From Pichia kudriavzevii (lineage: Eukaryota > Ascomycota > Pichiomycetes > Pichiales > Pichiaceae), in the NCBI RefSeq assembly GCF_003054445.1, contig NC_042510.1:1225139-1289138 (forward strand): a stretch of 64,000 nt of DNA, given 5' to 3'. Below the pieces are notes generated by a model. The model was not told where the DNA came from. It ran no database searches and saw nothing but the letters and a program-made list of their open reading frames with translations. The position numbers and the translations under genes are program-made. This document shows, one piece after another, positions 1 to 64,000 of this stretch (positions are counted from its first letter, which is position 1; each line of letters opens with the position of its first letter).

Positions 1-545
1 TGGTGTTCAGATGGTTACATGTTCTGAGTGGCTTATAGGTACAAACATGCTGCTGTGGACCACGGTGATGGACTTGCCTTGTCTTTCCTTCTGCAGCTAA
101 AGCACATCTCCATATACAACGGTAGTGGAGCTCTTTGGAGGACGTGTCTATAGTTTGTGTGAGGTTTTCAAGGATGGGCCCGTCCAGCTGCAAACATCTC
201 AAAGTGTACCATCACCAAGAGCAGGGAAAACGGGAGGCGTCATTGTACGTCCATTCCTCATACTGGAGTCACGTAGCCATGGTTGCAGAGACCTCGTACT
301 GTGAAGACCTTGTACCATGAAGATAAACACAACAATAGGGTGGATTTCCAGTATGCAAATGCGGGAAATGTCTGTTGCGGTAACCAAAACAGGGAAAACC
401 AATTTCAGATAAGCCGTTGAAACTTTTGCCCTCAAGGGAAATGTTGAATATCTTCCATGGCCAAATAAGAGGAGTTGTTAATGGAGGTATCTTTTGTTGA
501 CATTTGAGCCACCCAACAAGAAGAGATCCTCTTATAACGACAGCC
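1..545. other. Left-edge stretch without a supported gene
   Basis: I see no convincing coding region here. Several short open frames exist on both strands, but they overlap each other and none has a recognisable family signature. The right part presumably holds the promoter of the small membrane-protein gene that follows. Confidence 0.4.
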
Positions 546-845
546 ATGTCCAACCCGCTAATGCAGGCAAAGATGTTTGCCGACGACCTGCTCTCGGAAT
601 ACAACCCGTCCAAGCTCTCCATCGTGGAGTCTTTCTTTATCAAGTTTCTATTGGCTGCGGCCATTGTCATGGTGGCGTTTGCGTATTTCGACTCAACCAG
701 CTCTCTCAATAAGACTGGCGTCTCTGCAGGGCAGGGGGAGAAGCAGGGGGAGGGTAGCAACGGAGACACAGCACCAGCCGAGACGGAGGGCGTTACGGTT
801 GCGTCTGGTGTCCAAAGAGGCACAGGACATAGTAGGAAAGTGTGA
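546..845 (+). CDS. Small single-pass membrane protein, unknown function
   Basis: The 99-residue product is not recognised. The frame starts at the ATG at 546 (an in-frame ATG also lies at 504). Residues about 27-46 form one hydrophobic helix (core FFIKFLLAAAIVMVAFAYF), preceded by an acidic amphipathic stretch and followed by a Gly/Glu/Thr-rich, probably disordered tail. The layout suits a small ER or mitochondrial membrane subunit, but no family can be named. Codon choice looks gene-like, with mixed third positions and no rare-codon clusters. It runs toward the 3' end of the PIL1-like gene, about 460 bases away. A chance open frame cannot be excluded. Confidence 0.45.
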   Translation: MSNPLMQAKMFADDLLSEYNPSKLSIVESFFIKFLLAAAIVMVAFAYFDSTSSLNKTGVSAGQGEKQGEGSNGDTAPAETEGVTVASGVQRGTGHSRKV

Positions 846-1307
846 AGCCTGATCAAGCATGAACTAGATGTTCTTCATACTGGCTAGAAACAGAGAGATT
901 GTCCCGTTTTTATCCTGATATATATGACAAAGTATACAATATAATATCCACTACGGAAGAGAAGCCATTCCTGTAAATAAAGAGAAGAAGAAGAAGGGGA
1001 AAGTACAAGGCGAAACTTTGAACGAAGAAGATGGAGAAAAGGAGAAAAGGGGAAAAGCCTAGACTCTGTTGCCCTGTTTGCCAATGTCAACCAAATTAAT
1101 TGTAAGCGTTTATTAAAGTAATTTAGAATACTGTTTGAGGTGAAGAAGAACAAGAAAGAAAGAAAGAAAGAAAGAAAGTGAAGTAGAGTAAAGAAAATAA
1201 TAATAATAATAGTAATAATAATAGCAATGGCAATGGCAATGGCAATAGTTATAACAATCACAATCACAATCACAATTCAAATTTGTTTTTATTTTCCATA
1301 AATTATT
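846..1307. repeat. Gap with simple-sequence tracts
   Basis: This 460-base convergent gap holds several microsatellites. There is a GAAA-type run at about 1152-1178, an AAT-rich run at about 1196-1225, four GGCAAT-type units at about 1225-1247, and CAATCA units up to about 1275. No gene is seen. The tracts lie in the likely 3' UTR of the PIL1-like gene. Confidence 0.7.
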
Positions 1308-2294
1308 TCAATGTTCAACAACTTCTTCATCTTGGGCAAGATCTTCATGTTCATTCTCATCTTCATGTTCATTTTCGTGATGATGATCTTCATCTTCATC
1401 AACTTGTTCAACCCATTCACCTTCAGTGACACCTTCTGGAACAGTATAAACGTCATCGACACCTTGATGGATCGATAATAATGGTTCCTTTAAATAGGAA
1501 TTATCCAAAGTCCAAGAAGTTAATGCATTTTCAGCATCAATAATAATTTGCTTTGAAGCTTCATAACCATCATAGGCAGGCCTAGTTTCACCAGGTGTAA
1601 CAGGAGAATCATCCAGTAATTCCAATAGAGCCTTACCATAACCTGCAATAAGAGCCATCTTTTCAGTTAATTCACGTAATGAATCAAATTGATAATTAAA
1701 TGCAGCCTTTAATTTTTCTCTTGTGATATTTGATAATTGAGCTTCAGCAACCAATGATTCTGCTTCTGCTCTCACTAATTCTTGCTCTAAAACGGCAATT
1801 TTAGGAGATTGAGGATCTTTATATTTCAAATGGGCAATTTCATCAGTGATTTTAATTTTACGGTCCCTTGAAGGCTGAACAGAAGCCTCGATATTTCTGA
1901 TTCCCTTCAATGTGATTCTGTACAAGTCATACTTATCAATAAACTGGTCTTCCAATTCACCAATCTCATAGAGTAACACACCAATCTTGTCAGTGACATC
2001 AGAGACATCATCATCATTATCAGCCCCCCAAAGAGACAATTGCTTTGCAACCAATTTCCGTTCATTAGAGACAGCCTCTAAGGATCTCTCCAATGACTTC
2101 TCAATCTTGATCAGTTGGGACAACTTTCTAGCCATTTCTGGACCAAACGAACCTGCAGCTTGTTTCCTGAACGCATTGGCAATGGAAGTAGTACCAAAGA
2201 ACTTACCCTTAGTAGACGATGGTGGAGGTGGAGGAGTCGCCAATTGGGTCGCAGTTGGCGCCCTCGACGATCTCATGGAGTATGTACGATGCAT
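1308..2294 (-). CDS. PIL1: Eisosome core protein Pil1/Lsp1
   Basis: A 328-residue BAR-domain protein of the Pil1/Lsp1 family. These proteins assemble on the inner face of the plasma membrane to form eisosomes and shape the furrow-like MCC domains. The N terminus MHRTYSMRSSRAPTATQL is the family start, followed by the Pro run and Lys-Gly-Arg/Lys-Phe-Phe-Gly segment, and the BAR helices over about residues 40-270. The family block VTPGETRPAYDGYEASK sits near residue 230. The C-terminal 45 residues are acidic with His clusters and are the variable part of the family. Length agrees with S. cerevisiae Pil1 (339) and Lsp1 (341). Only one member is in the window, so PIL1 versus LSP1 is not decided by sequence. 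A TATG repeat lies just upstream of the start codon. Confidence 0.95.
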   Translation of the reverse strand: MHRTYSMRSSRAPTATQLATPPPPPSSTKGKFFGTTSIANAFRKQAAGSFGPEMARKLSQLIKIEKSLERSLEAVSNERKLVAKQLSLWGADNDDDVSDVTDKIGVLLYEIGELEDQFIDKYDLYRITLKGIRNIEASVQPSRDRKIKITDEIAHLKYKDPQSPKIAVLEQELVRAEAESLVAEAQLSNITREKLKAAFNYQFDSLRELTEKMALIAGYGKALLELLDDSPVTPGETRPAYDGYEASKQIIIDAENALTSWTLDNSYLKEPLLSIHQGVDDVYTVPEGVTEGEWVEQVDEDEDHHHENEHEDENEHEDLAQDEEVVEH

Positions 2295-2296
2295 TG

Positions 2297-2321
2297 TATG
2301 TATGTATGTATGTATGTATGT
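2297..2321. repeat. TATG microsatellite upstream of PIL1
   Basis: About six TATG/GTAT units lie immediately 5' of the PIL1-like start codon (minus strand), so inside its 5' leader or core promoter. Confidence 0.8.
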
Positions 2322-3300
2322 TTTGCTCTTACTCTTGAAATCTCTATTAAAAAGAAGTCAATGCTCAGCAATTTACTTTACAAGATGCTCAGCGTGTCCT
2401 TGATATATCTACTTCCAAAAACTCCTCCCCCCTTTTCTTCCACTTCCCTAATCCCCCCGAGACCTTCACAACCTCTTTCCTCTTTGGGGAAGTTGCCTTC
2501 CCCAAAATGTTGCCTCTTTGCCCCTTTGGGGAAAAGGCTCCTGCCTCTTTGGGAAACGCCGCCGCGCCCGCAGCAAAGAACATGCGCGCCTCTGTTGCCT
2601 CTTTTGGTAACAGCGATTGTCTCGTTTGGTAGTGTATTAAACTATTGCAGTATCGCAGTATGGCACATTCTATAATGTTGATGTTATTGTACACTACAGA
2701 GTCGTAGTATTGTACGATGGTATTGTTTTACGTTGGTATGGTATGCTACTATAGTTAGAGTATTGTAGTGTATTGTAGTATACTGGTATGGTATAATGGT
2801 GTAGTACAACAGCGTTACATTTCTGTCTAGTGTATTTTACTAGGCATTATACTGTTACAGTATAGTACACTATAGTATGGTACATTGCAGTACATTTCTG
2901 TATAGTATGCTATAGCATAGGATACTGCTCCATGGTACGACCGTTTCTTTAGAGACACCTTCTCCACGTGTCTGCTAGTCCATACAGAAGATCACCCCAT
3001 GTCTAACTTGTCTCCGGCATAGCATCCCAGCCCCATCTTCATCTGTATTACAACACCCTCCGTATAGACTCTCTGCCCCCCCCCCCCTTCTACAGTTTGG
3101 TAATCCATACACACAGAGATCTCCTTCTTCTCCGACATTGTGTGCAATTTCTTGGAAACATAGGCTACTACCTCAAACACATCTCTCTTTAGACACTGGC
3201 ATTCCTGTCAGAATGCTTTACTCTGCATGATGTTCTGCTCCACTGTGTGGTTGCATCGTATATACAAATCTACAGATACATTTGGCTATTTAGTTAAAAA
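2322..3300. other. 1-kb gap with low-complexity and degenerate repeats
   Basis: No gene is supported. Between 2470 and 2610 the phrase GCCTCTTTGG recurs in several near copies. From about 2640 to 2930 the sequence is dominated by short degenerate units built on GTAGTAT/GTAC and their complements. A 12-C run sits at 3076-3087. Open frames here are by-products of these repeats. The stretch separates the PIL1-like promoter from the 3' end of HAT1. Confidence 0.6.
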
Positions 3301-4501
3301 CTACTCAGATACATTCCCACGCTTGGCATTCCGTGCTTTAACCTTCTTGACCTCTTCAAGGACTTCCAATACATACGCCTTGTTTCTCTCGTACGGATCA
3401 ACGAGCTTCTCCTTGACCTCCTCCAAATTTAGCTCCTCAAGGGCTTCCTTGTTGGCCCTATAGACCCGCTTCTTAACAGCCAACCGAAACGCATCCTCCT
3501 CCCCTCTCTCTAAGAGCCTCATCTCACGTATCTTGTCTCCCTGTCTCTTGCTGAACTTCATCAAGCCAACATCGTGCTCACCGCAAGACATGTCAGAGAC
3601 ATCCCGCAACTTCTCAAAACTCTCATTCGGATCTTCAACTCCAAACTCAAAACACTTGTTGTCCGAAACCCACTCCTCCCTGATGGCCTCGTAGATCTTG
3701 CTACCATGTCCTTTCCCCTGCATGTGCGGCATAACAACAACCTGCGAGATCCGGCCCCTATACATCCACTCCCCATTACGATTCTCCCTAAGGAGCCAGT
3801 ACTTATAAGTAGTCACAAACGAAACCAGCCCCCCGTTCCTCTTATACGTAACATAGAGATTCCACCTCTCATCGGGCTCGATATACGACGCCCCCTCAAT
3901 GTACAACAAGGCCAAAATCTGCATTCGTTTCAGCAACTTCGATCCAACACCGTCTAAGACAGACAACTTATAAATATCATAGTCGTCTCCATCGAGTGTA
4001 TAAGAGTGACAAACATACTCTTGGCCAATATCGAAATTCTCACTCTCAATGGAATCAACCCATGCAGCTTCGTCACTTTTGATGAAATCATCAGGGGGTA
4101 AAAACTCCTGCATCTTCACCATAACGTCGTCCTTTATATTGTCGAGCTTCTCGGTGTACCTCACATTCAAGAATGGCTTCATTGATTTCCCGTCAAAGGC
4201 AAGGTCGATTCTCAAGTCCTTGTATCCGAAAATCTGTTCACTCTCTCCGAAAATCGGATAGGTGTACAACGGATGGGTGGTGGTGGCCTTTTCGCCGTCG
4301 GCTATATGCTGTTAGTACTCGGATTATAACTGCAAAGATAAATGGGGACAAACTCAAATCGAGTAGATCAGAGTGGGGTGGAGTAGAGTAGAATAGGACA
4401 GAGTAAGAAATAAAAAAAAATTTGGTTTGGTGATACATACTAATTGATATGAAAAGGGCGTCGTTAGCTGAAACAGTCCACTCCTCGTGTTCAACAGACA
4501 T
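3301..4501 (-). CDS. HAT1: Histone acetyltransferase type B catalytic subunit, spliced
   Basis: Hat1 acetylates newly made histone H4 (Lys12/Lys5) with its partner Hat2. Two exons are inferred: 4441-4501 and 3301-4301, giving 353 residues. Exon 1 encodes MSVEHEEWTVSANDALFISI, matching the family opening that contains WTxSANEAL. It ends at a GTATGT donor (4440-4435); a TACTAAC branch point lies at 4317-4311 and the acceptor TATAG ends at 4302. The join restores one frame into LYTYPIFGESEQIFGYKDL, a strongly conserved Hat1 block. The acetyl-CoA loop QGKGHG lies around residue 225. Without splicing, the second exon lacks an ATG start. The splice model is inferred from motifs and homology, not transcript data. 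Confidence 0.92.
4302..4440 (-). other. Spliceosomal intron of HAT1
   Basis: A 139-base intron with a perfect GTATGT donor, a perfect TACTAAC branch point and a TATAG acceptor nine bases beyond the branch box. It interrupts a codon after its first base (phase 1). The very short branch-to-acceptor distance is typical of some budding yeasts. Confidence 0.88.
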
Positions 4502-4530
4502 GTCTTGTTATTGGCTTCGCGTGTAGCTTG

Positions 4531-4903
4531 TCAAGTATATGTGTTGGTGTTGGTGTTGGTTTTGGTTTTGGTTTTGGTCTCAATGACAATCTCCTTGAAC
4601 AACCCACTCTGCCAAACACGTACTTTCCCACGTGTGGCCTCCATAAGCAAATGTTGAAATACTAAAACGGCTTCTCGACGCGTTCCAAATTCCAAATTTT
4701 GGAAGCGGCGCGGGAACTGCAAACCCATTGACAGTTGGAGTTGTGGGGAGACCGTATCCAAGTTGATGGAGATGAGTGCATCGTTATGATAGGAGCATGA
4801 ATTGGAGAAGGAATTGGAGAAGGAGAGATTCGGTATAGGGAGGGGGGACTGGGATCCAACAGGGGCGTTTCTTGCTTGCTCAATAGAAGAAACTGAATTT
4901 GTT

Positions 4904-4974
<71 letters not shown>

Positions 4975-5892
4975 TGTTGAATTTGAACGTGCTCTTTGAC
5001 GACCTCGTTCCACCTCAAGATCAAGAACTTCACCGTAGTGTAGAAGGTCTGTACTGAATTCCGTCCGTCCAAGAAACAACTTTAAATTGAAAGCCACCGC
5101 ATCCTTGGTAACCCGTCTCTTTGTACATGTAGACACGTAGTTCTCTCCAGTCAACCGGATCTCCTCGAGACTGATTGAAACAACGTCATCAACAACAACC
5201 CGTCTTGGTCTTTTGCGGCTACTGCCAGCATCACCAACGATCTTGGCAGTTGTGGCAACACTACCCTTGGCCTCGACTGTATTACGCTCCTCTAGTTCAC
5301 ACGTTACTTGTGAGAAATCCAAGTCGTCCAACAGGTTGAAATTACCAAACTCTAACGCCAACGGGACATCATGGTCGCCGCCGTCTCTCTCCCTCCTCAC
5401 AGTACCGACAGTAACCGCTTGACTACCTTCACCGCGTTCGCCACCTCCACCGACAACCTCTTCAACGGCCCCATCCGCATCAAAGACAAACCCAACCTCA
5501 CAACCATCCCAACCCTGACTCTCCGACATCACATCCAAGTGCTCCTCTTGCAAACTCTCTACTCGTTCCACCAACCCCTGTGTAATGTCAAATCGAGGAT
5601 CATCTCGTAGAATCTTCACCGTCTTCACTGTATCTCTCTTCACTGCAACCGGCGCCATCTGACGCATCATCTGTCGACACACGTGGGCGTCTCTCCAACT
5701 TGCCAAACATTCCCTCTTGTACACCAACACCAACCCGTACATTAAATTGCCAACTCTTCTCAAAGGCAGTTCCTTAGAGCCACTAATGAGCAAACAACAT
5801 CTGCAAATATCAACCTTGGCTTTTCTTCTCTCCCCCAACGTGGCCAACAACCATAGGGCCTTCAACTCATAGTCGTCTCCCATAGATTCCAT
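4531..5892 (-). CDS. REC8: Kleisin, probably meiotic cohesin subunit Rec8
   Basis: A 453-residue alpha-kleisin. Kleisins close the Smc1-Smc3 ring; Rec8 is the meiosis form, Scc1/Mcd1 the mitotic one. The N-terminal kleisin domain is clear (ALWLLATLG near residue 14, then LPLRRVGNLMYGLVLVYKRE). The C-terminal winged helix is clear too (REAVLVFQHLLMEATRGKVRVWQ near residue 410). The middle is diverged and acidic; a basic RKRPRR lies mid-protein and an 11-12 unit Arg-Ser run at 4905-4974. I prefer Rec8 because of the short length and the GLVLVYKR motif, but Scc1 is possible. The start at 5892 lies only 20 bases after the stop of the upstream same-strand gene. The C-terminal tail after the winged helix is a Thr-Lys/Thr-Asn repeat. 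Confidence 0.75.
4905..4974 (-). repeat. Coding 6-bp repeat (Arg-Ser) in the REC8-like gene
   Basis: About 11.7 perfect copies of TTGACC on the plus strand, read on the minus strand as alternating Ser and Arg. The unit is a multiple of three, so length change would not shift the frame. Confidence 0.9.
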
Positions 5893-5912
5893 TGTACGCT
5901 GTATCGGTTCCT

Positions 5913-7310
5913 TCAACCTCTTAATAGTACACCAAGTGTTCCTAGGATTGCTCCTGCTCCACCAACTACAATGAGCCCCCACCAAAGATAAAATGAGCCT
6001 CTACTGGAATCCCCCTGCTTTCCACCACCTTCGCTAATGGCAAAACTAGAGGGCAGCACAATACATACGGTAAAGCAAACACCTGCTCCCAAGAGTGCCA
6101 CCACCGAGGAGAAGTCTTGGAAGACACAAGCTGCTCCCAGATAGAGGCCACTCAAAATCATTCTACCAAGAATTGCCGGAAAATACTGGTCCAAAATGGT
6201 TAGAATGGGTCTAGACATTAGAGGTAATTTTGAAATGGGTAGCAGTCCCATCAGTAAGACAAGAGAATGCTGTAGCAGTTTCGGATAGTCCCCCATAAGT
6301 ATATTGTTGGTGACTTCTCCCTGGACGGTTGATCCAAACATTAGAAATCCAACAATCCCCGTCAGAAGATCAACGGCGTAAGAAAACCCAAACGAAACAC
6401 TCATACACTTGCCATATTTCTCGGGCTCCTCTTGGTCAATGTATATCTCCGGGAAGGTAGCATGGCCTCCCCATGGTGCCATAAATAAACCCAAGGAAAA
6501 CAAGAGTCCAGTAGTAGAAACAGGCCACACGTTGGTTGGCATGTAATCAAGTAACGATCCCGGGTGTTCACTTCTGACAAATCCAGAAAGTATGATTATG
6601 AGGCATGTACTTGACGTACATAAGATCCCCATCAAAGATAGAAATGACAGGATCCTCAAGGGCATAAAGTTGAGCACCATTAAAATGAAACAACACACAC
6701 TCTTCAAGACGGTCTTATCCCATCCCATCAATGCATTGAGGGAGTCGCTAAATAATAGAACCATTGAAATGCCTGCTCCATATAAATCAAAGGCAAAGAT
6801 TATAACAATCATAAATCCTACAATGGATCCATAACAATAAACCCCAATGTCTTGATAACTGCGTAACTGTGAATGTCTCGACATTATATCGCCTAATATA
6901 ACAGCAGTCCTATTGGTTGAAAATGCAGAAAACGTCAAAATCAGAAAGCCACAGATCCATCCAGAATAATGAAACGCCAATGGAATTGAAAAAATTCCTA
7001 ATCCAATAAGTACATTGATTGAATTAAAAACAGTTTGTATTGGACTTGATTTGAGTAGCAATATAGCCGTCTCATAACTTGCAACCGGGGTCAATTCAGG
7101 ACCTTCATAAATGGCATTGCTGTTGGTCTCAATCAATGGTGACACTTCAGAACCATATTCCGGTTCCGGAAGATGGACATGGATGTTTGCATGGTTAGCA
7201 TCAAAGGATTGGGAGAGATAATTCACCGATCTTGCCACTGAGCTCGAAAAATTGTTCAATGATTCTGCAGCAGATCTTCTACGTGGTATGTCCACTCCTC
7301 CCTGACGCAT
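5913..7310 (-). CDS. AVT1: Vacuolar amino acid transporter, AVT1 type
   Basis: A 465-residue member of the amino acid/auxin permease family (AAAP). Avt1 moves neutral amino acids into the vacuole by proton exchange. After a hydrophilic N terminus of about 90 residues comes the family signature first helix, TVFNSINVLIGLGIFSIPLAFHYSGW, then about ten further hydrophobic segments, including the conserved APWGGHATFPEIY region. It is shorter than S. cerevisiae Avt1 (602) because the N-terminal tail is shorter. The start MRQGGVDIPRRR is the first ATG of the frame. It is followed almost at once by the kleisin gene on the same strand. Substrate is inferred from family only. Confidence 0.85.
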   Translation of the reverse strand: MRQGGVDIPRRRSAAESLNNFSSSVARSVNYLSQSFDANHANIHVHLPEPEYGSEVSPLIETNSNAIYEGPELTPVASYETAILLLKSSPIQTVFNSINVLIGLGIFSIPLAFHYSGWICGFLILTFSAFSTNRTAVILGDIMSRHSQLRSYQDIGVYCYGSIVGFMIVIIFAFDLYGAGISMVLLFSDSLNALMGWDKTVLKSVCCFILMVLNFMPLRILSFLSLMGILCTSSTCLIIILSGFVRSEHPGSLLDYMPTNVWPVSTTGLLFSLGLFMAPWGGHATFPEIYIDQEEPEKYGKCMSVSFGFSYAVDLLTGIVGFLMFGSTVQGEVTNNILMGDYPKLLQHSLVLLMGLLPISKLPLMSRPILTILDQYFPAILGRMILSGLYLGAACVFQDFSSVVALLGAGVCFTVCIVLPSSFAISEGGGKQGDSSRGSFYLWWGLIVVGGAGAILGTLGVLLRG

Positions 7311-7719
7311 CTCTTAGTTAAACACTTTATCTATGCACTATTGAAATTGACCCATTCTTACAATGAATATGCATCAATTGTGAATTTCGTCATGCATTTT
7401 TTCTCTTTTTTCTTTTCTCCTTTTTTCACTTTTTATTTTTCGAGTTTGAAATTTTTCAAAAGGTTTTTTTTTTTCTCTTTTTTCTCTTTTTTTTTCTCTT
7501 TTTTTTTTTTTTTTTCTCTCTCACTCTATTTCAATAGAAACGTCAATGTCAAAATGAATATGAAGAATATCAAAGTCAAAAGGAGAAGGGGTGCTTCTGT
7601 ATTGCTGTTTTTGGACGGGGGTTTTTTTTTTTTCCTATAGTGGAAGTTGGGGTTCTTCCGGTACAGGAAACCGTTTATTCTAGGTGTCATCTACAGCTGC
7701 AAGACCCAAATAAATAAAC
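7311..7719. promoter_or_regulatory. Divergent promoter region AVT1/ISM1 with long pyrimidine tract
   Basis: A 409-base gap between two divergent starts. Positions 7398-7535 are almost pure T/C on the plus strand, with T runs up to about 18. A second T run lies at about 7622-7635. Poly(dA:dT) tracts of this kind commonly keep yeast promoters nucleosome-poor. No gene is seen. Confidence 0.6.
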
Positions 7720-10680
7720 ATGCTTAGATCAGGCCGTGTCTTGAGCTTTCAACATCGTAGATGGCTGGCTAGTGCTGTCAAACAGAAAAAACAGGTACCG
7801 CCTGTCCATTTACCAGAAACTCATTTTGCTTCAAGATCGTCGCCAATTTTAACAGAGACGGTTTTAAAACCTCAAACCATGGGTAAGTTATACCACTGGA
7901 ACCAGGGGCGGTCCATTCCTAACGGAAGTATTGAGAACCTTTGGGTGTTTCATGATGGACCACCCTATGCTAATGGGGATTTGCATATTGGCCATGCCTT
8001 GAATAAAATTTTAAAGGATATCATCAATAGGTACCAGCTAATCAACGGGAAAAAAGTCCACTATGTTCCAGGGTGGGATTGTCATGGATTGCCCATTGAA
8101 CTGAAAACTTTGGAGAAGCTTGCAAATGAGAGACGGGTTGAAGAAAAACGTCTGAAGAAGGAAATCAAGAAAAACCCCCAATTACGTGAAGAGCTTGAAA
8201 AGTTACGGTCATCAAAACTTTCGTCGACTGACATTGTTCGTTTATCCACCGAACATGCATTAAAGGAACAACAGAAACAGTCTTTGCAATTCCAGGATAT
8301 GGCTATTATGGGTGATTTCACCAATCCTTACATGACATTAAAGAAATCCTACATTGTCAACCAGTTGAGGATTTTCAAAAAATTCTTTGATAATGGAATG
8401 GTAAAGAGACAGGAGAAGCCTGTCTATTGGGGATGTGAGAATGCAACTGCCTTGGCGGAAGGTGAATTGGAATACAATCCAAACCATAAATCAACTTCAG
8501 CTTATGTTAGTTTCCCAATTTCTAAAAAAAACGGTCTTCTCTCACAGTTTGAAAACTTGAAGGCCTTAATTTGGACCACTACGCCATGGACATTAGTCTC
8601 CAATTTGGCAATTTGCATAAATGACACCATGGATTATACCGTTATCAAATACAAAGATTCAAATCTAATTGTAGCCCAAGATTTGGTTGCACGTCTTTCA
8701 AAAGAATTTGAATTTACAGAAACCGATGTTAGTTTTAAAGGTTCTGAACTTTTGGATTGTCAGTATAGTTCACCATTAAAGCAGGGCGAGTTCCCTTTCT
8801 TGAGTGGGTCGCATGTTACCTCGTCAGCGGGTACTGGTCTTGTCCATACGGCGCCGGGTCACGGCCATGATGACTATTTGGCCTGTCTGAAAAATGGTAT
8901 CAAGCCATACTCTCCAGTTGATAAATATGGTAAGTACACAAACGATGTTCCATCCAGTCTAGCAGACCTTGTTGGTAAGAAGGTTTTGGGTGAGGGATCT
9001 GCCATGGTGTTGGAGAAGATTTCGCAGTTGAATATGTTGGTCAAAACATCCGAAATCGTTCATTCGTATCCTTACGATTGGAGGTCCAAGAAGCCAATCA
9101 TTATTCGTTCCACTCCGCAATGGTTCATTGATGTCTCACAAATCAAGGAGGAGACTATTGAAGCCTTGGAAAGACGTGTTCAATTTTTCCCAGAGCGTGG
9201 CGTCAACAGACTGACGTCTTTTATCAGAAACAGAAATGAGTGGTGTATCTCAAGGCAGAGAAGCTGGGGGGTTCCAATTCCTGTCTTGTATCATAAGGAG
9301 ACAGGAAAGCCTTTAATGTCAGACGAAGTTATTGAAAAGCTGATTGGAATCATTGAAGCCGGAAATGTAGAAGGTTGGTTCAAATATGTCGAGTCAAACA
9401 CCTTACCTGAGGAACTTGCCCACTATGCTGAAGAATATATCTTAGGAACGGATACCATGGACGTTTGGTTTGATAGTGGCTCATCTTGGAAGATTATCGA
9501 GACGTACCTAAAGGAAGAAGGTGTCTACGAACAAGCGATCGAAAGAGGATACCTTGCAGATGTGTATCTTGAGGGAAGCGATCAGCACAGAGGTTGGTTT
9601 CAATCTTCCCTCTTGAACAAGGTCGGTTCCAAAACACCGGGGGAACCTCTAGTGCTACCATACAATAGGGTCATTACGCATGGTTTCACGCTTGACGAGA
9701 AGGGAGAAAAAATGTCAAAAAGTATAGGTAACACAGTTTCGCCAGCAGATATCATCCATGGTAATAAGAATACAAAAATTCCTAAAATTGGAATTGATGG
9801 TCTGAGACTGTGGGTTGCACAAAGTGATTACAGAAACGATGTCAATGTTGGTCCAACAATCTTGAAACATGTTGGTGATAATCTGAAGAAACTAAGATTT
9901 ACGTTTAAGTTTTTATTGGGTAATGTCGGTAGGGATGTGCCAATGATGCTCTATGATGAGTTGAATCCACTAGACCAATACATGCTAAGTAGAGCCGCAC
10001 GTTTGAGAAATTCCTGTGTCCAGGACTATGAAAACTTTGAATATTTCAAGGTTGTCAAGAAAATCAACCAATTCGTCAATGTTGATTTATCTTCAATTTA
10101 TTTTGATGCAAGAAAAGATGCCTTGTACACAGATAACGTCAGTTCTGCCAGACGTTTGTCGACATTGGTTGCATTCTCCGAGATCTTGAAAGTGCTGGTC
10201 TCTGTGCTTGCTCCGATATTACCAATTCTAACCCAGGAAGTGTGGAATAACATGCCAGCCTTCATTACCAAGGGTGGATTGCTTGAAACTCCATTCCATT
10301 CTGGGTTTTACACCAATGATTCCTATGTCCGTGTGAACAGTGACGCTGAGGAATCCTTTGCCACAATACTCCAATTCAAAGAAGACGTCAACAAGCAGGT
10401 GCAGGCATTAAAAGAATCGGGGGTTTTACAAACTTCGTTGGAGTGTGAGGTTACAATCAGTGGTCCTGTCGAAAATCTAGACAAGGAGCTCATTGAGGAT
10501 GTATGTGTTGTGTCCAAGGTTGAGTTACATCCAAACTCCGAGCCTCTTTCCCTCAAAGTGGACAAGTCACCGCTACATAAATGTAGCAGATGCTGGAAAC
10601 ATAACGTTGTTGTTGCTGATGAAGACGTCGTTGAGGGGGAGATGAAGGACTTGCTCTGTGTGAGATGCCAGTCCGCGTAG
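7720..10680 (+). CDS. ISM1: Mitochondrial isoleucyl-tRNA synthetase
   Basis: A 986-residue class I aminoacyl-tRNA synthetase that charges mitochondrial tRNA-Ile. The N terminus (MLRSGRVLSFQHRRWLASAVK) is basic and suits a mitochondrial presequence. The HIGH motif is at residues 89-92 (GDLHIGHALNK) and KMSKS at 664-668. The editing domain lies between, with GTGLVHTAPGHGHDD. A bacterial-type C-terminal zinc module is present, with Cys pairs near 954-957 (CSRCW) and 981-984 (CVRCQ). Length matches S. cerevisiae Ism1 (1002). The bacterial-type architecture and presequence separate it from cytosolic Ils1. Confidence 0.96.
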   Translation: MLRSGRVLSFQHRRWLASAVKQKKQVPPVHLPETHFASRSSPILTETVLKPQTMGKLYHWNQGRSIPNGSIENLWVFHDGPPYANGDLHIGHALNKILKDIINRYQLINGKKVHYVPGWDCHGLPIELKTLEKLANERRVEEKRLKKEIKKNPQLREELEKLRSSKLSSTDIVRLSTEHALKEQQKQSLQFQDMAIMGDFTNPYMTLKKSYIVNQLRIFKKFFDNGMVKRQEKPVYWGCENATALAEGELEYNPNHKSTSAYVSFPISKKNGLLSQFENLKALIWTTTPWTLVSNLAICINDTMDYTVIKYKDSNLIVAQDLVARLSKEFEFTETDVSFKGSELLDCQYSSPLKQGEFPFLSGSHVTSSAGTGLVHTAPGHGHDDYLACLKNGIKPYSPVDKYGKYTNDVPSSLADLVGKKVLGEGSAMVLEKISQLNMLVKTSEIVHSYPYDWRSKKPIIIRSTPQWFIDVSQIKEETIEALERRVQFFPERGVNRLTSFIRNRNEWCISRQRSWGVPIPVLYHKETGKPLMSDEVIEKLIGIIEAGNVEGWFKYVESNTLPEELAHYAEEYILGTDTMDVWFDSGSSWKIIETYLKEEGVYEQAIERGYLADVYLEGSDQHRGWFQSSLLNKVGSKTPGEPLVLPYNRVITHGFTLDEKGEKMSKSIGNTVSPADIIHGNKNTKIPKIGIDGLRLWVAQSDYRNDVNVGPTILKHVGDNLKKLRFTFKFLLGNVGRDVPMMLYDELNPLDQYMLSRAARLRNSCVQDYENFEYFKVVKKINQFVNVDLSSIYFDARKDALYTDNVSSARRLSTLVAFSEILKVLVSVLAPILPILTQEVWNNMPAFITKGGLLETPFHSGFYTNDSYVRVNSDAEESFATILQFKEDVNKQVQALKESGVLQTSLECEVTISGPVENLDKELIEDVCVVSKVELHPNSEPLSLKVDKSPLHKCSRCWKHNVVVADEDVVEGEMKDLLCVRCQSA

Positions 10681-10852
10681 AGAAGGTGAAATTTTTCAAC
10701 CTTCACACAAACTCTGTCTCTCTCACCTGTAAATATTACGATTTGTACGTAAGAACAATATACTCTTGTATAAACTGGCGATAATAGAGACGCATACATA
10801 CATACCTTACCTACGAGGAGCAAGCAGATACACAAAAGGGTGAGTTTAAGCA

Positions 10853-11212
10853 ATGTCTTTGCAAGATACATACGACGAGTACCAGCAAACCATCAGGGCC
10901 TTGGAAGAACACATCACATCTATCGAAACGCAGCTCTATGAACATGAAATAGTCATTGATACGTTGAAGAAGGTCGATGGCGAGCGCCCCGCATGGAGAC
11001 TTGTCTCTGCCGGGGATACTGGTGTAGGAGAAGCCAGCTCGGGAGCTTTGGTGGAGACGACGGCTAGCGAAGCGTTGAGTAAATTGGAGACCACAGTCAA
11101 AGGATTGAATGAACTGAAAACCAAAGTTGGTAAGGAAGTCCAAGATGTCAGGAAAGAGTTTGTCGAGTGGAAAACCAAAAACAATATCAAGGTTGTCTCT
11201 GCAAACCAATGA
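10853..11212 (+). CDS. GIM4: Prefoldin subunit 2
   Basis: A 119-residue beta-type prefoldin subunit. Prefoldin is a hexameric cytosolic co-chaperone that hands unfolded actin and tubulin to the CCT chaperonin. The two-helix coiled-coil plan is visible: YDEYQQTIRALEEHITSIETQLYEHEIVIDTLKK, then a hairpin with WRLVSAG and GALVETT, then a second helix ending EFVEWKTKNNIKVV. The closing W-K-x-x-N-x-I-x-V-V motif is characteristic of subunit 2. Length fits (111 in S. cerevisiae). It converges on WBP1 with a 72-base gap. Confidence 0.92.
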   Translation: MSLQDTYDEYQQTIRALEEHITSIETQLYEHEIVIDTLKKVDGERPAWRLVSAGDTGVGEASSGALVETTASEALSKLETTVKGLNELKTKVGKEVQDVRKEFVEWKTKNNIKVVSANQ

Positions 11213-11284
11213 ATTCTTACATCTATGTAGTATGGAGTACAGTATAAAATATCGTATTTACGTATACAATTTTTCTAGTCCAGT

Positions 11285-12409
11285 TTATTTTGATACGACC
11301 CATAACAAAATAAAGACAAACCAAGCGGCAATGACCACAGTGTTACCTGTCAAATAAACCCTTGCGTTTGGAATCTCCCATGATCTCTCGTATTCGTCAT
11401 TTGCCAAATGTCTCACTGGAACGACGATCTGAGATGAAACGTAGGAGAGTCCGGGGCGTTTGTAGTCAATGTTGAATGTAAACATACCGTGCTGATCAGG
11501 AATATGCAAAATGGTGGAGTATCTTCCCTCTTTGGTGGAATTAAGAGTGACACGCTGGTATGGATCAAGCATAACAAACTCCAATTGCACGTCAGAGGCA
11601 ACATACGGAACCCAGCCCTTCTTGTAGTTGAACTCTTGCATGTCCATTTCAAAGATTGCCTTATCTCCCACTTTATAATAGTCATCAACATCCACAAAAG
11701 GGCCTGACTCTCTCACGTGGCTGACTTTGGTGATACGAATAACGTTTCTCAACTGGAACGTCCACTCAATGGTATCCTCGGAGATAGTATCTGCAATTGA
11801 AGGGCTACCAATCCACAAAACACGACCATTGTTGAGTCCCTGGAACGCCACCGCAGCATAACCTCCATTCCCGGAATGCCAGTACTCGCCTCCATCGTTG
11901 ACACTCATTGATGTCCTAGACGTCTGGTAGAGGGGAATGATATATTCGGAATTGGAAACCAACGAAACAGCTGTATTTTCGTCAATGCCGACTTCTTTGT
12001 CTGTTATTCTGTGGTTCTGCGACACCAATGGACGTGTTTCGTGATGATCGACATACCTATAACCCTTTGGTGCTGGATAAATGCCTAGTTCATTCAAGAA
12101 TAACGTGCAGTCGAGTTGTGTTGCACCTTCACTGATTAAGATCAAATTACCTCCATTGCTGGTGAATTTCAGCATGTCTGTAGACCCTATGGCCAACTTC
12201 TTCTCTTCGCCAGGAGAGACGATGATGTTTTCGTAATTGTTTTGGCCGTTAATGTCAAACAATTGTATACCGTCGTTCCCTGGAACTGAATTGAAATCAT
12301 ATTTCTCCAGGGAGCTTTCAAAAGCATCAGAGAGACGACCGAATATAACGACATCGGCAGCCCAACCCCCCACTGTAAACACAAGTGTCCAAATGGCAAT
12401 GAATCTCAT
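11285..12409 (-). CDS. WBP1: Oligosaccharyltransferase beta subunit (OST48 family)
   Basis: A 374-residue ER membrane protein, subunit of the oligosaccharyltransferase complex that N-glycosylates proteins. Residues 1-17 form a signal peptide (RFIAIWTLVFTVGGWA). The lumenal GIFT-like domain follows, with early VVIFGRLSDAFESSLEKY and a middle LWIGSP block. One C-terminal transmembrane helix (VVIAAWFVFILLWVV) leaves a three-residue tail VSK. It is shorter than S. cerevisiae Wbp1 (430), with loss spread through the lumenal part. The usual C-terminal dilysine retrieval signal is reduced to a single Lys at the end. It shares a 176-base divergent promoter with the next gene. Confidence 0.93.
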   Translation of the reverse strand: MRFIAIWTLVFTVGGWAADVVIFGRLSDAFESSLEKYDFNSVPGNDGIQLFDINGQNNYENIIVSPGEEKKLAIGSTDMLKFTSNGGNLILISEGATQLDCTLFLNELGIYPAPKGYRYVDHHETRPLVSQNHRITDKEVGIDENTAVSLVSNSEYIIPLYQTSRTSMSVNDGGEYWHSGNGGYAAVAFQGLNNGRVLWIGSPSIADTISEDTIEWTFQLRNVIRITKVSHVRESGPFVDVDDYYKVGDKAIFEMDMQEFNYKKGWVPYVASDVQLEFVMLDPYQRVTLNSTKEGRYSTILHIPDQHGMFTFNIDYKRPGLSYVSSQIVVPVRHLANDEYERSWEIPNARVYLTGNTVVIAAWFVFILLWVVSK

Positions 12410-12585
12410 TGTTTCAACGTTCCAACTCGTCTCCTTTCAAAGAACTTACAAGAATCTCTTGTGGCCAATTTTGTCTGTCTCAATTTCAGAATTCGCAACG
12501 TGTTTGAAATTCATTTTTTCTACATTTGCCAAACTCTTGTTTAAAGGAAATTCCTAGATACATCCATACAACACTACAAGATACA

Positions 12586-12837
12586 ATGACAAGTCCCGAT
12601 CCCCACGATATTGCCGGCGCATACGCACAGCTAACAGAGGCAGAGAAGGCTGCCTCTCAAATGGAGTCCATGTTGGACGCCATTGAGACCAAAATGGCAC
12701 GTCTTGAACAGCTTGCGGTCGAGGGAGACGTCTCTACCGAGACAGTTCAAGCGGCAAGAGAATTGGAAACCTTGGATAGAGAGCTTGACCAGCTCCAAGA
12801 CGACGTTCACAGGGTGAACATGGAGACAGGACTGTAG
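12586..12837 (+). CDS. Small coiled-coil protein, unknown
   Basis: An 83-residue protein that I do not recognise. It starts at the ATG at 12586, preceded by an A-rich leader. Nearly the whole chain is predicted helix with heptad-like spacing (AEKAASQMESMLDAIETKMARLEQL, then AARELETLDRELDQLQDDVHRV). The composition is acidic, with no Cys or Trp. Such proteins are often small subunits of tethering, kinetochore or BLOC-type complexes, but nothing visible decides between these. Short length is the main doubt. Divergent placement from WBP1 and clean codon use favour a real gene. Confidence 0.6.
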   Translation: MTSPDPHDIAGAYAQLTEAEKAASQMESMLDAIETKMARLEQLAVEGDVSTETVQAARELETLDRELDQLQDDVHRVNMETGL

Positions 12838-12971
12838 ATCGTCCCCTACTTGGATATTGATTTTGTATAATATAGATAACAAATGGACTTTTTTTTTTCT
12901 TTCTAGGTATTGGGAAGGTGCAGTCCGATAGAAAACAAAAAGTGCAGCACATATTGGAGGACTTTTAATAA

Positions 12972-13964
<993 letters not shown>

Positions 13965-14232
13965 GTAGTAGGTAGATTTTATAACATAAGATATGGTAAA
14001 CAAACTCCAAATTGAAAATTAAGCTCTTGGTCTCTGTGACTCAATGGCATTTCAATCTTTGGGTGTCTCTAATGGCTGGACCTTCCTATCTAGGAAGGTT
14101 TTTCGTATCTTTGACCAGAAACCGACAATTGCCAAGGTGGTGATATCCACTTAAAAGGAGAAGCAAACCCCCATCTTGGATGTCCAACTCTGGAGGAGAG
14201 ACTGCTCTACTTTAGTGTCAACTTGCCAGCAA
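13965..14232. other. Short gap between the epimerase and PaiB-type genes
   Basis: Contains an imperfect inverted repeat at about 14081-14103 (CCTTCCTATCTAGGAAGG), which could form a hairpin in RNA or act as a palindromic site. A TTG-initiated in-frame extension of the downstream gene exists but is not needed. Confidence 0.4.
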
Positions 14233-14865
14233 ATGTACATTCCGGCCAAGTACCTCGTCGAGGAATGGGCCCCACAGGAGGAACTTATCCTTGAAAACCC
14301 CCTAGCAACCATCGTCACCCATACAGAGGAAGATGGTTTAATTGCAAACCATATTCCGATGATACTGAGAGTCGATGCCGCCACGGGGAGGAAATACCTC
14401 TGTGCCCATATAGCCAGGGTCAACCACCAGGTCCCCTCGTTATCAGACAACCCTGATGTATTGGTTATCTTCAAGTCTCCCGATTCCTACATCACTCCAA
14501 CCTACTACCCCACCAAGCAGGAGACACACAAGGTTGTTCCCACGTGGGATTTTGCTGCAGTGCATATCAAGGGTAAGTCTCGGATAGTTGACGAACCGAG
14601 CTGGGTTTTGGAGCAGCTCAACGACTTGACTGATCAACAAGAGAGAAACAGCAACCCCGCTTGGAGAGTCGATGAGACACCTAGCAACTACTTGGGTCTC
14701 CTGCAGAAGGCCATCTACGGACTCGAAATCGAAATCGTAGAGACAAGATGTAAATTCAAGTTTGAACAACAAATGAAACGGCAGGATATTGACGGGGTCA
14801 TTGACGGGTTGGAGAGAGACGGTAAGGTCCACGTCTCCAACCTTGTCAGGTCTTCCAATGCATAG
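14233..14865 (+). CDS. PaiB-type FMN-binding protein (FMN_bind_2 family)
   Basis: A 210-residue split-barrel flavin-binding protein. The bacterial namesake, PaiB, represses sporulation and protease genes in Bacillus; fungal members are uncharacterised as far as I know. Family marks are the start MYIPAKYLVEE, NPLATIVTH with a following DGLIANHIPMIL, the YITPTYYPTK and VPTWDFAAVHIKGKSRI blocks, and a late NYLGLLQKAIYGLEIEI, FKFEQQMKRQDIDGVIDGL. The start at 14233 fits the family N terminus exactly. It has no counterpart that I can name in S. cerevisiae. An ancient bacterial origin is plausible but not shown here. Confidence 0.85.
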   Translation: MYIPAKYLVEEWAPQEELILENPLATIVTHTEEDGLIANHIPMILRVDAATGRKYLCAHIARVNHQVPSLSDNPDVLVIFKSPDSYITPTYYPTKQETHKVVPTWDFAAVHIKGKSRIVDEPSWVLEQLNDLTDQQERNSNPAWRVDETPSNYLGLLQKAIYGLEIEIVETRCKFKFEQQMKRQDIDGVIDGLERDGKVHVSNLVRSSNA

Positions 14866-15430
14866 CCGGCTCGCCCTCTATAAAGTACACATATCTACGG
14901 CACCTTGCAGCCCCAACCAAGGTTCTCTATTCTCCATTCTCTATTCTCTTTCCCTCTGTGTAAAAATACCTGATACTACCAAACACTGGAAACTTTGCCT
15001 GGTATTTTATTTTTGTTTTTTTGCAGCTGATTGTAAGATACTGCCACATAAAGGCCATACTGACACACCTACACGTTGTTCCACTTGGACACATCTGCCA
15101 GACTCTCTCCAGTACATCGATGTACATTGCTCCCTCTGGTTAAGACTCCAACCGTATATATGGCTGTCCCATGTTGTGGCACCGGAATGGGAAAACTCGG
15201 GGGGGTGTGGCGCATCAACGCCATCGCCTATTAGGGAAAGAACACCGAGATAAGCGCCAGATGCCGGATTAAGTAGGTGTTCTATTCCAGATAAACCTGC
15301 TAGTTGGAATAACTATCGTACAAAGATAGAATAGGAATTGCAGCTATAAAATGGAGTTGCACTCTCTCAGCAATAGTTATTTCTGAGTTTCTTATGGCAC
15401 ATTGTCCTTGCAAATACTTTGACGAGACCA
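14866..15430. other. Intergenic region upstream of the Cyb2-like gene
   Basis: A 565-base gap with no supported gene. It holds a C/T-rich stretch near 14920-14955, a poly-T tract near 15008-15022, and probable promoter A/T elements for the downstream gene (ATAAAA near 15346). Confidence 0.5.
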
Positions 15431-16897
15431 ATGCAGCAATTCTTCCGCAGAAGATCGAGTTTCCAGTCTATCTCTAGGAGTCTCAGAAGGTACCATGCAG
15501 GTGCAAGGCTGCGTATACCATGGTACAGAACCGGATGTGCGGTTTCTTTGCTTACAGGGGCAGTTATGGTGTCTCTAATGTTGAATGGGACCATTGAAAA
15601 CGATTCCAAGGGCAGGAGGAAAATTATAGTTATTGAAGACGACGACGAAGACGATGACGAGGAGGTACAAGAGACCGATGAGGAGAGGGACGAACGATTG
15701 GAGAGGGAGAGACTAGAAAGAGTGAGAAACAAGCCTCCGCTTTCACAGATATTCAACATATCCGATTTTGAATATGTTGCCAAGCAGATTCTTCCGACTG
15801 GAACTTGGGGGTATTATTCAACTGGTTCAGACGATGAATTTTCAATAAGGGAAAACCACTATGCATTTGGACGAATTTTTTTCAGGCCAAGATGTTTGGT
15901 TGATGTATCTGATGCTTCAACCGAAACCAATGAGATATTTGGCGTCAAGGCCAGTGCACCCTTTTATTCTACTGCCTTTGCCGGGTCTCCGATGGCGCAT
16001 CCAGATGCAGAGTATAACATTTTGAGGGCATGCGGTAGGGAAAACATTCCGTATTTGATTCCATTCCAGTTGTCTTTCCCTTTGAATGAGTTTATGGAGA
16101 GTGCCTCGCCGGGACATCAGAACTTCCATCAGGTTCATTTCTATACTAGGAAACAGGTTGAGGAGGGCCCGGAATATTTGGGTAAGATTGAAAAGGAGTA
16201 TCCAGACATCAAGGCATTTTTCATTAATGTAGACTTACCCTGCCTCGGTAACAGGGAAAAGGATTGCAAAATAAGAGCAGCATTGGATCCTTCCGTTGAC
16301 GACGAGATCTCTGTGTTTGCATCGTTGGATACCCGTTACGAACCTCTGACATGGAAGGACATTGATAGACTAAATAAATCAACACAAATACCAATCGTTT
16401 TGAAAGGAGTATTGAGCAAGGAAGATGTCCTGGCAGCGGCGAAGTTAGGATTAGGTGGTTGCCTGATTTCCAACCACGGTGGCCGTCAATTAGATTTTGC
16501 CATGCCACCCATTGAAATATTGGCCCAGTCCCGAAAGCTATTACGTGAAAATGGTATTCAGGACAAGGATTTCAAGCTGTTTATTGACGGTGGAATTCGG
16601 CGTGGCTCAGACATAATCAAGGCAATCTGTTTGGGTGCAGATGCCGTTGGTTTGGGTAGACCGTTTCTTTATGCCATGGCAACGTACGGGCAACCTGGTA
16701 TTGAAAGAGCAATTTCTATTCTGAAGGAAGAAATGTTGAGGGATATGAAGCTGCTAGGAGCTAGGAGGTTGTCTGATTTAAACGAAGAGTTGGTCGATAT
16801 CGAATCCTTGAAATTTAAAGGTATCTCCTCGTCTGATTATTTGTACAATTCAAACTATACTCAAATGCCCCCACCGCCTTTCAGGAAAAGATTCTAG
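15431..16897 (+). CDS. FMN-dependent 2-hydroxyacid dehydrogenase, Cyb2-like without heme domain
   Basis: A 488-residue protein homologous to the flavin half of L-lactate cytochrome c reductase (Cyb2). The start at 15431 gives a basic, Ser/Arg-rich presequence (MQQFFRRRSSFQSISRS), then a hydrophobic stretch near residues 36-52 and a very acidic linker. This resembles the Cyb2 sorting signal for the intermembrane space. There is no cytochrome b5 domain with HPGG. Flavin-domain residues kept are the GYYSTGSDDE Tyr, Asp and Arg of NVDLPCLGNREKD, Lys of PIVLKG, and His349/Arg352 in SNHGGRQLD. Two segments around the flavin are altered: the usual STLAS is PFQLS, and QLYVN reads VHFYT. Substrate and electron acceptor are therefore uncertain. 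Confidence 0.88.
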   Translation: MQQFFRRRSSFQSISRSLRRYHAGARLRIPWYRTGCAVSLLTGAVMVSLMLNGTIENDSKGRRKIIVIEDDDEDDDEEVQETDEERDERLERERLERVRNKPPLSQIFNISDFEYVAKQILPTGTWGYYSTGSDDEFSIRENHYAFGRIFFRPRCLVDVSDASTETNEIFGVKASAPFYSTAFAGSPMAHPDAEYNILRACGRENIPYLIPFQLSFPLNEFMESASPGHQNFHQVHFYTRKQVEEGPEYLGKIEKEYPDIKAFFINVDLPCLGNREKDCKIRAALDPSVDDEISVFASLDTRYEPLTWKDIDRLNKSTQIPIVLKGVLSKEDVLAAAKLGLGGCLISNHGGRQLDFAMPPIEILAQSRKLLRENGIQDKDFKLFIDGGIRRGSDIIKAICLGADAVGLGRPFLYAMATYGQPGIERAISILKEEMLRDMKLLGARRLSDLNEELVDIESLKFKGISSSDYLYNSNYTQMPPPPFRKRF

Positions 16898-18014
16898 TTT
16901 ACGAATCCATGTCTGATTCAAGTTGGGATGTGAAAATGTATTCCACATTTCTCCCTTGCCACTTAGACAACTTGCCAGTTATAAAACTTCAAAGATCAGA
17001 GAAAGACTTATTTCTTTATTTTTCTAATCTGATAATCAAATTGAAAAGTAGCTACCATTAGCAACACTTTGAATTGGTAACCCCATTTAGCTGAAAATCC
17101 AGGAAGAAATTAAAAAAAAATGATTCCAAAAGTGCATGCTATAATTTCTGTTGATACGGAATAAGTTTATTTTGGAGAATCATATAAAAAAGTATAGATT
17201 GAACTGTTATTAAAAGAACCTATATAAAATAACATATAAAGAATAAATTAAGAGAGAGAAAATAACTAGTTTTTTATAGAAATATAGGGTCTCTACTGAG
17301 CTAGGTATACAATTGTGGGTTGACTTTCGAAATAAAAAACTTACACAAATAATGGGAACTATAAAATAATAACAGCTAATCCACGATGTCCGTCAAATAA
17401 GTGTGTTTAACTCGATTTGGACTAATGAGGAAGTTTCAATTATTCATATCAGCAGTAAAAATGATAGTGCACTTTGTCGTACACATACTCTATGTCTTAT
17501 ATAAGAACATAAACATCCATCTCAAAAAGACTGAATATAACATAGGTGCTTTGGAAATAATTCCTGCTTAACTCTTTTGCACAGTAGATCACCTGAAGTA
17601 ATTCGATAGCTTATCAATTCGGAAGTTTTTGTAATTGCCAACAACACAAACTCCAACGTAATCACAAGCTTCTTTTCTGTGTATCCAAGAGGTATTTTTT
17701 AACCTAGAAACTTGAAAAACGATTCCATTGGATAATTTTTTTTCAACAGTGAATATTTAATTTGTTTTTCTTATTTGGAATTACCAAGTTTAGATTCTTG
17801 AAGAGATAGTTTTTCTTGGAGATCTGATCTACAAAAATATTTTGCTTTGAGAAAAATATTTTAGTATTTAAGTAAATCAAAAAAAAAATTTGAGATTTAG
17901 AAATAGAATTCCTTTACCTATAGGTGTGTAACTTTCATGGCGTTTTTCAGTGAGAGCAGAGCTGATTTATAAACAGCAGACTCTATAAACCGTAAATTTT
18001 ACAAAAACGTAAAT
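16898..18014. other. AT-rich gap upstream of the tRNA gene
   Basis: About 1.1 kb of AT-rich sequence without a supported gene. It contains many A and T runs. I looked for long terminal repeat ends, common beside yeast tRNA genes, and found no convincing pair. Confidence 0.5.
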
Positions 18015-18113
18015 GCCTGGTTAGCTCAATCGGTAGAGCGTTTGACTCTTAAGATTTTCTTCTTATAAAGAAGTGCAATCAAAAGGCTGCGGGTTCGAGC
18101 CCCGCATCGGGCT
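18015..18113 (+). tRNA. tRNA-Lys (anticodon CUU) with intron
   Basis: The cloverleaf folds fully. The acceptor stem pairs GCCTGGT with ATCGGGC (two G-U pairs), the D stem GCTC with GAGC, the anticodon stem TTTGA with TCAAA, and the T arm is GCGGG-TTCGAGC-CCCGC. The loop CTCTTAA gives anticodon CTT at 18048-18050. A 26-base intron at 18052-18077 sits one base after the anticodon, the standard place. The intron can form a hairpin, CTTCTT against AAGAAG. A run of T (TTTTCTTTTTT) right after the gene is the RNA polymerase III terminator. The internal A and B boxes are intact (TTAGCTCAATCGG; GGTTCGAGCCC). Confidence 0.96.
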
Positions 18114-18503
18114 TTTCTTTTTTGAACCTTGTTTATTTACTTATAATTTGTCTGTTCTATAGTGGTTCCAATTTTCTTGTTGTGACTTTCTGGTGGCCAT
18201 CGGTACAACTATAAACTTACGAGTAGTTTCAGATATTGTGACAGCATGCATCTATCTTCAAGATCCAACCAAAGTTTTTTTCTTATGAGTTGTGTCTCTG
18301 TGGTAGTCTCATGTGGTAGACACAATAGAGTGTCTTTTCGCCTTTTTATTAGGCAACCTGTAGTTTTCATTCGCGTCATTTGGAAATAAGATGAACATGC
18401 TTTTTTTCGACAAAAGACATGGATGGACATGGATCAAGAGCAGATGCGTTTCTTGAGCAGATCTACACCTGTAGGGGCACTATAATCCTATAAATAGTGG
18501 AGA
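18114..18503. other. Gap between tRNA-Lys and RSC9
   Basis: No gene is supported in these 390 bases. The pol III terminator is at the left edge and a TATAAATAG element lies at about 18489-18497, shortly before the RSC9 start. Confidence 0.5.
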
Positions 18504-20147
18504 ATGATGTATGAAAATAGCATGAACATTTCACAGGATCCTCAACCGAACACGCAGATGATTCCCGTTGACCCGTTACCCACAGCTAAACAGGAAGCGA
18601 GATTTATTGATAATAATAAAATTCTTAAGAATGAGCATCAGTTCACATACCAAAATATCCATGGTCTAGGGAATCAGGGTATCAAACAGCTTGAACGGAT
18701 TAAAATGTCCTTTGAGTCAGACCTGCTAGACGAAATCAAGTATGTTTTGAATTTATTGATTGTTTTGTCTAACAATAGCCCATCCAAGATTAACCTAAAG
18801 CAAGACTATTCTTTCCTTGTTGACTATTTACTCAAGTATCTAGAAAATCCGCAAATTGAGATCGATGTTAAAATTGATTGTTTTCTAATCATTAGAAACA
18901 TTATTCAGGATATTGAGAACTGTCAAACTTTAAGCTTAAACGAAAAACTAAGAGAAATTATTCTTTCATTTTTGGACATTTACGAAGACTCCGTCAACCA
19001 CTTGAGTTTTTTCGAAAATGACCAATACAAAGAACTAATCAAGTATGCATTGGATATAATTGAGAATATATCTTCGTACTTGAGCCCTATTAAGTCCGAC
19101 GATTTAATTTTCAATAGGTTGATCCGAATCTTCAAATTAAATAACGACAAAAACACCTCAATTACTATCCTGAGATCCATCAGTAGGTATCTCTATGGAT
19201 CGTCTGCCACAACTAATGATGCAAGCACTCTTATTGATGATGATTTTCTGAACAAGACGTTGGGTTTCTTAATTTTGGCAAACAACAGCAACACCATAGA
19301 TGATGAAGTTATCCTAACTTCCCTAGATTTTTTAATCCAATACTTATCCATTAAAGAAGATAATCTAGTAAAACTTGTACAAGGAGACGTCAATAGAAAA
19401 CTGATCATTGAAAAGCTCTTGCCGTTTCTGATGATTTACAAGCAAAATTATAAAACAGAATTCAATACCCAAAATTTGAACTACCTTAGGTTGTATCAAA
19501 GAGTTCTTAAAACCGGTGATTTCAATACAGTGATTCCAACAATGGGTACGGACGATGAGATTTTCAGAGATTTGAATAGTCTGAAAGAGCCACAAAGGGC
19601 CACTGCTTGGTTAAGATGTTGTTTCAAACCTAATAAATACAGCAACATAACACAAATAGAACTTTGGAGAGCCTATGAATCGCAGTTTGAAAAGAAAAAC
19701 TTATTACCGGCTGTTGAGTTTATCAAAAACGTACAGTTTGCCTTCCCTCAAAGTAAAGCCAAAGTAATTCAATTACCTAACGATGGAGGAAGGAAGTTCA
19801 TTATAGATGGGATTGAACCGAGATTACAGGTTGTAAACTTAGAAAAAGGGAAGAATGATGCGCTTGTTAATTACAATGATGAGCTCACAAATAATCCATC
19901 AAAGTATTATAAGAAAGACTTGAAGCAGGCAGAACAGGTGGAAATTGAAAGGTTCAATTACGGTTTCAATGACTATTTGAAACTAAACGAAATAAACAAG
20001 AGCACCTGCTTACTGGTGAAGGAGTTTCTGAAGTATCCCCTGGGTGTTCAAATGCTGAAGCCATACAAGTTTGAATTCATTCAAAATTGTATCTATGTTC
20101 CAGACTTGCTCAATTACATATACGATGATATTATCAGTTTTCTCTAG
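18504..20147 (+). CDS. RSC9: RSC chromatin remodelling complex subunit Rsc9
   Basis: A 547-residue nuclear protein of the RSC remodeller, which slides and ejects promoter nucleosomes. Most of the chain is alpha-helical, armadillo-like repeat (residues about 70-330). Near residue 370 comes the RFX-type DNA-binding module (PQRATAWLRCCFKPNKYSNITQIELWRAYESQF), which identifies the family. The conserved C-terminal segment follows. Length agrees with S. cerevisiae Rsc9 (581). The N-terminal ARID-like part is not evident. Two adjacent ATG codons start the frame; either may be used. Confidence 0.88.
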   Translation: MMYENSMNISQDPQPNTQMIPVDPLPTAKQEARFIDNNKILKNEHQFTYQNIHGLGNQGIKQLERIKMSFESDLLDEIKYVLNLLIVLSNNSPSKINLKQDYSFLVDYLLKYLENPQIEIDVKIDCFLIIRNIIQDIENCQTLSLNEKLREIILSFLDIYEDSVNHLSFFENDQYKELIKYALDIIENISSYLSPIKSDDLIFNRLIRIFKLNNDKNTSITILRSISRYLYGSSATTNDASTLIDDDFLNKTLGFLILANNSNTIDDEVILTSLDFLIQYLSIKEDNLVKLVQGDVNRKLIIEKLLPFLMIYKQNYKTEFNTQNLNYLRLYQRVLKTGDFNTVIPTMGTDDEIFRDLNSLKEPQRATAWLRCCFKPNKYSNITQIELWRAYESQFEKKNLLPAVEFIKNVQFAFPQSKAKVIQLPNDGGRKFIIDGIEPRLQVVNLEKGKNDALVNYNDELTNNPSKYYKKDLKQAEQVEIERFNYGFNDYLKLNEINKSTCLLVKEFLKYPLGVQMLKPYKFEFIQNCIYVPDLLNYIYDDIISFL

Positions 20148-20600
20148 AGTAACTCCACATTTTGTGTAACTCACACTTAGCCCACGCTTTCTTTTGTATT
20201 GTACATGTATATTTTTTTTCTTGATAATAATCTTTTCTGGAAGATAACGGTCTTTCTCAGATTTGCGTTCGGGTAAGATACGGCTGAGTCTACGTTGAAC
20301 ACAAACACCACCTGCATGTAGTGATGCCCTCCAGTCTTTATTCCTATACACGCTTTCGGACGGTAATACCACAGGTTCACTATTGAACTAAGTGTTACCT
20401 TTAGAACGGCCCAGTAGTATCCGCCTTTATATCCTGTTAATCTCACAGTTTCGGGAAAGAGTCTGTTTTTTTTTTCGCCACACTTTTAATAATCAACGGT
20501 GATGATTTGCATTTTTCACTGTAGTCGTTGCTTTTGTTGGACCAAAAGAAACAAACAAGGGAATCTAGAGAACCAGTTGACCAGATAGCTACAGAACTCA
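20148..20600. promoter_or_regulatory. Gap and promoter region upstream of ALO1
   Basis: A 453-base gap holding the RSC9 3' end and the ALO1 promoter. T runs occur at 20212-20219 and 20464-20475. A minus-strand open frame here has no family signature and is not called. Confidence 0.5.
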
Positions 20601-22205
20601 ATGTCTTTTTCACTGCCTGCATCTCTGGTGAAAATCAGAGTCCCCAAGATCCACCACACTTGGGCAAACACGTACACCTGTTCTCCACAGTACTATTTCC
20701 AACCTAAAACAACTGAAGACATCCGTGAAATTGTTATAAATGCACAAAAACTCAGAAAGAAAATAATGGTTGTTGGTTCTGGCCATTCGCCATCCGATTT
20801 AACCATTGTGGGCAATCCACTAAACGAATGGTTAGTTAACCTAGATAAATTCAACAAGTTCATCAGTGAGAAACCGTCATCTTGTGGCAGGTATACCGAT
20901 GTTACAGCTGAAGCAGGTATGAGGGTTTATCAGTTGAACGAGATCTTAGAAGCCAAGGGACTTGCCCTACAATCTTTAGGGTCTATTTCGGAACAGTCTC
21001 TAGCAGGCATCATTTCCACAGGTACTCACGGCTCCTCTCAGTATCATGGTCTAGTTTCTTCTCAAGTCGTTAATATTAAGTTTATAAATGGTATGGGGGA
21101 AGAGGTTTCATGCAATGAAAAGGAAAATCCAGATATTTTTAGAGCTGCTTGTTTATCCTTGGGTAAAATTGGTTTAATAACTGAAGTCACTTTTAGAGCA
21201 GTTCCAAAGTTCCAACTAAGATCGGTCCAGGAAGTTATTAATATCGAGACCTTGATTGAAAAGTTTGATTCAATTTGGACGTCTGATGAATTCATCAGAA
21301 TTTGGTGGTTCCCATATACGAAAAAATGTATTCTTTGGAGAGCATCTAAGAGTACCGACCCAATCTCCGAGCCTAGAAAATCATGGTACGGTACTTTCCT
21401 TGGTAGACTGTTTTATGAAAGCTGTCTCTATGTCTGTGTTAAGTTTTTCCCTAAATTGACTCCATATGTTGAACGATTTGTGTTTTCCAGACAATACGGT
21501 AACGTTGAAACTTTCAATAAAAATGGTGATGTTGCAGTTCAAAATTCTGTTGATGGACTGAACATGGATTGTTTGTTTCATCAATATGTTGACGAATGGG
21601 CTTGCCCACTAACCAATGGTCCTGACATTATCAGATTACTAGCCAAATCCATCGAGGAAGCTAAAAGTGTCAACGAATTCTACGTTCATTCCCCTATCGA
21701 AATTCGTTGTTCCAATACTACTTTGCCATCAGAGGCTCAAGACTTATCCGGCAGGAAATTGATCGATAAAGGTCCAATTTTCGGTAATATTTTAAGACCA
21801 TACTTGGATACGACGCCAAAATTGAACTATTTACCAATTGAAAAAGTTACGAATTCCCAACTGACAATGTACATCAATGCTACCATCTACAGACCTTTTG
21901 ATTACCCAACTGACTACCAACGTTGGTTTCACGTTTTCGAAGAAATAATGGAGGCGGCAGGTGGAAAACCGCATTGGGCAAAGAATTATGATAATTCCAT
22001 TGTAACGAAGGAGAAAATGTTGGAATGGTATGGAGATGACCTCTTAAAATGGAGGGAAATTAGAAAGAGGATGGATCCAAGTGGTGTATTTCTCTCTGGC
22101 CCCGAATGGTTGAAGAGAAACGGTGTTGTTGAAGACGAGTATCTTGTTGAAGATTCCACAACCTCTTCACTTTCATCTTCTAAAACTGCCCAGTCCATCG
22201 AATAG
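20601..22205 (+). CDS. ALO1: D-arabinono-1,4-lactone oxidase
   Basis: A 534-residue mitochondrial flavoenzyme making D-erythroascorbic acid, the yeast antioxidant analogue of vitamin C. The FAD domain carries VVGSGHSPSDLT; His62 is the covalent FAD attachment site in the family. Further marks are DVTAEAGMRVYQLNE, LGSISEQSLAGIISTGTHGSS, the NMDCLFHQYVDEWACP block, and the C-terminal GGKPHWAKN and DPSGVFLS. Length is the same as S. cerevisiae Alo1 (526). Residue 421, a conserved Leu in SQLT, is encoded by CTG, which supports standard decoding of CUG. Confidence 0.96.
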   Translation: MSFSLPASLVKIRVPKIHHTWANTYTCSPQYYFQPKTTEDIREIVINAQKLRKKIMVVGSGHSPSDLTIVGNPLNEWLVNLDKFNKFISEKPSSCGRYTDVTAEAGMRVYQLNEILEAKGLALQSLGSISEQSLAGIISTGTHGSSQYHGLVSSQVVNIKFINGMGEEVSCNEKENPDIFRAACLSLGKIGLITEVTFRAVPKFQLRSVQEVINIETLIEKFDSIWTSDEFIRIWWFPYTKKCILWRASKSTDPISEPRKSWYGTFLGRLFYESCLYVCVKFFPKLTPYVERFVFSRQYGNVETFNKNGDVAVQNSVDGLNMDCLFHQYVDEWACPLTNGPDIIRLLAKSIEEAKSVNEFYVHSPIEIRCSNTTLPSEAQDLSGRKLIDKGPIFGNILRPYLDTTPKLNYLPIEKVTNSQLTMYINATIYRPFDYPTDYQRWFHVFEEIMEAAGGKPHWAKNYDNSIVTKEKMLEWYGDDLLKWREIRKRMDPSGVFLSGPEWLKRNGVVEDEYLVEDSTTSSLSSSKTAQSIE

Positions 22206-22521
22206 ATCTTACAATAGTATTATTACAACACATTCCCTTCCCCCTTCCAATTCTACACTTCTAACTCCCCGTTTCATACACTCCATTTCCCATCTATTTG
22301 TTTTGAACAAGATCGTTTTTGTCAAGAACACAAAGAGAAACAGAGATTCTACCAACGACGAATTTGTATAGAAGACGCGTTTGTTTTCTTTTCAACCGTT
22401 GACGTTTTTTTTCCCCCCCCCTCTAGATATCTCTTCCTGTTTCCATATTATCTATCACCTAAATACTTACTTTTGTATTTCAATTTAGACTTTTATAACG
22501 CTGCAGAATTCAAAGAAAACT
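22206..22521. promoter_or_regulatory. Gap between ALO1 and PIF1
   Basis: A 316-base gap with pyrimidine-rich stretches (22226-22300 and a TTTTTTTTCCCCCCCC tract near 22407-22423). It presumably holds the ALO1 3' end and the PIF1 promoter. No gene seen. Confidence 0.5.
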
Positions 22522-24552
22522 ATGTCCAATGCCTTTTCTGCATTAGATAGGCTGAAAAATAGAACGAATTCGTCATCCGAGGATGTAAAGTCAAGCAATC
22601 GGAAATTACCAAGATCCACTTCTGCAAATAGTGTATTTGCAAGCATTCCGATGCCTAGAGCCAGTTCAAGCGAGAAAAGCCAGGAAAGCAACAAACCCTT
22701 GGAGTCGAGAGTGAAGCCTTCAAAACTGAGTTCTGTTTTACGTGCTCAATCCAAGTTTTCTGGCCAAACTTCGGTCGTTTCTTCTAAATCAACAAAATCG
22801 CTAACCAGATCTGCGATCAGCAAACTCCCGCTAACAAACAGAACACTCACAGGAAGGAGCAATCGACTACAGAGAACATTACCATGGGCAACCACGTCGC
22901 TAATAGATGTGAGGTCAAAAGTCAAGCTGAAAGAACATCATATCGAGGACAAAACAAAGTATAAACCAAAGTATGCGTCAGCCGAGCAATTATCAATAGT
23001 CAGCAAAAAGGAGGATCCTAAAGAATATTCTTATCTACAAAGCATTGACTCGAATTACACTGAGGTTGATTTAAGTGATGAGCAAAAACATGTTCTTGAT
23101 TTGATATTGAACAAGAGGAAAAATGTGTTTTTTACAGGTTCTGCAGGAACTGGTAAGTCTCTTCTTTTAAGAGTTATTATAGGCAAGTTGAAAACCAGAT
23201 ATGGCATATCAAATATAGGTATATGTGCACCCACGGGATTGGCAGCAGCTAATATTGGTGGTAAAACAATTCAAAGACTTTTCAGTATTGGATTGGGTAA
23301 GGATCCAGCTGATGTATTGCTGAATAGGATCAAGAAAAACATGGAAAAGTATATGGTTTGGAGGAGAATGGTTGTTTTGATTGTCGATGAAGTCAGTATG
23401 CTTGAGGCTGACTTGTTGGATAAACTGAATTATCTTGCGAAAAAGATTAAAAGAAACGACCAGCCGTTTGGCGGTATCCAAGTGATTATGTCTGGGGACT
23501 TCTTGCAGTTACCGCCTGTTACGAGGGATCCTACCTATGTGAATTACTGTTTCAAATCTAAATCTTGGAATGAAATTATAACGGAAAAGATTGTCTTATC
23601 CCAGGTTTTCAGACAGCAGGGGGACACGGAATTAGTGGACATCCTAAATGCGCTAAGAATAGGAAGAGTGGACTATCACATCGAGAGTAAACTAAGGAAA
23701 CTATCTAGACCTCTGACATATGATGATGGTATTCAAGCAACCGAATTGTTCCCCACGAGAAACGAAGTGGAACGTGCCAACCTTCAGCAACTTGAACAGT
23801 TACAGGGCCCGGAACTTACTTTCCCCTGTAAAGATATCTCTACCTATGGTGCCCCTATCGACGAAAGAGTGATGAGGAATTTTGACAACTTGATGTGTTC
23901 GCAAACCTTGAAACTAAAGCCAGGAGCACAAGTGATGTTGATAAAGAATGGCCTCCACGAGGATTTGGTGAATGGTGAGTTGGGAATAGTAGAAGGCTTT
24001 GTTACAAAGCCAATCTATCAAAATTTCATTGCAAGATTCGGCAGTGAGTCTATCGAAGCTAGGTCCAAACTTTTGAGGAAGATCAGTATGATATTATTGA
24101 ATAAAAAACATATCACTAACGAACCAGAAAATGATGATTTGTCCTTAGTTGATCCACTGACGGCAGAAGTAATCACCCAAATTATTAGGAGTTTTGATCC
24201 TTCGGATAACCTTTTCCCAGTTGTTACGTTTCAGAAAATGAATGGTTCAAAACTGAACTTTTTTGTTGAGCCAACAGACTTTTTCTACGAAGCTACACCT
24301 GGTAAGGATGCTGAATTTATTCGACAGCAGCTTCCAATTATTCTATCATGGGCAATGTCCATTCATAAATCGCAAGGTCAAACCCTGCAGAGAGTCAAGG
24401 TCGACCTTCGTAAGGTTTTTGAGAAAGGCCAGCTCTATGTTGCTATAAGTAGGTGTGTTTCCTCCAACGGTTTGCAGGTCTTGAACTTTGACCGCCGCAA
24501 GGTATTCGTAGATGAAGAAGTCATTTCCTTTTATAGATCTCTTTCCCAGTAG
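22522..24552 (+). CDS. PIF1: Pif1-family 5'-3' DNA helicase
   Basis: A 676-residue superfamily 1B helicase. Pif1 unwinds G-quadruplexes, strips telomerase from telomeres and helps maintain mitochondrial DNA; its relative Rrm3 aids fork passage. The first 180 residues are Ser/Lys-rich and unconserved. The helicase core has Walker A GSAGTGKS at 206-213, Walker B IVDEVSML near 288, GDFLQLPPV just after, FRQQ, and the late HKSQGQTL and YVAISRC motifs. The Pif1 signature region lies between motifs II and III. Length is below S. cerevisiae Pif1 (859), mostly in the N terminus. Whether it is the Pif1 or Rrm3 orthologue needs a tree. Confidence 0.93.
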   Translation: MSNAFSALDRLKNRTNSSSEDVKSSNRKLPRSTSANSVFASIPMPRASSSEKSQESNKPLESRVKPSKLSSVLRAQSKFSGQTSVVSSKSTKSLTRSAISKLPLTNRTLTGRSNRLQRTLPWATTSLIDVRSKVKLKEHHIEDKTKYKPKYASAEQLSIVSKKEDPKEYSYLQSIDSNYTEVDLSDEQKHVLDLILNKRKNVFFTGSAGTGKSLLLRVIIGKLKTRYGISNIGICAPTGLAAANIGGKTIQRLFSIGLGKDPADVLLNRIKKNMEKYMVWRRMVVLIVDEVSMLEADLLDKLNYLAKKIKRNDQPFGGIQVIMSGDFLQLPPVTRDPTYVNYCFKSKSWNEIITEKIVLSQVFRQQGDTELVDILNALRIGRVDYHIESKLRKLSRPLTYDDGIQATELFPTRNEVERANLQQLEQLQGPELTFPCKDISTYGAPIDERVMRNFDNLMCSQTLKLKPGAQVMLIKNGLHEDLVNGELGIVEGFVTKPIYQNFIARFGSESIEARSKLLRKISMILLNKKHITNEPENDDLSLVDPLTAEVITQIIRSFDPSDNLFPVVTFQKMNGSKLNFFVEPTDFFYEATPGKDAEFIRQQLPIILSWAMSIHKSQGQTLQRVKVDLRKVFEKGQLYVAISRCVSSNGLQVLNFDRRKVFVDEEVISFYRSLSQ

Positions 24553-24724
24553 AGAGTAGTTATCTTGTGTATATTACTCGGCATACATACAAAAAAAACA
24601 GTAGCACATCTTCAAGTAACACGCTTTGTGCGGATTCTTTTTCCTTTTCACCTGTTTCATGGATTTACCCTTGCTTGAGCCACCTACAAATGACAGAAAG
24701 TTAACAGACATATATGTGACACTC

Positions 24725-26566
24725 ATGTGGATTCTCGATTTACAGCTACCCACAGAAGGTCAAGATCTAAGGAAAAGTGGATCGAGGTCTTATCTTTTGA
24801 GACCAGGAAAAATGTATACCTTAGGGCGAGATGTTGCATCAGACTTTTACGTGAACATCAAGAAAATATCAAGGAAACAAATGCAAATAGTTTACAATGA
24901 GAAATCAAATAGTGTTCAGTTGTTAAACATCGGAAATGGCAACTGGGTTGATAATAATGGAACGGAACTTACAGGAAGGGATCCTAAAGCTAGAGTGATT
25001 CGGAGTGATACAAGTTTTAAGCTTCGTTCTTTTGATTGGAAAATAGAGTTTTTCAAAGTGCCCGACCTGAAAATATCGTCATTTATTAGTAGTAATGTTA
25101 AGGAATCTTTAGATTTGGAAGTAGACAGAACTTTAGCAGACAAGGTGATTTCGATCAATGGCCATCCCAGGGAAGTGAAAACTATAACACCGTGGTTGGA
25201 AACAATTAGATCGAGGAGATGGGAAACTAAGGGTCGCCTACATGAGTACCTCATACCGTCTCCAACAACAGAGGTGACCACATCAAGTGATTCAAGTCAA
25301 GAAGATGAAAACAGTCATGGTGGCTTGGCTACCAATGGGATTCTACGAGAAGAAAAAACTGATATGGGTAGGTATGCTATCAAACCCAGCTGTCTCGATT
25401 CACAAGTGCATGTTACTAAGAATAAAGTGGGGCAAACAACGGCAGCAACAAGAGGAAGAAACTCAGAAGATCTGATTGATATAAGGCCGCCGAGAATCAA
25501 CTCTAACTTTTGTTTGAACCGTAAAGTAGAAAAATCCAAGGATAAAAAGAGCCAGTTTGATCTGATGCTTGATGAAATGGAAGAGATAGCAGATTTGGAC
25601 ACGTACATTTCCCAAAATACACAAAAGAATAAACGAGAAAGTCTTGGTAGACCCAGTGATGAACATACTGATGTATGCGAGGTATCATCAGTGTCAGAGA
25701 GACCTATAGACAAATTCAATGCTGAATTGCTGAACTTGGATATTGATAATCAAAAACATAACTTGTATATAGACCAGGGTGACAAAAAACGTAGAGGAGA
25801 GGCAATACCAAACCCTGATGTACCGCTGAAACGGTTGAAGAGTGGATTAATGAAACAGGAAACACCAATATCGTCGAATGACAAACTAACAGATATCTTC
25901 AAGAAGACAAAACGATTAAAGCTCAACAAACTTGGTGAAGAGGAGAAATTGATGCACGAGGCCAGCAAGCATAAAGCGAAGGTTACCCCTTTTAAGCTGA
26001 AAATTTTGGATAGAGCAAACCCTAGAGTTTATACAAACTATAACACTTCCTTAGTCAGTGAACCATCCTGGCAAGATCGACTGAATTACTCTAACTTTAA
26101 AAAGAATATTGGCAGCTCCAGTTATAATCCAATTATGGACAGCACAATCAAAACAATCAGGTTCAAGTGCTCCAATTATAAATCTAACGAGTACCAGGTC
26201 AACTTGGATCAAAATGATGATATGATACCTGATTTAGATGTCATGTTTGATGGTGCAGTCAGAAATAGAGATTTGGCAAACAGTAAACCAAATGCACTTA
26301 CAAGCTCATCTAACATACCTTTTGCTAACTCTCATAAGCGAAGGAGAGAACCTGCCTTATTCGTTGAAAGTGATTATGAGGATACACAAGAAAATACACA
26401 GGACCTGTTGAACGGATTCCACAAAATCGACACTACAAATGCCAGAAAAAACATCGCTCCAGTTGACATATTAAGCACACCTAGGCCAGCTGCTAAAACC
26501 CAGCCCAATAGTCTAGACGATAAAGATGATACACCCGTATTCAAATCTCGTAGAAGACAGCAATGA
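24725..26566 (+). CDS. XRS2: Xrs2/Nbs1 subunit of the MRX complex
   Basis: A 613-residue DNA-break repair and telomere protein, partner of Mre11 and Rad50 and recruiter of Tel1. I place the start at 24725 because Nbs1/Xrs2 proteins open with Met-Trp (here MWILDLQLP); an in-frame ATG at 24659 would add 22 residues. An FHA domain follows (YTLGRDVASDFYVNIKKISRKQMQI, then LLNIGNGNWV). The long middle is disordered. Near residue 450 RLNYSNFKKN and KTIRFKCSNYK look like the Mre11-binding stretch. The C terminus, DDKDDTPVFKSRRRQQ, strongly resembles the acidic-Phe-basic Tel1-binding end of Xrs2. Sequence is weakly conserved overall. Its stop codon abuts the UTP11 stop codon. Confidence 0.82.
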   Translation: MWILDLQLPTEGQDLRKSGSRSYLLRPGKMYTLGRDVASDFYVNIKKISRKQMQIVYNEKSNSVQLLNIGNGNWVDNNGTELTGRDPKARVIRSDTSFKLRSFDWKIEFFKVPDLKISSFISSNVKESLDLEVDRTLADKVISINGHPREVKTITPWLETIRSRRWETKGRLHEYLIPSPTTEVTTSSDSSQEDENSHGGLATNGILREEKTDMGRYAIKPSCLDSQVHVTKNKVGQTTAATRGRNSEDLIDIRPPRINSNFCLNRKVEKSKDKKSQFDLMLDEMEEIADLDTYISQNTQKNKRESLGRPSDEHTDVCEVSSVSERPIDKFNAELLNLDIDNQKHNLYIDQGDKKRRGEAIPNPDVPLKRLKSGLMKQETPISSNDKLTDIFKKTKRLKLNKLGEEEKLMHEASKHKAKVTPFKLKILDRANPRVYTNYNTSLVSEPSWQDRLNYSNFKKNIGSSSYNPIMDSTIKTIRFKCSNYKSNEYQVNLDQNDDMIPDLDVMFDGAVRNRDLANSKPNALTSSSNIPFANSHKRRREPALFVESDYEDTQENTQDLLNGFHKIDTTNARKNIAPVDILSTPRPAAKTQPNSLDDKDDTPVFKSRRRQQ

Positions 26567-27304
26567 TTAACGCTTCCTTTGGTTCTTCCATTTGAAGACT
26601 ACGTTTCCGTTCTTGTTAATCTTTTTCTTAGAGCCTGACTTCATCAATTCTTTCTGTAACTGAAGTTTGCTTCTAACTTCACCGAGTTTCTTCTCCCTTT
26701 GGATTCTTTGTTTAAGAACATCCAATTCTCTCTTCTTGTATGCCAAAGCATCTTCTAAGCTTTCTGCATCCTGCCCTAAGTCAATGTCGTTTTTAATTAG
26801 TTGATCGAGCTTCAAACGATTCTCTCGTCTCCCCAACAATTCTTTTTCTGTTTGAAAGTATTCTTCGGATTTAAAATTATCGAACTTGTTTTTATCATCA
26901 ACAAAAACTGTGTGCTTACCATTTCCAGCAAATAGGTTCGAATTATTCAGTCCCTTTTCAATCTTTTTACTCTCCTTGGAAGATATCATATTAAGATAGT
27001 TCAAATCTTGGCCTTTCATCAACAGGACCTGATCATTTGTTAAACTCTGTGAAAATTCACGTTCCTGAATCAAAATCCCGTCTTCGTTGGTTTTCTTGTT
27101 TTTCATTGCATGATAATACTCGTCTTCATTGTATGACTTTGCCTTTTCTTTCAGTAGTTTAAGTTTAGCCTGATTTTTATGAAAATTGGCACTTCTGAGT
27201 TTGTAATCTTTTTTTTTCTCCAAGAGCCCAAATCTTGCCCTACTCGAGATTTGACTTCTTTCTCTGTGTTGTTTTTTCTGGACGTTATGTACTAATTTTC
27301 CCAT
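26567..27304 (-). CDS. UTP11: U3 snoRNP / SSU processome protein Utp11
   Basis: A 245-residue nucleolar protein of the small-subunit processome, needed for 18S rRNA processing. The start at 27304 gives MGKLVHNVQKKQHRERSQ, the family opening being a Lys/Arg-rich segment with HRERSQ. Further marks are FGLLEKKKDYKLRSANFHKNQ, LKEKAKSYNEDEYYHAM, and the basic end NVVFKWKNQRKR. Length equals S. cerevisiae Utp11 (250). It is convergent with XRS2 with no intergenic base, and divergent from the MTC2-like gene. Confidence 0.95.
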   Translation of the reverse strand: MGKLVHNVQKKQHRERSQISSRARFGLLEKKKDYKLRSANFHKNQAKLKLLKEKAKSYNEDEYYHAMKNKKTNEDGILIQEREFSQSLTNDQVLLMKGQDLNYLNMISSKESKKIEKGLNNSNLFAGNGKHTVFVDDKNKFDNFKSEEYFQTEKELLGRRENRLKLDQLIKNDIDLGQDAESLEDALAYKKRELDVLKQRIQREKKLGEVRSKLQLQKELMKSGSKKKINKNGNVVFKWKNQRKR

Positions 27305-27566
27305 TGTCAATACTATTTTGATATTTTTTTCTCAAATTAGAACTCTAACCTCTACTATAAATGGCGCAGATACAGTAATTATGAAGTAGTGAAAAATAAG
27401 AACAAAATTTATCAGAAAACCAAAAATTTTTCTAGCATTCCCAATTCGGTAACTGCATCAAGAATTGTTTGCCGTTAGACAGATTGGTCCACTCTAGATC
27501 TTCAAGTAGTAGATGTTTCAAAGCTCATTAATATATTGATTTGGACCAGCAAAAAAAATCTGGACA

Positions 27567-28307
27567 ATGCAAGATCAACTATTTGACTTACACGATACTA
27601 CTTTATGTTGTATGGTTTTGAAAAGACCCGTTCTTGTTGTATCCAAGCATATTGACGCCTCCTTAAGTAGGCTACGAAATGTTTTGCATACTTTGGATCA
27701 AACAATTGATAATGGGGGGACAGATGAAAAGCGCAAAAGTGGGATTGAAGTAATCAAGCTCTTTGATATTGAAAACCAGAAAAGTTTTGCTAATTCTATC
27801 AGGAAAAATAAGTACCCCTTAATCGTAGTTATGAGAGAAGAAGATAAATTAGAACACAAGCTACAAATACAGTTTCTACTTCGGTATTATCATGATATTG
27901 AACGAGGATCAAGAATGAGTTGGCCTGACAAGGATTTACATGTGATAAAGGAAAAAGTAAATCATATATCGATACATACAGAGGTACAAACTTACGTTTA
28001 TGATTTGATAGTTCAGTTGAGGTATTCAAGATTTATTAAAGGGGGTATACCTACCCCCTTTTTGTTCGAGCTGATCGAACTAGTAAAGTTTTGGGCTTAC
28101 GTTCAAGACAAAACATTTGTTACTCCATTGATGGTCAAAGAATGTTTCAGGAAGGCTCTACCGCATCGACTGACGTTACTCGAGGCCGAAGAGGAACCAA
28201 CCCTGCTATACGGATCCAATCCGGTCTTGGTCAATCAGCTGGTCCACGCCATAGATGTTTTTGATGTTCTGGATATTGAACTGTCTAAAGTTCGACCACC
28301 GATATAA
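27567..28307 (+). CDS. Mtc2-like protein with Mg-chelatase-type lid region
   Basis: A 246-residue protein that most resembles, from memory, the S. cerevisiae Mtc2 family (maintenance of telomere capping; molecular role unknown). The centre has ISIHTEVQTYVYDLIVQLRYSRFIKGGIPT, followed by LIELVKFWAYVQDKTFVTPLMVKECFRKALPHRL. This resembles the C-terminal helical lid of AAA/magnesium-chelatase-like ATPases. No Walker A motif is visible, so it is not an active ATPase by itself. It is shorter than Mtc2 (349). The family assignment is tentative. Confidence 0.6.
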   Translation: MQDQLFDLHDTTLCCMVLKRPVLVVSKHIDASLSRLRNVLHTLDQTIDNGGTDEKRKSGIEVIKLFDIENQKSFANSIRKNKYPLIVVMREEDKLEHKLQIQFLLRYYHDIERGSRMSWPDKDLHVIKEKVNHISIHTEVQTYVYDLIVQLRYSRFIKGGIPTPFLFELIELVKFWAYVQDKTFVTPLMVKECFRKALPHRLTLLEAEEEPTLLYGSNPVLVNQLVHAIDVFDVLDIELSKVRPPI

Positions 28308-28397
28308 GGCGAGGTCTGGTTACTTTTGCGTGTTTTCATCACAAACAAATAAGAATATACTTCTACATGGGTACATAGTATATTACCTAAGGTGAAC

Positions 28398-30179
28398 TTA
28401 ATACTCAACAGTCCAATACTTGATACAGCTATCAGTACCAGCAGAAACAATGTTCTTCTCATCTAGCCATTCGACACAGTTGACACCCTCCTTATGTGCA
28501 TTCAAGAACTTTATGTTTCTAGCTGGCTTCTCAACTGAGTAAATATAAATGTTTGTGTCTAAAGAACCCGATAAACAGTACTTGTTATCTGGACTCCATT
28601 TTAGGGAGTTGATTTTGGATGTGTGGAATGCCCATCTTGAAGTGATGAGAGAAAAGTCTTGTAAGCCATATAGGAGGATCTTTCCTTGAATATCACCGCA
28701 AACTAGATACTTCTCATCTCCAGAGATTGCCACACAAGTTGGCTTACTACGTAAAAAGTTTGTCTCGTTGATTGATTTCAATTCCGAGTCGTAGATATGG
28801 ATTTGAAAGTTTTGTGCATCTGTAATGACGACGAAATTTTCGGACACATCGAAAGCAGAGGCACCATAGGATAGCTTAAATGACTTTAAAAACTTCCCAG
28901 TAGAGTCGTATTTTCTAACTTCGTCTTCAAATAAAATGACAGCATTTTTGTTGTGTACTTTTAGATCTATAGGTTGTTTCTCTAAATCTTCTAATGTTGA
29001 TATCGAAGGGAAATCTTCATTTTGAATAAATTTGAGTTTGTCATCCCAGGAAATGGAAAAGATAGACTTGGAATCAACCTCTGCCAGAGAAACGATCAAC
29101 CCCTTATGCTCCTCCCCAGAAACTAATTCATCACCCTTAGATGGTGAATGTTTTATTATTTTTCCATCATATGATCCAGAAAACAAGTCAGCATTTTCCT
29201 TTAGCTTGACCATTGAAGCAATACTAACCTGGTGTGAGTAAAACGTTTGTAATGGGTCTTTCTGTGATGCAGTGAAAACATAAATCGAGCCGCCAAGAGT
29301 TAAGCCAACAAACTTGTTCTCACCAACTAGAGCACAACCTAAAAATTGATTTTCGATCTTATACTCCAAACTCCATTCTTGAACCACTGACCCGTCAGTA
29401 TTGACGACTCTCAAATAGGCATCAGCAGACGCAATCAAGAAGGATTCATCATCAACCCAATCGACAGCATATATACCACCTTTAGAGATATCTTTGAAAG
29501 ATTTGATCAATTCACCTGTATTACCGTCAAACAAGGAGATGATTCTATCAACACCGACACTTACTGCAATCTTCCCATTTGGTGAGTATTTGACCATTTT
29601 GATGAAATTATTATGAATTGTTTTGTTACTCTGGCTAAACTTGAATGGCGGACCTTTCAAAAAAACTACATTTGAGTCGTCACCAACAGTAAATGCCGAG
29701 TATGGTCTAGTTGGCTTGATTGCAACCGAATTGATTTGGTTGGAGTGACCACTGATTTCTCCAATGCTGTTTCCCGAATCAAAAGTAAAACAATGTCCAA
29801 ACTTATCAGTCCCATTACCAACAGCAATGATCCTTTTGCTGTCTGCATCCCAAGCTAAATCATTGATCCTGTTACTCAAGACCTTGAATTCACTCTTGAC
29901 TATCATATCTTCTTGAGAACAGTCCCAAATTAAGACATTACCTGCTTCATCACCCGAAGCAATGTAGAATCCGCTTGGTGAGATTTTTGCTGTAGTTACG
30001 GGATACTTGTGTCCTGTAAATACCCAGCTTTGTCCACCTTTATCTAAAGAACGTAAAGTGACACACTTACCAGTAGGATAGATCAGTCTGTCTCTTGTTC
30101 TATCATAGGATAAGTGTGTGGTGAATGCTCTTTTAGTTGTTGGATTACCAACAGTTATTTCCTTCAATTCAATTGACAT
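28398..30179 (-). CDS. AIP1: Actin-interacting protein 1 (WD repeat)
   Basis: A 593-residue double beta-propeller protein that works with cofilin to cap and disassemble actin filaments at cortical patches. The N terminus (MSIELKEITVGNPTTKRAFTTHLSYD) matches the family start. WD repeats continue along the whole chain, with IASGDEAGNVLIWD, the GPPFKFSQSNKTIHNNFIKMVKYSPNG block, and CLSGSLDTNIYIYSVEKP. Length is close to S. cerevisiae Aip1 (615). It converges on the MTC2-like gene with 90 bases between stops. Confidence 0.95.
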   Translation of the reverse strand: MSIELKEITVGNPTTKRAFTTHLSYDRTRDRLIYPTGKCVTLRSLDKGGQSWVFTGHKYPVTTAKISPSGFYIASGDEAGNVLIWDCSQEDMIVKSEFKVLSNRINDLAWDADSKRIIAVGNGTDKFGHCFTFDSGNSIGEISGHSNQINSVAIKPTRPYSAFTVGDDSNVVFLKGPPFKFSQSNKTIHNNFIKMVKYSPNGKIAVSVGVDRIISLFDGNTGELIKSFKDISKGGIYAVDWVDDESFLIASADAYLRVVNTDGSVVQEWSLEYKIENQFLGCALVGENKFVGLTLGGSIYVFTASQKDPLQTFYSHQVSIASMVKLKENADLFSGSYDGKIIKHSPSKGDELVSGEEHKGLIVSLAEVDSKSIFSISWDDKLKFIQNEDFPSISTLEDLEKQPIDLKVHNKNAVILFEDEVRKYDSTGKFLKSFKLSYGASAFDVSENFVVITDAQNFQIHIYDSELKSINETNFLRSKPTCVAISGDEKYLVCGDIQGKILLYGLQDFSLITSRWAFHTSKINSLKWSPDNKYCLSGSLDTNIYIYSVEKPARNIKFLNAHKEGVNCVEWLDEKNIVSAGTDSCIKYWTVEY

Positions 30180-30518
30180 TATGGGTGACCTGCGAGACCT
30201 ATTGAAGAAACCAATTCCCTTTTAGACTACATAAGCTGAATTTAGGTAAACATGTTGAACTCCTTCAGGATGAAACACCGCATCTTATGTTGCCGCCGAG
30301 CATGAATTTTAAATTGAGACAACTTTCAGTTTCCATTTTAGGAACTACAAAATTTTGAGGATTATATCACATTTTCGTTGATTTGCCATATATTGAGGCA
30401 AGTTTACACTAAAAAGACAGACAAACAACACAGCATGAATTAGTTACGTACTACATCATCAAAAAAGAAAAAAAAAAGAAAAAAAGTCCAGATTAAGTGA
30501 AGAAAAATGCCAACTAAG
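30180..30518. other. Gap between YKU80 end and AIP1 start
   Basis: A 339-base gap carrying the AIP1 promoter and YKU80 terminator on the minus strand. A-rich run at 30461-30486. No gene seen. Confidence 0.5.
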
Positions 30519-32228
30519 CTAAGCGTCTTCTGTTTTCGGACTACAACTGAAGTTAGGAATGAATGAACCCTCCTTTGCGTTTTCGTTCCATACGTCAATA
30601 AACTGGGTAGGAATATCTCCATTCGAAAACATATCGTACAACGGGGTCGATGGATGACCGCCTTCGCTGAAATGGTGGTATACTGTGTAAGCAGAAATAA
30701 GGTAAATCAACCTTTCAAAAGACAGTAGGGGGTTGTTGGTTTTTCTTAACTTCTTGGTTACCCTGTCAAAGTCTCTTTCATTTAGATCTTCATACTCTGT
30801 CACAGTGTCTCGCAAATAGTAGAACATGTCGTTCATGGTCACTTGGTTCATTTCGACTACCATACTGTCAAAAGGGAATAGCTCATCAGACTCGTCTTTA
30901 TCAAGATTGATGTCATCCAGCATATCATCCATTTCGCTCTGAAGTTTTTCTTCAACTTCGATTTTCGTTAAGTTTGGCAAACTGACCAGTTTTTCGTCGT
31001 CTTGGAATATTGTTTCTACAAATATAAAACATCCGAAATCAATGTGGGTTGTTTTGTAATCTTTATATCCCTGAGGAAAAAGAACACCATATTTAACATC
31101 TGCTCCAGCTTTCTTTACGAATCTCACATTGGCACAAACTCCCTTTTTCGCCATTGCTTGCCATAGCTCTGAAAACATCGCCGTATCTCTGTCCAAAATT
31201 ATATCGTCCTTTTTAGTTTTAGTTTTGAAAGGGAATATGATTAATGTGTCATTTTTCAAATACCACGGAGGCAAGGTCTCCTTGGGGAAAAACGACGTTA
31301 TTATCATCGATTTAACCGTTTCTGCTTGAAATATTCCTGGGGGCAAATCTGTCAATAAGAAGTTGGAAGTACCGAATTTGTATCCTTCAAAAACAAATTC
31401 TGGGCTAGTTATCTCGGTTTCTACGGGTTCATCTTTGGATTCATCAAACTTTGTGTAATAATATTTGCTTGTATTTGTCACTGGTAGCTTTGACTCCTTA
31501 TTTAGCCGTTTCAATGTAACATAGTCTGCCATTGTGTTCTTTTTTACGAAAGGGTATGCAGATACCAAAAATTCCAAATCAGGTAACCCCAAAATCGATA
31601 GGTTGTATGAATATATCTCCACTGGTTTTTTGAATTTTGGTGTCAGCATCTCACACTTTGTAACCACCAAAAGTGCATCAATTATAGAACAGTACAGGCT
31701 CCTTTCGTTGTATTCATTGGCATTGATTATTTCGTCCTGCAATATTCGCATATTATCATCGTGGTATTTGGAAGGTGTTCCCGCTGACGAGTCAATGCAA
31801 ATAAGATTCAAATTCTGATAAGCCTGAAGCACACCTATTATTTTAGGTTTATATTTGTTCCAATTATAGGATTCCCGAAACGGTGAAATCACAATTACAT
31901 CACAAGACTTTTGTTTGTTGATCCCTCGGATCTGTAACGATTGTAGGAAATCTGAAATAGAAGCTATTAAATCAGCCCCATTTGGATGGGGTTTATCAAC
32001 TCTAGATTTTTTAGTGATATCTCTGATAAAAGTGCTTAAGGTTGCCCAATTTAGAGGCTCTAAGTTGGGTTGTGGGTCAATGTAAGGAAATTTGAGTAAT
32101 GCGGTCTTATTCGATCTGTTGAAGTTTATTGGCGTAATACAGTAACTGAAGACAAAACATGCAACGCTTGAGTCGACTTCCGCATCATGTGAGTCGTCAA
32201 CAAGTATATACGTGGATCTGGTTGCCAT
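30519..32228 (-). CDS. YKU80: Ku80 subunit of the DNA end-binding Ku heterodimer
   Basis: A 569-residue nuclear protein that, with Ku70, threads onto DNA ends for non-homologous joining and protects telomeres. The N-terminal von Willebrand A-like domain starts TRSTYILVDDSHDA and includes DVIVISPFRESYNW. The Ku beta-barrel core is recognisable around KPVEIYSYNLSILGLPDLEF and in DYVTLKRLNKESKLPVTNTSKYYY. The C-terminal arm is acidic then helical. It is shorter than S. cerevisiae Yku80 (629). Sequence conservation is low, as usual for Ku, but block order fits. Confidence 0.85.
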   Translation of the reverse strand: MATRSTYILVDDSHDAEVDSSVACFVFSYCITPINFNRSNKTALLKFPYIDPQPNLEPLNWATLSTFIRDITKKSRVDKPHPNGADLIASISDFLQSLQIRGINKQKSCDVIVISPFRESYNWNKYKPKIIGVLQAYQNLNLICIDSSAGTPSKYHDDNMRILQDEIINANEYNERSLYCSIIDALLVVTKCEMLTPKFKKPVEIYSYNLSILGLPDLEFLVSAYPFVKKNTMADYVTLKRLNKESKLPVTNTSKYYYTKFDESKDEPVETEITSPEFVFEGYKFGTSNFLLTDLPPGIFQAETVKSMIITSFFPKETLPPWYLKNDTLIIFPFKTKTKKDDIILDRDTAMFSELWQAMAKKGVCANVRFVKKAGADVKYGVLFPQGYKDYKTTHIDFGCFIFVETIFQDDEKLVSLPNLTKIEVEEKLQSEMDDMLDDINLDKDESDELFPFDSMVVEMNQVTMNDMFYYLRDTVTEYEDLNERDFDRVTKKLRKTNNPLLSFERLIYLISAYTVYHHFSEGGHPSTPLYDMFSNGDIPTQFIDVWNENAKEGSFIPNFSCSPKTEDA

Positions 32229-33658
32229 TTTTTGAGAAAACAGTGAGTTTGGGCCAAGACAAGTGTAAGAGAGGCCTATTCAAAGAAATACGAATTGCTG
32301 ATGTTAAATAGATGAATTGTCCTGCTGCGGGTTCTGGGTGTGAACTATAGACCTCTTTGATTCTCAAGCAAACTGTCCTTCACGTTTTGTGTCAATACCG
32401 TACTCTCTAGGATATGCCGACATTGTCAATCTATGTGGTTGCTTAGTTTCTACGGTTGTCTTGATGTGGACCCCTTTATATGATTCAGTTTTGCAGAGCC
32501 TGCTCTCGGAGAAAAGAACAAGGTGCAGTTTTTTGGCTCTAGCTCATTGCATCTCTACAGATACAATGCTTTAGATACTCATATTATAGTGGTTCTACGT
32601 GTGTGCTCTGACTTGCTTTATAAAAGGAATTTGCATGGGCCAGTTGTTTATAATTTCAAGTGCTTTGGTATACCCTAACGGATTCTTTTTGCATTGCATC
32701 AAGTTCAAAATGTGATGGTATATATCTACTCAGGGCAGATGTAAAGAAGACATATATATATATGAAGTTGTGCAGGTAAGATTTCAATAGGTGCACCCGT
32801 CAGTGAGGCTATGCCCTTTGAGAAGGGTACCCCAATACAGTCCTATCTTGGACATGTTCAAAGAAAGCACGAGGTGCTTTAGTTCTATCAGTTCAGAGAT
32901 GCTCAAATGCCCAAAATACAATCATTTTGATCTCTTTGATGTTGCAATTGATATGTTTCTGTATTGCTCTGATTGAAACTTGCTTGAAATCAGAAACTTG
33001 CAATGGTTGATTCTGGTCGTCTAATAGAATATGCTTTAGTTTGCATCACATTCCCCCGATATGCACGTAACACCGTGTTGCATATATGTTGCCACGTTCA
33101 ACATGAGATCTAAAACCTCCCCATTTGGATCTCCAATTCAATCGCTTGTTTGCTAGTACTAATAGTTCGAGATTTATGGTCTTGGCCCTAGTCTTTAATT
33201 ATCAACTTAGTTTTGCGATCCTCAATACCACCGGGATGCTTATAACCTGATGGTTTTATATATGTTTGTATCAGGTGGGTTTTATCATTGTTTAATGATT
33301 TAGTTTTACGTGTACTGGAGTTTGACACAAAATCAGAATCACTAGGAAACTCACTCGTCTTATCATTCTATTTAATGTTACAACGACTGGTTCTGTTATC
33401 TGCATTTTTCGGTTAAAGTTTGTTACTTCTGTGGATATATTATCTACCAGGAAGGCCCATTGCATAAAGACATGATAAATAAAAAAAAGTCTATCTAGTT
33501 TCTAAAAAGGAAAAAATGCTTTTGTTATCTCATTAAACTATATCGTCTTACCTTACAAAAGCTTCGAAAAGAACCGTTTTGGCGTTCCATAATAGGAATT
33601 ATATTTACAAGCGTATAAAATGATAAGGAGAGAATAAATATGAAAAAGTAAGACAGGA
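32229..33658. other. 1.4-kb gap without a recognised gene
   Basis: The longest gene-free stretch in the housekeeping part of the window. Open frames are short and unconvincing on both strands. A TATAAAAGG-like element lies at about 32619-32627, and a (TA) run at 32752-32763. T- and A-rich tracts flank the right side. I tested it by eye for tRNA, U snRNA and RNase P RNA signatures and found none. It might hold an uncharacterised RNA or simply the promoter of YKU80. Confidence 0.5.
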
Positions 33659-34303
33659 TCATTTGACCTTCTTTGCCTTCAACTTTATTGTTTCGTCATT
33701 GAAGTAGATACCCTTACCCTTGTATGGTTCAGGTGGTCTCATGTTTCTCAACCTGCCAGCAAACAAGTTTAGTTTTTGTTTATCTGGACCTTTCAAAACT
33801 AACAACGTTTGAGATGGAGTCTCACATGTGATCTCGTCTGGGATCTCTAAACCTTCCATGTTACATCTACCAACCTTCATTTTGACCCACTCCTTTCCGG
33901 TTTTTTCATTTTTCTCAATCATGACCCTATAACCGGTACCTTTGAATCTCAAAGTCGAAGAGTGTCCGTCTGTGACACCAATGACCGCATTGTTTATAAG
34001 AGAACGATAGGTTCCCCACAGGGATTTCTGAATTTTATTTTTGGAATCCTTCACCTCAATCTTCAGGGAAGTTGGATTTGAGCTGTTCACAGACAAAAAT
34101 TCAGGAATCTTCATGTTAATCTCGCCACGTGGTCCAGAAATTGAAAGCAAGGAGTTCAAAACAATCCTTTGAGCACCCTTTGGGATCACCGTTGGAACCA
34201 ACATTGGAGTGGAACTGAGCTTCACCTCAGGAGTTATGAAAACAGGTGAAGATCCAATATGAGAGAGCGAACGGGCGGTGGTGGAAAATAGTCTTCTCTG
34301 CAT
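33659..34303 (-). CDS. MRPL6: Mitochondrial ribosomal protein uL6m
   Basis: A 214-residue protein of the large mitoribosomal subunit, bacterial L6 type. The N terminus (MQRRLFSTTARSLSHIG) is a typical presequence. The two L6 folds follow: NSLLSISGPRGEINMKIPEF, then SLINNAVIGVTDGHSSTLRFKGTGYRV. The C-terminal signature FAGRLRNMRPPEPYKGKGIYF matches the L6 rRNA-binding motif. Length equals S. cerevisiae Mrpl6 (214). Confidence 0.96.
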   Translation of the reverse strand: MQRRLFSTTARSLSHIGSSPVFITPEVKLSSTPMLVPTVIPKGAQRIVLNSLLSISGPRGEINMKIPEFLSVNSSNPTSLKIEVKDSKNKIQKSLWGTYRSLINNAVIGVTDGHSSTLRFKGTGYRVMIEKNEKTGKEWVKMKVGRCNMEGLEIPDEITCETPSQTLLVLKGPDKQKLNLFAGRLRNMRPPEPYKGKGIYFNDETIKLKAKKVK

Positions 34304-34608
34304 TGTCAGATAGATTCGGTCTAGTGTAGTTCACCTAAGTTGCAAAGCTCCATTCAAGCTCTATTCATGTACTAAACGACTTTCCAATTTCATATGAAAT
34401 TTGGGCGAATTTCGCTTCTCTCATCTACTGTGGATGCTTTTTTTTTTTCCACAATTTTTTTTTTCACCTTTTACTTTAATTCTTACATTGAAGAAGAGTG
34501 CTCTTGGTGAACCTATTCGACTCCTCTTCATACCCAGAAAGACACAGAGAGACAGAGCGAGAGAGCTAGAGAGACACAGTATCTTGTAAACGTATACCCG
34601 CAGCTAAA
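34304..34608. promoter_or_regulatory. Divergent promoter region MRPL6/IMP3
   Basis: A 305-base region between divergent starts. T runs at 34440-34449 and 34458-34465 probably form the nucleosome-poor core. An AGAGACA/GAGAGA-rich leader precedes IMP3 at 34545-34575. Confidence 0.5.
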
Positions 34609-35160
34609 ATGGTTAGAAAGTTAAAGTACCACGAGCAGAAGCTCCTTAAAAAAGTTGATCTTTACAATTACAAACAAGATAATGAACATAGAGAAGCCGA
34701 TATAATCCAACGATATCAGCTAACAAATAGAAACGATTACCACTCCTACAACCGTATAGTTGGTAAATTGAAGCAGTTGATGAGAAAACTGGCTTTGTTG
34801 GAACCTAGCGATCCATTTCGGATCAAACATGAACAGTTAATCTTGGATAAATTATACGATTTGGGGCTATTGACAACAACCAGCAAGATTAGTGCCGTGG
34901 AAAACAAGCTCTCTGTCAGTGCGCTATGTCGTCGCCGAATTGGTGTGATGATGGTCAAATTCCGCATGGCACAGAACGTTGCAGACGCCAACAAGTTTGT
35001 CAGACAAGGCCATGTTAGGGTCGGTAACAAGGTAATCACCGATCCTGCGTACCTCATCACTAGGAATTTGGAGGACTACCTTACATGGGTGGATGATTCC
35101 AAGATCAAGAAGAATGTCATGACGTTCAAGAACAAATGGGATGATTATAACACTGTATAA
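34609..35160 (+). CDS. IMP3: U3 snoRNP protein Imp3
   Basis: A 183-residue relative of ribosomal protein uS4 that joins U3 snoRNA to the pre-rRNA in the nucleolus. The start MVRKLKYHEQKLLKKVDLYNYK is the family opening. An S4-type RNA-binding domain is in the second half (CRRRIGVMMVKFRMAQNVADANKFVRQGHVRVGNKVITDPAYLITR). The end is VDDSKIKKNVMTFKNKWDDYNTV. Length is the same as S. cerevisiae Imp3 (183). Confidence 0.97.
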   Translation: MVRKLKYHEQKLLKKVDLYNYKQDNEHREADIIQRYQLTNRNDYHSYNRIVGKLKQLMRKLALLEPSDPFRIKHEQLILDKLYDLGLLTTTSKISAVENKLSVSALCRRRIGVMMVKFRMAQNVADANKFVRQGHVRVGNKVITDPAYLITRNLEDYLTWVDDSKIKKNVMTFKNKWDDYNTV

Positions 35161-35215
35161 GCATTTTAGGCACATAAATAGACGTTAAGCTAGGGTTCCT
35201 GTATACAATACACGC

Positions 35216-35587
35216 TCACTCCCTTCTCAGGAGAGACTTTAGTTTATTTGTATTGACATCTGGCGCCATTTTCGGTAGATTCGGAGGCAATGGCAAGGTT
35301 GCCTGCTGCAACTTCATCTCCCTTCGGAGATTGATGCTCACAAAGGAGAGATCCTCGTAGCATTTGTCTATGAGCTGTTTAGCCTTGTCGGAATTGTCGC
35401 CACCGTCGTCTATATCGCCACCGTCGTCTATATCGCTGTCACCATATTCCTTTCCATCATCGCCACTCGACGTTTGATCCTTCCCCTCCTTTTGTATTGC
35501 ATCGAGAAGCCTCCCATAGTTCTCCAGAAACCCCACGAGCCTGCGCTCTACCTTCTCGATTGACTCGATTCTCTCCCTGACATCCAT
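35216..35587 (-). CDS. MED11: Mediator head subunit Med11
   Basis: A 123-residue nuclear protein. Med11 pairs with Med22 in the Mediator head and contacts pol II/TFIIH. The early helix (RERIESIEKVERRLVGFLENYGRLLDAIQK) and the later KCYEDLSFVSINLRREMKLLQ-type helix match the family plan. Between them is an inserted acidic, Gly/Asp repeat (residues about 42-70), encoded by an imperfect 15-base repeat near 35400-35440. Length compares with 115 in S. cerevisiae. It converges on IMP3 with 55 bases between stops. Confidence 0.75.
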   Translation of the reverse strand: MDVRERIESIEKVERRLVGFLENYGRLLDAIQKEGKDQTSSGDDGKEYGDSDIDDGGDIDDGGDNSDKAKQLIDKCYEDLSFVSINLRREMKLQQATLPLPPNLPKMAPDVNTNKLKSLLRRE

Positions 35588-35958
35588 TAGTATTGGAACT
35601 GCTCAATGATTGCCACCGTTGTTGTGTCGGCTCCTTCCAAGGTGTTTCCTAAAACGGCAACTTCTGGTTCTCTCAAATTCATGTTGCCGTTTAGTCCATC
35701 AACTTCTGGAAAAAAAAAAAAAGGGGGAAAGGGGAAACGGAGGGGGACAGATAGGAAACCCTCGCTCGGAGCACGTGCACGGTTTGCAGGAGAAACCCTC
35801 ACAACAATTTCCCTTGCAGGAATCTTTTTTTTTTATTCGTGGAGGTCCATGAAACGCATTCTTTCCATAAAGTGCTGGAAAAAAAAATATATAGGAGAAG
35901 TGTCAACTTTTCACATAGAGTAGAAGGGTTTTCTTTAGACTCTCCTTTTAGCAACAAA
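35588..35958. promoter_or_regulatory. Divergent promoter region MED11/ASC1
   Basis: A 371-base region with an A run followed by a G-rich stretch at 35709-35752 (a T/C-rich tract on the other strand) and a T run at 35824-35833. Short open frames exist on both strands near 35590-35700. None is firmly a gene; see the findings. Confidence 0.5.
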
Positions 35959-37173
35959 ATGTCTAACAATTCCGAAGTCTTAGTCTTGAGAGGTACCTTA
36001 GAAGGCCACAACGGTTGGGTCACTTCCCTTTCCACCTGTGCTGCAAACCCAGACTTATTATTGTCTGGTTCCAGAGATAAGACCTTAATTGTCTGGCAAT
36101 TAACCAGAGATGAAAACCAATATGGTATTGCAAAGAAGGCTTTGAGAGGTCACTCCCACATTGTCCAAGATTGTCAATTGACTCCAGATGGTCAGTACGC
36201 ACTTTCTGGTTCTTGGGACAGAACCTTGAGATTATGGTCTGTTGCTACTGGTCAAACTGTTACCAGATTCGACGGTCATCAAGGTGACGTTATGTCTGTT
36301 TCTATTTCTAGAACTGTCAGACAATTTGTTTCTGCTTCCAGAGACAAGACTATCAAGGTCTGGAATGCTTTAGGTCACTGTATCTCCACCTTGAACTCTC
36401 ACCAAGACTGGGTTTCCTCTGTTGAATGTTCTCCATCCAAGAACACCATCATTTACTCTGCTGGTTGGGATAAGGCTGTCAAGGTATGTGTTTAATCAAA
36501 AAAATATTTTTCTCCCCAAATTGTGCTTTTCCATTCTTTTTTTTTTAGTTGTTTTCCTCCAATTGGCTTTTTCATTCAAATGATGTTAGAAATAATATTT
36601 GCTACTTCAGACGCCTACGGGTGAATGAGACATTAAATTATCACCAAGATCTCTGATGATTGATTAAAGCCGATTTTAGAAAATAACATTCAAAGGCACC
36701 CACCTCAACCTGTGAACAAATTACTAACTAATCTTTTCTCTTGTTTTCACTTACAGACTTGGGACATGAGCGACTCCTCATTGTTATGTGATTTCGTTGG
36801 TCACAACGGTTACGTTTCCAACTTGACCATCTCCCCAGACGGTTCCCTTTGTGCTTCCGGTGGTAAGGACGGTAACATCATCTTATGGGACTTAGGTTCT
36901 AACGATGTTTTGTACACCTTAAACGCTGGTGATGAAATTAACGCTTTAGCTTTCTCTCCAAACAGATTCTGGTTAGCAGCTGCAACTTCCACTTCCATCA
37001 AGATCTTCCACTTACAAGAAAGAAACTTAGCTGATGAATTAAAGCCAGAAGTTGCTGAAGGTAAGACTCCAGAATGTATTTCCTTAGCATGGTCCTCCGA
37101 TGGTCAAAACTTATTCTCTGGTTACTCTGATAACTTAATCAGAGTCTGGCAAGTCATGACCACTTCCGCTTAA
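35959..37173 (+). CDS. ASC1: Ribosome-associated RACK1 homologue Asc1, spliced
   Basis: A 313-residue seven-bladed WD40 protein bound to the head of the 40S ribosomal subunit, also a G-beta-like signalling scaffold. Exons are 35959-36483 and 36757-37173, joined in phase 0 between AVK and TWDMSDSS. The GTATGT donor follows 36483, a TACTAAC branch box is at 36722-36728, and the acceptor is TTACAG. WD repeats are regular, for example [27 protein letters not shown] and [14 protein letters not shown]. Codon use is strongly biased to abundant-tRNA codons, as expected for a ribosome protein. The intron carries a C/D snoRNA, as in S. cerevisiae ASC1. Confidence 0.98.
36484..36756 (+). other. Spliceosomal intron of ASC1
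   Basis: A 273-base intron with a perfect GTATGT donor, TACTAAC branch point and CAG acceptor 28 bases after the branch box. It hosts a box C/D snoRNA. Confidence 0.96.
36572..36663 (+). ncRNA. snR24: Box C/D snoRNA U24 (snR24-like)
   Basis: Box C (ATGATGT) is at 36580-36586 and box D (CTGA) at 36653-36656. Flanking bases TCATTCA and TGATTGA can pair as a terminal stem. The interior shares long identical stretches with the yeast U24 as I recall it (ATATTTGCTACTTCAGA; TTATCACCAAGATCTCTGA). These are the guide regions for 2'-O-methylation of the large-subunit rRNA. The host gene, ASC1, is the same as in S. cerevisiae. The ends are approximate. It is probably released from the debranched intron. 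Confidence 0.93.
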
Positions 37174-37423
37174 ATTTTTTGAGCGTCAAGTAGTCATCTC
37201 ACCCAAAACATTTAACCTAAATGTCAGGCAAACGCTTTTGTTTGATACTTTTTTTATAAATTTTTTTTGCTTTTTTTTTTTTACAACTTAATGAAACCAT
37301 CTATTTTATTGTATCTTGGATGTCAAATTCGAAGTATAAGGTTGCGACAATGTAGCTTGGTTTAAAAGGGAGTATTATACACTTTATTAATTTTTTTAAG
37401 AAAAAGGAGTAAGAACCAAGTGG

Positions 37424-38398
37424 TTAATCGAGCTCAACATTTCTTTCGATGATTTCATTTATCAACCCGATAGGATATGCTGGGCCATAACCATGGCATA
37501 CCTCTTTCCCCCTCAAATCTTTCATAATATTAGCCATATCCAAGTTCAACGACGGATTGAGCTTTGAGAATTCAACTAGATAGTCCCAAACAGCACTTAT
37601 TGTTAGTACTTTCTCATCATTCACACTGTAGGACTGTCCCAATTTTTCGGACTCCGTATTAGATCTATTGTTTGTTCCATGTTTACTCCAATCAATAGTA
37701 TTGTCAATGAAATCACGTTTGTTGGTGCTTGGAAAGGTGTAGCTGATCACTTTATCAATAGCATCAATGTTGTTACCGATGGTGCTTGGGCTCCAATTAA
37801 TGTTTTTAGTTCCATCTTCATTTTTGAAAACTATTCGGTCATGCCTATATTCACTATTGCTGCTTGTGTTAGAGCTATCAACAGCCTTTTGTTTCTGCAA
37901 TATCTGGTTTTCAATATCAAGTATCTTGTTCTTTTGCTTCAATTCTGCCAACTGTCTTTCTAGTTTCTCTCGTTCCATTTCAGCTTGTTTCAGCTTGTTT
38001 GACAGCTCCTTCAATTTACTCTCCTTCCTCTCCCTAAACGCACGCTGTGCTGCTCGATTTTGCGCTTTACGTCGTTGATATAGTTCAACTTCTGATAAAC
38101 CTGTAGGCGTCGACACTTTATCCGAACTTTTCGATATTTTAGATTCGGTTCTAAAGGTGGGACTGTGTGCACTCTCCATTTTGGAGCCAGCAGACCCTTG
38201 CATTGGGCAGTTTTTAGTCTGTGCAGGAAACATATCCATCCCTTGATAGACCGAATCCATAAGCATGGTATTCTCAAAAGACGTTGGAGAATTCACTTGA
38301 TCAGTCACAGAATTTATGCCAACATATTGGTCTCCATTCACCACCAACTCCGACACATCGTTTGCATTGTGAGGGTATCCATAGTCTCTTTGCTCCAT
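37424..38398 (-). CDS. AP-1-like bZIP transcription factor (YAP family)
   Basis: A 324-residue nuclear transcription factor. The fungal AP-1 basic region is clear (RRKAQNRAAQRAFRERKESKLKEL near residue 120), followed by a leucine-zipper helix rich in Lys/Glu (KLERQLAELKQKNKILDIENQIL). The C-terminal block VWDYLVEFSKLNPSLNLDMANIMKDLRGKEVCHGYGPAYP recalls a conserved tail of the Yap3/CAP4-type group. There is one Cys in that tail and no double cysteine-rich domain of the Yap1 oxidative-stress kind. The start is set at the first ATG (38398). It could respond to metal or stress, but only family membership is supported. It is divergent from MED4 (226 bases). Confidence 0.85.
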   Translation of the reverse strand: MEQRDYGYPHNANDVSELVVNGDQYVGINSVTDQVNSPTSFENTMLMDSVYQGMDMFPAQTKNCPMQGSAGSKMESAHSPTFRTESKISKSSDKVSTPTGLSEVELYQRRKAQNRAAQRAFRERKESKLKELSNKLKQAEMEREKLERQLAELKQKNKILDIENQILQKQKAVDSSNTSSNSEYRHDRIVFKNEDGTKNINWSPSTIGNNIDAIDKVISYTFPSTNKRDFIDNTIDWSKHGTNNRSNTESEKLGQSYSVNDEKVLTISAVWDYLVEFSKLNPSLNLDMANIMKDLRGKEVCHGYGPAYPIGLINEIIERNVELD

Positions 38399-38624
38399 AA
38401 TTTCTATATTGAGCGTGTTGCTTTCCTCAAACAAGCTGGTATGAAGCTACAAATCAGTCAAAATGTGTCGTTGTCAATTAACGTAAATTTGTGTTTCTCG
38501 ACTTTTCCACCCTCCCATGTTTTTCAGCTAACATATTTTTCTAATTTGGTTTTCATAATCATCCAGTCACTCAAACACCAAACGGAAGTCACAGTGGGAA
38601 ACTTGCTGGAAACACACGTGCACA

Positions 38625-39326
38625 ATGTCAGATCCGTTGTCACTTTTTGAAAAAGACATGTCTGCATTAGTTCAGTCATTGCAGAGGTTCGAGCCTGATC
38701 CTTCTATTGCGTCGTCGATTGTACATGACTCTGATTTAATAGCTGATGACATAAAACAGCTCAAATCTATTACCGAATCATACAGGAACTTTGATACATC
38801 AGAAAGAGAGTATGATATGAAACTGACACATGGTTTGAAAGATGCTCTTAATATCCTTGTCGAGTGTAAGCGAGAATTGGACCAACTACCTAAATCCCCG
38901 ACTACTAGCGGTGGAGACGCCACATCAACTATATCAGAGGATGATCAAGACACAAAGGAAATCTTGTCATATGCACTCAAACTTGCTAAGTTCTCCAAGA
39001 TTCCAAGAACCTTTGATGGATTCTTGCTCCCGAACAATTTTATTTGGCCGGGCGATGATAACATGCGTCGGGGAAACTTGGCGTTGGCTTCTTTAATGCC
39101 AGAGAAGATAATCCAACTTGAGAACTTTGGTCCTGGTTATGTTTCACCAAAAGCAGAGGCAATTGAAGCAAAGGCAGATGCTGGTGATGACCAAAGAATG
39201 GATGTTGATAACGATTCAGAAGACGACTTTATTCCTGAAAGATCAAGTTTCAATGAGGGCCACACCAAGCCTGATTCTACTTCGATAATGGCCGGCTTAG
39301 ATCTTCTGGATTCTGATGACGAATAG
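38625..39326 (+). CDS. MED4: Mediator middle-module subunit Med4
   Basis: A 233-residue nuclear protein. Med4 with Med9 forms part of the Mediator middle module. An N-terminal helical, coiled-coil half (about residues 25-100) is followed by the family signature ILSYALKLAKFSKIPRTFDGF and NFIWPGDDNMRRGNLALASL. The C terminus is acidic and disordered. Length is shorter than in S. cerevisiae (284). It converges on ALE1 with 65 bases between stops. Confidence 0.85.
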   Translation: MSDPLSLFEKDMSALVQSLQRFEPDPSIASSIVHDSDLIADDIKQLKSITESYRNFDTSEREYDMKLTHGLKDALNILVECKRELDQLPKSPTTSGGDATSTISEDDQDTKEILSYALKLAKFSKIPRTFDGFLLPNNFIWPGDDNMRRGNLALASLMPEKIIQLENFGPGYVSPKAEAIEAKADAGDDQRMDVDNDSEDDFIPERSSFNEGHTKPDSTSIMAGLDLLDSDDE

Positions 39327-39391
39327 TTTGTGTTAGATAAAAAACTTAGGCAGACTATAAAATCATTTAATACAAGGAGAAGACGCATTCG

Positions 39392-41269
39392 TCAATTTGG
39401 CTGGAGTTTTTTCACAAAATCAGAAAGATCATGTTCAAAGTTTGTAATGGCATTCTTAAACTGCGCCATTTCTTCGTCAGTTATTTCTCCTGGCTGCTTA
39501 CCTTTCATAGATTGCGCAGTCCATTCCTCAAACTCCTTCGAAAGCTTATTAAAGTCGTTTTCGATTGCACTAAATTCGATAACATTATCCTTTAGTTCTT
39601 CTTGGTTATCGAACTCTGGTAGCTCCGCTGTAGGTTGCTTATTGTTGGCATTCTTCAATACCTCTAATAAGTCTGTCGTAGAATCAAATTGGTCTTTCAA
39701 TGTTGCCAATTTGATCGAAATTGGAACTTCAGGCTTCTCTTCGATCTCCTCAATCTGTTTATCAGGCAAATGATATTTCTGGAGAAATTTAGAGAGGGAT
39801 TTGCCAAATGGTCCATTGAATGCAAACAAAGTTGTTGCGCATCCAACATGAACCCAAAAGTAGTTTTCTCTCCATACTAAAAGAGACTTTTTCAATTCCA
39901 GGATGCAGAACGGTTGAACAGCGTAACCAAAAGCTAGTTGTGTTACTACCCAACAGACCAAGTCGTAGAGTTTTTTGTGAGGTGAAACATTGCTGCCATT
40001 TTTGCTAATAAAAATCGGTCTGAAGTTCCTTCTGTAAATCTTACCAACACTTTGTAAGAATGCACCCAAAATAAACGTTAGGTAATAGCCAGGCATTGTT
40101 CCGTGCCAGAATGCAGACGTGGCGAATGTTATCAACGTTGGGATGATACCGGCTTTTAGTTTGCCTGTTTTCGGATCTCTTGTGCATGTTCTCAGATAGA
40201 TAAAATTCTTCAACCATTTATTCGTATTCATGTTCCACGCTTCAAGACAGTCATGGACGTTTTGGCCGGTTTCAAATCTGATAGGATCGATATTCTGAAC
40301 TCTATTCCAGTACATCTTATCTTTATTCGAGTCGTAGCCGTTATATCCCAAACCTACCACAATACAAGCGCCTTCACTTATCAGCCAAACTGCATAGTAT
40401 TTCAGTCTTTCTGTAAGCCCAAGTAACCAAATAAACAATAGTTTGTAAATAAAGGGTTTCACGCTGAACTCTTCAGATAAAGAGTAATCGATTGTGATTA
40501 GAGGAGTTAGCCAAACAAAAAGACCCACCCAGAAAAAGCCAGCCAAGACCTTCTTCAATGCCACTCTGCCACTTTTAGGAATTTTCCTCTTCCGTCTACG
40601 TCCTGGCTTCTTGGATTCCGGAACATCGTCAAACAAATCAGTCAAAATAAATTTCTGGTAATCAGCGTAATCAAAAGAGGGGCCAGTCAACAATGACGCA
40701 TAAAAGAAAACATATCCCAAGTACGACAATAGTCTTGGGTGATCAACTATGATTCTACTCTTCTGGTAAACGTTCAAATGCTTGTCGAATTTCTCCTTAT
40801 CCTTTTTATACAGTTGCCCATCCCAGTATGACCAGGCAAAGGAACTTAGTTTCATCACCAACACCATCTGTGCGCCGGTAAAATCAACCTCATCTGGGTC
40901 GGCCTCAACAGCAGACAACTGCGCCCTGATATGGTTGAGACATAGTAACAGCATCAAGACAATCAAATTGACCCATGGCATGAATCTTGATTTGTAGTAC
41001 CTAGTCAAAAAATAAGTGAACAATGCATTGCCCAAAAGAACAAAGAACCCTTCAAAGTTTTCGATAATGAAAAAAATATACACCGAGCTTGCAATGATGA
41101 TGTAAAAGTTCTTCAACCTGTATCTAGTATCTGGTAATCTCTTGAAAATGGCACTTATTGGGAACGACAAGAACAGACATAGCAATGTTTTCACCGAGGT
41201 CGCATCAAGTCCGGAGGAGTCGCAGATACTGTGAACCAACGTCCTAAAGGGATTGTAGTACGCAACCAT
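39392..41269 (-). CDS. ALE1: Lysophospholipid acyltransferase (MBOAT)
   Basis: A 625-residue multipass ER enzyme that re-acylates lysophospholipids in the Lands cycle. The start at 41269 gives MVAYYNPF. Membrane segments begin near residue 20. The MBOAT core has WNMNTNKWLKNFIYLRTC (with the conserved Asn) and TFATSAFWHGTMPGYYLTF, in which His389 is the presumed catalytic residue. The cytosolic C-terminal tail of about 110 residues is Glu/Lys-rich helix. Length is close to S. cerevisiae Ale1 (619). Confidence 0.95.
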   Translation of the reverse strand: MVAYYNPFRTLVHSICDSSGLDATSVKTLLCLFLSFPISAIFKRLPDTRYRLKNFYIIIASSVYIFFIIENFEGFFVLLGNALFTYFLTRYYKSRFMPWVNLIVLMLLLCLNHIRAQLSAVEADPDEVDFTGAQMVLVMKLSSFAWSYWDGQLYKKDKEKFDKHLNVYQKSRIIVDHPRLLSYLGYVFFYASLLTGPSFDYADYQKFILTDLFDDVPESKKPGRRRKRKIPKSGRVALKKVLAGFFWVGLFVWLTPLITIDYSLSEEFSVKPFIYKLLFIWLLGLTERLKYYAVWLISEGACIVVGLGYNGYDSNKDKMYWNRVQNIDPIRFETGQNVHDCLEAWNMNTNKWLKNFIYLRTCTRDPKTGKLKAGIIPTLITFATSAFWHGTMPGYYLTFILGAFLQSVGKIYRRNFRPIFISKNGSNVSPHKKLYDLVCWVVTQLAFGYAVQPFCILELKKSLLVWRENYFWVHVGCATTLFAFNGPFGKSLSKFLQKYHLPDKQIEEIEEKPEVPISIKLATLKDQFDSTTDLLEVLKNANNKQPTAELPEFDNQEELKDNVIEFSAIENDFNKLSKEFEEWTAQSMKGKQPGEITDEEMAQFKNAITNFEHDLSDFVKKLQPN

Positions 41270-41514
41270 GGTTAGGCGGAACTTCAAGCGTGCAATTAAT
41301 TGCCAGTTGGTGTATACTGTACTTCACTTGCTAAACTTTGAGTTGATCTCAGATATTGTAGTTTTAATTTTTTTTTTTTGTTTGTTTTTGGTGGAGAACT
41401 TGGGCGGACCGAGCACGGGGGGGTTTCACATAAACAATGTCGTAGTCGTCAAACACTGGTAGGAAACAAGTGGAAACATGAAGGAATAGGGGGTCAACCT
41501 TCTTTCTGTTGCTG

Positions 41515-42117
41515 ATGTTTGCAAGGCGTCCTACCCTCCTGTACCCTAAGCAGGCACCATGTCTTTCGAGAAAGGTGTTCAATCTCTCCAAGGCCATCAA
41601 ATCGTTAGAATCGAAAGGCTCATCTTCCAGTGCACAAACATACACAATCATAAAGAAGTTTAATCATCCGCAGCCATTAATCTATGAACTGGTGTCACGG
41701 GTAGATTTGTACCATGAGTTCATTCCGTACTGTACGTCCTCCTTTATCACAGAACGGAGTCCAATAACGAACGAACCTACTATTGCGGGGTTGAGAGTAG
41801 GATTCCAGGCATTTGATGAAGAGTTCTCGTGTGATTTACAATGTGAAAGGCCCAAACTAGTTATTGCAAAGTCAATCACTCACTCTCTGTTCCAGTTTCT
41901 AGAAACGGAGTGGGAAATCAAGGCTGTAGATAAGAACCAAAGCGTTGCCACGCTTAACCTCAAGTACGAATTCAAAAGCCAACTGTACAATAAGGTGAGT
42001 TCACTTTTTGCCAAAAAAGTAGCCAGTCTGATGACCAAGGCTTTTGAGAAACGTGCATTCGAAGTATCAAGAGATGTTAATGAAATGGATAAATACACAA
42101 CATTTATAGAGAAATAA
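41515..42117 (+). CDS. COQ10: Coenzyme Q-binding protein Coq10
   Basis: A 200-residue mitochondrial START-fold protein that binds ubiquinone and supports its use in respiration and its synthesis. The ATG at 41515 gives a presequence-like start (MFARRPTLLYPKQAPCLSRK). Family marks are PQPLIYELVSRVDLYHEFIPYC, a central AGLRVGFQAFDEEFSC, and the C-terminal LYNKVSSLFAKKVASLMTKAFEKRA helix. Length matches S. cerevisiae Coq10 (207). It is divergent from ALE1. Confidence 0.94.
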   Translation: MFARRPTLLYPKQAPCLSRKVFNLSKAIKSLESKGSSSSAQTYTIIKKFNHPQPLIYELVSRVDLYHEFIPYCTSSFITERSPITNEPTIAGLRVGFQAFDEEFSCDLQCERPKLVIAKSITHSLFQFLETEWEIKAVDKNQSVATLNLKYEFKSQLYNKVSSLFAKKVASLMTKAFEKRAFEVSRDVNEMDKYTTFIEK

Positions 42118-42173
42118 TAGAAGTAGTTGGTATATTCTAACTTTTTTTTACTTTTTTTTTTCAGGGTAACCTC

Positions 42174-43607
42174 TTAACTTTCAAACAAACTAACTGCCAC
42201 TTGGTCTAACCTTCTGGCAGATTCCTCCAGAATATCATGGGTGTCAACAAAGGAAATTGCATTTCTTGTAAAGTTAGACCTGGAAGAAGAGAAATCACGG
42301 TCAACGCACATATTGTGGCCCAAAACCGTCAGACAACCGATTTCGGCAGCTTTCACATAAAATTGTTCCATGAGCTCGATATGGTTGGACCCATTGAAGC
42401 TTTTGTGCTTCTCGACGTTGACAATAAAGGCAACAAACATGCCGCAACTTGGATCAATGACGTCAATGTAACCTTTCTCTGAAGACTCTGAATGTTGGAG
42501 AGCGTCAACAAAGATATTCTTTCTCCTAAAGTATTCATTTCTGACTTGGATGATCCAACGGATCCAGCCTTCAATACCGCCTAATTCGTGAATGGTATTG
42601 TTCACGTACAGCTGTGACAACCCATTGGCAAGTTTGGCTGAGGTTTCTGCACTTCTTGTCAGCGGTGTCAAGAAGTTTCTGTTGAACACCATAAACCCCA
42701 AACGCAGACCCGGCGAAAACACTTTTGAGTATGTCTCTACCCTGAGAACTCTGCCATCGGTGTCTAACGTAGTGTACGAAGGGTGCAAGGAATTGACGAA
42801 GTCATCGTTGGTTGGATTGTAATTGATACTTGAGTCTTCGTTTCTGTTGAAGTTCATATAACCATATGGCTCGTCCTCAATGATGAGAAAGTTATGTTCC
42901 TGTGCCAATGAGTATATCTGCTTCTTGTGTTTTAAAGATTGGGCCAATCCTAAAGGATTATGGCCGTTGGGGATGGTGTAGAGAAGCTTTGGTTTTGGGA
43001 GTCCAGGTCTTTCTGTTTCCCAGTTCTCCAAGAGATGTTTCAATTCTTCGTAGTAGTCGAAGCTATGTTGCTCCTTGACCTTTGGCATTGGCACGGGGAC
43101 AGCTATACCGCCCTTGTCCTTCAATGACCCCAAAACTGGTGTGAAGGTAAACTCCTCAAACAGTACAACCTCGCCGGGGTTGATAAAGATGTCAAAACAC
43201 CTTGCAATACCATCTGCAGCACCTGTCGTAATAACAACGTCCCAGTCGTTTCTTCTGGGTTTGATCACCCTCTTCACAAACTGTCTGATCTGGTCCAACA
43301 ATGGCGCCAGACCCGCATTGTCAGAGTATTGCAAAGCCGTCTTGATGTCGAGTTTACCCTTGTCAGAGGAGCTCGTCACACACTCGAACGCAGTTTCACC
43401 ATGAGGTTGAAATGGCACGTCTCTGAGGTTGACGTTTGTGCTTGTGATTGGGAAGAAGCCATTGTTTGGCAGACCCCCAACCAAAAAAATGGGGTTTGGA
43501 TGTGGCTTGTCGACATCTGGAACATTCAGCCAGAAATACGAAGGGTTCCTCTCCTTCACCCTCTCGGCAAGAAAGCTCATATGTGGGAAAGTCTCGTCGG
43601 CACTCAT
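42174..43607 (-). CDS. Aromatic amino acid aminotransferase, ARO8/ARO9 type, copy A
   Basis: A 477-residue PLP enzyme that would exchange the amino group between Phe, Tyr or Trp and a 2-oxo acid. The start is the ATG at 43607; upstream in-frame codons lead into low-complexity promoter sequence. Marks are GGLPNNGFFP, ITTGAADGIARCFD, NGHNPLGLAQ, EDEPYGYMNF and the PLP lysine Lys295 in ETYSKVFSPGLRLGF, followed by the Arg-containing GIEGWIRWIIQVRNEYFRRKN. Length fits Aro8 (500) and Aro9 (513). It is one of two adjacent same-strand paralogues, alignable without gaps over the first 300 residues. Which yeast paralogue each matches is not decided. Confidence 0.92.
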   Translation of the reverse strand: MSADETFPHMSFLAERVKERNPSYFWLNVPDVDKPHPNPIFLVGGLPNNGFFPITSTNVNLRDVPFQPHGETAFECVTSSSDKGKLDIKTALQYSDNAGLAPLLDQIRQFVKRVIKPRRNDWDVVITTGAADGIARCFDIFINPGEVVLFEEFTFTPVLGSLKDKGGIAVPVPMPKVKEQHSFDYYEELKHLLENWETERPGLPKPKLLYTIPNGHNPLGLAQSLKHKKQIYSLAQEHNFLIIEDEPYGYMNFNRNEDSSINYNPTNDDFVNSLHPSYTTLDTDGRVLRVETYSKVFSPGLRLGFMVFNRNFLTPLTRSAETSAKLANGLSQLYVNNTIHELGGIEGWIRWIIQVRNEYFRRKNIFVDALQHSESSEKGYIDVIDPSCGMFVAFIVNVEKHKSFNGSNHIELMEQFYVKAAEIGCLTVLGHNMCVDRDFSSSRSNFTRNAISFVDTHDILEESARRLDQVAVSLFES

Positions 43608-43822
43608 TCCAAGGTTCTCTCCTGGAGGTATAGTGAAGATAACAACACGGTATATGGCAACAGCCTTTCTCCAAGGAAACAGAGTCGTGTAGTGTCCACA
43701 CCTCTCTATTTGGAACATACAGTCAAACAGACCCTCAAAACTGCACGGCGCTAAGAGAAGGATAAAAATGGGGAAAAACAAAAAAAAGTAGCCGAGCCGC
43801 CAATTTTGTGTTGTGCATGAAC

Positions 43823-43882
43823 CAGGACAAAGTACAAAGGACAAAGGACAAAAGACAAAGGACAAAGGACAAAGGACAAAGG
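43823..43882. repeat. GGACAAA short tandem repeat
   Basis: About eight copies of the 7-base unit GGACAAA, some with one substitution (GTACAAA, AGACAAA). It sits between the two aminotransferase copies, just upstream of copy A's promoter. Confidence 0.85.
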
Positions 43883-43960
43883 ACTAAGAAGACTATTAAA
43901 GGTGGGACAAGGGAGAGTGTATTTAGAGGAGTATGTACTTCTTATACAGCAACGGCTCGT

Positions 43961-45391
43961 CTATTGGAAGAGGGCAAGGGTGGCGGTGTTCAGTCTGGAT
44001 GCAGCCTCCTCAAAGACTTGTGGAGAGTCCACGTAGGAGATGGCGTTACGAATAAAGGTAGCTCTTGGAGCGGAATACCCTTCATCTACACTCATGTTGT
44101 GTCCCAAGACCGCCAAATAACCGGCTTCGGCTGCCTTGATGTAGAACTGTTCGAGTATTTGCTTGTGATTGGATCCGTTGAACTCTCTGTGTTTCTCCAC
44201 GTTGATGTAAATGGAGACAAACATTCCACAATCGGGATCAATGACATCAAGATACCCCCTCTTGGCTGCTTCAGTGGCTTGGACAGACTTGACAAACGCA
44301 TTCTTTCTTCTCAAGTACTCGTTTCTCACTTGGATGATCCAATGGATCCATCCCTCAATACCACCCAACTGATGGATCGTATTGTTTACAAACAACTGTG
44401 AATATCCACTTGGGGCCTTGATGGTCACTTCTCCACTCAGGAGGAACTGTTTGACAAAACTCTTGTTGATCACTACAAACCCTAGACGTAAACCGGGAGA
44501 GAAGATCTTAGAGAATGTCTCATTGCGAACAACTCTACCGTCAGTATCGAAGGAAATATACGAGGGAGTCAATGCATCGATGAACTCGTCGTTGCTCAAA
44601 TCATACTTGGTGCTCTCGTCGTCGACTTTGTCAAAAGTCAAGTATCCGTATGGTTCGTCCTCCAAAATCAAAAAGTTGTGTTCTTGTGCCAGTTTGTAGA
44701 TTTTTTTCTTGGTTTCAACAGTTTGTGATAGTCCTAGAGGATTATGACCCGTGGGAATGGTGTAGAGAATCTTAGGTTTTGGTAAACCAGGCTTCTCCGT
44801 CTCCCAGTTCTCCAAGAGATGCTTCAACTCTTCGTAGTAGTCGATATTATGGCTCCCCCGAACTCCCTTTAATGGAATTGGTACGGCAATCCCGCCCTTG
44901 TCGGCCAGCGGACGTAGCATGGGGGTGAACGTAAACTCCTCAAATAAAACAACATCTCCCGGATTGACAAAGATATCAAAACATCTTGCAATACCATTTA
45001 GGGCGCCCGCCGTAGCTAGAATCTCCCAATCTTGTCCATAGGGTTTGATTACACGTCTGGCAAACTCCTTGATTTGCCCTAGTAAAGGATCGATACCTTG
45101 CAAATTTGAATACTGAAAGGCTGTTTTGATGTCCACCTTGTCTGGATCGTTTGAAACAACGGCGGTCTCAACCACTGTCTTTTGATGTGCCTCAAAGGGC
45201 CGGTCTCTCAACTCGATCCGAGCAGCAGTTACGGGGAAGAACCCATGGTTGGGCAAGCCGCCAATCAACTCAATTGGTTCTGGATGTGGGTTCCCAACGG
45301 AAGGTACATTGATTGCAAAGTATCCGTGTCTTCTGATTTTGGTTCGATCTGCAAGAAATGCTGATAACGGACAAGGGTCAGAGGCTGTCAT
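43961..45391 (-). CDS. Aromatic amino acid aminotransferase, ARO8/ARO9 type, copy B
   Basis: A 476-residue PLP aminotransferase, tandem paralogue of copy A. The ATG at 45391 is the first in the frame. Motifs are collinear with copy A: GGLPNHGFFP, TAGALNGIARCFD, TGHNPLGLSQ, EDEPYGYLTF and Lys295 in ETFSKIFSPGLRLGF. Differences cluster in the N-terminal 90 residues and around residues 255-285, which can shape substrate choice. It shares a 480-base divergent promoter with the 2-hydroxyacid dehydrogenase. That suggests joint use, the aminotransferase giving an aryl-pyruvate the dehydrogenase could reduce; this is inference. Confidence 0.92.
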   Translation of the reverse strand: MTASDPCPLSAFLADRTKIRRHGYFAINVPSVGNPHPEPIELIGGLPNHGFFPVTAARIELRDRPFEAHQKTVVETAVVSNDPDKVDIKTAFQYSNLQGIDPLLGQIKEFARRVIKPYGQDWEILATAGALNGIARCFDIFVNPGDVVLFEEFTFTPMLRPLADKGGIAVPIPLKGVRGSHNIDYYEELKHLLENWETEKPGLPKPKILYTIPTGHNPLGLSQTVETKKKIYKLAQEHNFLILEDEPYGYLTFDKVDDESTKYDLSNDEFIDALTPSYISFDTDGRVVRNETFSKIFSPGLRLGFVVINKSFVKQFLLSGEVTIKAPSGYSQLFVNNTIHQLGGIEGWIHWIIQVRNEYLRRKNAFVKSVQATEAAKRGYLDVIDPDCGMFVSIYINVEKHREFNGSNHKQILEQFYIKAAEAGYLAVLGHNMSVDEGYSAPRATFIRNAISYVDSPQVFEEAASRLNTATLALFQ

Positions 45392-45871
45392 GGTCTTTTC
45401 GTACGACTCTGTCACTCTGCTAGGCCTTTGTACAAACACTGTAAATAAAAAGAGATCAGTGCACGTCTCGTTGATTCTTTATAGAAGGAGAATAATGGGG
45501 GTAGGGCAAGAAGTTCATCCTGGAAAACTGTGGAGTCACCGTGGCATTTATACAACCACACCATTACTATTATTGTTACTATAATGTTTACTTCACATGG
45601 CGTATAGCCAATGGTATCTGGACACAGCCAACCCCAAACCAGCCATACATTACCATAAATACGTCCCTGTAGTGGCTTTCCATTAGATGTTTGTATTCCA
45701 TTAGTAAGCAGCCAATCAACCTTACCGAAACAACCAAAGTTTATCGTTTATTGATAAGAGAGATGTTCTTCTCAACACGGAGATAAGAGTGCCGCTCTCT
45801 GTCCTTTTGGGATCTGTTTTGCATGAAAGTAAAGCTAAGGATTAACTTGAGTTGGTAGAAGACAGGAAGCT
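45392..45871. promoter_or_regulatory. Divergent promoter with two GATAAG boxes
   Basis: A 480-base region between aminotransferase copy B and the 2-hydroxyacid dehydrogenase. GATAAG occurs at 45753-45758 and 45782-45787, about 30 bases apart. GATAAG is the core bound by fungal GATA factors (Gln3, Gat1) in nitrogen control. Chance occurrence is possible, since the motif is only six bases. Confidence 0.4.
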
Positions 45872-46915
45872 ATGTCATTCTGGGATACGGGGAAGCCCTT
45901 CAAAGTGTTGAAGCTAAGTCCAGTCTTTCATAGTGAGCCCGCCTGGAAGAAGTTTGAGGAGGAAAACGAAAATGTCACTATAGTGGAAACCGAAGCATCG
46001 ACTCCACAAGAGTTTGTTTTGGAGCTGGAGAGTGGCAAGTACAAGGACCTGAACTTCATCTCGCATACTTGGAAATCGGATATAGTCACTGGTCCGTTCA
46101 ACAGAGGGCTGTTAGAGCTGATCAAGAAGCATACCCAGGTGAAGGGGATTGCGCATTCGGCTGCAGGATACGATAGAATCGATGCGGTTGCCTGTGGAGA
46201 GCTGGGGATCCAACTATCCAATGTTTCGGATGCAGTTGCGCCAGCTACTGCAGATACGAACGTCTTCTTGATCTTGAGTACAACAAGGAATTTCCAGCTT
46301 GCACACGATAGTCTAATGAAAGGCCAATGGAAGAATGGAATGAATATTGGAATGTCCATCCAACATGCAACCATTGGTATTTTGGGCATGGGTAACATTG
46401 GTAGGGCTATCAGAGACAGGTTGCTTGGATTTGGTGTTAAAAAGATACTTTACTACAACAGAAGCAGGTTACCATCGGAGCTTGAAAAGGACTCCGAATA
46501 TTGTTCCACGATTGAAGAACTGGTTTCGAAGAGTGATGTCATTTCAATAAGTCTCCCACTCAATGAGAATACATACCATTTGATCAATGCCGATTTGATC
46601 GGCCATATGAAGAATGGCGTGGTCATTGTCAACACCGGAAGAGGAGCAGTTGTGGATGAAGCCTCCATCAAGGAAGGTATAAAAAGTGGCAAAATCAGAA
46701 GCTACGGGTCGGATGTTTTCGAAAATGAACCCAATGTAGACCAAGAGTTGGTCAATATGTCCCAGGTTGTTTCACTGCCTCATTTTGGTGGTTCAACGCT
46801 GGAAACCCACATAGATATGGAGAATGATGTGGTCAGAAATGTCGAGTCTTTCTATAAAACCGGTCTGGTTAAAAACCTCGTTCCAGATCACAAGGGCCTC
46901 TTTCAGCATCTGTAA
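45872..46915 (+). CDS. D-isomer-specific 2-hydroxyacid dehydrogenase
   Basis: A 347-residue NAD(P)-dependent reductase of 2-oxo acids. The Rossmann motif is GMGNIG (172-177). The catalytic trio is Arg257 (NTGRGAVVDE), Glu286 (DVFENEP) and His304 (PHFGG). Close relatives include yeast glyoxylate reductase Gor1 and fungal phenylpyruvate reductases. It is divergent from aromatic aminotransferase copy B, so an aryl-pyruvate such as phenylpyruvate or indolepyruvate is a reasonable substrate guess. Length matches Gor1 (350). No presequence is evident. Confidence 0.9.
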   Translation: MSFWDTGKPFKVLKLSPVFHSEPAWKKFEEENENVTIVETEASTPQEFVLELESGKYKDLNFISHTWKSDIVTGPFNRGLLELIKKHTQVKGIAHSAAGYDRIDAVACGELGIQLSNVSDAVAPATADTNVFLILSTTRNFQLAHDSLMKGQWKNGMNIGMSIQHATIGILGMGNIGRAIRDRLLGFGVKKILYYNRSRLPSELEKDSEYCSTIEELVSKSDVISISLPLNENTYHLINADLIGHMKNGVVIVNTGRGAVVDEASIKEGIKSGKIRSYGSDVFENEPNVDQELVNMSQVVSLPHFGGSTLETHIDMENDVVRNVESFYKTGLVKNLVPDHKGLFQHL

Positions 46916-47795
46916 CTAGAAAGTAAAAGTAAACTTTGGATTTAACTGATGTAGACACTATTCCTGTGTCTGCTGTAGACTCAACCTATACTATTGTTTA
47001 TAGTTAAAAAGAAAGAAAAAGTCCTTGTTGTTTTTTTTTTAGTTTCCTCCCAAAAAGTACAATGCTTTTAAAATGGATAATCTGATCAAAGGACACTATA
47101 TGTATATTTTGGTACTTAGTGTCCCTTTAAGCTTATTTGTGTTTGCCAATTGAAAACACATGGAAAGCATACAACTATTACATATGCTATCCATTGATAA
47201 CTTACATCTGGAGCATTAACTCAAGGAGTTCACCATGACACGATGGGCCCAGCTTTTCGTCTTTATTTTAAAGTTAAGCTTACCATTTAAATGAATCGTA
47301 AACTCTCCTATATACGGGGTCCCTCATGAACGCCGACATCAAAGGACTTTACAAGAGTACAAGGAGCATTTATTTTGTTTCCAAAACGAACACTTGACTG
47401 TATGCAAAAGTGCCTGTTCTGTTTTGACCCATTGTCACATTTCCCTCAGATCATTACACGGTTAATCTAGACCGTGGATGTACAATGGCATCTCCCGCAT
47501 AAACATGCTGCTGAGTCTCTGGGGTAACAACGGCTGGCTCCTGTTTTCATTGGATGGATTTGTAAAACCTCTGAAAGTGAGCAAAATACTCCAGATTAGG
47601 AAGTGGACAGTTGAACAAGATATTTTCAACGGTAAACTGTGTTTAATTTGCTCTTTGAGCAGTTTTTTCCGTTGCATAAACCAATTCAGACAATAGCTGT
47701 TCTGTACTTCCAAGTATAAAAATGGGTTCTTTTCCTCCAAGCTAAGAACTCATGAATGACTGTTGTTCCAATAATGAAAAAATGAACCAAGTAAA
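46916..47795. other. 0.9-kb gap upstream of the ferric reductase-like gene
   Basis: No gene supported. A T run lies at 47032-47041. A TATAAAA element at 47715-47721 is the likely TATA box of the downstream gene. Small upstream open frames between 47722 and 47799 precede its start codon. Confidence 0.5.
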
Positions 47796-49667
47796 ATGAA
47801 TATGGGAACACATAGTGTCTGGACGGGAAAAGACCTTTTCCGAAATGGAGTGTGGTGTATCAAAGATATGGGCACTGATGAATATAAGCATCTTCAGGCT
47901 CTATCGCAAAAGAGAGTCAGCTGGGCATCAAATGAAGCATATGGCCATTACATGATATATTTTTGTGTTGTTGTTATATTTCTATTCTTCATCAAAAGAA
48001 TCGTGTATCATTTTACTGATTGCTCCTCCAGGTTGAGTAATGGAAACAGCAATTTGGCAAAACGTTTCTATTACAAGGCTGCTGCAATAAACAGATGGGT
48101 CGGATATAGAAGGCTTCCGAAGCTCATCTGCAATATTTTCCAATTACCATCATCATTGGGAAATTTTTTATTAATTGCAGGTGGGTGTCTGTTTATGCTT
48201 TGTTACACTTTCATTCCAGGCTACTGGTACAGGGAATGCCGTGGGTTTGGTTCACCTCCACTGGCTGTGAGAACTGGACTACAATCGACGGCGTTACTCC
48301 CAATAATAATTATTTTATCTGGAAAGACCAACTTGATTTCACAACTCACTGATATCTCCTACGAGAAGCTAAATGTCTATCACAGATGGGTATCAATTAT
48401 GTGCTGCTTTCTCGGATGGGTTCATGTGATTCCTTTTTATATACAGGCCTATAGAGAAGGTGGTTCAGAAAGACTTGCTTACTTCCAATCTCACAATAAA
48501 TACTTTGTCAACGGTATTCCACCACTAGTGTTTCTGACAGTCTTGACTATATTTTCGCATTCTTACATTAGGGCAGTGTGGTACGAGTTATGGCTGCAAA
48601 TACACTGGATTTGCGCTATTGGAATGTACATTTCTCTTTTCATACATGCTTATCCTTCGTTAAATGCCTGGAAATATTTGGTAGCTACAGTGGTGTTTTG
48701 GTTTGCACAACTGTTGTGGAGGGCTGTGCGTAAGGGCATGCTAAGGCCCAATGGAGGATTTTTGAGGCCTAACAAGTGTAGAATCAGAAGGTTCACTTCA
48801 AATAATGAGAAGGAGCATTTTTTTGAAATCGTCGTTGAAAATTCCAATGATTTCAGTTGGTCGCCTGGTCAACATTTGTTTGTCAAAATTCCAGGCTTGA
48901 GATGCCTTGAGAGCCATCCTTTTTCGATATTGTCGATCTGTGAGCCAAGAGGAGACAGTGACATCAAACTTCTGGTGAAGACGGGTGGCCTAGGCGGCTT
49001 AACAAGATATTTGTATGATAAATTGCCTGATACAGGATACACAGAATCCAATATCTACATTGATGGTCCCTATGGCGGATGTTCCAGGCAGACTGGATCA
49101 TTTGAATCGGTATTTTTGATGGCGTCGGGCACTGGTATTTCGGCCATAATTCCTTTCTTGAACGAAGCATGCCGGGAGATCAAAAAAGGTGAATCAATCA
49201 CTGAATATGTACAACTGGATTGGTTTATCAGGCAGTCGGAGAACATTGAGTGGATTTTACCTGAATTGGAAACAATAGTTTCCCATTATTCGGACTTGGT
49301 TCTTCAAAGTTCAGCTAGGGTGAATATCCACGTCAAAGAAGACATGGCTGGTTCTGATAGTGAGTTCATGAAGCATTTGAGGGATAGCTTTTCACAATCT
49401 TCGTCATCAGAGTCTGAATCTAAGGAGGAGTTATCACTAAAGCCTGCCTCGACCGATCTAATTACAATAGTTAATGCGAAGTCAAATGTTTTGGATATAA
49501 TTAAGGACGCTGGAGAGAAACTTCAGCCGAGGAATGTGTTTGTTGTTTCGGGATCTGATTCAATGAAGACCCAGGTGTCGAACTCGGTTGCTAGCTTACA
49601 GGCTCGAGTATTTGACAATACCAATGTGCAAGAAATATACCTGCACTCCGAATCCTTCGGGTGGTGA
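47796..49667 (+). CDS. Ferric reductase-like transmembrane flavocytochrome (FRE family)
   Basis: A 623-residue membrane flavocytochrome that moves electrons from cytosolic NADPH through FAD and two hemes, usually to reduce Fe(III) or Cu(II) outside. Four heme histidines are present as two pairs with 13 residues between members: His196/His210 and His270/His284. The FAD motif HPFSIL and NADPH motif ASGTGISAIIPFL follow. The protein starts without a signal peptide and has a short N-terminal part of about 50 residues before its first helix. Most Fre1-Fre7 proteins have a signal peptide and a longer outside domain. It may therefore be an intracellular-membrane member, or its N terminus is misjudged. 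Physiological metal is unknown. Confidence 0.88.
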   Translation: MNMGTHSVWTGKDLFRNGVWCIKDMGTDEYKHLQALSQKRVSWASNEAYGHYMIYFCVVVIFLFFIKRIVYHFTDCSSRLSNGNSNLAKRFYYKAAAINRWVGYRRLPKLICNIFQLPSSLGNFLLIAGGCLFMLCYTFIPGYWYRECRGFGSPPLAVRTGLQSTALLPIIIILSGKTNLISQLTDISYEKLNVYHRWVSIMCCFLGWVHVIPFYIQAYREGGSERLAYFQSHNKYFVNGIPPLVFLTVLTIFSHSYIRAVWYELWLQIHWICAIGMYISLFIHAYPSLNAWKYLVATVVFWFAQLLWRAVRKGMLRPNGGFLRPNKCRIRRFTSNNEKEHFFEIVVENSNDFSWSPGQHLFVKIPGLRCLESHPFSILSICEPRGDSDIKLLVKTGGLGGLTRYLYDKLPDTGYTESNIYIDGPYGGCSRQTGSFESVFLMASGTGISAIIPFLNEACREIKKGESITEYVQLDWFIRQSENIEWILPELETIVSHYSDLVLQSSARVNIHVKEDMAGSDSEFMKHLRDSFSQSSSSESESKEELSLKPASTDLITIVNAKSNVLDIIKDAGEKLQPRNVFVVSGSDSMKTQVSNSVASLQARVFDNTNVQEIYLHSESFGW

Positions 49668-49744
49668 AGATCCTCGTTTCTATCTACAAAGTACCCTCTG
49701 TATTATTATTCATTTTTACATATATATATATTTATATTCGATAC

Positions 49745-49745
<1 letters not shown>

Positions 49746-49838
<93 letters not shown>
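49746..49838. repeat. CT dinucleotide microsatellite
   Basis: About 93 bases of almost pure CT repeats, broken once by a CCTC irregularity near 49788-49791. It lies about 80 bases after the ferric reductase-like stop codon, in the probable 3' UTR. Confidence 0.95.
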
Positions 49839-49840
<2 letters not shown>

Positions 49841-51159
49841 ATGAAATGCAATGTGAAACAACGCTTCTTCACTTCCAGATGAAATCGCACACCATGGGTT
49901 TGGCATTCGGAAACACAATGTCAGTTTTGTCAAAAGTTCCCATGCTTCATTCGCCAATGCTGGAAATATTTGTCCATGGCAATGGCTTATTAGTATATGC
50001 TGTACCAGTAGTAAATACCCAGGTTGTTCCAAACTATTGTTGCACTAGTTGGAAAACAGTTCAGCTCGTCTTCGGTTGTGTTTTCCAATGATACTCAATC
50101 AGATGTGAAGGGGAATTAGTTGAATTTACGGATTGTAAATGACCGTTGCGAGATTTCTACAATCCATTGTTTTGCAAGAGGTACGAATCAATATCAAGCA
50201 GAAAACCCCGATTGCTGCTGTATTAGTTGGCTTTTCACCTTTGCCTTGTGCATCTCTTAAAGTTTGCTGAATTGCACAGATGCCATTATATGTGCACTCA
50301 TATTATCCCTAAAGGTCTACTCAGCTAAAACCAAATTGTATGCAACCTTCCTCCAAAAGCCTGGGTTTCTCAAAGGGGAAAGTGTCTGAAAAATCGGCGA
50401 TAGACCATCTTACCCCGCTAGTTGACAATACGAGGCGCAAAAGCACAACATACCATTCACAACGATCTCTATTTCATTTTAATTTGTGACTTTCGGTTTT
50501 TCTGTACTTGATTAACAGAAGATAGCTTTTGTTATGTTCTACTAGACTTCCCCTCCCAAAGGTAGCATATTTTTTCCAGCTCAAACATTTTTTTTACTTT
50601 CTTATATCTAAATGAGACCATTCTTGTCCTAGTGGCCAATATTCATGTAAATTTTTTTTTTTTACAACCTTCAAGTAAAACTAAACTATTCCTGACTTAG
50701 GCAGGATGGCTCAGTACGATCCTGCTATTTGATGGTTTGGCGGATATTCTCGAAAGTGTGATCAGACCGACGACAATGCATACATACCCGAAGGAAAGGA
50801 AAGTTTGGCGTCCCAGGTTTTGTTTTAAACGGAGATGATTGCACGCCCTAGTTTATATTGTAATCTCATGTGCCAATGGGGCCGCTTCCACTTTTCAATG
50901 TAGCACCGGAGTGGTTAGTTCTGTTGCACAGTGTGGATTTCATGTAAATACTCTCGACTAGTTGTGTAAATGTGGTGGTGACTAACCAGACTCGTGAGCC
51001 ACATAAACAACGTTCGGAGTTGTTGGTGGGAATTAGTAATCAACAAAGGTGATTTTCTCAGTTTATAAGTAGGAGAGGACGTGTACACTTTTTCTCACCG
51101 ATAAACAGCTGCTTTGTTCCTTCGCCACTCTCTAGACCACACAAAACAGGACAAACAAG
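49839..51159. other. 1.3-kb gap without a supported gene
   Basis: A plus-strand open frame near 49840-50091 is Met-rich and has no family signature, so it is not called. The rest is AT-rich, with T runs at 50588-50595 and 50652-50663. The right end should hold the aldo-keto reductase promoter; a TATAAGTAG element is at about 51063-51071. Confidence 0.5.
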
Positions 51160-52089
51160 ATGACTTTCAAACTTCCAACAGACAAATCGGGAATCCCATT
51201 GATTGGTATTGGATCAGGCACTTATTATTATAAGAAGGACAAGCATGCTCCTGTCAACGAGCAGCTAGTCAAGATCTTCACCACAGCAGTGAAGGAGGGT
51301 TTTGTGCACTTGGACTCTGCTGAGGTTTATGGCAACGACGCCGAATTGAGGGATGCCTTGAAACAGTTGGTTGGTGGCGGGGTCAAGCGTGAAGATATAT
51401 TCATCACTGACAAATACTATGCCGGTGATGGAAGCTACAGTGCACATTCACCATTTTCCAATCCTTATGAAAGAATCAAGAGTTTGGTCAAAGAGTTGAA
51501 CACTTCCTATGTTGATTTGTATCTACTTCATGCGCCGTTTATCAAGAAGGAAAGCCATGGTTTTGATTTAAAGGAGGCCTGGAAGTATCTACAGCAGGCA
51601 AAGGACGAAGGGTTAGCCAAAAGAATCGGTGTTTCCAATTTCGGTGTTGAAGATCTCAAGGAAATCATTGGTACTACTGCAACAGATCCAGAGGTCAACC
51701 AAATCGAGTACAATGCGTTTTTGCAAAACCAGACTCCCGGAATCGTTGAGTTCAGCCAATCTCACAACATTGCAGTGGAAGCGTATTCCCCGCTTGCACC
51801 TATCACCAGCGGTGATTTGACTCAGGGCAAGGGATTGGAGTTTGCAAAGTACTTGGAAGAATTGGGTGCAAAGTATGGTAAGACAAACACCCAGATCTTA
51901 CTCAGGTGGGTCATTCAAACAAACGTCATTCCAATTACAACCACTTCCAAAGTAGAACGTCTACAAGAACTAAAGGGTGTGTTTGGTTGGGAGTTAGAAG
52001 CTTCTGAAGTATCCAAGATCTCAGAATTGGGCAAAGCGTATGGCACCTTGCGCAAGTATTGGAAGCCCGAATACTCCAAATATGATTGA
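51160..52089 (+). CDS. Aldo-keto reductase (AKR3 type)
   Basis: A 309-residue cytosolic NADPH-dependent reductase with the TIM-barrel fold. The catalytic tetrad is visible: Asp52 and Tyr57 in HLDSAEVYGND, Lys85 in ITDKYY, and His124 in VDLYLLHAPF. The coenzyme loop is ITTTSKVERLQE, containing the phosphate-binding Ser-Lys-x-x-Arg. It most resembles yeast alpha-keto amide/alpha-keto ester reductases (YDL124W type, 312 residues). The carbonyl substrate is not known. It converges on CDD1 with a 99-base gap. Confidence 0.9.
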   Translation: MTFKLPTDKSGIPLIGIGSGTYYYKKDKHAPVNEQLVKIFTTAVKEGFVHLDSAEVYGNDAELRDALKQLVGGGVKREDIFITDKYYAGDGSYSAHSPFSNPYERIKSLVKELNTSYVDLYLLHAPFIKKESHGFDLKEAWKYLQQAKDEGLAKRIGVSNFGVEDLKEIIGTTATDPEVNQIEYNAFLQNQTPGIVEFSQSHNIAVEAYSPLAPITSGDLTQGKGLEFAKYLEELGAKYGKTNTQILLRWVIQTNVIPITTTSKVERLQELKGVFGWELEASEVSKISELGKAYGTLRKYWKPEYSKYD

Positions 52090-52188
52090 TTGATTCACTG
52101 GTTAACTACCGAACACTATATATCATCACAATCGTTATGTATTTTTTTTTTTTGTTTTACAATAGCCCTGTCTCAATCAATCGACTCT

Positions 52189-52641
52189 CTAAAATCCAAG
52201 GTCTTCTGGCCCAAAACTATTTGGGAGTAACTCGTCTAGCGTCTTTATAGTGCTCTTTGAAGTGTCGTTATTGAACATGATAATTGGGAGTTGCAATTTT
52301 TTCTTGCCGATTTGGTTTGCACCGGAAAACTCACGAATGAATTGTCTACATACACCGCATGGAGATGAACACGTTGGGGAGTCGGTGACGATGGCGATAG
52401 CCTTAAACACTCTATCGCCTTCACTCACAGCCTTAGACATGGCAGTCCGCTCCGCACAGATGCCTGCTGTGTATGCCGCATTCTCAACGTTACATCCAGT
52501 GTAAAGCTTACCAGACTCTGCTAGAATGGCACATCCAACACGAAACTTCGAGTAGGGGCAGTACGCAATCTCTTGTGCCTTGAGAACCGTGGTTTTCAGT
52601 AATTCGTACTCTTCCTTTGTAACTAGAGACTCTGCAGACAT
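52189..52641 (-). CDS. CDD1: Cytidine deaminase
   Basis: A 150-residue zinc enzyme that deaminates cytidine and deoxycytidine in pyrimidine salvage. The ATG at 52641 fits the family length (142 in S. cerevisiae). The zinc ligands are Cys62, Cys95 and Cys98, and the proton-shuttle Glu64 is in the CAERTAM motif. Substrate-binding YCPYSKFRVGCA and the GCNVENAAY motif are present. An in-frame upstream extension to 52740 is not conserved and is left out. Confidence 0.95.
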   Translation of the reverse strand: MSAESLVTKEEYELLKTTVLKAQEIAYCPYSKFRVGCAILAESGKLYTGCNVENAAYTAGICAERTAMSKAVSEGDRVFKAIAIVTDSPTCSSPCGVCRQFIREFSGANQIGKKKLQLPIIMFNNDTSKSTIKTLDELLPNSFGPEDLGF

Positions 52642-53109
52642 TGTAAGCGGGAAATCGGCACAGTAGACGGGAGAGGGGGAAGGGGGGGAGGTCTTGGAAC
52701 ATGGAGAAGAGAGATATCGATAAGAGACACCAACTTCCATCCAAATTCTCCTCCAATTCTCCGTGATCAGATTCCAAGGCAGTGCATCCGCTCACCTCTC
52801 TATTTGAGATTCCAATACTACGACAATGGTCCACGTTGTGGCATGAACTTGGAGTAGTTGGGGAAGAAAGGATGTCGCCCCGATGTAAAGGTGCATCTTA
52901 AGGAAACAGGAGGTTTTGTTCTTGTATTAAGTCTGGTCTTGAATAGTTCTGCATTTTGGAATGGAGATTGTGGTAAGGGTACAAACGCTTCCCCTCTCGA
53001 ACCAAGATGGTCGAAAGTATCTATCCTAATAATGGCGATTTAGATAAGGAAACTCGATACAATACTCTAACATACTTTTAATAATATAAACAGACCCTTC
53101 TTTCTACGT
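52642..53109. other. Gap between CDD1 and the first FMO gene
   Basis: A 468-base tandem gap on the minus strand. A short plus-strand open frame at 52858-53043 has no supporting signature. No gene called. Confidence 0.5.
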
Positions 53110-54681
53110 TCACTTCAACAGTTCAGCAGGCTTGCACTTCCCGCTAACGAGAGACCTGAATGCCTTGATTAAAGCCGGTGTTGACGCATCAACTTCTGAC
53201 GATCTCCATCTATCCCTTTGTAAGGGGTTTGTTCTCCCTTCTGGCGCCAGACTGAACAGCGGGTTCAGTAGCTGCTCCTCAGCTTTATCCAAAAAGAAGC
53301 CTTGGAACCGGTGAGGAACTTCGGGCTCTTTTCTCTTTGTGCGGTATTCATCCCATTGTATTTGGTCCTTCAGATCGGGTAGTCTTTTAGAACCAGAAAA
53401 AACACCTGCAATTGCAGCTGCACTGTATTCCATCCCGTGAAACATCAGTCCAAAGGTCGGAATCCCTGCAGTGGCAAACGAATTGTCTATGGTGGAAAAG
53501 GTGTAGAGATACAGGTTACCTATTTTAGATACTGGACTATTGTTCTCATGATGATCGTAGATCTTGACCAGCTCATCTTCAGGGTTCAAAAATGGGAAAT
53601 GGTAGTGGTAACCAGTGGATAGGATAACATGGTCATATTTGCCAACCGTGCCATCTTCAAACATAACTTCACCTGTTTCGTGTAAATACTTGGAAATCCT
53701 AGGTTTGAATTGAACATTCGACACCATCTTGAAGCAATCGACGATCCATGGATAGACACTCTCGGATCTCTGGGAAACGGTAACACCCTTAGCAACTGGT
53801 GATAAGTATTGCAACAAATCTGCACTGCTTGTACCAGACCCACAAAGTAGAATTTTGGAATTTCTGTAATCGTTTGCATCCCTATACGATTTGCTGTGCT
53901 TGACCACATTGGGATATTTCCTAACGAATTCGTTCAGACCTTCCGTTTTAGGTATAAAGGGAACATTACAGTGCCCATTTGCTGCAACAACAGCATCAAA
54001 TTCCTCGGTGTACCACTGTTCAACTTTGGTACTTGGAGTTTTCTCTCTGATTGTCAGCAGCCATTTCTCCTGTCCATTTTCTTTGACAACCTTCTCAATT
54101 CTTTCCACTCCAGAATTGACACGGAAATGCCTCCTCAAATCGTATCTCTCAATCACCCTCTCCAGATAATCGGTAATATCATCCATTGATACTAACGGCT
54201 CCAAATATCTGCCTCTACTGAGGTTCTCCATTGGCGTATAAGAAAACCTCATATACTTCTCTGGAACATTTGTAAACAGATCTTTGTATGCGGCATTTCT
54301 ATGCCACCGATGCTCCTCTGACAGAGTCTTCTCACTTAACCTGACAAAAGGATGTTCTCTGGTTGCACTCTGCAACGATTTCCTGTTTGGTATTGACGGA
54401 CGCTCGTATATTCCATCCGGCTTATTGTAAGTACCTCTATTCAGAGCATGCAGAGGCGGTAATTGGGCATCGGGCTCTTTAAAGAAATTCCAAACGCCTC
54501 CTAGTTTGGAGTTTTGCTCAAAGCAAACCACCTTGTCGAACGCTGTAGTTACGGGTTTCACACAGGTCTCAAGGAGAGAGCGGCCGTTCTGAGAAACATG
54601 CACAAGCTCGTTCACACAGGCAATACCTGCAGGACCCCCTCCTATAACGGCAACGGATTTAATGACCTTGTTGATGCTCAT
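53110..54681 (-). CDS. Flavin-containing monooxygenase, copy A
   Basis: A 523-residue FAD- and NADPH-dependent monooxygenase of the FMO family. Yeast Fmo1 oxidises thiols and helps set ER redox balance; other relatives act on amines, sulfides or 2-oxo acids. The FAD motif GGGPAG is at 14-19 and LGGVWNF follows. The FMO-type stretch before the NADPH site reads VVKHSKSYRD. The NADPH motif is GSGTSSADLLQYL. The later ATG-like motif VILSTGYHYHFPFL is conserved. A partial membrane anchor is not evident. It is the paralogue of copy B, with a Dal5-type permease between them. Substrate cannot be named. Confidence 0.88.
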   Translation of the reverse strand: MSINKVIKSVAVIGGGPAGIACVNELVHVSQNGRSLLETCVKPVTTAFDKVVCFEQNSKLGGVWNFFKEPDAQLPPLHALNRGTYNKPDGIYERPSIPNRKSLQSATREHPFVRLSEKTLSEEHRWHRNAAYKDLFTNVPEKYMRFSYTPMENLSRGRYLEPLVSMDDITDYLERVIERYDLRRHFRVNSGVERIEKVVKENGQEKWLLTIREKTPSTKVEQWYTEEFDAVVAANGHCNVPFIPKTEGLNEFVRKYPNVVKHSKSYRDANDYRNSKILLCGSGTSSADLLQYLSPVAKGVTVSQRSESVYPWIVDCFKMVSNVQFKPRISKYLHETGEVMFEDGTVGKYDHVILSTGYHYHFPFLNPEDELVKIYDHHENNSPVSKIGNLYLYTFSTIDNSFATAGIPTFGLMFHGMEYSAAAIAGVFSGSKRLPDLKDQIQWDEYRTKRKEPEVPHRFQGFFLDKAEEQLLNPLFSLAPEGRTNPLQRDRWRSSEVDASTPALIKAFRSLVSGKCKPAELLK

Positions 54682-55742
54682 GTGGTAAACAGCTATACCA
54701 AATTAACCAAATCACTGATTACACTATACCGGATCTCCAACTTGACGGGGAAACTAGAATAACAGAACAAGGTATTGGATCAGATCAATGAAAAAGAAAG
54801 AAACACACACTCTACTAGTAGTCCATTACAAACATTTCCATAGTTGGGTGGATACCTATCACCTATCCAATTATGTGGTTGTGTGACACATTATCAATCA
54901 ACCTAACCTGGCCGTTAACGGCATGTCTCCCGCTATCTAATCTTCGGTATTAAGAACATAATATAAAAAATGAAAAAAATCGCCCATGTCACGTGCCCGC
55001 GCGCAATTCCGTGCAGAGAAGCTGCTCCTGCCTATTTGAGAGACCCAACTCTATCAGAGAGGGGGGGAGGGGGTGCACCCCCAGTGAAGGTTCACAAAGT
55101 CAACGACGCCGCAAACGTTTACAGTTGTTCTGTCAACAGCATCTCGGAGTTATTGTCTAGTCTCTCTGGAAGAAACAGGCACAGGGACAGGAACGGTGTA
55201 GTGCAATTAAGTATAACGTAGTGTACTATATTGTGAGATGCCACATTTTGGTGCTCAAAGAGGTGAAAATAAATGTTCAATCAGAGTGTTATCGCATATC
55301 TGGCCAAGTAAAACGGAAACTCCAGTGTATTTTCTGTATGAATGGCAGATGCCAGATAAGCTCCCCCTCCTTGTCCGGATATACTGGAGTTTCTCGCAGG
55401 TATGACTGGAGGGCTATAGTACCTCATTCTTGGCTTTGGTTGGGATGTTTGATTTGTTAGTCAGCCATGTAGGGATCTTCCCAAGCCGTTTGATAGTCGG
55501 AGAAAAAAAAAATAAAAAAATAAAAAAAAACGTAGAGCATATGCAAGCGCCACAGTTTTTTCCCATTATTAAGAGGGTCTTGTCAATGTATGAAGAAAAA
55601 AAATCCTGGAAAGAGATAAATATAGGCCTGTTCCTTGATTTTGAAATGTCTATTTCGTGTTGGAGTTACAACAAGGTATAGAAGATGTGTTTGTGGTCTT
55701 CTTCCACCAGTCTGCTGTTGCTCCATTCTTTGCTAACCAGTT
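54682..55742. other. 1-kb divergent gap before the permease gene
   Basis: No gene supported; short open frames have no signatures. A G-rich stretch is at about 55055-55078 and an A-rich run at 55502-55530. AGATAAG at about 55354-55360 is a GATA-factor-like core. Confidence 0.5.
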
Positions 55743-57314
55743 ATGTCAGAGTCAAGTTTCAGTGAAAAAAATAGTGAGGATCTTAAAACTCAGCTTACTC
55801 AAGCGGATAGGGAGAAGCACATCAACTCAAGAGACGCCGATATCACTCTTGCATTCTTAGAGAAATACGATGCCGAAGTTCCTGAAATAACGCCAGAAGA
55901 GGAAAAAAGGCTATCAAGGAAAGTCGTTTCTATCATTCTCTTCTTAACGGCATTCACTAATTTGTTGCTCTATGCAGATAAGGCAACTCTCTCGTATTCG
56001 TCGATATTCGGCATGTGGGAGGATACACATATGGATCAGAACAAATACAACAATTCCTCTACGCTGTTCTACGTCGGTTATATTGTGGGCCAAGTCAACC
56101 TGATATTGGTCCAAAAATTCCCCCTCGGGAAATTATTAACCATAACTTCCTTCTGTTGGAGTATGATCATCTTTTTACACTGTACGGCCTTCAATTATCA
56201 AGGCATATATGCTTTGAGGTTCTTTCTAGGGTTTGTCGAAGGTGTTGCTGTTCCAATGCTCAACACCACAATGGGTCAGTTTTTAACTGCACGTGAGAAG
56301 GCAGCAACTGCTCCACTGTTCTACTCCACTTGTCTTGGTGTCACCATTCCTGTTGGGTTTATTGCTTATGGTATCTTGTACGCAAAGTCCTCTGTTCCGA
56401 CTTGGAAGTTGTTTATGATTATCATTGGTGGCTGTACGTTCCTGTGGACTATTGTGATTTTTTTGATTTATCCTAATAATCCAACAGATGCTAAATTTTT
56501 GTCCACAAAGGAAAAGGTTTGGGTTATTAGAAGAGTCCAAGCTACAACTGGTGCGTCGATTGAGCAAAAAGTTATCAAGAAATATCAAATCAGAGAAGCT
56601 CTGTTGGACCCAATTTCTTGGTTATTTTTCTTCTTTTTCTTGACTCAACAATTGGCAAACAACCTACCGTATCAACAAAACCTACTTTTCGAGGGAATTG
56701 GTCGTGTTAACAATTTGGATTCTACTTTGGTTTCCGTTGCCTCAGGTGGATTTGCGGCTGCTTGTTGTATCGTGGCTACTACTTTCTTATTTTATAAACC
56801 TGGATTTACAGGGTTTTCGGTTTTCTTTTGGACAATGCCATCATTGGCTGCTTCCATTGCCGTTGCTTCGTTGCCTTGGGATAGAAAGATTGCACTACTA
56901 GGTATGCTATGCTTGGCCTCTCCTCTTTTTGGTATTCCTTTCATGCTAATGTTTTCTTGGAATTCAACAACGTGCTCTGGTTATACTAAAAAGATCACCA
57001 GAAATGCCATGATTATGGTTTCCTATGGTGTAGCGAATATCATTTCACCTCAGCTATGGAGATCTAAAGACGCACCAAGATTTATACCAGCGTGGATAGT
57101 GCAGATTGTTCTCTCCTTCTTTTTTGCACCGATTCTGGCCTTGATCATTTGGTATATTTTGCATAGAAGAAACAACTATAGAAAACACATTATTGAAACT
57201 GAGGGTAAGGAAAGAGGTTTTGTTAGTGATGGATCCAACGGTGAAATTGAAGTTGACACTGCCCTCTTAGACTTGACAGATCTGGAAAATAAAAACTTCA
57301 TTTATCCTTTATAG
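55743..57314 (+). CDS. MFS anion permease, Dal5/allantoate family
   Basis: A 523-residue major facilitator of the anion:cation symporter family. In yeast, the family includes carriers for allantoate, nicotinate, pantothenate, biotin and others. The hydrophilic start is acidic. Helix 1 onward reads VVSIILFLTAFTNLLLYADKATLSY; the region between helices 4 and 5 has RFFLGFVEGVAVPMLNTTMGQF, typical of Dal5 relatives. About twelve membrane helices are present, and the tail is acidic. It lies between the two FMO genes, facing copy B. Transport of an FMO substrate or product is a guess. Confidence 0.88.
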   Translation: MSESSFSEKNSEDLKTQLTQADREKHINSRDADITLAFLEKYDAEVPEITPEEEKRLSRKVVSIILFLTAFTNLLLYADKATLSYSSIFGMWEDTHMDQNKYNNSSTLFYVGYIVGQVNLILVQKFPLGKLLTITSFCWSMIIFLHCTAFNYQGIYALRFFLGFVEGVAVPMLNTTMGQFLTAREKAATAPLFYSTCLGVTIPVGFIAYGILYAKSSVPTWKLFMIIIGGCTFLWTIVIFLIYPNNPTDAKFLSTKEKVWVIRRVQATTGASIEQKVIKKYQIREALLDPISWLFFFFFLTQQLANNLPYQQNLLFEGIGRVNNLDSTLVSVASGGFAAACCIVATTFLFYKPGFTGFSVFFWTMPSLAASIAVASLPWDRKIALLGMLCLASPLFGIPFMLMFSWNSTTCSGYTKKITRNAMIMVSYGVANIISPQLWRSKDAPRFIPAWIVQIVLSFFFAPILALIIWYILHRRNNYRKHIIETEGKERGFVSDGSNGEIEVDTALLDLTDLENKNFIYPL

Positions 57315-57509
57315 ATTTCCCGCTCACCTGCATTTAAATTCACCATTTTGGTTTATGGTTTATATATATATATATATATGATTCCTGTATAATAAATACT
57401 AATGTCTAATAGATGATTTGAAAACTATCCATTTGCACCTAAGGATTAACCACCAAAAAAAAAACGTGCAATTGTATGTGGATCTAGATATGCGTGTGTA
57501 TTCAGTTGG
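57315..57509. repeat. Short convergent gap with TA repeat
   Basis: Contains a TA dinucleotide run at about 57361-57379 and an A run near 57455-57464. Serves as the 3' region for both the permease and FMO copy B. Confidence 0.7.
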
Positions 57510-59123
57510 TCACAGTGTTGATTCGGCATACCGAATTGATGGATCGAATTGATTCAAATCTCCAGTAGCAAACTTGTAAAACAGGTCGGGAAGCACACGA
57601 TGTGCCTTTTCAACGTCTCCTTCATTAACATATGGAAGAAAATTGAACCTATTCTTCGGAGCAAGGTCGTAGCATTGTCCGATGAAATCCCTGATACTGC
57701 TCTCTGTATAAGTCTGAAACCCCCATTTCTTACCCTCTATCCTATCCTCTAGAAACTTTTTCTGCATTTCCACCGAAGGCAACTTACTTGCTCCTGACCA
57801 AATACCAGCTATGGCAACAGCGTTTGCCTCCGATGTCAGAAAAAACAACGGATTTTGAACAAGACCAGTGTGACAAAGAGTGGGATCTTCAATAGTGAAG
57901 GTATAAAGATATAAGTTGTCCACCTTGGTCAACGCATAATTCGGATTGCCGCTAAAACCTGAGCTGAGTGAAATGTAATGTCTATCCCTGTTTTCAGGAA
58001 TATCTAAGAACGGATAGCTGAGGTGATACCCAGTACAAAAAATAATCTTATCAAAATCAGACTCTGAGGTGCCGTCCTCAAACTCAACAGTTGTGCCAGC
58101 TATTTTGGAAATCCTTCCATGTTTGATCCATCGAATTGCGTCATCTGCAAACACCTTCTCCACCCAGTCTTGTTTCTGTTTCTCTAGCTCTCCCGACTCT
58201 GCATTATTTGATGCATGCTTGCTGTTGCTTGAAATGTGTAATTCGGCGATTGGAATTAGATACTGCGAGAGGTCAATTCCACTGATGTTACTTCCGACAA
58301 TCAAGACCTTTTTGTTCCGTAATCCAGCAGAACTTCTAAAAGATTTGGCATGCATAAGAACATTAGGATTCTGCCTATGAAACGCTTGTAAACCCTCGAT
58401 TTTGGGATAGAAAGGAAAATTGAACCTCCCTGTGGAAATCACAACAGCATCGAAAGTCTCAGTGTAAACGATCCCCGAGTTGTCTTTCGGATCAAATTTC
58501 AGCACAGATATATACCACTTGTCGCCCTTCTTATAGAGCTTCTCAACTGTTGAATTGAATCTGATGTGTTTTCCTAAATCGTACCTTTTCACGTAATCGG
58601 CAATGTACCTAAAAACATTTTGATGTGTGGCAAAGGGAGTGTATACTGACGAGTTCTTATCAATCTTAAGCGGCTCACCAAAACTAGTTGAAAACCTCAT
58701 CAGAAAGTTGGGAATGTTGGTAAACAAATTGTCATAGACGGCGCTGTTATTCCACCTCTTATCAAAGTTTTCGTTGAGTGGAATCTTCACAGGTTTCTCC
58801 AGGGTAGCTGATTCGACCTTGTCATCAGTAAGATCCACCAAATGCGGTCTTAATGATTGCGGCTTGGAATAGTCACTGGCGTCCTCTGGAAAGGCTGGAT
58901 CGGTGTCCTTGGTGTAGTTCCACACACCACCAATACTATCATTCTGTTCAAAAACTGTTATCTCCTCAAATGCAGGATTAGCAGGGAGAATTCCATTGGA
59001 TGTTGGGGATACAATGGTACTCGATCCATCCGATGCTGTGTGTAAAAGCTCATTCAACGTAGTCAGCCCGCCAGGACCCGCTCCGATGATTGCAATCTTC
59101 TTGATACTATTTACTCTTGTCAT
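57510..59123 (-). CDS. Flavin-containing monooxygenase, copy B
   Basis: A 537-residue FMO paralogue of copy A. The FAD motif is GAGPGGL (14-20), followed by IGGVWNYT. The pre-NADPH stretch reads VLMHAKSFRS. The NADPH-site motif is VGSNISGIDLSQYL, in which the second glycine of the usual GxGxxG is Asn. The VVISTGRFNFPFYPKIEG and FCTGYHLSYPFL blocks are normal. Compared with copy A it carries extra residues between about 300 and 330. The Asn change might alter cofactor binding, but activity cannot be judged. The upstream region holds two near-identical 16-base elements. Confidence 0.87.
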   Translation of the reverse strand: MTRVNSIKKIAIIGAGPGGLTTLNELLHTASDGSSTIVSPTSNGILPANPAFEEITVFEQNDSIGGVWNYTKDTDPAFPEDASDYSKPQSLRPHLVDLTDDKVESATLEKPVKIPLNENFDKRWNNSAVYDNLFTNIPNFLMRFSTSFGEPLKIDKNSSVYTPFATHQNVFRYIADYVKRYDLGKHIRFNSTVEKLYKKGDKWYISVLKFDPKDNSGIVYTETFDAVVISTGRFNFPFYPKIEGLQAFHRQNPNVLMHAKSFRSSAGLRNKKVLIVGSNISGIDLSQYLIPIAELHISSNSKHASNNAESGELEKQKQDWVEKVFADDAIRWIKHGRISKIAGTTVEFEDGTSESDFDKIIFCTGYHLSYPFLDIPENRDRHYISLSSGFSGNPNYALTKVDNLYLYTFTIEDPTLCHTGLVQNPLFFLTSEANAVAIAGIWSGASKLPSVEMQKKFLEDRIEGKKWGFQTYTESSIRDFIGQCYDLAPKNRFNFLPYVNEGDVEKAHRVLPDLFYKFATGDLNQFDPSIRYAESTL

Positions 59124-59716
59124 AATAAGTTCACGATGCTGATAACAGTTGCATATACAAACTTGGGAGACTCTCCAGTGGGTGTAATGGTCTCAATCTA
59201 CCACCCAATTGGTAAACTTCTACTGAGAGATAGTGAAGCCATAAAAGCGATAAGCGTCAGTTTTGTACTGAGGATATCCTATGGTTTGCAGGCTCGTTTG
59301 GTTAAATACTGATTTCATTATCGCTGTGGATGTTGAAGCGATAAAAGCCACATTTCTATAGCGACGGTTATCTTATAGGCTAAATTGGCTGTTTATCCAT
59401 GCTGGATCGGATTGTTTTACCTCTTTCTGTTTTTAATTCCGAAAATTGGCTTTTGCATGAAAGGAGGGGGGGAAGTATCTGCAGTTGTCAGACCATTTCG
59501 GCTTTTTTGAAAGTGTACTGGACTCCCCCCAATCTCTCAGAAGCATCAATACTTTGTGATTAGTCACCCAATTCCGCAGAATCCCTAAAGTCCGTAAGGC
59601 TCTCATTACATCAACGCCACATTTGTGGGCACGTTTAAATGGAATCGTTAGTATTAAATATGTATAGATGTATGTATATGTTCTTAGACAAAAGAGTGTG
59701 GACAAACGTTGGAAAG
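59124..59716. promoter_or_regulatory. FMO copy B upstream region with paired 16-base elements
   Basis: The elements GAAGCCATAAAAGCGA (59235-59250) and GAAGCGATAAAAGCCA (59335-59350) match at 14 of 16 positions and start exactly 100 bases apart. The first overlaps a GATAAG core (59249-59254). The right part is the 3' region of the next permease gene on the same strand. Confidence 0.5.
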
Positions 59717-61414
59717 TTACACTTCCTTAAGTGTGTGCCTCTTTGAAAGATTATCAGATAAGCTACCGTTCAGACCACTGGACGTTTCTGTGTCAGCTCG
59801 GTGAATGTCTTTAGAATCATCGGTGCCAACCACCACTTCGTCCACTGCTTCATCTTTTTCTTCATAGTTTGGTATAACAGTGTTTGTAATGTTGCTCTTT
59901 GGGCCCTTGAAGATTTTATGCGCATAGATAAAATACCAAGCAATTGCAAGACTCATTGCACCGTAATAGACCAAACAGGTCCAGTTCATTAATTCAGGCG
60001 TCAAGTTTTTACCCCTGTATTGGGGAAGGTTCAAAATCGGGATCATTAGAAGAACAAACAAGACGGCATACCAGCCACTCACATAAGTCCACTTACCTAG
60101 GTTCCATGGGCCTGGGACAAATGTTTTTCTGGCATATGTAATCCTTAGCAATGTTGGAACCGTAAAGGAGATGAAGGAGCCAATGGCACCCAATGAGAAA
60201 ATGGCATCGATTGCAACACCGCCAAACATTAGCGTATCCAAACAAGCACCGATGAACCAATTCATCCACACAGCATTGACTGGCGTTTGGGTCTTGGTGT
60301 TCACATGGCACCAAATATGAGACATTGGGAAGCAGTTGTCTCTGGAGTAGGAGAACAACACTCGGGAACACGCAATCATGGAGGTGAAACACATTGAGAA
60401 TGTTAGAATAACAGAGAACGAAGCCAAAGCTAAACATGATTTTTGGTCCAATACTTGTGCCAAATATGAAATGTATGGTTGGCCTATTTCACTCTCAACA
60501 ACTTCCGCAACATTGATGATTGTGTAGGCGATAGATAACTGATAGACAAAACAGAGTATACCCCCAATGCTTGCGGTCATAAAGATTGCCCTTGGGGTTG
60601 AGATTTGGGCGTTTGAACTTTCTTCAGCTATATGGAAGGGGATATCAAAACCGGACATTGTCCAAATAACCGCTAGGAAGGTCATTAGAATACACACTCC
60701 GTCGGGCCAATCGGTGAAGTTGTCAATCCCCCAAGCAGTTCGATTATCGTTGAACTTGGAGTATCCTAGGTTCGTTCTGTTATTAGCAGCCAATATGATG
60801 ATCCAAGAAATAAACAAGAAGGCCATATTCAAAAGAGAAGTGAAAGAGTTGACACGAGCAATCCATCTTGTTGGAAGTGATGCAATACAGGCGCATGTGA
60901 AAGTGATCGAAATCGTCAATAAATACGTGTGCCAGGTTTTGTTGACATAAGAAGGATCCATCATTGAGTGAAGAGCCAAGATGATACTTGCACAAGACCA
61001 GCCAACAGCAGGACCACCGGTCAATTGAACAAAATAGTTAGACCAACCAACAATCCACGAAAAAAGAGCTTTATATTTAGGTGGTGATAGCATGGCAGTT
61101 GCATAGTATAGACCTCCTGAAGTCGGGTATGCACTTGCAATTTCACACATGGACAGGCATACGGCCATCACACCTGTCAATCCAATCAAAAAACCCCATG
61201 TCAAACCTGCATTACCGCCATAGGCAATAGAGTACCACATGGTTGAGGCAACAGATGGAATGAGTCCTAGGACTGAAAACGAGACACTGAATGTGGCCCA
61301 TAGGGAAAGATCTCTCTTAAACTCTGGTTTGTAACCTAAACCTCTGATAACCTCGTCGTCGTTACTTAACGGAGTAGCATATTCAGCATTACTGACGACT
61401 GTATCGAGAAACAT
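59717..61414 (-). CDS. APC-superfamily permease (Uga4/Hnm1-like)
   Basis: A 565-residue amino acid/choline transporter. In yeast, Uga4 carries GABA and Hnm1 carries choline. The ATG at 61414 is the first in the frame. The opening helices contain FSVSFSVLGLIPSVASTMWYSIAYGG and EIASAYPTSGGLYYATAMLSPPKY, the typical family blocks. GFDIPFHIAEESSNAQISTPRAI and the ACSRVLFSYSRDNCFPMS loop follow. About twelve helices are predicted. The C terminus is acidic with Thr/Ser. It is the last clear gene before the chromosome end. Substrate is undecided. Confidence 0.88.
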   Translation of the reverse strand: MFLDTVVSNAEYATPLSNDDEVIRGLGYKPEFKRDLSLWATFSVSFSVLGLIPSVASTMWYSIAYGGNAGLTWGFLIGLTGVMAVCLSMCEIASAYPTSGGLYYATAMLSPPKYKALFSWIVGWSNYFVQLTGGPAVGWSCASIILALHSMMDPSYVNKTWHTYLLTISITFTCACIASLPTRWIARVNSFTSLLNMAFLFISWIIILAANNRTNLGYSKFNDNRTAWGIDNFTDWPDGVCILMTFLAVIWTMSGFDIPFHIAEESSNAQISTPRAIFMTASIGGILCFVYQLSIAYTIINVAEVVESEIGQPYISYLAQVLDQKSCLALASFSVILTFSMCFTSMIACSRVLFSYSRDNCFPMSHIWCHVNTKTQTPVNAVWMNWFIGACLDTLMFGGVAIDAIFSLGAIGSFISFTVPTLLRITYARKTFVPGPWNLGKWTYVSGWYAVLFVLLMIPILNLPQYRGKNLTPELMNWTCLVYYGAMSLAIAWYFIYAHKIFKGPKSNITNTVIPNYEEKDEAVDEVVVGTDDSKDIHRADTETSSGLNGSLSDNLSKRHTLKEV

Positions 61415-63376
61415 TGGTTTTATCACTAGAAAAGCTACCTTCACGACAAGATGAGCTGTCTGTATAGGAGAAGAAAAGACATTTGAAAGTTATAGACCTG
61501 CAAATTCAGCAAAAGGAAGGAACTGACGTTCACTTAAAAAAAATTGTTGTCAAAAAAAAAAGAAAAAAAAATAGGATCCTGAAAATTGAGGTACATTCAG
61601 ATAAGAGAAAACTTAAATACTGTGAGAAGAAAAAAAAAAGAAACGAAAAGCTGTATAATAGAAACTGCAAATAAACATGAGTTGGTTCTCCATATTTGGT
61701 ACACTAGGGAGAGCTCTTGCATTACGCTCATGTTTATATTCGGCCCAGAGATAAGCAGGCCTATCTTGTCGACTTGGAAAAAACCTGTTTTTTTTTTTGC
61801 TTTTTTCTGAAACGGTGAAACCTCTTTTGAGGTGTTAGTCCAAATACCTCAGTTCTCCCAGCATTTTTATAGGCAGTTTACCGTAACGCAACACACCAGC
61901 ATTGTTTCAGCACTTTGTACTACCATCAGCATCCCCAATTTAACAGAGCGGAACCTAGGGGAGGGGAGAGGCAGAACCTTTCAATTGAGTGTAATAGAAT
62001 GGAGCCGCTTGTTTATATCCGTTTAGATCCTTGTATCGCCGCCTTCCGCGAGAACGGCACGATTTTCAGATTGTCAACAACCTTTCAAAACAGGATCCAC
62101 AAGACGCCCACTCTTTCGTATCTTTAGACTTTTCCTTACATCACTAGGATGATCTGGAGCGTGTCATGATATCTCCAAGACACGCAAAGACAAACTTTTT
62201 GTTGAACAATTCAAAGAAGAAAAACACAGATGGTGCAACAAAACATTAGAGCTAAGGAGCTATATAAGAAAAAATCACTAGTAGATGTGCCGTGCGAATA
62301 GATGGGCGGCATCAATGTAGTTTGCCACGGCTTGATGATGCCTTTTTGGCTCATTTCTGCATTCTCCTCTACATGGTGTGGAAGTGAGAAATCGATTTTT
62401 TCTTTCCTTGAACAGCTGTGTTACATTATGAACAAGAGGCTTGGCATGAACGTGCAATATGAATAAACGATCTTCGAGGCATATGAGACTGAAGTGTGAG
62501 AAGGTCCTTCTCTGTGAAAACGATATCTAATAGATGGTATTCTGCTTTGCCAGAGGCGTCATCACAATAGTTTCCTGTATGCAGCAGATATCCAAACACA
62601 CAGAAATGTTAGAGTACATACATTCAAGGGTTGTATGTCGAGGTGGGGTTTCCCATGTATGCTAACAGCAGAACAGAAATTAAAGAGCACATCCGGTTAA
62701 ACATGAGTCTGGCTAAACTGCTACAACGCTTACTATGTGGTTTATGGAGGAAGCTAGAGTTGGTAATGGATAGGAGAAATGACTGTAGTTTGTCTGGATG
62801 TTCAGCATATTGATTCTACTTGCATATATTCCTGCAAGCATTGTCCGACATATTCAGAATTCGTGTGGTTAGTAGCGATACCTGGTCTCTGTTATCAAGC
62901 AGAGGCAATGCGAGAACAAAAAAGTCCATTTGTGGGGGCACACCATGAAACTTGAAGTCCATACCACACCCAGCAATAATGTGATTTCCAATTAGTTCTG
63001 CTTGCGGTTCTCGAACCAGTGCCGGTTGGATTTTTACGCGGTGTCTTTTTCCACTGGACCAAGAGCGCAAGCAATTTTTTTCCAAAATTGTAGGAGACCT
63101 CATCAGCAGATTTTGGGTACTCTGTTACTGGTTGTTTTAGTTTGCTGGTTGTTATTTGCACTCCAGCTATCTGTTTGTATTGATCAAGGAACTATCTTTT
63201 ATCTGATATTTATATTTCTGACAAATTGTATCTTGGGAGTGTTTTTTGTTCAAAAACGTTTAGTAAAAGTTTTCATGCAAAAATTAGAAGAAAGTAGAAA
63301 AATAATTAATAATTTATTAGTTGAAGTTTGATACTTTAGAATTCATCTGTAAGAAATCATGAAGAAAATGATCAGA

Positions 63377-63478
63377 GGAATTTGTTTCCAACATTAGTGT
63401 ATCTACAACTGCTATCGCCAAAGTAGTGTTCTTACAAACCAGGTAGAGTTATTATTACAGGGAATTTGTATCCAACAT
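63377..63478. repeat. 18-bp direct repeat pair in the subtelomere
   Basis: GGAATTTGTTTCCAACAT at 63377-63394 recurs as GGAATTTGTATCCAACAT at 63461-63478. One mismatch, spacing 84 bases. Sequence between is unrelated. Confidence 0.85.
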
Positions 63479-63530
63479 GAAACATGTAATTTCACTATAT
63501 TATGAGCCTACAACAGATACCCCTCGAGAA

Positions 63531-63545
63531 ACAATATGAACTAGG
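63531..63545 (+). repeat. Isolated telomere-unit fragment
   Basis: The 15 bases ACAATATGAACTAGG match the telomeric unit exactly across a unit boundary. The match stops where the unit would continue with AGCGAGG. It lies 75 bases before the first array copy. Confidence 0.8.
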
Positions 63546-63620
63546 TAATTAAGAAGTCAGTCTATTAAATAAAAAACAAGTCCATTAGTGGCAATGAGGC
63601 TAAATGGATTTAATACGGCA

Positions 63621-64000
63621 AACTAGGAGCGAGGTGTGTGTTACAATATGAACTAGGAGCGAGGTGTGTTACAATATGAACTAGGAGCGAGGGACAATAT
63701 GAACTAGGAGCGAGGTGTGTTACAATATGAACTAGGAGCGAGGTGTGTTACAATATGAACTAGGAGCGAGGTGTGTTACAATATGAACTAGGAGCGAGGT
63801 GTGTTACAATATGAACTAGGAGCGAGGTGTGTTACAATATGAACTAGGAGCGAGGTGTGTTACAATATGAACTAGGAGCGAGGTGTGTTACAATATGAAC
63901 TAGGAGCGAGGTGTGTTACAATATGAACTAGGAGCGAGGTGTGTTACAATATGAACTAGGAGCGAGGTGTGTTACAATATGAACTAGGAGCGAGGTGTGT
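63621..64000 (+). repeat. Telomeric tandem array, 28-bp unit
   Basis: Thirteen complete units and one partial run to the window end. Units begin (AACTAGGAGC) at 63621, 63651, 63679, 63702, 63730 and then every 28 bases. The unit contains GAGCGAGGTGTGTTACAA. From 63702 all units shown are identical; the first spacings are 30, 28 and 23 bases. The plus strand carries the TG-containing strand toward the end, as expected for the 3' telomere strand. Long, uniform units of 20-30 bases are known telomeres of Candida and Kluyveromyces yeasts. I infer that this is the chromosome's right telomere. Confidence 0.9.

What the first reader, a model, noticed from the sequence alone, without database searches (positions are those of the whole stretch)
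63621..64000. Telomere with a long 28-bp unit
The window ends in a perfect 28-base tandem array whose TG-rich strand points to the end. Seen directly: unit length, copy number and polarity. Known: several Saccharomycotina yeasts have 16-26 base uniform telomere repeats copied from one long telomerase RNA template. Inferred: this species has a template of about 28 nt plus an overlap. The unit differs from those of C. albicans and K. lactis that I remember, though GGTGTG is shared, a possible Rap1-type binding core.
Basis: partly seen in the sequence, partly recalled or inferred. Interest (0 to 1): 0.7.

Follow-up and report, generated by a model that had tools for sequence, protein, structure and literature searches.

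The report
Known 28-bp yeast telomere repeat
The window ends at a chromosome end of the yeast Pichia kudriavzevii (Candida krusei), whose long 28-letter telomere repeat is already published; what is added here is the one place in its genome that could be the RNA template for copying that repeat.

Summary
Bases 63621-64000 are a tandem array of AACTAGGAGCGAGGTGTGTTACAATATG, G-rich strand outward, at the end of contig C5. It is not quite perfect: 11 of 13 complete copies are exact, one is 2 bases longer, one 5 shorter. The array closes 6 of 10 contig ends. Contig lengths and the repeat identify Pichia kudriavzevii CBS573, where this telomere is already in print: PMC5592916 (2017) and PMC6053246 (2018), the latter placing or inferring rDNA at the other four ends.

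It is the best telomerase RNA candidate; my six paper searches showed none described for this species. TERT, Est1 and two Rap1 genes are present. Structural support is mixed: a possible boundary helix and an intron-like 3' signal, but no canonical Sm site, significant pseudoknot or Rfam match. Verdict: an ordinary, known telomere, plus a testable RNA gene.

The parts
63621..64000 (+). Telomere array, 28-bp unit AACTAGGAGCGAGGTGTGTTACAATATG, 13 complete copies and a 19-base partial copy; G-rich strand runs 5'->3' to the end of the contig
63621..63650 (+). First copy, 2 bases longer than the unit (GTGTGTG)
   Evidence: read; dropped by the segment filter of the script
63679..63701 (+). Third copy, 5 bases short within GCGAGGTGTGTT
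62411..63620 (.). Subtelomeric block shared with ends 3L, 4L and 4R (95-97% identity to this end); not found in the last 3 kb of 2L and 5L
   Evidence: blastn of end sequences; start is where the match to 4L begins
63531..63545 (+). 15-base telomeric remnant ACAATATGAACTAGG inside the subtelomeric block, 75 bases before the array
   Evidence: read; also seen at 4L and 4R

Best explanation
The array is the right telomere of chromosome 5 of Pichia kudriavzevii CBS573. Shown: array, polarity, presence at six of ten contig ends, genes for TERT, Est1 and two Rap1 proteins. Inferred: telomerase adds the unit by copying an RNA template of up to 37 nt, CTCCTAGTTCATATTGTAACACACCTCGCTCCTAGTT, made from the plus strand of C5:217549-217585. 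A 3' end in ...AACTAGGAG pairs with the 3' copy of CTCCTAGTT, is extended by 28 nt to the 5' end of the template, and so again ends in AACTAGGAG; it then moves back for the next round. Irregular copies would be slips in the first dozen bases copied after such a move. The double-stranded repeat is probably coated by Rap1B through a core around GAGCGAGGTGTG.
For: Terminal arrays at 6 of 10 contig ends. Same telomere reported for this assembly and for strains 81-B-5 and NCYC 4488. Two 14-mer searches that together cover every circular permutation of the unit find, outside the ends, only one complete unit, at C5:217549-217585, and it carries exactly the short direct repeat expected of a template. 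TERT domain E 2.1e-31 in an open frame, Est1 E 1.4e-18, Rap1 DNA-binding domain at two loci. All eight irregular copies keep AACTAGGA and ACAATATG and differ only in the 12 bases between, naive chance 0.0011. At 3L a copy of the shared subtelomeric block is cut at ...GAGG and continues TGTGTTACAATATG, in register with the unit.
Against: No RNA data: transcription of the C5 locus is not shown. No Rfam family reaches its cut-off there. No canonical Sm site RAU4-6GR between template and next gene, only GATTTGG at L031:4715. The pseudoknot search is no better than chance (34 of 100 shuffles as good) and the 405 nt after the template fold no better than shuffles (z -1.05). Three shorter telomere-like stretches of 26, 25 and 19 nt lie elsewhere in the genome, so the C5 site could in principle be the longest of such remnants. 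Part of one contig end is masked and could not be searched; the search tool warns that its hit counts are lower bounds.
Confidence: 0.93

Rival explanations
1. The C5:217549-217585 stretch is not the telomerase RNA template but an interstitial scrap of telomere, captured at a repaired break, like the three shorter ones elsewhere; the real RNA gene is elsewhere or in unassembled sequence.
For: Stretches of 26, 25 and 19 nt identical to part of the unit exist at C1:2813147, C4:1299756 and C2:436354 region. Sm site, pseudoknot and Rfam tests give no positive support.
Against: The other three are all shorter than one unit, so none could template a 28-nt repeat; only C5 has a unit plus direct repeat. 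The C5 site lies in 2098 bp between ORFs of 180 aa or more, longer than 31 of 32 such gaps in the window, and has an intron-like 5' splice site and branch point downstream on the predicted strand.
Confidence: 0.13
2. The array is an internal satellite or an assembly artefact placed at contig ends.
For: Last bases of some ends depart from the unit (for example 5L, 4L, 3L), as expected of raw contig tips.
Against: Six ends, constant polarity, different flanking sequence at 2L and 5L; independent assemblies of three strains report it (passages).
Confidence: 0.01
3. Telomeres here are kept mainly by recombination, with the array spread among ends, rather than by telomerase.
For: Four ends share a subtelomeric block at 93-98% identity, which shows exchange between ends at some time.
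Against: TERT and Est1 have open frames; 2L and 5L carry the array without the block; irregular copies cluster in one part of the unit.
Confidence: 0.04

Closest known systems
Telomere of Pichia kudriavzevii CBS573 as published (PMC6053246; passages seen)
   Same: Same genome: unit TTACAATATGAACTAGGAGCGAGGTGTG is the same 28-mer in another phase, at the same six ends; the paper already calls it long relative to other yeasts
   Different: Nothing for the telomere itself; the word telomerase does not occur in that paper's main text, so the template locus is not treated there
Long telomere repeats of Tetrapisispora (PMC8211666; passages seen)
   Different: Other family (Saccharomycetaceae) and a dual annealing register from sub-repeats; here one 28-nt register dominates
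Putative telomere repeat labelled PICME in PMC6510891 (Table 1 passage)
   Same: TAGAACTAGGTGTGCGGGGTATAATAG shares GAACTAGG and a TATAAT/CAATAT-like part; also bound by Rap1B in competition (++)
   Different: Unit and core differ; the species name Pichia membranifaciens for this label is my reading
Telomerase RNAs of Hansenula (Ogataea) polymorpha and Candida species
   Same: Template with terminal direct repeat; [quoted passage not shown]
   Different: No sequence comparison was possible: no relatives were searchable, and the H. polymorpha paper is not held

Membership tests
Saccharomycotina telomere with long uniform repeat | Tandem array at chromosome ends | tested here: met
   6 of 10 contig ends; other four: three without array, one masked
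Saccharomycotina telomere with long uniform repeat | G-rich strand runs 5'->3' outward at each arrayed end | tested here: met
   Minus-strand hits at the left ends 2L, 3L, 4L, 5L and plus-strand at 4R, 5R
Saccharomycotina telomere with long uniform repeat | Repeat encoded by a telomerase RNA template longer than one unit | tested here: met
   37-nt match at C5:217549-217585, by sequence only
Saccharomycotina telomere with long uniform repeat | Bound by Rap1 or another Myb-type protein | not testable with these tools
   Two Rap1 genes present; in vitro binding of the H. polymorpha Rap1B is published
Yeast telomerase RNA gene (C5 locus) | Only template-like place in the genome | tested here: met
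   14-mer searches: 1 internal place of 74 hits and 4 of 78; of these only C5 reaches a full unit; masked sequence not covered
Yeast telomerase RNA gene (C5 locus) | Non-coding stretch large enough for about 1 kb or more of RNA | tested here: met
   2098 bp between ORFs; one 107-aa ORF on the other strand without a Pfam match
Yeast telomerase RNA gene (C5 locus) | Template boundary helix just 5' of the template | tested here: inconclusive
   L031:4450-4548 z -2.11, 5 of 200 shuffles as good; -1.77 in a second run, and the window at 4451 (-1.83) is the strongest of 20 windows
Yeast telomerase RNA gene (C5 locus) | Sm site near the 3' end | tested here: not met
   No RAU4-6GR on the plus strand between template and next gene; one GATTTGG at L031:4715
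Yeast telomerase RNA gene (C5 locus) | Triple-helix pseudoknot | tested here: inconclusive
   Home-made search; 34 of 100 shuffles score as well
Yeast telomerase RNA gene (C5 locus) | Splice-type signals for 3' end cleavage, as in several fungi | tested here: inconclusive
   GTATGT at L031:5563, TACTAAC at 5635, no AG for 84 bases; 0.0025 in 4000 simulations, chosen after looking; may instead be a 5' UTR intron of the next gene
Yeast telomerase RNA gene (C5 locus) | Match to a curated RNA family | tested here: not met
   No Rfam family at its cut-off in L031; two chance-level matches to unrelated families
Yeast telomerase RNA gene (C5 locus) | Transcribed and bound by TERT | not testable with these tools
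   No RNA data at hand

The most novel reading that the evidence does not exclude
C5 of about 217-218.6 kb is the telomerase RNA gene of P. kudriavzevii, with a 37-nt template, and its 3' end is made by a halted splicing reaction: a perfect TACTAAC branch site 72 bases after a GTATGT 5' splice site, followed by 84 bases without any AG, would allow cleavage but hinder the second step, as described for Schizosaccharomyces pombe.
Probability: 0.4. Interest if true: 0.45.

Novelty: already known. Interest (0 to 1): 0.3.

Why it matters
The telomere itself is textbook for this species. If right, it gives a direct handle on how a 28-nt repeat is copied faithfully with a 9-nt realignment, and on whether 3' end formation by halted splicing reaches this branch of budding yeasts.

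Tried and rejected
Rfam on the C5 locus: nothing relevant. Rfam on four contig-end stretches: no match at cut-off, so I did not confirm rDNA there myself; that rests on PMC6053246. Pseudoknot search: not better than chance. Fold of 405 nt after the template: z -1.05. Sm site: none canonical. Idea that the telomere core is a common Rap1 promoter site in this genome: GCGAGGTGTG has only 5 non-terminal places, one being the template and two lying in the near-unit stretches, so this exact 10-mer is not a widespread promoter element; looser motifs were not tested. Look-ups of the H. polymorpha telomerase RNA paper and of a 2021 survey of yeast telomeres failed, as neither is held. No relatives of this genome were searchable, so conservation of the RNA could not be tested.

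Caveats on counts: the script cuts at ACAATATG, starts after the first cut of each end and drops segments over 60 bases (three 'gap' rows: 4L, 4R, 5R) and the last partial copies; it therefore shows 65 exact and 8 other segments where one search shows 67 exact terminal copies. Of the 8, one (4L) is an exact copy with 7 junction bases in front. The lengthened first copy of the window was in a dropped row and was read by eye.

Full report
Observation. The window ends in a 28-bp tandem array, 63621-64000. Of 13 complete copies 11 are exact; the first has 2 extra bases and the third lacks 5; a 19-base partial copy ends the contig. The strand pointing to the end has 9 G and 3 C per unit. The window is C5:1225139-1289138 of a 10.79-Mb genome in 5 contigs, and C5 is 1289138 bases long.

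Other ends. The exact 28-mer occurs 68 times: 8 at 2L, 2 at 3L, 20 at 4L, 9 at 4R, 17 at 5L, 11 at 5R, and once inside C5 (the tool calls its counts lower bounds). All terminal copies have the G-rich strand outward. The remaining four of ten ends show none: three read without an array, one masked. The reversed control pattern gives 0.

Identity and prior print. Contigs C3, C4, C5 (2541747, 1383544, 1289138) equal chromosomes 3, 4, 5 of P. kudriavzevii CBS573 (2.542, 1.384, 1.289 Mb) in PMC6053246, Table 1 (passages); C1 and C2 here are about 10 kb shorter than in that table. The identification rests on lengths and on the repeat; no marker gene was used. That paper gives the 28-bp telomere at the same six ends, calls it long relative to other yeasts, and has rDNA at 1L, 1R, 2R and by inference 3R. 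PMC5592916 (2017, passages) gave the repeat for strain 81-B-5 at five scaffold ends, and PMC12424327 (2025, passages) for NCYC 4488. PMC6510891 (passages) used it in binding assays: H. polymorpha Rap1B binds with Kd 0.27 nM, Rap1A does not. So the telomere is known. Its length is not unique either: Tetrapisispora has 28-nt units (PMC8211666, passages).

Template. A template for a 28-nt repeat must hold some circular permutation of the whole unit. Any such 28-mer contains at least one of the two 14-mers AACTAGGAGCGAGG and TGTGTTACAATATG. The first has one non-terminal place of 74 hits, C5:217572; the second has four of 78: C1:2813150, C2:436354, C4:1299759 and C5:217558. Extended base by base, those on C1, C4 and C2 match the unit over 26, 25 and 19 nt (read); the C5 place matches over 37 nt, AACTAGGAGCGAGGTGTGTTACAATATGAACTAGGAG, i.e. 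one unit plus a 9-nt direct repeat. With up to 3 mismatches over a 24-mer the only further non-terminal hits are the same C4 and C1 sites. The predicted RNA runs along the plus strand of C5.

Setting of the C5 locus. It lies in 2098 bp between a 180-aa ORF without Pfam match, next to a REC102-like gene, and an aminotransferase gene. In the window, none of 33 gaps between ORFs of 150 aa or more reaches 2000 bp, and 1 of 32 does at a cut-off of 180 aa and 1 of 30 at 200 aa. The 99 nt just 5' of the template fold with z -2.11 (5 of 200 shuffles as good); a second run gave -1.77, and the window at that place was the strongest of 20. This is weak support for a boundary helix. About 980 nt after the template lies GTATGT (C5:218563), then TACTAAC (C5:218635), then 84 bases without AG; GTATGT 30-120 bases before TACTAAC arose in 0.0025 of 4000 Markov simulations, and with an AG-free tail in none. 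I chose this test after seeing the motifs. Genome-wide the pair with 60-89 bases between occurs 46 times against 16 in the reversed control, so it is an intron mark here; it may belong to a 5' UTR intron of the next gene. Against: no canonical Sm site, no significant pseudoknot, no significant fold downstream, no Rfam match.

Proteins. TERT RNA-binding domain at C2:989988, E 2.1e-31; the 853-aa ORF matches solved TERT structures (best 6zdp, E 1.1e-45) and shows the reverse-transcriptase motifs FDVQNAYDSL and RLMDDF by eye. Est1 at C2:1437224, E 1.4e-18. Rap1 DNA-binding domain at C4:833820, E 6.1e-21 (903 aa), and C2:2467184, E 2.5e-8 (749 aa); both match Rap1 structure 1ign. Two Rap1 genes fit the duplication reported for this group (PMC6510891).

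Irregular copies. Seven shortened internal copies and the lengthened first copy of the window all keep AACTAGGA and ACAATATG; every change falls in the 12 bases GCGAGGTGTGTT. A naive chance for eight of eight is 0.0011, post hoc. In the template model these 12 bases are among the first copied after realignment, so slips there are expected; replication slippage at TGTGTG would also explain some of them. At 3L the shared subtelomeric block is cut at ...GGCAATGAGG and goes on TGTGTTACAATATG, whereas 4L, 4R and 5R go on CTAAATGG: it looks like telomere addition on a broken end whose last bases fit the template.

Was the RNA gene already described? Six paper searches over open-licence PubMed Central texts showed none for this species. 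PMC6115765 (passages) reports that a BLAST survey of 185 genomes found new telomerase RNAs outside Saccharomycetaceae only in Ogataea parapolymorpha. Papers in closed journals, preprints and supplements were not searched.

Verdict. The telomere is real and already known.

Noticed in passing
G000 C1:2813147, C4:1299756, C2:436354 (L042, L044, L043): Interstitial stretches of 26, 25 and 19 nt identical to part of the telomere unit, each between ORFs: about 0.4 kb ahead of a KRI1-like ORF, about 20 bp ahead of a PWWP-domain ORF and 0.33 kb ahead of an APS-kinase ORF. Captured telomere scraps or protein-binding sites; undecided.
   Followed up: partly
3L (L034), compared with 4L, 4R, 5R: Shared subtelomeric block is truncated at GAGG and followed directly by TGTGTTACAATATG, like a chromosome end healed by telomerase.
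   Followed up: partly
2L (L035) and 5L (L032): Within the fetched 3 kb these two ends lack the subtelomeric block of the other four; at 2L a tRNA-Gly gene lies about 100 bp from the array.
   Followed up: partly
1R and 2R (L045, L047): The last 3 kb of the two contig ends without array match each other at 98.8% over 2859 bp.
   Followed up: no
window 22522-24552: PIF1-like helicase gene, E 3e-41, a family known to act at telomeres (recalled); its place on the same arm is presumably coincidence.
   Followed up: no
window 53110-54681 and 57510-59123: Two FMO-like flavin monooxygenase genes near the chromosome end, with a transporter gene between them.
   Followed up: no
window 43824-43888 and 4904-4974: Short tandem arrays of 7-bp (AGGACAA) and 6-bp (CTTGAC) units.
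   Followed up: no
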